IMG/VR virus record: IMGVR_UViG_3300001282_000067
Location: 1-24,063 of that record
DNA: 24,063 nucleotides
Source: a virus
Strand: one strand, 5' to 3'
Part shown: in pieces, positions 1-24,063 of the stretch
Layout of the letters: every line of letters starts with the position of its first letter
Position numbering within the stretch: position 1 is the stretch's first letter
Made by a program: the position numbers and the translations under genes
The notes under the pieces: model-generated
What the model was told of the DNA's origin: nothing
The model's database searches: none
What the model saw: the letters and a program-made list of their open reading frames with translations, nothing else

Positions 1-349
1 ACTCCCATGCAGAGTTGGAGAGACTCGCAACCAACGCTGACCCGGCGCTACCTGCCGACGTTACGTCAAAAATCTTGCCGTCGCTGATCGCAAACAGTTT
101 GATCGTGCTGCCTGCGTTGTACGTCATCAGCGTATCAACAGTTCCCGGCAGCCCCGTCTTGTGCTTCGTGTAACCACCTCGCAAATTGACGTTGGATACG
201 CTTGGAAACATATTTTCCAAGTACACAGCGTCCGTTGGGGCCATGTTTGCCAGCGCATCGCGTGCGTTCCAGCCGCCGACAGGGGCGGGCAACGACGCCA
301 CGTTGGCCGTCGTGCGCTGAACAAGCCGTCTGCGAACCGGCGAGGCCAT
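1..349 (-). CDS. N-terminal part of a virion stabilisation/tail protein (runs off left edge)
   Basis: An open minus-strand frame starts with ATG at 349-347 and is still open at base 1, giving about 116 residues of an incomplete protein. It begins MASPVRRRLVQRTT and has the segment APVGGWNARDALANM followed by DAVYLENMFPS and RGGYTKHKTGLPG. This N-terminus is typical of podovirus virion proteins encoded just after the head-tail adaptor and annotated as stabilisation or tail structural proteins. The family name comes from recall of such N-termini and from position, so the exact role is inferred. Its ATG shares one base with the TAA stop of the adaptor gene (TAATG), so translation is probably coupled. 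The C-terminal domain lies outside the window. Confidence 0.75.
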   Translation of the reverse strand, partial: MASPVRRRLVQRTTANVASLPAPVGGWNARDALANMAPTDAVYLENMFPSVSNVNLRGGYTKHKTGLPGTVDTLMTYNAGSTIKLFAISDGKIFDVTSAGSAGSALVASLSNSAWE

Positions 350-1263
350 TATTGGCTATCCGTCCCGTAGCCCGAGTCGGGGATGTTGTCGTAACCGATC
401 AACACCGTACCCGGTCGCGGGGCAAACGACAGGTTGGCCGCTGCCATATCCTGCGCCATTGCTGTTTCAAGTTCGGCGAGGTAATCGCGGTAGAGGGCGG
501 TCGTGTCAAAGCCCTTGGCTTCAAAGTATTTAAGTTTGGTGCCTAGCACCATCACGCGGTCTGGGTAGACGCACGTATCGGTGTCGGCGGTAAAACTGGT
601 CTTGGCTACGCCTAACGCGTTATAGGCCCACGCGTTACTGCGGTACTCAAAGCCGAGCAACTCCCCACCGTTCATTCCCGGCCAAATCTGGAAGTATTGG
701 CCGAGCAAGCGCCACCGGATACGGGGGCCGGTGCTGATATAACCCGACAGCAACCATTCCCACTGCTGCGGTGACTCGGGGCCGAGCATTTCCCACCGCT
801 TAGACTTGTCCCAATGCGTGCGATTGACCGTGCTGTAGTAGTCCGACGGCAGGCTGTATTTAACCTTTTGGAAAATCAGTTGCCCGTCAACTTGTGCTTC
901 CGTTGGCTGGTAGTTGATCGTGACCGTAGACGATCCTGTGACCGCCGTGACATAGGTGGCGTTTGGGATGCCGACGCCCTGCACCTGATACGTCGTGTTG
1001 AGCGATGTCGTGCTGGGGATGCCGGTGATCGTGTACGAGGACGTTGACCACGTTCCCGTTGTCGTGATGGCTTCCGTGTAAAACGTATGCTGACGCGTTA
1101 ATTCGCGCCAATCAGCACGACGGAGCAATTCGTATCCACACGCATTCATCAACGCCAAAAGTTGGATAACGTCTTGGCTGGAATTGCCAGCGACGGTGGA
1201 GGGCGTCGGGATACCGAGTTCGTTTGTGCATTGCTGCACCAATTGCACCATCGTGCTGCCCAT
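349..1263 (-). CDS. Head-to-tail adaptor (P22 gp4 / tail accessory-like)
   Basis: This 304-residue protein probably forms the ring that joins the portal to the tail. Its N-terminus (VQLVQQCTNELGI, then ALMNACGYELLRRADWREL) is the amphipathic helical start shared by podovirus adaptor and tail-tube A-type proteins. A Ser/Thr-rich beta insertion follows at roughly residues 65-130. The middle carries aromatic stretches such as RIRWRLLGQYFQIWP, and the C-terminal third is helical (LKYFEAKGFDTTALYRDYLAELETAM). It sits between two structural genes in the order expected for a podovirus tail machine. A GGAGG ribosome site lies about 6 bases before the ATG. The adaptor call rests on pattern and position; no catalytic motif exists to confirm it. 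Confidence 0.72.
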   Translation of the reverse strand: MGSTMVQLVQQCTNELGIPTPSTVAGNSSQDVIQLLALMNACGYELLRRADWRELTRQHTFYTEAITTTGTWSTSSYTITGIPSTTSLNTTYQVQGVGIPNATYVTAVTGSSTVTINYQPTEAQVDGQLIFQKVKYSLPSDYYSTVNRTHWDKSKRWEMLGPESPQQWEWLLSGYISTGPRIRWRLLGQYFQIWPGMNGGELLGFEYRSNAWAYNALGVAKTSFTADTDTCVYPDRVMVLGTKLKYFEAKGFDTTALYRDYLAELETAMAQDMAAANLSFAPRPGTVLIGYDNIPDSGYGTDSQ

Positions 1264-1264
1264 A

Positions 1265-1807
1265 CTATCCCTCCGTTAATTCTTTAGGTGGCCGACCACG
1301 GCGCTTTTGTGACGCAATGAGTTCGGCCATCTGTGCTTGAAGTTCTGCAAGTTGCTGCTTGGTCGCATCCAACTCTGCGTTGGCGTCCACGCGGTTCTTG
1401 CGATTTAAGTACATACGCGCTTTCTCGCGCAATCCAATGCCACCCATGCCGACGCGCTGCAATTGGGCGTCCGAGGCAAGGGCTAACTGCTCCACCGTGA
1501 CAAACTTGAGGATAGACAGTTCACCGATCTGGTCGCGGTTGATGTCATCCGGTGCGTCCGACTGCCATTGCGTCAGCGGCGTGCCGATCTGCGAGGCGGC
1601 ACCTTCGCTCTGCTGCATCTGGAAATACAACCACTGACGCGGGAAACGCGCCTTATGGTCGTCACGCAACGGCTGGTCAATCACGTTGGTCTTGTCGCCG
1701 GGGGCTTGGATGCGGCAATAGACGTTGCCCTTGTTCGGGCCATCCTCGCGTGCATAAAACTCAACGTGAAGTTGGGCGTCGGCGTTGTTAATGTCACTGT
1801 CTAGCAT
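1265..1807 (-). CDS. Phage protein of unknown function with coiled coil and AT-hook-like tail
   Basis: This 180-residue protein lies between the jelly-roll and adaptor genes and has no function I recognise. Residues about 20-120 contain conserved-looking segments (FYAREDGPNKGNVYCRI, ARFPRQWLYFQMQ, QIGELSILKFVTVEQLA), the last followed by a helix rich in Ala, Leu and Gln. The last third is predicted coiled coil (ELDATKQQLAELQAQMAELIAS) and ends in KRRGRPPKELTEG. The core RGRPPK matches the DNA minor-groove AT-hook pattern, which is unusual for a protein encoded among virion genes. The start is well supported by an AGGAG site seven bases upstream within the repeated block at 1814-1828. It may be a minor virion component or assembly factor; that is inference. 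Confidence 0.7.
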   Translation of the reverse strand: MLDSDINNADAQLHVEFYAREDGPNKGNVYCRIQAPGDKTNVIDQPLRDDHKARFPRQWLYFQMQQSEGAASQIGTPLTQWQSDAPDDINRDQIGELSILKFVTVEQLALASDAQLQRVGMGGIGLREKARMYLNRKNRVDANAELDATKQQLAELQAQMAELIASQKRRGRPPKELTEG

Positions 1808-1813
1808 TTCCGT

Positions 1814-1828
1814 TCTCCTGTGGGGATT
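1814..1828 (-). repeat. 15-bp repeated ribosome-binding block, copy 1
   Basis: On the minus strand this reads AATCCCCACAGGAGA. It is identical to a second copy at 6015-6029. The AGGAG core lies seven bases before the ATG at 1807, so it is the ribosome site of the unknown protein with the AT-hook-like tail. The identity extends beyond what a Shine-Dalgarno sequence needs. Confidence 0.75.
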
Positions 1829-1829
1829 T

Positions 1830-2657
1830 TTACAGGTTGTTGACCTGTGTTACGGTACAAATGACTGATGGAATGGCGGGCCATACGCTTGTGGCGCTGG
1901 CCGCAAGAATTCTAACGCTTGTGTCATCCGTCGCCCACATCAATTCAACGTAGTTTGTTGGTTCTAGTTGAATGATGAAGTTCCACGCGGCGACGGTACG
2001 CGCTGCGCTTCCTTGAATGGCGACGGTAGTGGCTGTGTTGGCGACGTTGGTGCCGTTTTTACGCAACCAGATATAAATGTTGCCCACGCCGCCCGAGGTT
2101 TTGTCCAACTGTGCTGAAAACTGCACGTTGTAGACGCCTTGATAATCCACAACCAAACGGGACGACGGCGACCCGATAGATACGCCATTGCTGCTGTCGG
2201 TCGTGTTAAAAACCATGCCGTAGGCGGTGTCAATGGAAGCCGCCGTTTGCAGCGTTGTGTCGCTAAACGCACCAAAATGCAGAATCGGCACAGCGCGGCC
2301 AAAGCCTTGCAGTTCCTCCCACAACGTATTGCTAACGGCAAAAAACAATGCCGAGCAATCGGGGTTGATCGTGCCAAACCCTGCGTTGTTGATGCTGCTG
2401 CTGGCGTTATACGGATAAACGGAAATTGGGTTTGCCGTCGTATTCTTGACAATGATGGTTTCGCCCATCTCCGTCGGTGGCAACTTTACGCCTGTCCCAA
2501 CGGCTGCGCTTGTGACGTTGTTGTACACATACGTCAACGTGGTGGCATCGCCTGTCGACGTACCGGCTGCCGTGACCGATGCAATACCATCGCCGCAAAT
2601 ACTGACGGTGGACAATTGGTTGATGCCGCTGCCGAGTACGCGTGACGGGATTGCCAT
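1830..2657 (-). CDS. Virion structural protein with C1q/TNF-like jelly-roll C-terminus
   Basis: This 275-residue protein starts at 2657 (MAIPSRVLGSGINQLS); an in-frame ATG at 2687 is less likely because 2657 gives the TAATG overlap used elsewhere in this operon. The first half (about 20-125) is a beta-rich Ser/Thr/Asn domain with NTTANPISVYPYN. From about residue 127 the pattern FGAFSDTT, VVDYQGVYNVQFSAQL, IYIWLRKNGTNVANTAT and NYVELMWATDDTSVRILAA matches the C1q/TNF-like jelly roll found in phage decoration and receptor-binding proteins. It probably sits on the capsid or tail exterior. Its gene directly follows the DUF115 enzyme, so it is one possible target of that enzyme. Domain confidence is good; location is inferred. 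Confidence 0.72.
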   Translation of the reverse strand: MAIPSRVLGSGINQLSTVSICGDGIASVTAAGTSTGDATTLTYVYNNVTSAAVGTGVKLPPTEMGETIIVKNTTANPISVYPYNASSSINNAGFGTINPDCSALFFAVSNTLWEELQGFGRAVPILHFGAFSDTTLQTAASIDTAYGMVFNTTDSSNGVSIGSPSSRLVVDYQGVYNVQFSAQLDKTSGGVGNIYIWLRKNGTNVANTATTVAIQGSAARTVAAWNFIIQLEPTNYVELMWATDDTSVRILAASATSVWPAIPSVICTVTQVNNL

Positions 2658-3433
2658 TAGGCCGCCTTCGCCATGTTGCGGCGGCAACGCATGATTTCAG
2701 CAATCAGCCCCGGCCCGATGACCTCTATTTGCAGGTCGGGCATCACCTCAAACAATTTCTGGAATTCGTTGGCCTGCTGGGCCATCGCGGCGTTGCAGTT
2801 AAATTTCTTGCCGTCTGCGCCGCCCACCCATACGTCTACCGTTAGCCCCGGCAACTCGCCCGTAAACCGCTTACGTCCATCCGGGCTGTTGCACGAGTCG
2901 TAGCCGTACAGGAAAAACTTACGGAAGCCCATGATATAGCCGATGTTGATGGCACGCAGACCCGAGGTCGTGCCGCCACCGATGGCCAATTTACCCGGCC
3001 CCATGGCGTCCATTTCTGGGCCTTCAGCCCATGAGTGCCACACCATCACGCGCTTACCTTGAAGGTAATCAAACGTGGAGGGCGGGCAGCGCGAGGCAAC
3101 AAGGTACAGCGTGCGGTCGTTCTTGTGCTTGATACCGTTGGTGCGGTCGCGGGGGTCAAGGTTGACCCAAAAATCTGGTTCTACGCCGTTCTCTACCAAA
3201 AAGTCATGCGCACCCTTAATTGCACCGATCACATGACCGGCCTTCCGGTGCGCTTTGATGTCGTTAATGTAGTCGGGCATAGACCACCCGCTCGCCACCA
3301 GCACCATGGTTGCATCGTGCGTGATGGGAGCGAGGGTCAGTTCTGGTAGACCACGGGCAAGGGCAGAACGTATGTTAGAACATAGTTCTTCAGGCGTTCC
3401 CGCCGCTTGTACCGTGATCTCCAGAGGTTTCAT
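2657..3433 (-). CDS. DUF115 / Maf-like putative glycan transferase-type protein
   Basis: This 258-residue protein resembles the DUF115/MptE-like Rossmann domain of Maf proteins, which in bacteria are required for attaching nonulosonic acids to flagellin. Visible signatures are a nucleotide-binding-like loop VASGWS at 46-51 (families usually have GPS here), GVEPDFWVNLDP at 83-94, the glycine loop GGGTTSG at 152-158, and GFRKFFLYGYD at 169-179. It is shorter than bacterial Maf proteins, so it is essentially the catalytic-type core alone. It is translationally coupled on both sides by TAATG overlaps, with a Ser/Thr-rich decoration protein upstream and a jelly-roll virion protein downstream. That context suggests modification of virion proteins, which is inference. 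A role in host glycan remodelling is the alternative. Confidence 0.75.
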   Translation of the reverse strand: MKPLEITVQAAGTPEELCSNIRSALARGLPELTLAPITHDATMVLVASGWSMPDYINDIKAHRKAGHVIGAIKGAHDFLVENGVEPDFWVNLDPRDRTNGIKHKNDRTLYLVASRCPPSTFDYLQGKRVMVWHSWAEGPEMDAMGPGKLAIGGGTTSGLRAINIGYIMGFRKFFLYGYDSCNSPDGRKRFTGELPGLTVDVWVGGADGKKFNCNAAMAQQANEFQKLFEVMPDLQIEVIGPGLIAEIMRCRRNMAKAA

Positions 3434-3915
3434 TAGGCGCCCGAGTACCCAACAACGTGCGGGAAGCCCGCAACGCAGGTAATCGCCGTGGCACCCGACG
3501 CGGTTGCCGTGGCAACGATACCGGCCACAAGGCCGACACCGCCACCCGACACCGTGGCGTCATCCAGAACGCCAGCCGTCGCCGTCGTAAAGAGCGGGAC
3601 AGCCGGGTTGCAGGACGCCGCAAGGTTGACGCGCATCACGCCACCCGATTGCACCCAGCCAAAGGAGCCAGAGGCAATAGAGACTTGCGCGACCGCAAAC
3701 CGCTTGGAGTCGGCAGCGTTGGTCGTCGTCACCGGCACAGCCTTGTTGTCGGCACGGACAGACACGGCGGCGTACTGCGAGACGGTAGAGGCCGCCTGCA
3801 CGTAAATCGCCTGTCCACCGTCGTCAAGGTTGACGCAGGTGCCGAGGTTGAACTGCTGCGTGGTGTCGGCATAGCCAAGGGCAACGCCAATGACATTACT
3901 AGTTGAAACAGTCAT
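3433..3915 (-). CDS. Capsid decoration / head-stabilising protein
   Basis: A 160-residue, beta-rich protein made mostly of Ala, Val, Thr, Ser and Gly, beginning MTVSTSNVIGVALGYADTT. It follows the major capsid gene directly, the usual place of a decoration or cement protein. Composition and repeated short strands (VSQYAAVSVRADNKAVPVTT, GGVMRVNLAAS, GVGLVAGIVATATASG) fit an outer-capsid beta protein. An AAGGAG ribosome site eight bases upstream overlaps the stop codon of the capsid gene. The high Thr/Ser content gives many possible O-glycosylation sites, relevant because the next gene is DUF115/Maf-like. The role is inferred from position and composition. Confidence 0.65.
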   Translation of the reverse strand: MTVSTSNVIGVALGYADTTQQFNLGTCVNLDDGGQAIYVQAASTVSQYAAVSVRADNKAVPVTTTNAADSKRFAVAQVSIASGSFGWVQSGGVMRVNLAASCNPAVPLFTTATAGVLDDATVSGGGVGLVAGIVATATASGATAITCVAGFPHVVGYSGA

Positions 3916-3928
3916 TTTCGTTTACTCC

Positions 3929-4954
3929 TTAAGCAATCAACACGCCTTGGAACTGGCTGCCCGAGCAGGTGAGGTTACCGGCCCAGCCAATCAGTTTCAC
4001 AATGGCGTCTTGGTTGACGGCCTGACGCTCACCGCCAATCGGCACAAAGTTGCGATCTTTGTGCGGGCGGAACATCAGGTACTTGGTGTTGAGGAACCAC
4101 ATATGGTTTGCGTTGCCCGAACCGCTGTTGTACGTGGACGATCCGATACCACCGTCCAACACAACGTCGGAGGCCATACCAGCGCCATAATACTTCAACG
4201 AGGCAAAGCCCGCTCCGGCGAGGCCCGAACCACTCTCCGTAATACGCTGGATCGCTTGCAGCGATTGCAGGTAGAAGCGGTAGTAGTTGTTGTCGGCCAC
4301 GATGAGGTCAGGCTTGTCGGTTCCACGAACGAGTTGCACGGCAAGCGCATCCATGTAGCCTTGAATCGTCGTGCTGGACACAGCGCCCGCACCACCGCCA
4401 TCAGCGGCAGCCGAGAACTTCTTGCTCTGCCAGAACGACCACACAGCGCGGTTGATGCCGCCGTAGGTGCCAACAGTCGGGTCATCCGGCACAGCCGCAG
4501 CAAGGCCCGTGAGGTTCTTGCCGGCGTTTCCGGTGCCGTCGCCGTACAGGTCGCCCGAGATGCGGTTAGCAAGTTGGGCTTCCGCGACTTCCATGCGACC
4601 GTCAAGAAGGTCAATGATGGCCTCCTTGCCCGAGTTCTGGATCATCTCCAGACCCGAAATGGTCACAGCCGAGGCGTACTGCGTGATGCTGAACTGCGCC
4701 GCAGAAATCGGCGAGTTCTGGCCCACGTTCAGCACTTCATAGCCGCTGTACGAGTTGGTGTTGTTCGTGGTCGGATCGGTGTACATGATTTCTTGCAAAA
4801 TCACGTTACCGCCCGAGAACGTCTTGACGTTCCCACGCTCCTTCAGACGACGAAGCAACGCGTTGTTGTTCGTCACGTTATCAGCAAGTTCACCGCTACG
4901 GCTCTGAATCGTGGTAGCAATGATGTCGCTGATACTAGAGTTGGCAAATGCCAT
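3929..4954 (-). CDS. Major capsid protein
   Basis: This 341-residue protein is the probable HK97-fold major capsid subunit. The N-terminal arm (MAFANSSISDIIATTIQSR...LADNVTNNNALLRRLKERG) is helical, followed by strands such as GGNVILQEIMY and SAAQFSITQYASAVTISGLEM. A central stretch DLYGDGTGNAGKNLTGLAAAVPDDP and PDLIVADNNYYRFYLQSLQAIQRI is characteristic of phage capsid proteins with the spine helix and A-domain. The C-terminus has MWFLNTKYLMFRPHKDRNFVPIG. It lies between scaffold and decoration genes. A strong AGGAG site sits seven bases before the ATG, fitting high expression. The call rests on sequence pattern plus gene order. Confidence 0.85.
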   Translation of the reverse strand: MAFANSSISDIIATTIQSRSGELADNVTNNNALLRRLKERGNVKTFSGGNVILQEIMYTDPTTNNTNSYSGYEVLNVGQNSPISAAQFSITQYASAVTISGLEMIQNSGKEAIIDLLDGRMEVAEAQLANRISGDLYGDGTGNAGKNLTGLAAAVPDDPTVGTYGGINRAVWSFWQSKKFSAAADGGGAGAVSSTTIQGYMDALAVQLVRGTDKPDLIVADNNYYRFYLQSLQAIQRITESGSGLAGAGFASLKYYGAGMASDVVLDGGIGSSTYNSGSGNANHMWFLNTKYLMFRPHKDRNFVPIGGERQAVNQDAIVKLIGWAGNLTCSGSQFQGVLIA

Positions 4955-4977
4955 TTGATGTCTCCTAGTTCAGTTAA

Positions 4978-6009
4978 TTACAAACGCGCTTCTTGTTCGG
5001 TCAATGCTTCTTCAAGAAGTGCGCGACGGTTTGCTGCCTTGGGAGCCGTGTTTACGCCGGGTGTGGCGCTTCTGACACTCACCGCTGCTGCACGGGCAAC
5101 TTTCGCCGCCCGGTTGGCCTCTTTGGCCTGTTTAGCCGCTTCCTCGGCCTGTCGGGCCTTGGTCACTTGGTCAAACAAATTGGGGGTGAGGCGTATGGCT
5201 TTTTCATACGCGTCTTGCAACGTCTCGGCGAGTCCACCCTGTAGGAGTTGGATCATCACCGGGCGTGCTTCCTCAAAATACTCAACCTTTTGACTAAAAC
5301 TGTTAATTTCGGTCAACAAGTTCTGGTTTTCGGCCATTTCCTGCTGCTGTTTCCAGCCCATGACCTCACCACGTACCTTGTTGAGTTCATTTTGCAGTTG
5401 GTAAACGAGCGGATCAACAGCGCGTTGCGCTTGCTGACCCGGCTGCTGCGTCATGGAACCCAAATTGATGCCATACGACTGCGCCAACTGCGTGAAATAC
5501 TGCATTTTCGTCTGCGGGTCGCTATTCCGCAGCATATGGTCGGCCTGCATCAACGCAGACACGGCCTTGTCGGGCGTAATGCCTAACCCTTGGATGGTTT
5601 GCATATACGGCTCAATGGCCGCTTGCATGGAATCCGCAAATTCAGCCTTGCCAAAAATGTTTTCCACACCCTTGCGCATTTCTTCTTCACGCTTCCACGC
5701 GTATTCCTGCAATTTTGGGTCGGCTTTCTGCCAAATTTCGTGATATTCACGACGCCATGAGGCGGGCGGGCGTTTCCACACCGGATCGTTGTCGTACAGT
5801 GTGTTAAACGACGACTTTTCTTCCGTATTTTCGGGTTCCGGTTGTTGTGGTGCCGCTTCTTGCTTGCTGAACCGCCCTGCCGCATCGCGTACGACGGTTT
5901 CTACGGGTTCGCCCTTCTCGGCGGCCTCAAACCCTGCTTCTAACAACTCACGACGGTCAATCTCTTGATCTTCCCGTGCCGCAACCATTGCTGGATTAGT
6001 GTTGTCCAT
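4978..6009 (-). CDS. Capsid assembly scaffold protein
   Basis: A 343-residue, highly charged, mostly helical protein immediately before the capsid gene, the standard scaffold position. The N-terminus is acidic and disordered-looking (EDQEIDRRELLEAGFEAAEKGEP, then PQQPEPENTEEKSS), the middle carries helices typical of phage scaffolds (YHEIWQKADPKLQEYAWKREEEMRKGVENIF), and a Gln-rich linker at about 200-215 leads to a coiled coil. The end is Ala/Lys/Arg-rich (ARQAEEAAKQAKEANRAAKVARAAA), matching the basic C-terminal capsid-binding tail of scaffolds. The ATG overlaps the upstream TAA (TAATG), and the repeated block at 6015-6029 provides its ribosome site. No protease domain is visible. Confidence 0.8.
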   Translation of the reverse strand: MDNTNPAMVAAREDQEIDRRELLEAGFEAAEKGEPVETVVRDAAGRFSKQEAAPQQPEPENTEEKSSFNTLYDNDPVWKRPPASWRREYHEIWQKADPKLQEYAWKREEEMRKGVENIFGKAEFADSMQAAIEPYMQTIQGLGITPDKAVSALMQADHMLRNSDPQTKMQYFTQLAQSYGINLGSMTQQPGQQAQRAVDPLVYQLQNELNKVRGEVMGWKQQQEMAENQNLLTEINSFSQKVEYFEEARPVMIQLLQGGLAETLQDAYEKAIRLTPNLFDQVTKARQAEEAAKQAKEANRAAKVARAAAVSVRSATPGVNTAPKAANRRALLEEALTEQEARL

Positions 6010-6356
6010 TACCCTCTCCTGTGGGGATTGGTGAAATTGGCTTGTTGGCGTATTTCGCGCAGTATGCGATCAGCCTGTTCGTTGGTCATACGTGTGTTGA
6101 CCATGTGCTTAATGCGTTCCAGCCGAGTGTTATTCTCGGGTTCACGCCGAATGTGCTTGGCAGGGTCGTCGTTACCTACCTCCTCGCAATTGTTAGCCTT
6201 TAAATGACGGCGATGCTCCGAGCGTGATGTCACCATCTTGCCGTCAATCATGCTCCGGTAGGGCGTGATGTCAGGCATGACGTAGTGGTAGCGCCCCTTC
6301 TCGTCCTTTTTGCGCTCCACAAACTCGCCGTCTATGTAAACGTACGTCCGTTTCAT
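6009..6356 (-). CDS. Conserved phage protein of unknown function between portal and scaffold
   Basis: A 115-residue basic protein beginning MKRTYVYIDGEFVERKK with YHYVMPDITPYRSMIDGKMVTSRSEHRRHL. Short proteins of this type are common beside portal genes in podovirus-like genomes, but I know of no assigned function. The N-terminal half looks like a small beta domain; the C-terminal half is helical (NNTRLERIKHMVNTRMTNEQADRILREIRQQ). It overlaps the portal stop by ATGA at its start. Its last codons (NPHRRG) lie inside the repeated ribosome-binding block that serves the scaffold gene, so coding and translation signals are superimposed. Confidence 0.7.
   Translation of the reverse strand: MKRTYVYIDGEFVERKKDEKGRYHYVMPDITPYRSMIDGKMVTSRSEHRRHLKANNCEEVGNDDPAKHIRREPENNTRLERIKHMVNTRMTNEQADRILREIRQQANFTNPHRRG
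6015..6029 (-). repeat. 15-bp repeated ribosome-binding block, copy 2
   Basis: Identical to 1814-1828 (AATCCCCACAGGAGA on the minus strand). Here AGGAG lies six bases before the scaffold ATG at 6009. Unlike copy 1, this copy also encodes the NPHRR end of the upstream protein. Confidence 0.75.
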
Positions 6357-8368
6357 TGCGTAAAAGGCGGCTCAGGCATCGTCTTGCCCATCTGGGCGAT
6401 AATCAGTTTGGTCTGGGCGTCAACGTCGGCCTTGTACTTGGCAGCAGCCTGTTGGCTCTGTAGTTCGGCAGCCTTCAGTTGCGCTTCAAAGTTCATCTTT
6501 TGCTGTTCCATCGCCATCTTGGCTTGGTTCTTCATCTGCTCCATTTGCATGGCGTGCTGCATTTCGGCTTGCTTTAGCGCCGACTGCATTTGCATCTTGG
6601 ACGATTCCAATTGGCCCTTGGCTTGCAACTCCGCTTGCTTGCCCTGCTCCTCTGGAGGCCGCTGTTGGGCGGCCTGCGCAAGTTGCTGGAGCGTCGCGTC
6701 AATCTGGCCCTCAATCGGACGGGCTGCCTTAAACGCCTGCATACCAAAGCGCAGCAGTTCCATCATCATCGGCACCATCTGCGGGCTGGCCTGACCGACC
6801 GGCAACGCTTGGGCAAGGAAACCACCGAATGCTTGCAGGAACTGCATACGGTCTTGCTTGTTCTGGTTTTCGTCCAGCATCACAAGGCTGTCGGCGGCAA
6901 TGTCCACGCGGAAGTTACGCAGCGGCTTGTTACGCAGCAGTTCCAACGCCTGCGGAATCAGTTGCTGGTCAGCGGGCGTCATCTGCTGTGCGGCAGCGTA
7001 CGCAAGGATCGTCTCGGGCTGATACTTCATGCACATGACCTGTGACTTGAGGCGTATCAGTTCCGAGGCAAAGAGGGCAACGTCCTCTTGCATAGAACGC
7101 AGTCTTAGCCCTGCGTATTGCCCTTTGATTTGCTGCGCGGTGGCCGTTTCGCTGGCGAACGACGTACCTCGGATGATGTCCGAGATGCCCGTGATTTCGT
7201 AGATTTGGCTCTTGATGTCTTCTCTAGCGCGGTAGCACTGGAGTAGCGCATTTGCGAGTGTGTCAAGGGGGAGGAGGTCAATACTACCTTTAAGACCGCC
7301 CTTTTCACTAAATGCCATCCATTTATCAACCGGGATAAGAGCATTGTTATCGCCCTCCGTCATCAGTCGTTGCAGCGCGGGTTGGCTGGAGTCGTAGACG
7401 CCACGCACGCGCAGTGCTTTGACCAAACCATCAATGCGGTCGGACAGGATGTCCAACTCCATCGCCTGATCTTGGTACAGCACAAAGTCGGGGACAGGTA
7501 CGAGCGTGTCGCTGGTCGTCGTCGCATACAGCGGTTTTGGGCAAGGGAAGAAGCCCTCAAGGCCGAGCGGGTCATCACGCTCGTCAATGATCTCGGGCAT
7601 TCCCTTGCTGAACCAGTAAACCTTCTCAGTCTCCTTGTCCCACAGTTCACAAATCTTTGCGCGGTTGTAGAGACGCTTGTTCTCGTTGTAGGCGTTGAGC
7701 GGCTCGGGGCCACTGTCTAGCGGTATGCGGCGTGCGACGTCCTCACCAAAACGCTCTACCAGCGCCTCACGGGTCATAAACACCCAGCGCCACACCTGCC
7801 CGACTTCTTCCCATGTGCGGGCGGGAGAGTGCCCAAAGTCGCGCCAATGGACGTAATCCACGGGTGCGCATTCGTACTCAATACGCTCAAGGTTGGGCGG
7901 TGCGCCTTCACCCTGCTCAATGTCAGGCGTGATAGATACGCCGTCGTCCTCTAACCCAATCGGCGCAGTGTGCGGTTCATAACGCACCCATGCGGTGCCG
8001 CGTCCACCGAGGAACCGATCCTCTACGGCATACGCCATCGTGGAGCGGTAATCGGGGTAATGCTCAATTTCAAAGTCAATGGCACGCTCAACCAACTGTG
8101 CGGCCACGCGGCCCACGGGGTCGTTGTCACCAAAGCGGCGGCTAATGTCGGCTTTCGGCAGTTTGGCGTAGACGGCAGGCTTTAAGGTCTGCACGTTTGA
8201 CCAAAGGATATTAAACTTGGCCGATTCGGTCAGCGTCTGCCCACGCGTATCGTCGCGGTAACGCTTGATGATCTTCTTCGTACGCGCCATCCACTTGGCA
8301 AACTCGTTGTCGTACTGCCCGATGATGCGCAGATAGCGGTCAAGTTTTGGCTGTAACAGTCCGTCCAT
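6353..8368 (-). CDS. Portal protein (P22-like, with long C-terminal helical barrel)
   Basis: At 671 residues this is the size of large podovirus portals. The N-terminal part has DRYLRIIGQYDNEFAKWMARTKKIIKRYRDD and FNILWSNVQTLKPAVYAKLPKADISRRF, the pattern of P22-type portals. The clip and crown-forming middle contains YECAPVDYVHWRDFGHSPARTWEEV and the helical stretch DQAMELDILSDRIDGLVKALRVRG. From about residue 560 to 660 it becomes a continuous Gln/Met/Lys/Ala-rich helix with heptad-like spacing, matching the long C-terminal barrel of P22 portal. The portal ring at one capsid vertex is the DNA gate and terminase docking site. Gene order TerL - small genes - portal - scaffold - capsid supports the call. 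Confidence 0.9.
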   Translation of the reverse strand: MDGLLQPKLDRYLRIIGQYDNEFAKWMARTKKIIKRYRDDTRGQTLTESAKFNILWSNVQTLKPAVYAKLPKADISRRFGDNDPVGRVAAQLVERAIDFEIEHYPDYRSTMAYAVEDRFLGGRGTAWVRYEPHTAPIGLEDDGVSITPDIEQGEGAPPNLERIEYECAPVDYVHWRDFGHSPARTWEEVGQVWRWVFMTREALVERFGEDVARRIPLDSGPEPLNAYNENKRLYNRAKICELWDKETEKVYWFSKGMPEIIDERDDPLGLEGFFPCPKPLYATTTSDTLVPVPDFVLYQDQAMELDILSDRIDGLVKALRVRGVYDSSQPALQRLMTEGDNNALIPVDKWMAFSEKGGLKGSIDLLPLDTLANALLQCYRAREDIKSQIYEITGISDIIRGTSFASETATAQQIKGQYAGLRLRSMQEDVALFASELIRLKSQVMCMKYQPETILAYAAAQQMTPADQQLIPQALELLRNKPLRNFRVDIAADSLVMLDENQNKQDRMQFLQAFGGFLAQALPVGQASPQMVPMMMELLRFGMQAFKAARPIEGQIDATLQQLAQAAQQRPPEEQGKQAELQAKGQLESSKMQMQSALKQAEMQHAMQMEQMKNQAKMAMEQQKMNFEAQLKAAELQSQQAAAKYKADVDAQTKLIIAQMGKTMPEPPFTQ

Positions 8369-8661
8369 TACTTGCCCTCGTTTCGTTTGCTAATGGCTTT
8401 GGCCTTTGATTTGGCCTCTGCCTTACTACCAGCGCCCCATGCTCTCAGAGCAAGTGCAAGGCGCGTCGGTTCACCATTCTTTTCCATCGGCCCCGGCATA
8501 TTGCCCATGCGGGCGAGGAACGATGCGCGGCGTGGGTTGTCGCCCGATTTGACGGGAGGCTTCAGCGTCCCGCCCGTCTCGGCTTTGTACGAGGCGCGAC
8601 CCTTGGCGTTCAAACCGCCTTTCGGGTTTTTGCCTTCGGATCGTTGCCACGCTGCCGTCAT
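8368..8661 (-). CDS. Small basic phage protein (DUF6321-like)
   Basis: A 97-residue, very basic protein: TAAWQRSEGKNPKGGLNAKG, then GGTLKPPVKSGDNPRRASFLARMGNMPGPM and a Lys/Ala-rich tail KAEAKSKAKAISKRNEGK. The segments EGKNPKGGLN and NPRRASF(L/C)ARM are a recurring signature of a small family in aquatic phages that I associate with DUF6321; this name is from memory and not verified. It lies between terminase and portal and is joined to both neighbours by stop/start overlaps. The high charge suggests nucleic-acid contact or an internal virion role, which is inference. Confidence 0.68.
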   Translation of the reverse strand: MTAAWQRSEGKNPKGGLNAKGRASYKAETGGTLKPPVKSGDNPRRASFLARMGNMPGPMEKNGEPTRLALALRAWGAGSKAEAKSKAKAISKRNEGK

Positions 8662-8816
8662 TTCTTGGCCGTTTTCGCTGATTGCTTAAACGCTTCGGCA
8701 GTCGGTGCGCCTTTCTCGCCGGGTTTGCGGGTACGCTCTACGGGGCGACCCTCACGGCGCTGTCTTGCCTGCCGCTCCTGCTTGGCAAGAATGTTGGCGT
8801 AGAGGCCGGCTTTCAT
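8658..8816 (-). CDS. Small basic phage protein, 52 aa
   Basis: This short gene starts with ATG at 8816 and ends with TGA at 8660-8658. It encodes 52 residues starting MKAGLYANILAKQERQARQR, with GRPVERTRKPGEKGAPTAEAFKQSA and a lysine-rich end. Proteins beginning KxGLYANIxAKRxRI with GEKMRKPGxKGAPT are common companions of DUF6321-like genes in phages. It shares TAATG with the upstream gene and ATGA with the downstream one, so it fits exactly in the operon. Function unknown. Confidence 0.72.
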   Translation of the reverse strand: MKAGLYANILAKQERQARQRREGRPVERTRKPGEKGAPTAEAFKQSAKTAKK

Positions 8817-9109
8817 TAGGCGTACGTGCTAAAGAGGCCGACGACCGACATGGAGGCGTTTTGGCTGCACGTTGCCGTAATCTGGCCCGTCGTGGCGACG
8901 TTAAGTTCCACCGAGTACACACCGGCTGCCGTCGTCGCGGGGAACGACACCAACGTGGTGCTGCCGTCCTTCACGATGGCCGAGGCTTCCGTGTTGCTGG
9001 CGACGTTGACCACCACGCGGTGCAGGTACGCGCCGGGGCTGCCAAAGGCCGTTGTGGACGTTGCGCCAACGGCAACGTAGTTCATCCGAGTTGGCTGTTG
9101 AACGCTCAT
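8816..9109 (-). CDS. Small beta-rich phage protein of unknown function
   Basis: A 97-residue protein between TerL and the basic mini-protein: SVQQPTRMNYVAVGATSTTAFGSPGAYLHRVVVNVAS and TTAAGVYSVELNVATTGQITATCSQ. The alternating hydrophobic pattern and the lack of charged residues point to a beta sandwich, as in small decoration or neck proteins. An AAGGAT ribosome site precedes its ATG, and the TerL stop lies upstream of it with the ATGA overlap at 9106-9109. It could be a minor virion protein; I do not recognise the family. Confidence 0.65.
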   Translation of the reverse strand: MSVQQPTRMNYVAVGATSTTAFGSPGAYLHRVVVNVASNTEASAIVKDGSTTLVSFPATTAAGVYSVELNVATTGQITATCSQNASMSVVGLFSTYA

Positions 9110-10446
9110 ATCCTTGCTCTCCTGCTAACCGTGCGGTCGTGAACGGCCCACATATCGTTTAGCGTGACCTTGTTTTCAGGCCCAACCAGCAGCGGTTTTA
9201 CCTCTACCGATGGGGGCTTGTCAGAAATCTCCTGCCATGATACCGCAAGCATACGGAATGCGTCACTAGGGTGGCTAGTCCAATCGTGACGCGGGGACTG
9301 CCGAAACGCCTTCTTGTCCTCGTCGTACTCGCGTTGATACTGCCGTAATGCCTCTATGCCATCGCGGCATTTCTCGCCGTCAAACCACACTCGCGGCAAC
9401 GTCATGCGCACGGCTTGAATGCCGTTTTGCACGCCGATGTCGGGAACAACAGCAAGGTTGGCGGTGCCGAGATACGCGGCTAATTGCTCAATGATGCTGC
9501 GGCCTGTCTGTAGGCTCTTGGCCCGTGCGTCGTGCGGCAGGAAGTGTTTGACGTACTTGTAAGGCTTGCTTTCTACGTGTTCGGCAATGTCGTGGATGTC
9601 AGCGCCCGAAATGGCAAAGTAGTCAATGACGCGTATTTCTCCGCGTGAGGGCTGGTAAAACCATACCGCCGTGTCGTCGCGGTAGCCTAAGTCAAACGCC
9701 GTGTAAGTCGGCAAGTTCGGGTCATACGGCACGCGTGTAATACGGCCTTGATCCTGCGCTTGACGCATTTCTGTGCCGTAAAAAGCGCCGAGGATGGCTG
9801 CTTCAAATGAGCATTCGTACTCCTGTAGGTACTGATCCTCGGCCAACTGCGCCTTGGCTGCCGCTAGTTCGCTCTGCGGCAATAGCCCACTGGTGGAGGC
9901 GGGGAGGCGCAACAGGAACCATTCATTTGGGATGCGCTGTGCGGTTTCGTAGATTTCCCAGAATTGGTTTTTGCCTTTCGGTGTACCGCCAAACACAGCC
10001 CAACCTTGCTTGTCTGATAGGGCAGGGCGTATGACGTTGCCAAATGCGCTGGGCTTAAAGTCACCGAATTCGTCCATGTAGACCCCCGAGAACCCCAGCC
10101 CGCGCATTGCGTCTGCGGTTTCGGCTCCGTAAAGGCGTATTTGGCTGTTGTTAATGAGCGTTATCGTCAGTTCTTGCTCATTGACGCTGCTGATGATGGG
10201 TTGGGCAAACTCTTTGAAGTATTGCCATGCCACGGCTTTGGCCTGCGACCGATATGGCGCAACGTATCCAAATAAACCATATGGGCCTTGGTAAGTGATA
10301 GCGGCACGGATCATGTCGTTGACAGCGGCGACCGTCTTGCCTGCGCGTCTATGTGCGACAAGGCACGCCCAGCGGTGCGTCCTGTTGTGAAAGGGCAGGA
10401 ACGCTTTGCGTGGGCGATAGGGCAGGATTATTCGGGAGCCATCCAT
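9106..10446 (-). CDS. terL: Terminase large subunit (DNA packaging ATPase-nuclease)
   Basis: This 446-residue protein packages DNA through the portal. The ATPase domain has the Walker A-type loop HRRAGKT at 32-38, Walker B VYMDE at 121-125 with catalytic Glu125, and a coupling motif GGTP at 152-155. The C-terminal RNase H-like nuclease domain shows its acidic residues at FDLGYRDD (Asp251), HD at 304-305, and SHPSDAFR (Asp394). All key residues are present, so it should be active. The start at 10446 leaves a 19-base overlap with the small subunit gene. No intein or insertion is visible. It uses the arginine-rich HRRAGKT version seen in headful-type and related podovirus terminases; the packaging mode cannot be told from this. 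Confidence 0.95.
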   Translation of the reverse strand: MDGSRIILPYRPRKAFLPFHNRTHRWACLVAHRRAGKTVAAVNDMIRAAITYQGPYGLFGYVAPYRSQAKAVAWQYFKEFAQPIISSVNEQELTITLINNSQIRLYGAETADAMRGLGFSGVYMDEFGDFKPSAFGNVIRPALSDKQGWAVFGGTPKGKNQFWEIYETAQRIPNEWFLLRLPASTSGLLPQSELAAAKAQLAEDQYLQEYECSFEAAILGAFYGTEMRQAQDQGRITRVPYDPNLPTYTAFDLGYRDDTAVWFYQPSRGEIRVIDYFAISGADIHDIAEHVESKPYKYVKHFLPHDARAKSLQTGRSIIEQLAAYLGTANLAVVPDIGVQNGIQAVRMTLPRVWFDGEKCRDGIEALRQYQREYDEDKKAFRQSPRHDWTSHPSDAFRMLAVSWQEISDKPPSVEVKPLLVGPENKVTLNDMWAVHDRTVSRRARI

Positions 10447-10703
10447 CCGATCTGTACCTTGACCGGGCCGTTGTCTTGTCCTGTGATCTCTTGGCGGGCG
10501 AGTTTGGGAACGTGGTACTCCAGCAATGTGCTGAAAGCATCAAAGGCGGCCTGTGGCCCCTTCTCCTCTGCGATCTGATCTAGCCACCCTTGGAGACGGT
10601 CTGCGTTGCCGTCTACAAAAGCGGCTATCGCCTCCCTAGCAGCCTGTGTGGCCCGATTAGGGGTGCCTGCCTGCCTACCGCCTGTTTTTTTACCCTTTGC
10701 CAT
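10428..10703 (-). CDS. terS: Putative terminase small subunit
   Basis: A 91-residue protein starting AKGKKTGGRQAGTPNRATQAARE. The GGRxxGTPN motif followed by an Ala-rich helix (AIAAFVDGNADRLQGWLDQIAEEKGPQAAFDAFSTLLEYHVPKLAR) is a recurring pattern in short phage proteins encoded directly before TerL. Position and a 19-base overlap with TerL make small terminase the best call, responsible for DNA recognition at packaging start. It is shorter than classic TerS proteins and has no clear helix-turn-helix, so an accessory DNA-binding protein is possible. Confidence 0.65.
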   Translation of the reverse strand: MAKGKKTGGRQAGTPNRATQAAREAIAAFVDGNADRLQGWLDQIAEEKGPQAAFDAFSTLLEYHVPKLARQEITGQDNGPVKVQIGWMAPE

Positions 10704-10738
10704 GTAGTTCGCTCTAGTTTAGATCACAGGTGAAACAG

Positions 10739-10813
10739 TTAACCCTTCTCAAGCATTTTGCGCATAATCGTTCCGGCCCTAAACCGTCGTTGCTTAACGG
10801 AAATGCTAGGCAT
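10739..10813 (-). CDS. Possible 24-aa mini-ORF or remnant
   Basis: An ATG directly after the preceding gene's TAA (TAAATG) opens a 24-codon frame, MPSISVKQRRFRAGTIMRKM plus four residues, ending at TAA 10741-10739. The PSxSxKQxRF start resembles the N-terminus of small phage proteins of the DUF6496 type, which are longer. It fills most of the only real gap in the packaging operon (10704-10813). It may be a truncated remnant or a chance frame. Confidence 0.3.
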   Translation of the reverse strand: MPSISVKQRRFRAGTIMRKMLEKG

Positions 10814-11845
10814 TTATTTTCTCTGATCCCACAATTCGTGAATTGGAACGTCATATGATTCCAACGGAAATTTTTGCCGTCTCTGTTTTTCAGAGAGCGT
10901 CCGACGCGCAGCAGCCGCCCGAGCCTCTGCCTCTCCCATTGTCCTTGCATATCGCCCATACCCACTAAAAGGGCGAACTAAAGCAAAAGCCTTATCAACT
11001 AACGCTGACCTTTCCTCACCGGGCGGCAATTTTTGCCACTGCTGTTCCAATCGGTCATATCGTTTTTGAATGTTTGAAGGCACCGGCAAATCAGGCAGAG
11101 CGTGTGACCCCGGCGCAAATTTTTCCGTGTTTTGAACCAAATGCTGCAATTCATGAACAAAAGTATCTTTGGTGTCGCCTTTTAACAAACCTTTACCAAC
11201 ATGGATATATTCTGGAAAAGGCAATGGCGATGCCGAACCACCTTCGTAATCTTCGCCTTTAAAAACCATTGTCCGTTTTGCCTCGGGGTATGATTCCGTT
11301 AATTTTTTGTGGGTTACGACATTTGGCAATCTCCGGTATTTTCCTTCTGGCAATGCAAAAAATTTGTTCTCGTCTTTAAATTGCATTTCCTTATCACTAA
11401 TTTCTTGGCGTAGTTGGCCATCTGGCGCTCGGAATGTTCCTGTTTCGCGCCATATTTCCTCCGGCGCTATCCCAGCCTTTTCTAATTCTTCCGCTCGTTT
11501 GGCAGAGGCGGCATCCCATGTCTTTGCAGACTTGCCGATAAAAATTTTCTGCACTGTCGGGTCGTAACCCTTTAGCGCACCAATTAGCCTACCGACCGGC
11601 ACAACAGAAGCCGCCGCCATTGCCATACCGGCCTCATCGTCGGCCCGTCTTGCGCGTTCAAAATCACGGGCGGCAAGGGCTTGCCCAACCCCCGGCACAA
11701 GGCTCCCGCCCATCTCCAGCGCCGTGTCTATGGCGTCGGCGTCCTGCGGCTGGTCTAGGCTGACCATGCGTTCGTAGCGGCGTTTTAGGTCGGCCTTGTC
11801 GCCAAGGTAACGGAGGGCGGCTGCGACCTGCTCCTTCCGTGGCAT
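10814..11845 (-). CDS. Polyvalent-type protein: LPD23-like domain plus putative HExxH metallopeptidase
   Basis: This 343-residue protein has three visible parts. Residues 40-93 contain a small-residue, amphipathic or membrane-like segment (GGSLVPGVGQALAARDFE, AAASVVPVGRLIGALKG). Residues about 100-150 (FIGKSAKTWD, AGIAPEEIWRETGTFRAPDG) match the large polyvalent protein-associated domain 23 as I remember it. Residues about 228-310 carry HELQH at 231-235, a zinc-binding HExxH motif, and GEAEAR at 304-309, where a Glu is well placed as third ligand of a gluzincin-type peptidase. Polyvalent proteins are often delivered into the host with phage DNA. Position upstream of TerS is unusual for an ejected protein. 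Target and activity are unknown; the zinc site is inferred from the motif only. Confidence 0.7.
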   Translation of the reverse strand: MPRKEQVAAALRYLGDKADLKRRYERMVSLDQPQDADAIDTALEMGGSLVPGVGQALAARDFERARRADDEAGMAMAAASVVPVGRLIGALKGYDPTVQKIFIGKSAKTWDAASAKRAEELEKAGIAPEEIWRETGTFRAPDGQLRQEISDKEMQFKDENKFFALPEGKYRRLPNVVTHKKLTESYPEAKRTMVFKGEDYEGGSASPLPFPEYIHVGKGLLKGDTKDTFVHELQHLVQNTEKFAPGSHALPDLPVPSNIQKRYDRLEQQWQKLPPGEERSALVDKAFALVRPFSGYGRYARTMGEAEARAAAARRTLSEKQRRQKFPLESYDVPIHELWDQRK

Positions 11846-12213
11846 TACTTAAATCGCTCCAACTTGTAGAGCAGGGCGGCAATCTCGCCCACGATCTCGT
11901 CAATGATGTTCTGGAGGTCGGTGTCTTTGGGCAGGTCTTTGCGGGTGCCTTTTACAAAGGTCAGCAGGCTGTCGGCGTATTTGGCCGCATCGGTTTGTAC
12001 CTTGAAGCCTTCGGGATAGTCGGCGAGAGGGATAATGCCGTAGTGCCCTTGGTAGGCTTCCGCGTACTTGTCGGCCAAGTCCACGATGTTTTCGTAGTAG
12101 TGGCCGAGTGCCTTGTGGGCAGCGTAACTGGCCGTTTGCAGATGCAGAAAATGCGTGGCCGTTGCCGAATGCAACAACACCCCAACGAATTCAGCCGCGT
12201 CTTTGTGGCTCAT
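11845..12213 (-). CDS. Helical phage protein, DUF5856-like
   Basis: A 122-residue, all-helical protein: FVGVLLHSATATHFLHLQTASYAAHKALGHYYENIVDLADKYAEAYQG, then YADSLLTFVKGTRKDL and NIIDEIVGEIAALLYKLERF. The histidine-rich helix HSATATHFLHLQTxSYAxHxALxxYYE is the signature of a phage family I associate with DUF5856, which looks ferritin/Dps-like in its helix layout. I cannot assign a reaction. It overlaps the next gene by TAATG and the previous one by ATGA. The name is from memory; the fold comparison is inference. Confidence 0.68.
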   Translation of the reverse strand: MSHKDAAEFVGVLLHSATATHFLHLQTASYAAHKALGHYYENIVDLADKYAEAYQGHYGIIPLADYPEGFKVQTDAAKYADSLLTFVKGTRKDLPKDTDLQNIIDEIVGEIAALLYKLERFK

Positions 12214-12512
12214 TGCATCATCCGATACAAACGCGTTTTCTTTTCTTTTTTGCTAGGCAAATAAGGCAACGGTTTTACGACTTGTTGGCTTCCTTCCGTA
12301 AAAGGCAGGTTTTCCACACGTTGCGGTTCGCCGACCGTGGCTGGGGCGGCCTCGTATTCCGGTTCCCGACGCATATCCTCGGGAATAATGGATTGTTTTG
12401 CTGCTTCTTTTTTTCGCAAAACTTCCATTAGTTGCTGCTTGCCCATATTGGCTTTAGATGCTTCTATGGCATCCAACATGGCTTGCAATTTTTCTTTTCG
12501 CGTATCAGCCAT
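12210..12512 (-). CDS. Hypothetical helical protein, first gene of the packaging operon
   Basis: A 100-residue protein starting at ATG 12512 (MADTRKEKLQAMLDAIEASK). Longer in-frame starts upstream would run through the divergent intergenic region and into the opposite-strand glycosyltransferase, so I reject them; a GAGG site six bases upstream supports 12512. The first half is a charged helix; the second half is Pro/Glu-rich and probably disordered (PEYEAAPATVGEPQRVENLPF), ending in a basic KKEKKTRLYRMMQ. I do not recognise a family. It is the promoter-proximal gene of the leftward morphogenesis operon in this window. Confidence 0.65.
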   Translation of the reverse strand: MADTRKEKLQAMLDAIEASKANMGKQQLMEVLRKKEAAKQSIIPEDMRREPEYEAAPATVGEPQRVENLPFTEGSQQVVKPLPYLPSKKEKKTRLYRMMQ

Positions 12513-12542
12513 AACAACCTCGGGACAGAGTTTCCCTTGGTG

Positions 12543-12571
12543 ATCGTAACTACCATGTGATACGTTTGCAA
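12543..12571 (-). promoter_or_regulatory. Weak sigma70-like promoter candidate for the leftward head operon
   Basis: On the minus strand TTGCAA (12571-12566), a 17-base spacer and TACGAT (12548-12543) lie upstream of the gene starting at 12512. Each hexamer matches 4 of 6 consensus bases. The 61-base gap 12513-12573 is the only non-coding space here and separates divergent genes, so a promoter is expected, but this match is modest. Confidence 0.3.
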
Positions 12572-12573
12572 GT

Positions 12574-13236
12574 ATGTCTACGTTCGTGTTTTTCCATGTG
12601 GGCGATGATCTGGAATGGCCGACTCGGATGGTCGCTTCCCTCCGCGCCTTTAACCCCGGTGCTGAAATCATCCAAGTGACGGATCGTGTGACCGCGACTG
12701 TAGAGGGTGTCACATGGGCGTACCCGACCGAGGGCGACCGGGAGTTCCTGATGCACTGGCGTCTTGCCGCCTTTGCGCGATTAGGGCTAGACGAACCTGC
12801 CCTATACCTTGACACCGATATGGTTGTGAAAGCCCCCATAAAGCCGTCCACGCTCGTTCTGGATGAGGTTTGCGTGCCATGTCGGCGGTCATTCAACCGG
12901 GATGCGCTATTCAACCCTCGGCAGCGGGGTTTGGACTTTTCCGAGTACACGGGTAAGACGCTGGATGAAGTGTACCCGTTTGTCGGTTGTGCAACCGTGA
13001 CCCGTGATGCAGGGCCGTGGGAGGATATGGCCGAGATGTTTGAGGCGTTACCCGAGAAGTTCTGGCGTTGGTACGGCGATCAAGAGGTTTTGCGAGAGTA
13101 TTGCCGGCAGACCGAGGTAACGCTGCCCGAGTATCACTTTGCCTGCCTGCCAGAGTACTTACCCCAGCATCCCCACCCGGCCATCGTTCATTACAAGGGT
13201 GCGCGAAAGGCGCTTATCGGTACTGCTCCGGTTTGA
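12574..13236 (+). CDS. Putative glycosyltransferase (GT-A fold, DxD)
   Basis: A 220-residue protein on the opposite strand to both neighbours. It starts with the strand STFVFFHVGDDLEWPTRMVASL typical of nucleotide-sugar-binding GT-A enzymes, and has the metal-binding DxD motif within YLDTDMVVK (Asp80-Thr-Asp82) after a helix HWRLAAFARLG. The motif GDQEVLREYC near 165 and the C-terminal HYKG at 206-209 are also seen in GT8-like enzymes, where the last His contacts the metal. It would transfer a sugar from a nucleotide sugar; donor and acceptor are unknown. As a single gene between two leftward operons it looks like an independently acquired cargo gene. It ends 23 bases inside the facing nuclease gene. 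Confidence 0.8.
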   Translation: MSTFVFFHVGDDLEWPTRMVASLRAFNPGAEIIQVTDRVTATVEGVTWAYPTEGDREFLMHWRLAAFARLGLDEPALYLDTDMVVKAPIKPSTLVLDEVCVPCRRSFNRDALFNPRQRGLDFSEYTGKTLDEVYPFVGCATVTRDAGPWEDMAEMFEALPEKFWRWYGDQEVLREYCRQTEVTLPEYHFACLPEYLPQHPHPAIVHYKGARKALIGTAPV

Positions 13237-13537
13237 TAGAGAGCAAATACCGCTCGTAAAGTTCCCGCACCGCGTCCTGTGCGTCACGGGCGACGTAATA
13301 CTCACCGCGAGGCGCAAAGATGTTACGGAACCGCTCTTGGCCTTCCCGTAACTTGCCCTTCGGCATCTTGATCTCTACCCAGCACACCCATTCTACGCCG
13401 TCGGGTAGCGCCCGAGTGACGAGTTTATCGGGTATGCCTTCGCCTGCCTTGCCGTAGTCGTAGACGGTAAACCCTTGCGCACGCAGTGCCTGTGTGATGA
13501 CCGCATCGTTCCCGTCTCGGCGTGCTGCGTGTCTCAT
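13214..13537 (-). CDS. VRR-NUC-like PD-(D/E)XK nuclease
   Basis: A 107-residue protein with the layout of phage VRR-NUC domains: an N-terminal helix (RRDGNDAVITQALRAQGFTVYDYG), GEGIPDKLV with Asp37, then WVEIKMPKGKLREGQERF with the Glu55-x-Lys57 pair, and a C-terminal helix. These residues would bind metal and cut DNA, probably branched or structured substrates as known for this family. It is the last gene of the leftward regulator operon; ATGA joins it to the methyltransferase gene. Its 3' end overlaps the oppositely directed glycosyltransferase by 23 bases. Confidence 0.8.
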   Translation of the reverse strand: MRHAARRDGNDAVITQALRAQGFTVYDYGKAGEGIPDKLVTRALPDGVEWVCWVEIKMPKGKLREGQERFRNIFAPRGEYYVARDAQDAVRELYERYLLSIKPEQYR

Positions 13538-14271
13538 GCCTTAATCAATAATCCTTGGCCGGTCGGCATTTCCAAGATTTGCTCTTTGCCTTCTAGGAAC
13601 TTTTGGTGCGTCACCGCTGACTCACGATACCGAGCAAAGCCGTAGTCGTCAAAGATGACTATGCCACCGGGTGATAGCCTTTGGTACACCAACGGGAACA
13701 CAAACCTTTCGGCCTCTGCGTCGTTAAGGTCAATCTGGCAAAAGGCAATCTGATCGGGGAGCGTGTGCGCAGTAGCGTGTATATCACCGAGATACACTTT
13801 TGCGTTCCACGGCGATAAACGCTCGGTCACTTGCTCGCAAAGGTCGGGGCCATGCTCTGATTTCTTGCTCTCCTCGGGAGGTTCGGCGAAATAGTCGTAC
13901 GCATACACCTCTCGTTGCTCACGCTGATACCGCAACACGACTTCCAGCGCACGACCGTCGTACGTCCCAATGTCTACGATGGCACCGTCAACGTGTAATG
14001 CCTGCTCACACGCCCAACATAGGGTGTAAAGCCGCCAGAGCCGTGCGCGTAGCACAAAGTTGAGGCTCCCACACGCTTCGTTAAACCTCGGGTCATGCGT
14101 AAAAAATAGGTTCCGAAACCACACAAAGAGGTCATCGTGGAAGGTGCAATGTCCTCCGACGTTTGCGCCGAGTAACCCCATAAGGGTCTGCAAGGTGTCG
14201 TGTATTTCCCTTCTTTTTTCGGGACTGAACTTTTGGTAATCCTTGTGAAACAGGGCTGCTGACGGGTTCAT
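13534..14271 (-). CDS. SAM-dependent methyltransferase (TylF/macrocin O-methyltransferase-like)
   Basis: A 245-residue protein with a class I methyltransferase core. Motif I is IVDIGTYDG at 98-106, followed by an acidic strand end (YAYDYF), FCQIDLNDAE around 181, and PGGIVIFDDYG at 201-211. The paired acidic residues in the last two motifs are typical of metal-dependent sugar O-methyltransferases of the TylF class. About 90 residues of helical N-terminus precede the core. The likely reaction is methylation of a sugar hydroxyl, which fits the nearby glycosyltransferase at 12574; small-molecule or protein targets remain possible. It overlaps neighbours by ATGA at both ends. Confidence 0.78.
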   Translation of the reverse strand: MNPSAALFHKDYQKFSPEKRREIHDTLQTLMGLLGANVGGHCTFHDDLFVWFRNLFFTHDPRFNEACGSLNFVLRARLWRLYTLCWACEQALHVDGAIVDIGTYDGRALEVVLRYQREQREVYAYDYFAEPPEESKKSEHGPDLCEQVTERLSPWNAKVYLGDIHATAHTLPDQIAFCQIDLNDAEAERFVFPLVYQRLSPGGIVIFDDYGFARYRESAVTHQKFLEGKEQILEMPTGQGLLIKA

Positions 14272-14642
14272 ACCTTGCCTCGTTGATGCACCGGATGAGC
14301 CATATCCTCCACCACATCCGAGTGTTGTGATTTAACTTTTTCACGCAACCGCTTTAGCCCTTTCTCACCAAACAGATACCGCACCATCGTCACCAACTGC
14401 GGCTCACCTAGCACCTGACCCGCATCCACCTCACGGAGCAACTCTGCCACCCTCCACTTGATGCTTTCGGTGCGTTCGGTATCGGTTGTGCGGGCTAACA
14501 GTGCGTCAAGGTACTTTAGACGCTGGATAGGGCTTACCTTAAAACTTTCTTCCCAATGATCTAGTATTTTTTTTTCTTGGTGCTGTAGGTTGAGGTCTTT
14601 ATGACTGACTTCACTCTTTGGGTATAACGTCTCATCACCCAT
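14268..14642 (-). CDS. Hypothetical charged helical protein
   Basis: A 124-residue protein with no family I recognise. It is mostly charged helices: LNLQHQEKKILDHWEESF, PIQRLKYLDALLARTTDTERTESIKWRVAELLREVDAG, and a basic end FGEKGLKRLREKVKSQHSD. An AGAGGTG ribosome site precedes ATG 14642, and the gene overlaps the previous one by eight bases. It sits in the regulator operon between an unknown protein and the methyltransferase. Confidence 0.62.
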   Translation of the reverse strand: MGDETLYPKSEVSHKDLNLQHQEKKILDHWEESFKVSPIQRLKYLDALLARTTDTERTESIKWRVAELLREVDAGQVLGEPQLVTMVRYLFGEKGLKRLREKVKSQHSDVVEDMAHPVHQRGKV

Positions 14643-15027
14643 GTTTCACCTCTAAAACCTTGATGACTGATGGTGAATCCGCACGGTTGAGACGTAGGAA
14701 CGCCTCAATGGGATCGTGCGGTTTGATGACTGACGGAGCCATCCGCTGCGGGCTACATTTGCCGGTTTCCCGGTGCCATTCGCGCTTCCCCGCTACACGC
14801 TGCGCGTCTTGAGGCTGGCCGCCCCGGTCAAGATTTAAGCCGTGTCTGCGCGTGGTTTCCCCGACCAGACAAGCCGAGGCGTGAGGGATGTTGACAAAGG
14901 TGCAACCTAAGTTGACAATGCCCTTACGCCGATCTGCAAATTCAGCGTAAGGCCAAATCATAAGCCGCGTCAAGCCCCCGTTGCCCCCGCTCGGGGGTTT
15001 GTCGTTTCTGGGGTCGTATAACCGCAT
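14635..15027 (-). CDS. Hypothetical protein with internal PSVIK repeat
   Basis: A 130-residue protein directly after the Cro-like gene (TAATG overlap). It starts MRLYDPRNDKPPSGGNGG; the glycine/proline stretch is encoded by a GC-rich palindrome at 14984-14997. The middle (EFADRRKGIVNLGCTFVNIPHASACLVGETTRR) could be a small globular domain. The C-terminal part contains PSVIK twice, 21 residues apart, flanking PHDPIEAFLRLNRAD; the matching DNA, TTGATGACTGAyGG on the plus strand, recurs at 14660-14673 and 14723-14736. I cannot assign function. Coding status is supported by operon fit. Confidence 0.55.
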   Translation of the reverse strand: MRLYDPRNDKPPSGGNGGLTRLMIWPYAEFADRRKGIVNLGCTFVNIPHASACLVGETTRRHGLNLDRGGQPQDAQRVAGKREWHRETGKCSPQRMAPSVIKPHDPIEAFLRLNRADSPSVIKVLEVKHG

Positions 15028-15194
15028 TAGCGGCCCTGTGGGGGCTTTACCAGCCCAGCCTTATGCTGCCAAAGCCTAGCCTGTGGCACCTTGCCCTGAC
15101 GCACCCATAACTGCACCGCAGCCCGAGTTACGCCAAATGCTTTGGCAACAGCAACCTGCGATCCGTACTTTGCGACCAATTGTTGTGGATTCAT
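15027..15194 (-). CDS. Cro-like / YdaS-type helix-turn-helix regulator
   Basis: A 55-residue DNA-binding protein starting NPQQLVAKYGSQVAVAKAF. The stretch SQVAVAKAFGVTRAAVQLWV is a classic helix-turn-helix (AVAKAFGV, turn, RAAVQLWVRQGKVP), the arrangement of lambda Cro and YdaS-like proteins. A longer in-frame start at 15293 would cover the divergent promoter region and is rejected. No Shine-Dalgarno sequence precedes ATG 15194; the predicted transcription start falls on the A of the ATG, so the message may be leaderless. It should bind operators in 15195-15284 and control the early operon and itself. No CI-type repressor with a peptidase domain is in the window. Confidence 0.82.
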   Translation of the reverse strand: MNPQQLVAKYGSQVAVAKAFGVTRAAVQLWVRQGKVPQARLWQHKAGLVKPPQGR

Positions 15195-15200
15195 GTCGTA

Positions 15201-15229
15201 AGAATAAAAGATGCAAGGGGGCTTGACAA
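15201..15229 (-). promoter_or_regulatory. Leftward sigma70 promoter of the Cro-like operon
   Basis: On the minus strand TTGTCA (15229-15224, 5 of 6 consensus bases), a 17-base spacer, and TATTCT (15206-15201, 4 of 6). Initiation about seven bases past the -10 falls at 15194, the first base of the regulator's ATG. Confidence 0.6.
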
Positions 15230-15250
15230 GGCTGTAAAGCCCGCTATCAT
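15223..15250 (+). promoter_or_regulatory. Rightward early promoter overlapping the leftward -35
   Basis: TTGACA (15223-15228, perfect -35), 16-base spacer, TATCAT (15245-15250, 5 of 6). Its -35 shares five bases with the leftward -35, so one bound polymerase or repressor excludes the other. The overlap lies in the palindrome CTTGACAAG (15222-15230), itself within arms GGGCTT (15219-15224) and AAGCCC (15237-15242), good operator candidates for the Cro-like protein. Confidence 0.75.
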
Positions 15251-15255
15251 AGGCA

Positions 15256-15274
15256 CCGTTGACAGACACAACGG
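15256..15274 (+). promoter_or_regulatory. Inverted repeat at the 5' end of the early transcript
   Basis: CCGTTG (15256-15261) and CAACGG (15269-15274) are perfect 6-base arms around a 7-base loop. The predicted start of the rightward transcript is about 15257, so the hairpin would form the very 5' end of the mRNA. Its 3' arm includes the first two bases of the GGAG ribosome site (15273-15276) for the gene at 15285. It may be an operator, a stabilising hairpin or a translation control element. Confidence 0.5.
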
Positions 15275-15284
15275 AGCAACAGAT

Positions 15285-15584
15285 ATGTCTCACACCTGTA
15301 CCACCGAACTCTATTTGCTTGGCACGCTCTGGGAAGTAGAGATTGAATTTTCCTACGACCCTGCCGATCCCGACGTTGGCCTCTCCGAAACCGTCTACAT
15401 AGAAAACGTCTGGTTACTCGGCTACGCGCCCGAGGGCGATGGCAAATACATCGCGTGCCACATCAAAGCCGACATCCAATGTATGTCCAAGACAGATTAC
15501 GAAATCTGCGAACAAGCGGTGCATGAGTACATCCGTACCGCTGCCCGCGAGGCGTTTGACGATTCCCACTCCTACGAGGATTAA
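15285..15584 (+). CDS. First early protein, conserved hypothetical
   Basis: A 99-residue acidic protein starting MSHTCTTELYLLGTLWEVEIEF. The motif YIENVWLLGYAPEGDGKYIACHI is a pattern I have seen in early-region phage proteins without known function. The N-terminal half looks like beta strands, the C-terminal half like helices (KTDYEICEQAVHEYIRTAAREAFDD). GGAG lies eight bases before ATG 15285; a longer in-frame start at 15180 would run across the promoter region and is rejected. As the first product of the rightward operon it is likely made earliest, which suits a host-takeover role, but that is speculation. Confidence 0.72.
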   Translation: MSHTCTTELYLLGTLWEVEIEFSYDPADPDVGLSETVYIENVWLLGYAPEGDGKYIACHIKADIQCMSKTDYEICEQAVHEYIRTAAREAFDDSHSYED

Positions 15585-15587
15585 ACC

Positions 15588-15716
15588 ATGCGAAACAGAG
15601 ATCGCTTCATCATTTTATTGATTGCCATGACAGTCGTTTATTTCATGGCCGCATACGTTGACCGATGCGATGGTGGCTGCACGACAGCCGAGGAGGTGCG
15701 TAATGGAGGACGATGA
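15588..15716 (+). CDS. Small single-span membrane protein, 42 aa
   Basis: This short frame starts MRNRDRFIILLIAMTVVYFM, giving a basic N-terminus, one transmembrane helix (about residues 7-24), and a short tail with two cysteines (DRCDGGCTTAEE). A GAGGA ribosome site lies about eight bases before the ATG, just after the previous stop. It overlaps the next gene's first 14 bases. Function unknown; a membrane-acting early protein (for example superinfection exclusion) is one idea only. Confidence 0.62.
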   Translation: MRNRDRFIILLIAMTVVYFMAAYVDRCDGGCTTAEEVRNGGR

Positions 15717-15867
15717 CAACAGTTGGTGGCATCAACAGGACTTAGAACTACAGCAGCAAGAAGAACAAGAACGCATTGAACGATGCAACGCTGCACTGGC
15801 TGAACTGAACAGCATCATCAACGAAGAACTGACAAAGGTGGGCTATGAGCGAATTACTAAAAATTAA
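15703..15867 (+). CDS. Small acidic/Gln-rich helical protein, 54 aa
   Basis: The ATG at 15703 is chosen because AGGAGG at 15691-15696 lies six bases upstream; an earlier in-frame start at 15658 has no such site. The protein begins MEDDDNSWWHQQDLELQQQEEQERIERC and continues as one long helix. It overlaps the membrane mini-gene before it and the annealing-protein gene after it (23 bases). Function unknown. Confidence 0.65.
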   Translation: MEDDDNSWWHQQDLELQQQEEQERIERCNAALAELNSIINEELTKVGYERITKN

Positions 15868-16378
15868 TGTCAACGACCACGTTGAGAAGAAGGGCAACCT
15901 GTCTTACTTGTCGTGGGCGTGGGCATGGGCCGAGGTGTTGAAGATTGATCCGGCTGCACGTTGGACGGCACATGAGTACAGCGACCGTCCTGCCATGTAT
16001 CTGCCCGACGGCACCGCGATGGTGAAGGTCAGCGTAGAGATAAAGGGCGACATCAAAACGTGCGTGTTGCCGGTTATGGACAACCGTAACCGAGCGATCC
16101 AAAACCCCGACGCGTTCTCAGTCAACACCGCGATCATGCGGTGCCTTGCCAAGTGCATCGCCATGTTTGGCCTCGGCTTGTACATCTACGCGGGCGAAGA
16201 TTTGCCAGAAGGAGCCGCGCCACAAGTAGACCCCGATCTGGTTGCGTTGATTGCGGGTGCTGCATCGCTGGACGAACTGACCAAGTTGTTTAAGCGCCTG
16301 ACCAAAGAACAGCGCATGACGCACATTGATGCGTTTACCGCCCGCAAGAAGGAACTGACCGGCCCGGAGGCTGCGTGA
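15845..16378 (+). CDS. Single-strand annealing protein (Sak3-type, DUF1071)
   Basis: A 177-residue recombinase of the DUF1071/Sak3 type, a Rad52-like superfamily of phage annealing proteins that pair complementary single strands. Signatures are LSYLSWAWAWAEV at 19-31, LPVMDNRN at 75-82, and NTAIMRCLAKCIAMFGLGLYI around 94-114. All belong to the core fold, and the length matches the family core with a short C-terminal tail. An AAGGTGG ribosome site precedes ATG 15845. Two genes downstream lies a YqaJ-type exonuclease, its usual partner, so the pair is equivalent to lambda Beta and Exo. Confidence 0.88.
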   Translation: MSELLKINVNDHVEKKGNLSYLSWAWAWAEVLKIDPAARWTAHEYSDRPAMYLPDGTAMVKVSVEIKGDIKTCVLPVMDNRNRAIQNPDAFSVNTAIMRCLAKCIAMFGLGLYIYAGEDLPEGAAPQVDPDLVALIAGAASLDELTKLFKRLTKEQRMTHIDAFTARKKELTGPEAA

Positions 16379-16716
16379 TGGAACAACACATTGACGACAT
16401 CCGTGTTGAATTATATGAACAACTTGGTTGGTTTTCTGAGAGCAAAAAAAATAACGCAACGGGTGAACAGACGTTTGTGATGGATTTCCCAAACGAAAGG
16501 GGATTGCTGCGTTTGTCGTTTCGTTCGTCGTTTAACGATAAAAAATTGACGCTAGAACAGTATCGGTTATTGCGCCAGTTGGACGCACAGAGGAAATTGG
16601 TTTTGAGCAACGTAGAAATTGCTGAAATGTTTGGCGTAGAGCCTTACGTCGTAACACGCGCAATAAAATGCGGGATCAAGCGGTATGACGTTTTACTTAA
16701 AACGAGGGGGCGATAA
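16378..16716 (+). CDS. Putative DNA-binding protein with C-terminal helix-turn-helix
   Basis: A 112-residue protein between annealing protein and exonuclease. ATG 16378 is preferred over GTG 16375 because GGAGG at 16366-16370 is better spaced (seven bases). It overlaps the previous stop as TGATG. The C-terminal segment VLSNVEIAEMFGVEPYVVTR fits a helix-turn-helix, followed by a basic end. The N-terminal part is charged (IDDIRVELYEQLGWFSESKK). It could be a small regulator or recombination accessory factor; I do not recognise the family. Confidence 0.62.
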   Translation: MEQHIDDIRVELYEQLGWFSESKKNNATGEQTFVMDFPNERGLLRLSFRSSFNDKKLTLEQYRLLRQLDAQRKLVLSNVEIAEMFGVEPYVVTRAIKCGIKRYDVLLKTRGR

Positions 16717-17336
16717 TGGAATCGTACCAACAGGCTAACCGCGAGGCATGGTTACAAGCACGCCTCGGCAAAGTAACCGCTAGCCGTGTGGCTGACGTAG
16801 TAGCCAAGACCAAGAGCGGGTATTCGGCAAGCCGTGAAAATTACATGGCGCAGTTGATTTGCGAACGATTGACCGGAAAGCCGACCGAAATGTTTAGCAA
16901 TGCCGCGATGGAGTGGGGTACGCAGACCGAACCGCAAGCACGGGCCGCGTATAGCGCCAAGACAGGCGAGTTGGTAGAGGAGGTGGGGTTTATCCCGCAT
17001 CACGACATTCCCGGCTCTGGCGCGTCCCCTGACGGTTTTGTGGGCGACGGGTTGATAGAGATTAAATGCCCGAATACGGCTACCCATTTGGAGTACGTGC
17101 TGTCGGGAAAACCTCCTGAAAAGTACGTCACTCAGATGCAATGGCAGATGGCGGTGACGGGTGCGCCGTGGTGTGAATTCTGTAGTTACGACCCACGTTT
17201 GCCCGAGCATCTGCAACTGCTGATCGTGCGTGTTCCGCGTGACGAAACCCGTATCGCAGAACTTGAAACCGAGGTGCGTAAGTTCCTCGCAGAGTTAGAC
17301 GAGAAAGTGAAACAACTGGAGAAGGTGAAATTGTGA
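16716..17336 (+). CDS. YqaJ / lambda Exo-type 5'-3' exonuclease
   Basis: A 206-residue PD-(D/E)XK exonuclease. It starts with the family signature REAWLQARLGKVTASRVADVV (RxGxxTAS), has ASPDGFVGDGLIEIKCP with Asp106, Glu115 and Lys117 as catalytic residues, and the typical helix VTQMQWQMAVTG at about 138-149. A C-terminal helix with a Leu/Lys-rich end (LAELDEKVKQLEKVKL) follows. It degrades one strand of duplex DNA from ends, producing 3' single strands for the annealing protein encoded upstream. TAATG joins it to the preceding gene. Confidence 0.92.
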   Translation: MESYQQANREAWLQARLGKVTASRVADVVAKTKSGYSASRENYMAQLICERLTGKPTEMFSNAAMEWGTQTEPQARAAYSAKTGELVEEVGFIPHHDIPGSGASPDGFVGDGLIEIKCPNTATHLEYVLSGKPPEKYVTQMQWQMAVTGAPWCEFCSYDPRLPEHLQLLIVRVPRDETRIAELETEVRKFLAELDEKVKQLEKVKL

Positions 17337-17614
17337 ATTACGATCCAAACATGAAGGGCGTGCTGTTTAAGAACGACAAGGGCGACAACCCGAACCGTCC
17401 CGACTACCGTGGGTCATGCGTTATCAATAACGTGGACTACAACATTTCGGCATGGATAAAGGCCAGCAAGAAAACAGGCGATAAGTTTATGAGCCTGAAG
17501 ATAGAGGCCAAGGGTGAGGGCAAATTGTCGCGTGGCGGTGAACCGCAGCGTCAGCCAACCAAGAAGCCGCAGTTGAGCGAGGACAATTGGGATGACCTTG
17601 ACGCCCCATTCTGA
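17333..17614 (+). CDS. SSB-like protein with acidic C-terminal tip (DUF736-like)
   Basis: A 93-residue protein with a GTG start overlapping the exonuclease stop (GTGA). The body MKGVLFKNDKGDNPNRPDYRG, YNISAWIKASKKTGDKFMSLKIEAK resembles small OB-like or DUF736-like domains. A Gln/Lys-rich linker leads to DNWDDLDAPF at 84-93, which resembles the acidic tip (D-D-D-I-P-F) of bacterial SSB that recruits repair proteins. Placed between exonuclease and nuclease genes, it probably coats single-stranded DNA or recruits host SSB partners. The fold is inferred; the tip is directly visible. Confidence 0.7.
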   Translation: MNYDPNMKGVLFKNDKGDNPNRPDYRGSCVINNVDYNISAWIKASKKTGDKFMSLKIEAKGEGKLSRGGEPQRQPTKKPQLSEDNWDDLDAPF

Positions 17615-18068
17615 CTTTGAGGCAAGGTTTCGGGCGAGTCGCCCTGCGGAGATCGTAGTGGCGACTTACCTCTTGAACCTTGGGCATACGGTGACGCTTC
17701 CACAGCGTCGGCTGCGTGCCAATTTTGCCGACCGCAAAGAATATGCAGATAAGGGCGATATTTATGCGAGTAACAAGCGCATAGAGGTCAAGCATCTAAA
17801 GCGTGATTTTGAGTTTGGCGAGTGGCCGTTTGAGACGGCAACCATCTGCGCTAAGGCATCGTTTGACAACGCGCACCCTCGGCCTGATTGGTACTTTCTG
17901 GTCAATCACAGCATGACGGTGGCGGCGTTGGTGGACGTTAATACGACGTTTGCCGATTGGATTGTGCGCAAACAATTAGACCCGGCTCGTGGTTACGATT
18001 ACGACGTTTACGCCGTGACGCCTGAGTATCTGGCATGGCGTTACATAGACTTTGAGGAAAAACTGTGA
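17592..18068 (+). CDS. Putative PD-(D/E)XK-fold nuclease
   Basis: A 158-residue protein overlapping the SSB-like gene by 23 bases. A nuclease-like core is visible: helix with Glu20 (PAEIVVATYLLNLGH), then KGDIYASNKRIEVKHLKRDF, in which Asp56, Glu65 and Lys67 fit the D...ExK metal site. The remainder has DWYFLVNHSMTVAALVDV, a strand-strand pattern common in restriction-type folds. Such proteins may be resolvase, repair or restriction-type nucleases. The family is not one I can name; its location next to recombination genes argues for DNA processing. Confidence 0.62.
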   Translation: MTLTPHSDFEARFRASRPAEIVVATYLLNLGHTVTLPQRRLRANFADRKEYADKGDIYASNKRIEVKHLKRDFEFGEWPFETATICAKASFDNAHPRPDWYFLVNHSMTVAALVDVNTTFADWIVRKQLDPARGYDYDVYAVTPEYLAWRYIDFEEKL

Positions 18069-18727
18069 AGGTATTTATCGGTTGGGACAGCCGCGAGGAC
18101 ATTGCGTATCAAGTTTGCCGCAAGAGCCTGCTCAAGCACGCCTCTATCCCGCTAGACATACAACCCATCAAACAGTCAGAACTTCGGGAGCGTGGCCTTT
18201 ACTGGCGGGAGACTGATCCGTTGTCGTCTACGGAGTTTTCGTTTACCCGCTTCTTGACCCCATACCTCGCCGGGTACGACGGCTGGGCTGTGTTTATGGA
18301 CTGCGATTTTCTTTTGCGGGGGGATATTGCGGGACTGATGGACTACGCCGACGGGGCAAAAGCGTGCTTTGTGGTACAGCACGATTACAGGCCGTTTGAG
18401 AAGGTCAAGATGGACAACAAGGCGCAACATCAGTATCCACGAAAAAACTGGTCATCGTTCATGTTTATGAACTGTTCGCACCCCGAGGTCAAGGCGTTGA
18501 CACCCGATGTCGTGAACAGAGAAAGTGGAATGTTCCTGCACCGTTTCCAATGGCTAAAAGACGAGTCCATTGGCTCTCTACCGATAGCGTGGAACTATCT
18601 GGAAGGTTGGTACACGCGCGACCATTGCCCGAATCCCATCGCCGTACATTTCACCCGTGGCGGCCCGTGGTTTAAGGATTGGGTAGACGTTGAGTACGGC
18701 AAGGAATGGCTAGAGGCTAGTCGGTGA
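18065..18727 (+). CDS. Putative glycosyltransferase (GT8-like)
   Basis: A 220-residue GT-A-type enzyme. It begins VFIGWDSREDIAYQVCRKSLLKH, the usual donor-binding start of this phage group, followed by FSFTRFLTPYL and the metal-binding DCD in VFMDCDFLLRG (79-81). The C-terminal part has SIGSLPIAWNYLEGWY and VHFTRGGPWFKDW, with His in the position expected to help bind metal. Start is GTG within GTGA overlap of the previous stop. It is unexpected inside a DNA recombination operon and might glycosylate virion, host surface or, less likely, DNA. It is distinct from the glycosyltransferase at 12574; they share only the fold-level features. Confidence 0.82.
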   Translation: MKVFIGWDSREDIAYQVCRKSLLKHASIPLDIQPIKQSELRERGLYWRETDPLSSTEFSFTRFLTPYLAGYDGWAVFMDCDFLLRGDIAGLMDYADGAKACFVVQHDYRPFEKVKMDNKAQHQYPRKNWSSFMFMNCSHPEVKALTPDVVNRESGMFLHRFQWLKDESIGSLPIAWNYLEGWYTRDHCPNPIAVHFTRGGPWFKDWVDVEYGKEWLEASR

Positions 18728-19134
18728 AGCGCATATTTCCTAAAGGCACGACGCCCGAGCAGTTAGCGACAGCAGCCGCACGCATGGTGCAGGGGTTGTC
18801 GGCTGACCGAGCGTGGTGCATAGAGATTGTGGAATGGAAAAAGCCCCGCACGCAGCAGCAAAACGCATTTCTGTGGGGTGTGTGTTACCCCGCGATCTTG
18901 GAGGGCGGCGGTGAGGCGTTAGCGGGATGGACACGCGATGACCTGCACGAATACTTCCTTGGTGAATGTTTCGGCTGGGAAACGCTGGAGGGGTTTGGGC
19001 GTAAGCGTATGCGGCCGCTTAAACGATCCTCGGCGCTGACCAAGCAAGAGTTTAGCGATTACTTATTGTTTTTAGAGTCGCGGTGCGCGGATATGGGCAT
19101 TGTGATACCGGAGCCGGTGTATGAGTCTGCGTAA
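18724..19134 (+). CDS. NinB-like recombination protein
   Basis: A 136-residue protein resembling the NinB (lambda Orf) family, which binds single-stranded DNA and helps recombination mediators. Visible features are EIVEWKKPRTQQQNAFLWGVCYPAIL with the RTxxQNxxLW signature at 42-51, GWTRDDLHEYFLGECFGWE, and TKQEFSDYLLFLESRCADMGI, all helical as expected. It starts with GTG in a GTGA overlap. Its position with annealing protein, exonuclease and YbcO-like nuclease agrees with the role. Confidence 0.7.
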   Translation: MKRIFPKGTTPEQLATAAARMVQGLSADRAWCIEIVEWKKPRTQQQNAFLWGVCYPAILEGGGEALAGWTRDDLHEYFLGECFGWETLEGFGRKRMRPLKRSSALTKQEFSDYLLFLESRCADMGIVIPEPVYESA

Positions 19135-19408
19135 AGAAGCCAAAGGACGCGGCTGCATGGTGCGTTTACCCGGTATCTGTAACTTTAACAGCGAAACCGT
19201 GGTATTGGCGCATATCCGTTTGGCGGGCATTAGCGGCATGGGCATGAAATCACCTGACTTAATCGGTGCGTGGGCGTGTAGCGCCTGTCACGACGAAATA
19301 GACGGCAGGACGCACAAAAGCGGTCTGTCACACGATGAACTACGCCTTGCCCACTATGACGGCATGGCCCGCACCATCGCACAACTTGAAAAAGAGGGGT
19401 TGGTGTGA
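19121..19408 (+). CDS. YbcO-like (DUF1364) putative nuclease
   Basis: A 95-residue protein of the DUF1364 family, whose E. coli prophage member YbcO has an HNH-like metal-binding fold and is thought to be a nuclease. Signatures are RGCMVRLPGICNFN (Cys12, Cys20), VLAHIRLAGISGMGMKSPDLIGAW (His31) and ACSACHDEIDGR (Cys53, Cys56, His57), which form the likely zinc and active sites. Overlap with the NinB-like gene is 14 bases. In lambdoid phages DUF1364 genes also follow NinB-type genes. Confidence 0.88.
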   Translation: MSLRKEAKGRGCMVRLPGICNFNSETVVLAHIRLAGISGMGMKSPDLIGAWACSACHDEIDGRTHKSGLSHDELRLAHYDGMARTIAQLEKEGLV

Positions 19409-19962
19409 GTTTTGTCGTAGACACCCCGTACACCACGGCTTACGTCCGTAACGAGTTCCTGTACGACCAGCAGAGCGGGCATGGCAAGTTTACGCTCTGT
19501 ACCGTGTTTGGGTTCCGCGCTGAACCTGCCCGAGTGCCGATGTTCCAAGTGATGTTAGAGAACGGCGCACAATGGGCCAGAATCCCAATCCACGCGCTTT
19601 GCTCCAAACCCTGTGAACCGCTATCGCTTAACCTGTCTGTGTGGTGGGACTCGTTCAGTAGGCATTGCGAGGTGCGCGAGATGCAGATGCTCCGCAATCA
19701 CCGCGTTGAGGCGCTGGGCCGCGATAAGGTCATGCGTGCGGGGACGTATTTGTTTAGTGTGTTTTGGGCCAATGGCGGTTGGGCAGAGGTGCCTGACCAG
19801 AGCAAAGACCACCACATCATCGCGCTAGACACCGGCCCATGGATTGCCTACCCAAATAACCGATTGCTGTGGAAAGACCCGTCATGGATTACGGGCGACG
19901 TACCGAGGGATTGGAAGTCACCGAGTACCAACTATAGCGTGGAGGGTTTATGCGGCTCCTAA
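19405..19962 (+). CDS. Conserved phage hypothetical protein
   Basis: A 185-residue protein with GTG start in a GTGA overlap. It contains TAYVRNEFLYDQQSGHGKFT, VFGFRAEPARVPMFQVML, GAQWARIPIHALCS, SVWWDSFSRHCEVREMQML, and KDHHIIALDTGPWIAYPNNRLLWKDPSW. I have seen this pattern in many phage genomes as a conserved unknown; no function is assigned to my knowledge. The mixture of strands and conserved Trp/His suggests a globular cytoplasmic protein. Confidence 0.7.
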   Translation: MSFVVDTPYTTAYVRNEFLYDQQSGHGKFTLCTVFGFRAEPARVPMFQVMLENGAQWARIPIHALCSKPCEPLSLNLSVWWDSFSRHCEVREMQMLRNHRVEALGRDKVMRAGTYLFSVFWANGGWAEVPDQSKDHHIIALDTGPWIAYPNNRLLWKDPSWITGDVPRDWKSPSTNYSVEGLCGS

Positions 19963-20066
19963 AGCGTATACGGCGGTTTTGGACACGAATCTATGGCGAT
20001 GATTGGCGTCACGTTCCCCCGCCTATGTGGGCTTGTAAACGCGGCACGGGAAGGGATTACTGGTGA
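19950..20066 (+). CDS. Small basic protein, 38 aa
   Basis: This short frame begins at ATG 19950, 13 bases before the end of the previous gene, with GGAGG at 19941-19945 upstream. It encodes MRLLKRIRRFWTRIYGDDWR, then HVPPPMWACKRGTGRDYW. It fits exactly between its neighbours, ending in the GTGA overlap with the next gene, which argues that it is real. Function unknown. Confidence 0.58.
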   Translation: MRLLKRIRRFWTRIYGDDWRHVPPPMWACKRGTGRDYW

Positions 20067-20260
20067 TTGATAACGACAGCCCGCCGGGGGCGTGGAAAAC
20101 CGAGTTACAGCGTGCGCCGTGGGGGTACGGCCAAAGTCAGGCGCAAAAGGTACAATTTGCGTTGGCAGAAATCCGTCAGCGTGGAATGTGGGAGATTGCC
20201 GAGGTGCTGGAGCGTGAAATTAAGACGCTACAGGCCGAGGTTGCGCATTTAAGTCGTTGA
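20063..20260 (+). CDS. Last early-operon protein, hypothetical, 65 aa
   Basis: GTG start at 20063 overlaps the preceding TGA. The protein begins MIDNDSPPGAWKTELQRAPW and ends in a helix MWEIAEVLEREIKTLQAEVAHLSR. I do not recognise it. Its stop codon TGA (20258-20260) is also the first three bases of the tRNA-Gln, so ribosome passage and tRNA processing use the same nucleotides. Confidence 0.65.
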   Translation: MIDNDSPPGAWKTELQRAPWGYGQSQAQKVQFALAEIRQRGMWEIAEVLEREIKTLQAEVAHLSR

Positions 20261-20509
20261 AGGGTCGTCTAATGGTAGGACAACGGACTTTGACTCCGTG
20301 AATGTTGGTTCAATCCCAGCCCCTTCAGCCATCTTTAACGGCCAAAACGGTGCAAACGGCTTAAAGTGAACGCTGCCGCAGCGGCACGCGCCATGTAGCA
20401 GGCCGCTGACGGTCGGGTGTGCGCATCCCCACCCTTGACCGTTCCAAGGACAGCACCACACGCACCGTGCGCACGCCTCTGGCCTTAAATTTTCCTTCCC
20501 CGAAACCAT
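20249..20509 (-). CDS. Candidate Cys-rich small protein antisense to the tRNA
   Basis: From ATG 20509 a frame of 86 codons runs left through the 153-base gap 20332-20484 and through the antisense of the tRNA to 20249. The portion in the gap is strikingly patterned: ACARCVWCCPWNGQGWGCAH, then GACRCGSVHFKPFAPFWP, giving C-x2-C-x2-CC-x8-C and CxC, like a zinc-ribbon. It overlaps the metallophosphoesterase end by 25 bases, similar to other overlaps here. Against it: no good ribosome site, and the C-terminal 25 residues are only the reverse of the tRNA. It may be chance. Confidence 0.35.
   Translation of the reverse strand: MVSGKENLRPEACARCVWCCPWNGQGWGCAHPTVSGLLHGACRCGSVHFKPFAPFWPLKMAEGAGIEPTFTESKSVVLPLDDPSTT
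20258..20331 (+). tRNA. tRNA-Gln (anticodon UUG), CCA encoded
   Basis: A complete 74-base cloverleaf. Acceptor TGAAGGG (20258-20264) pairs perfectly with CCCTTCA (20321-20327); D arm GTC/GAC with the TAATGGTAG loop; anticodon stem ACGGA/TCCGT (20283-20287 and 20295-20299) around loop CTTTGAC with anticodon TTG; T arm GTTGG/CCAGC around TTCAATC. Discriminator G and CCA follow at 20328-20331, so the 3' CCA is genomically encoded. It reads CAA glutamine codons. It lies at the convergence of the early and lysis transcription units. Confidence 0.93.
20409..20442. terminator. Long hairpin between convergent operons
   Basis: ACGGTC-GGGTG (20409-20419) pairs with CACCC-TT-GACCGT (20430-20442), an 11-bp stem with a two-base bulge and ten-base loop. 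No T-run follows on either strand, so it is not a standard intrinsic terminator. Lying 78 bases past the tRNA and facing the leftward lysis operon, it could slow or end transcription in both directions. Palindromes TGCCGC-A-GCGGCA (20374-20386) and CGTGCGCACG (20466-20475) flank it. Confidence 0.35.
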
Positions 20510-21480
20510 GCGGCACCGCGTTCTACGACGCAAAGTTCGGGCTGGAGCAAAAAGCCCTTGTGGAAGGTCAACACGGCAAAGCCTGACGCCCAATTGAGCG
20601 GCCCTGCCTCCGTATAGTTGAACTGCGGCCCTTCCGGTTCTGCGAGGGTGCCGGTGTCTATACCGTACCGACGGCCCCTGTAATCGCCCCACGGTGTCAC
20701 CTGCAACTTGTGGAGGTGTCCGTGGGCATAGTGGACGCCCGAGCGTAGGGTGCTGTTATAGGCGGCGTGTATCCCACCGGATACAGGTCGGTGACGGACA
20801 GTGACCCACCCTTCGGTGCTTTGGTTTAGATGCACGCACCATCCCGCCCGCCATCTCGGTAGGTAGTCCAGCAGCGTCATGCCGGTCATTTCTTCAAACT
20901 CACCGACACGAGTGGACAAATAGTTCTCAAAGCGGGCGTCGTGGTTGCCGATGGTGCGGATCAGTTTGGCGCGTCCTGCCGCACGTTCAATCTCTGCAAC
21001 CCGATCCTGCACCGCAGCAATTTCGTCCTTCACCGTGGGCTGTTTTTCCCACATGATGCGGGCGTGGCGGCTAATCCGCGCACCGTCCAATACGTCACCG
21101 TTCAAGATGACCATTTTCGGGCTAAGTTCCTTGGCTAACCGGCAGAGGGCTTGGTGTGCCTCGGTCACAATACCGGGCCAGTAGTGGCAGTCTGAGGCAA
21201 TTAGCACCACCCCGTCTTTGACCTCATCCACCATGTCACGCTCGTACTTCCTAGCGCGTTCGGCGGCAAGTTCGTTAGCACGGTTGCCTTTTTGGGTCAT
21301 TTCCCCGCCTTGGTCGTATTTTATTGCAGACGGTAATGCAACCCCGTAGCGGGCTTCTAATGATCGGCGGCGCAAATGCACCGACCTCACATCCATTTTT
21401 AGGTATTTCGCAACCTTTGAAGGGCTTTTTAGCCGACTCCAAAGTTCTAAAAATTCATCATCGTTTGTGTGCTTTGGCAT
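20485..21480 (-). CDS. Metallophosphoesterase (calcineurin-like) with N-terminal HTH-like segment
   Basis: A 331-residue protein from ATG 21480; an upstream ATG at 21570 would run deep through the previous gene. The catalytic domain has the full calcineurin-like set: SDCHYWPG (Asp97, His99), NGDVLDG (Gly128-Asp129), GNHD at 178-181, a His around 230, and HGHLH at 253-257, so two metals should bind. Residues about 18-45 (SPSKVAKYLKMDVRSVHLRRRSLE) look like a helix-turn-helix. Possible substrates are phosphodiesters, including nucleotides or DNA ends, or a phosphoprotein. It is the last gene of the leftward lysis unit. Confidence 0.85.
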   Translation of the reverse strand: MPKHTNDDEFLELWSRLKSPSKVAKYLKMDVRSVHLRRRSLEARYGVALPSAIKYDQGGEMTQKGNRANELAAERARKYERDMVDEVKDGVVLIASDCHYWPGIVTEAHQALCRLAKELSPKMVILNGDVLDGARISRHARIMWEKQPTVKDEIAAVQDRVAEIERAAGRAKLIRTIGNHDARFENYLSTRVGEFEEMTGMTLLDYLPRWRAGWCVHLNQSTEGWVTVRHRPVSGGIHAAYNSTLRSGVHYAHGHLHKLQVTPWGDYRGRRYGIDTGTLAEPEGPQFNYTEAGPLNWASGFAVLTFHKGFLLQPELCVVERGAAWFRGRKI

Positions 21481-21691
21481 TGCGGGTAACCTTGATGCCG
21501 AGTTCCTTTCGGCGGGCCTTGGTGGCCTCATCGTCACGTTCAGCCATCCATTCCAGTTGGCCGTCCACAAGTCGGTACTGTTCTTTGTGGACTAACGCAC
21601 AGTCGCAACATTCGGCGTGGGTATACCCCTTAATGCGATACCACGTTCCGTCAATTATTTGGACGGCTTTGTATCGGTTATCCTTCGCCAT
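21458..21691 (-). CDS. Small phage protein with HxxCCDC motif
   Basis: A 77-residue protein: MAKDNRYKAVQIIDGTWYRI, GYTHAECCDCALVHKEQYRL, then WMAERDDEATKARRKELGI and a basic end. The motif HAECCDCALVH offers three Cys and two His and may bind zinc. Proteins with THxECCDCxLVH are frequent in phage lysis regions, with no known role. It overlaps the endolysin start by 37 bases and the metallophosphoesterase start by 23. Confidence 0.68.
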   Translation of the reverse strand: MAKDNRYKAVQIIDGTWYRIKGYTHAECCDCALVHKEQYRLVDGQLEWMAERDDEATKARRKELGIKVTRNAKAHKR

Positions 21692-22038
21692 TCAGGTTTC
21701 CCCACTCCTCGGCTGAAATGCGGTGTATCCACCAATTTCACACCGTTTCCACCCCACGAGTTAAGCGGGTGCAGGCTCTCCCAATAAGCCCCTAGGGGAG
21801 CCAAAACGGCCTTGTCGTAGCATAACGCATTATCTTTGAAGAAGTTAAGGTCTACGGCACGACGTTGAAGGTGAAGTGAGTTCATTGTGCGGGAACGCCC
21901 GGTCTTGACGTATATCTGTTGCTGTTCGGGTGTGCGATAGAGTTCGCCCGCTGTCACGACGAACCCCAATTCCGTGGCGCGATTGATGAGGCGGCATACG
22001 TCTAGCAAGAAAGCGGCTTGTTCAGCGACGTTGCTCAC
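21655..22038 (-). CDS. Endolysin, M15 (VanY/D-Ala-D-Ala carboxypeptidase-like) peptidase
   Basis: A 127-residue single-domain peptidase that cuts peptidoglycan peptides during lysis. The zinc-site motifs of family M15 are complete: SLHLQRRAVDLNFF (His56, Asp63), a Glu at 87 in GAYWESLHP as catalytic base, and TPHFSR with His107. The tail WRR and Trp/Gly segment NSWGGNG agree. There is no signal peptide, so it needs the holin encoded just upstream, with which it shares ATGA. Length matches small phage L-alanyl-D-glutamate or D,D-peptidases. Confidence 0.88.
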   Translation of the reverse strand: MSNVAEQAAFLLDVCRLINRATELGFVVTAGELYRTPEQQQIYVKTGRSRTMNSLHLQRRAVDLNFFKDNALCYDKAVLAPLGAYWESLHPLNSWGGNGVKLVDTPHFSRGVGKPEWRRITDTKPSK

Positions 22039-22577
22039 TTCATCGCCTCTCGCAACTGATCGCCTTTGTCCTTACTGCCTTGGCTTGAGCCAAAGTAATA
22101 CGACACGATCTGCGTGGCGATGGCAGAAAGGACGCCGAGGACGTATATCAGAATGTCTTTGCGGGAAGTCTCAACAGGCGTGTTGTCAAACATAACAACG
22201 CCAAACAACACAAAAGTCAGCAACAAGATAGACAGCGCGAGAACGGGGGTCACGATCTTATTTATCAAGGGGGCCGTACTGGAGGTCGCAATCGCAACTT
22301 CCCGCTCCCGCGCCGAATCCGTGTCCTTTAGCCGCATTTCTAGTTCGGCGAGGTCAAGTTTATTGTCCTCTATTCGCAGCCGCAGCAGTTCTTCTTCGTG
22401 TTCCATCTGCGCCATCTGAACCTTAGCCATGTCCTCTGAGGACATATCGGGCTTTAGTTCCACGCCTAACTTGTCCTCCACCACCTGTTTGCCTTTGGCA
22501 AGCACAGCGTTAGCCACTAGCCCGAGGCCGTTGGCAAGGAGAGGTTTAACGATAGGCAATAGCGCAGCAGGAATCAT
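22035..22577 (-). CDS. Holin, 3TM gene-transfer-agent type
   Basis: A 180-residue membrane protein. A hydrophobic N-terminal helix (IPAALLPIVKPLLANGLGLV) is followed by a charged coiled segment (about 45-95) and two transmembrane helices at about 109-130 and 141-162. The end SYYFGSSQGSKDKGDQLREA is the signature of the 3TM holin family first named in gene transfer agents. It would open the inner membrane to release the M15 endolysin encoded next. ATGA overlaps link it to both neighbours, so holin and endolysin are translated in sequence. Confidence 0.85.
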   Translation of the reverse strand: MIPAALLPIVKPLLANGLGLVANAVLAKGKQVVEDKLGVELKPDMSSEDMAKVQMAQMEHEEELLRLRIEDNKLDLAELEMRLKDTDSAREREVAIATSSTAPLINKIVTPVLALSILLLTFVLFGVVMFDNTPVETSRKDILIYVLGVLSAIATQIVSYYFGSSQGSKDKGDQLREAMK

Positions 22578-22816
22578 TTGTCAGCCTTTGCCTCAAGCCG
22601 GTCAAAGATGAGCCGCAACATACCCTTAATTTCGTCTATATCGCGCTGGTAGCGGTTCTGGTCGCGGTGGTATGCGTCTTGCGTAATGTAAGTCAACGGC
22701 ATCTCACGCACATCCTCGTCCAGTTTTTCTATGGATCGGGAGATGTTGTTGAGTATCCAGCCGCCAAAGACACCTGCGATACCGACTAGCACGTTAAATA
22801 GAATCTGCGCTTCCAT
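22574..22816 (-). CDS. Small membrane protein, possible spanin or holin partner
   Basis: An 80-residue protein with an N-terminal transmembrane segment (ILFNVLVGIAGVFGGWILNNI) and a charged helical rest (ISRSIEKLDEDVREMP, YQRDIDEIKGMLRLIFDRLEAK). An inner-membrane anchor plus coiled coil is the layout of an i-spanin, and also of small holin-associated proteins. I saw no lipoprotein partner (Rz1-like) in the main frames here, so the spanin role is uncertain. Confidence 0.65.
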   Translation of the reverse strand: MEAQILFNVLVGIAGVFGGWILNNISRSIEKLDEDVREMPLTYITQDAYHRDQNRYQRDIDEIKGMLRLIFDRLEAKADK

Positions 22817-22817
22817 G

Positions 22818-23096
22818 TCACTTTCTGCCGTATATCTCGTCTAGGTTGTTGAACACGACCCACATATACGCCGCACACATAATTGCTGTGAGTCCCCATA
22901 AATTGACGTACCACAACGCCCACACGCCCGCCAACTTTACCGGCACCATGACGGACAGCGGGTCAAACCGCTCAAACAGTTTGGCGAGAAACGGGTTTAA
23001 CTCCCGACCACCCTGCTTTAGCGCCGTCAACGTCGTCCAGATGTCAGCGATCTGGAGGCCAACAAAGATGACGAGAAATGCCGTGTTCATGCCCAC
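22818..23096 (-). CDS. Membrane protein, DUF5658-like
   Basis: A 92-residue membrane protein with helices at about 4-22 (AFLVIFVGLQIADIWTT), 48-66 (LSVMVPVKLAGVWALWYV) and 69-85. The pattern D-x-W-T-T...L-K-Q-G-G-R-E-L-N-P-F matches the small DUF5658 membrane family as I recall it (D-x-x-T-T, G-x-x-E-x-N-P). The start may be 23096 or the second Met at 23090. Its place in the lysis cassette suggests an auxiliary holin or antiholin, which is inference. Confidence 0.68.
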   Translation of the reverse strand: MGMNTAFLVIFVGLQIADIWTTLTALKQGGRELNPFLAKLFERFDPLSVMVPVKLAGVWALWYVNLWGLTAIMCAAYMWVVFNNLDEIYGRK

Positions 23097-23404
23097 GGCA
23101 GCGGCGGCGAAACGATAGGCGGGTTGATTTGGTTCTGAATCTGCTGCTCTACCGCAGCCTCGGTCGCATCCTTATCTACGCCGTTTGCCCAAATCCAGCC
23201 AAGAACTTGATCTTGCGTAAGGTCAGCGTAGGGCGTAAAAGCCTCACCCTGCACGACGGCAAACGAGCAAGTGCTATAGACGCTGCCGCTATAGTCACCG
23301 TCTACGCCATTGCATTGCCAATGGGCCGTAACAACGTAATCCGCACCCTCCGCTGATTGCGGGAGGCAGTTTAATTCGCTGATATTCCATGTGATCGTTG
23401 TCAT
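23087..23404 (-). CDS. Phage protein, DUF7936-like
   Basis: A 105-residue protein: TTITWNISELNCLPQSAEGADYVVTAHWQCNGVDGDYSGS, then YADLTQDQVLGWIWANGVDKDATEAAVEQQIQNQINPP. The WxIxxLxCxPxxxGxxxVVxxxHW start is characteristic of a common small phage protein group (I associate it with DUF7936) located after tail fibres. The N-terminal half is beta-rich, and the C-terminal helix ends in Pro-rich LPPW-like residues. It could be a fibre-associated chaperone or minor tail protein; no evidence here decides that. Confidence 0.7.
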   Translation of the reverse strand: MTTITWNISELNCLPQSAEGADYVVTAHWQCNGVDGDYSGSVYSTCSFAVVQGEAFTPYADLTQDQVLGWIWANGVDKDATEAAVEQQIQNQINPPIVSPPLPWA

Positions 23405-23562
23405 TGCATTTGCTCCGGTTGTTCTTTAGGCACCTGCGCCTCCACCTGCGCCTTCAGTTTCTGCCAGAGCGGGAACCCGCCTTGACTCGTCGGGAGGCTA
23501 CCCAGCAGATTCACGATGGCGACGGCTTCTTCAAGCGTCATTTCTAACTTTGCGTCGGACAT
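23401..23562 (-). CDS. Small helical protein, 53 aa
   Basis: This short gene runs from ATG 23562 to TGA 23403-23401, overlapping the next start as ATGA. It encodes MSDAKLEMTLEEAVAIVNLL, a GSLPTSQGGFPLW linker and a second helix ending PKEQPEQMQ. Helical mini-proteins of this kind frequently follow tail fibre genes. Function unknown. Confidence 0.65.
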   Translation of the reverse strand: MSDAKLEMTLEEAVAIVNLLGSLPTSQGGFPLWQKLKAQVEAQVPKEQPEQMQ

Positions 23563-23565
23563 TGA

Positions 23566-24063
23566 TCAGGCTCCTTTTAATGCAGCCATTTCGGCTTCCA
23601 GTTTCTCAATACGCGCCATGGCTTCTTGCAGGGCTTTGACTGCCTTCATGTAAAGAATGGAGTATTTGACGGATTTGGTCGTTGTTCCAGCGGGTTTGCG
23701 TTCATACGTAACGTTCCCATCTTCGTCAACAACTTCTACTCTTTCAAAATCTGCACATTCCTCAACAAGACCCGGACTGACTTGTTCTGCTTCTTGGGCA
23801 ATCAAACCAATATAAGCAGGGTAGTTTGGGTTCGCTGCAACTTCATCCTTCAACCTAAACTTGCGAACGCGCAGTGCCTTAATGTCATTCCATTGCGATC
23901 CCGCGTCTACAACATCTTGTTTCAGTTTCAAATCTGAAAAAGCGTTATAGGTTCCGGTTCTGTTGGTTACCGTTCCAGATGAATAAACAATAAATTTATC
24001 GTTTGTTGAGTCGGTGCTAGTAATAAACGTATTGGTCGTATTATTAGGAGTTGCTGCCGTAAA
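23566..24063 (-). CDS. C-terminal part of tail fibre/spike with S74 intramolecular chaperone (runs off right edge)
   Basis: The frame is open to base 24063 with no start inside, so at least 165 residues of a larger protein are present. The segment TGTYNAFSDLKLKQDVVDAGSQWNDIKALRVRKFRLKDE, split here by residues LKLK at 23931-23920, is the signature of the peptidase S74 chaperone: Ser (23937-23935) and Lys (23922-23920) are the expected autocleavage dyad, then YIGLIAQEAEQVSPGLV. The end is a coiled coil (YMKAVKALQEAMARIEKLEAEMAALKG). The domain helps trimer folding and then cuts itself off. Upstream residues (NNTTNTFITSTDSTNDKF) fit fibre shaft or head repeats. Confidence 0.9.
   Translation of the reverse strand, partial: FTAATPNNTTNTFITSTDSTNDKFIVYSSGTVTNRTGTYNAFSDLKLKQDVVDAGSQWNDIKALRVRKFRLKDEVAANPNYPAYIGLIAQEAEQVSPGLVEECADFERVEVVDEDGNVTYERKPAGTTTKSVKYSILYMKAVKALQEAMARIEKLEAEMAALKGA

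Follow-up and report, generated by a model that had tools for sequence, protein, structure and literature searches.

In an uncultured Mx8-like phage, the capsid decoration gene of the head operon is directly followed by, and overlaps, a gene for a protein of the PF01973 (MptE-like/Maf, formerly DUF115) family, and the linkage between the two genes is conserved and old. The pair may constitute a cassette that modifies the decoration protein, with the enzyme probably a glycosyltransferase; from the comparative analyses described here we regard the case for this reading as evenly poised. As it stands, the find is a conserved, testable hypothesis.

The genes concerned lie on the minus strand of the window, by which we mean the whole 24,063-nt stretch of viral DNA that was analyzed. 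The gene for the major capsid protein (MCP; 3929..4954, minus strand; phrog_9953, E=7.9e-106), whose product is 53.5% identical to the MCP of Myxococcus phage Mx8, has genes for a scaffold-like protein and a portal further upstream. Next come the gene for the 160-aa decoration protein, the proposed acceptor (3433..3915, minus strand; phrog_29386 virion structural protein, E=1.7e-5), and the gene for the 258-aa PF01973 protein (2657..3433, minus strand). The gene that follows (1830..2657, minus strand) encodes a 275-aa virion protein in which an N-terminal domain of some 118 aa is joined to a C-terminal part that is exchangeable and C1q-like (jelly-roll). The C-terminal half resembles phage proteins annotated as having C1q- or cerebellin-like folds, in agreement with the jelly-roll virion protein that a first-pass annotation of this DNA had placed there. 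The same annotation reported TAATG at both ends of the PF01973 gene, and the plus strand indeed reads catta at 3431-3435 (decoration to PF01973 gene) and at 2655-2659 (PF01973 to jelly-roll gene), which are TAATG stop/start overlaps on the coding (minus) strand. Its description of the decoration protein as Thr/Ser-rich stands as a number (19.4% Ser plus Thr) but not as a distinctive trait: Ser plus Thr make up 22% of the jelly-roll protein, 20% of the tail protein, and 22% of the short decoration protein found in relatives that lack the PF01973 enzyme. Ser/Thr richness was rejected as evidence of O-glycosylation because the short decoration protein of these enzyme-free relatives is equally rich.

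The neighboring genes vary among the relatives. The C-terminal part of the jelly-roll protein is unmatched in loci L006, L009, L013, L065, and L076, while the N-terminal 118 aa or so are conserved; in several relatives this N-terminal domain also has a tandem gene to itself (L253:7551-7907). In L253, L004, L079, L188, L244, and L245 the capsid and decoration genes are separated by about 500 additional nt, and in the first of these loci the added DNA holds an ORF with the look of an HNH endonuclease (L253:5802-6275). The MCP gene, uninterrupted in the window, is split in several relatives near codon 317 (NQDA/IVK), where it is interrupted by a conserved insertion of some 220-240 nt that contains no ORF (L226:6961-7194, L016:6098-6331, and also L009, L080, L240, L359, and L370). 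Some strings in the insertion recall a small group I intron, and an Rfam search of it returned no match.

Membership of the 258-aa protein in PF01973 is supported by a Pfam match of 56.8 bits (E=3.2e-15; curated cut-off 34.6), and the motifs on which the DUF115-type assignment was originally based are present (GVEPDFWVNLDP, GGGTTSG, and GFRKFFLYGYD). The protein has no PHROG match and no NCBIfam match, and at its length the full three-domain architecture of Maf/PseD is absent. A profile made from an alignment of 36 diverse relatives matches Maf of Magnetospirillum magneticum (5MU5) with E=3.6e-13 and 52.5 bits, and archaeal MptE (8sd5) with E=0.0018 and 20.7 bits. The AlphaFold2 model made with the diverse alignment (pLDDT 92, pTM 0.90), which superseded an earlier one from a shallow alignment (pLDDT 67), also has Maf 5MU5 as its top PDB match (E=3.3e-10, TM 0.67), followed in order by MptE (8sd5, TM 0.57), SteA, and the human CMP-sialyltransferases ST8SiaIII and ST6GalNAc2 (probability 0.85-0.99). 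Structure and profile thus agree on a Maf-like protein rather than another Rossmann enzyme. The central PF01973 domain of Maf has itself been likened to the sialyltransferase Cst-II (PMC11339370). With Maf the best match by both profile and structure, and with this sialyltransferase likeness, the nearest described relative belongs to the sugar-transferring branch of the family and not to the pyrophosphokinase branch.

Relatives of the window protein are encoded in at least 301 stretches of IMG/VR, and the carriers are uncultured, mostly freshwater phages. A tblastn search of 50,697 phage records with the window protein and four sister-lineage proteins found no cultured-phage homologue, and a protein-profile scan of genome contigs found no relatives. 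An MCP scan of genome contigs matched only contigs inside MAG bins. Phage contigs of the clade (L325, L327, L328, and L329) are in bins labeled Acidithiobacillales, Lysobacterales, Chloroflexota, and Paludibacter, a mixture that more likely reflects mis-binning than host range.

The linkage to decoration genes has been studied in two sets of loci. Among all loci retrieved by the window protein and long enough to display the neighbors, the gene order is MCP, decoration, PF01973, jelly-roll, 180-aa protein, and tail protein. The PF01973 gene is directly behind the decoration gene wherever both are in view, and this is so in all three lineages of PF01973 phage proteins (A, B, and C). Lineages B and C have it in the same slot, in head modules whose MCPs are down to about 33-42% identical to the reference MCPs. 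The second set was retrieved by MCP, to avoid selection on the PF01973 gene itself. Here the PF01973 gene is present in 49 of the 49 complete slots with decoration A (48/48) or decoration B (1/1), and in none of the six with an unrelated short decoration protein (98-102 aa). By MCP and tail-protein trees the six non-carriers make up two groups nested within the carrier clade, and both trees give full bootstrap support to the grouping of one of them with L250. The DNA of L250 and L254 is 90% identical through the MCP stop (L250:4291) and 84% identical starting 6 nt inside the jelly-roll gene (L250:5549). Between these points one has decoration A and PF01973 (about 1.26 kb) and the other the short decoration gene and a gene for a 118-aa protein (about 0.74 kb), and a search for similarity between the exchanged segments found none. 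The segment with the decoration and PF01973 genes has been replaced as a block. The exchange events resolved are two, adjacent genes co-exchange for physical reasons too, and on the short-decoration side the exchanged block includes the 118-aa gene. The linkage to decoration genes anticipated in the first-pass annotation is borne out by conserved synteny as well as by block exchange.

Within lineage A, distances among PF01973 proteins correlate with those among decoration proteins (rho 0.77), the other pairs with either protein giving 0.63 or less. Of the 207 lineage-A loci measured, 112 have a stop/start overlap of exactly 1 nt, as do 12 of 31 lineage-C loci, both counts containing overlapping copies of some contigs; the remaining loci mostly have a gap of 0-4 nt. 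The gap in lineage B is 36-48 nt. More distant Mx8-like phages have decoration proteins of the same families without PF01973 (16 slots), indicating that the enzyme is something extra in this clade, on which the decoration fold does not depend. Of 80 Mx8-like loci, 0 have a PF01973 gene at a distance of up to 7 kb from the MCP gene.

The three lineages are about 25-34% identical to one another and differ at the presumed donor pocket. In lineage A, that of the window, the loop reads VASGWSM in 102 of the 109 distinct sequences collected; the exceptions among the 109 are L250 (GSGPSL) and the first members of lineages B and C. In lineage B (L325, L328, L335-L357, and others) the loop is GGG-x-S, most often GGGPS, and is accompanied by the motif HAY; the corresponding sequences of lineage C (L327, L358-L391) are GG[AG]PS and HVY. 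In most lineage-B members the PF01973 domain is immediately followed by a SAM-methyltransferase domain, with Pfam support for the fusion in L258, L328, and L329 and position by tblastn in the other loci. In the profile alignment, the position of the His of HAY and HVY is also a His in 5MU5 (RHHSKQ) but a Lys in lineage A (K188; codon 2870..2872, minus strand). The GWS in place of the usual GPS, as first noted (residues 49-51; W50 codon 3284..3286, minus strand), comes with a second change, of His to Lys, in the window's lineage. Since lineages B and C have both GPS and the His, and 5MU5 has the His, W50 and K188 are most simply taken as derived states of lineage A, in which the presumed donor pocket would have been altered.

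Such changes could mean that the lineage A protein descends from an enzyme but is now a non-enzymatic partner of the decoration protein in structure or assembly, either a chaperone or a minor virion component. This is a serious rival, albeit an unlikely one. In its favor, GPS and the Maf-like His are gone from a gene under strong purifying selection, and expression of the protein is coupled with that of a structural protein. The dN/dS of the PF01973 gene in close pairs is 0.05-0.09 (about 0.08), similar to that of the MCP gene, and at these values GWS and K188 do not look like decay. Against this rival, most other pocket positions are invariant between lineage A and the enzymatic lineages, the residues common to 36/36 aligned sequences including S51, D93, G153, G158, and D179, with H133 almost invariant. 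PF01973 is also, to our knowledge, an enzyme fold in every characterised member.

The reading that we prefer is a two-gene cassette of the head operon, in which the decoration protein would be made together with a translationally coupled, stand-alone enzyme of the Maf/sialyltransferase fold. The enzyme would modify the decoration protein with which it is coupled and exchanged, most likely through transfer of a sugar from a host-supplied nucleotide-sugar donor. With coupled translation, enzyme and acceptor would become available at the same time in the late phase, either ahead of head assembly or while it proceeds. We infer catalytic activity, glycosyl transfer as the reaction, and the decoration protein as the acceptor. 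Glycosyl transfer with tailoring is favored by the fold family and by the methyltransferase domain of lineage B, and the MCP and jelly-roll proteins are weaker acceptor candidates because both persist in relatives without the enzyme. A wider and more tentative proposal, somewhat improbable in our estimate, is that uncultured phages of a widespread clade coat their capsids by means of a dedicated Maf-derived transferase, inherited and exchanged as a unit with its acceptor decoration protein, and that in the window's lineage (GWS, Lys) the catalytic site was rebuilt to suit another donor or chemistry.

Nonulosonic acid is one possibility among donors, suggested by analogy with Maf. The narrow form of the cassette reading, put forward in the first-pass annotation, in which the enzyme is specifically a transferase of nonulosonic acids (of the pseudaminic, legionaminic, or sialic type) to Ser/Thr of the decoration protein, appears rather doubtful to us. 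It has in its favor that Maf is the closest solved relative, with CMP-sialyltransferases next, and that Maf enzymes put nonulosonic acids on flagellin Ser/Thr (PMC11339370). Lineages B and C also match NCBIfam PseD, although with 24-28 bits, far under its cut-off of 670. GWS and K188 in the window's lineage and the undistinguished Ser/Thr content of the decoration protein argue against it, as does the result that neither NeuB nor the CMP-sugar synthetase family CTP_transf_3 was found in the window and 15 related records (0 of 16). With no phage-borne donor synthesis found in these 16 records, the donor would have to come from the host.

Elsewhere the window encodes two 220-aa proteins with DTD/DCD motifs and the look of small GT-A glycosyltransferases (12574-13236 and 18065-18727, both plus strand), for which Pfam support is absent or sub-threshold and which have relatives in 12/15 and 10/15 of the related records. 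A gene for a TylF/Methyltransf_24-type methyltransferase (13534-14271, minus strand) is present in only 3/15. These genes were considered as parts of the cassette and rejected, being variable among genomes that all keep PF01973. They do bear on another explanation, that the enzyme acts on a non-virion substrate such as host surface glycans late in infection, its place in the head operon being a matter of expression timing. The fold is compatible with that of glycan-acting sialyltransferases, and the GT-A-like and methyltransferase genes elsewhere in the window would fit such a role; but the variability just described, and the fact that the PF01973 gene follows the identity of the decoration gene and not the phage backbone, make this decidedly unlikely. 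Very improbable is a metabolic role as a pterin or nucleotide pyrophosphokinase of the MptE type: archaeal MptE (6-hydroxymethyl-7,8-dihydropterin pyrophosphokinase) gives the Pfam family its name, shares the core fold, and is the second-best structure match, but the profile clearly favors Maf, MptE has another motif after the third strand, with SDLDG in 8sd5 as against VNLDP in the window protein, its context is unrelated, and one would not expect a folate enzyme to have a fixed place in a head operon.

If the cassette reading holds, an enzyme and its acceptor are swapped as one unit in hundreds of environmental phage contigs, which would make coat chemistry a modular, selectable trait. Few phages have documented coat glycosylation, which in mycobacteriophages protects the virions against antibody binding (PMC12363180). 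The system would also be compact, with two genes (258 and 160 aa), and directly testable by co-expression.

Among known systems, the closest in sequence and fold are the Maf/PseD flagellin glycosyltransferases, which have PF01973 as their central domain and are likewise paired with an abundant surface protein. Maf works in the cytoplasm on the flagellin protein itself (PMC4065374). The differences are in size (about 600 aa for Maf), in the Maf N- and C-terminal domains that the window protein lacks, in GWS and Lys as against the Maf-type GPS and His, and in location, the window gene being in a phage head operon and not beside flagellin or nonulosonate genes. The closest predicted viral structures are MptE-like proteins of uncultured Caudovirales in BFVD (A0A6J5L5C1, A0A6J7XC21, and A0A6J7X5Q0), 26-37% identical to the window protein over the domain; they are longer (540-714 aa), and one is named a methyltransferase protein. 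A search of the open-access literature found no description of DUF115, MptE-like, or Maf proteins in phage heads. In function the nearest precedent is mycobacteriophage virion glycosylation. As reported in PMC12363180 from Freeman et al. (2023), glycosylation of capsid and tail-tube proteins has been demonstrated experimentally, and Che8 gp110 and Corndog gp38 are transferases proposed to modify the phages' own virion proteins. The window resembles these phages in having a transferase-like gene linked to virion genes, and differs in that glycosylation was experimentally shown there and is deduced here from genes. The pairing of a PF01973 enzyme with a decoration protein also sets the window apart from the mycobacteriophage enzymes as they are described. 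Phage virion glycosylation and the action of Maf on flagellin are thus already known; what would be new, if the function holds, is a PF01973/Maf-type gene in a phage head operon.
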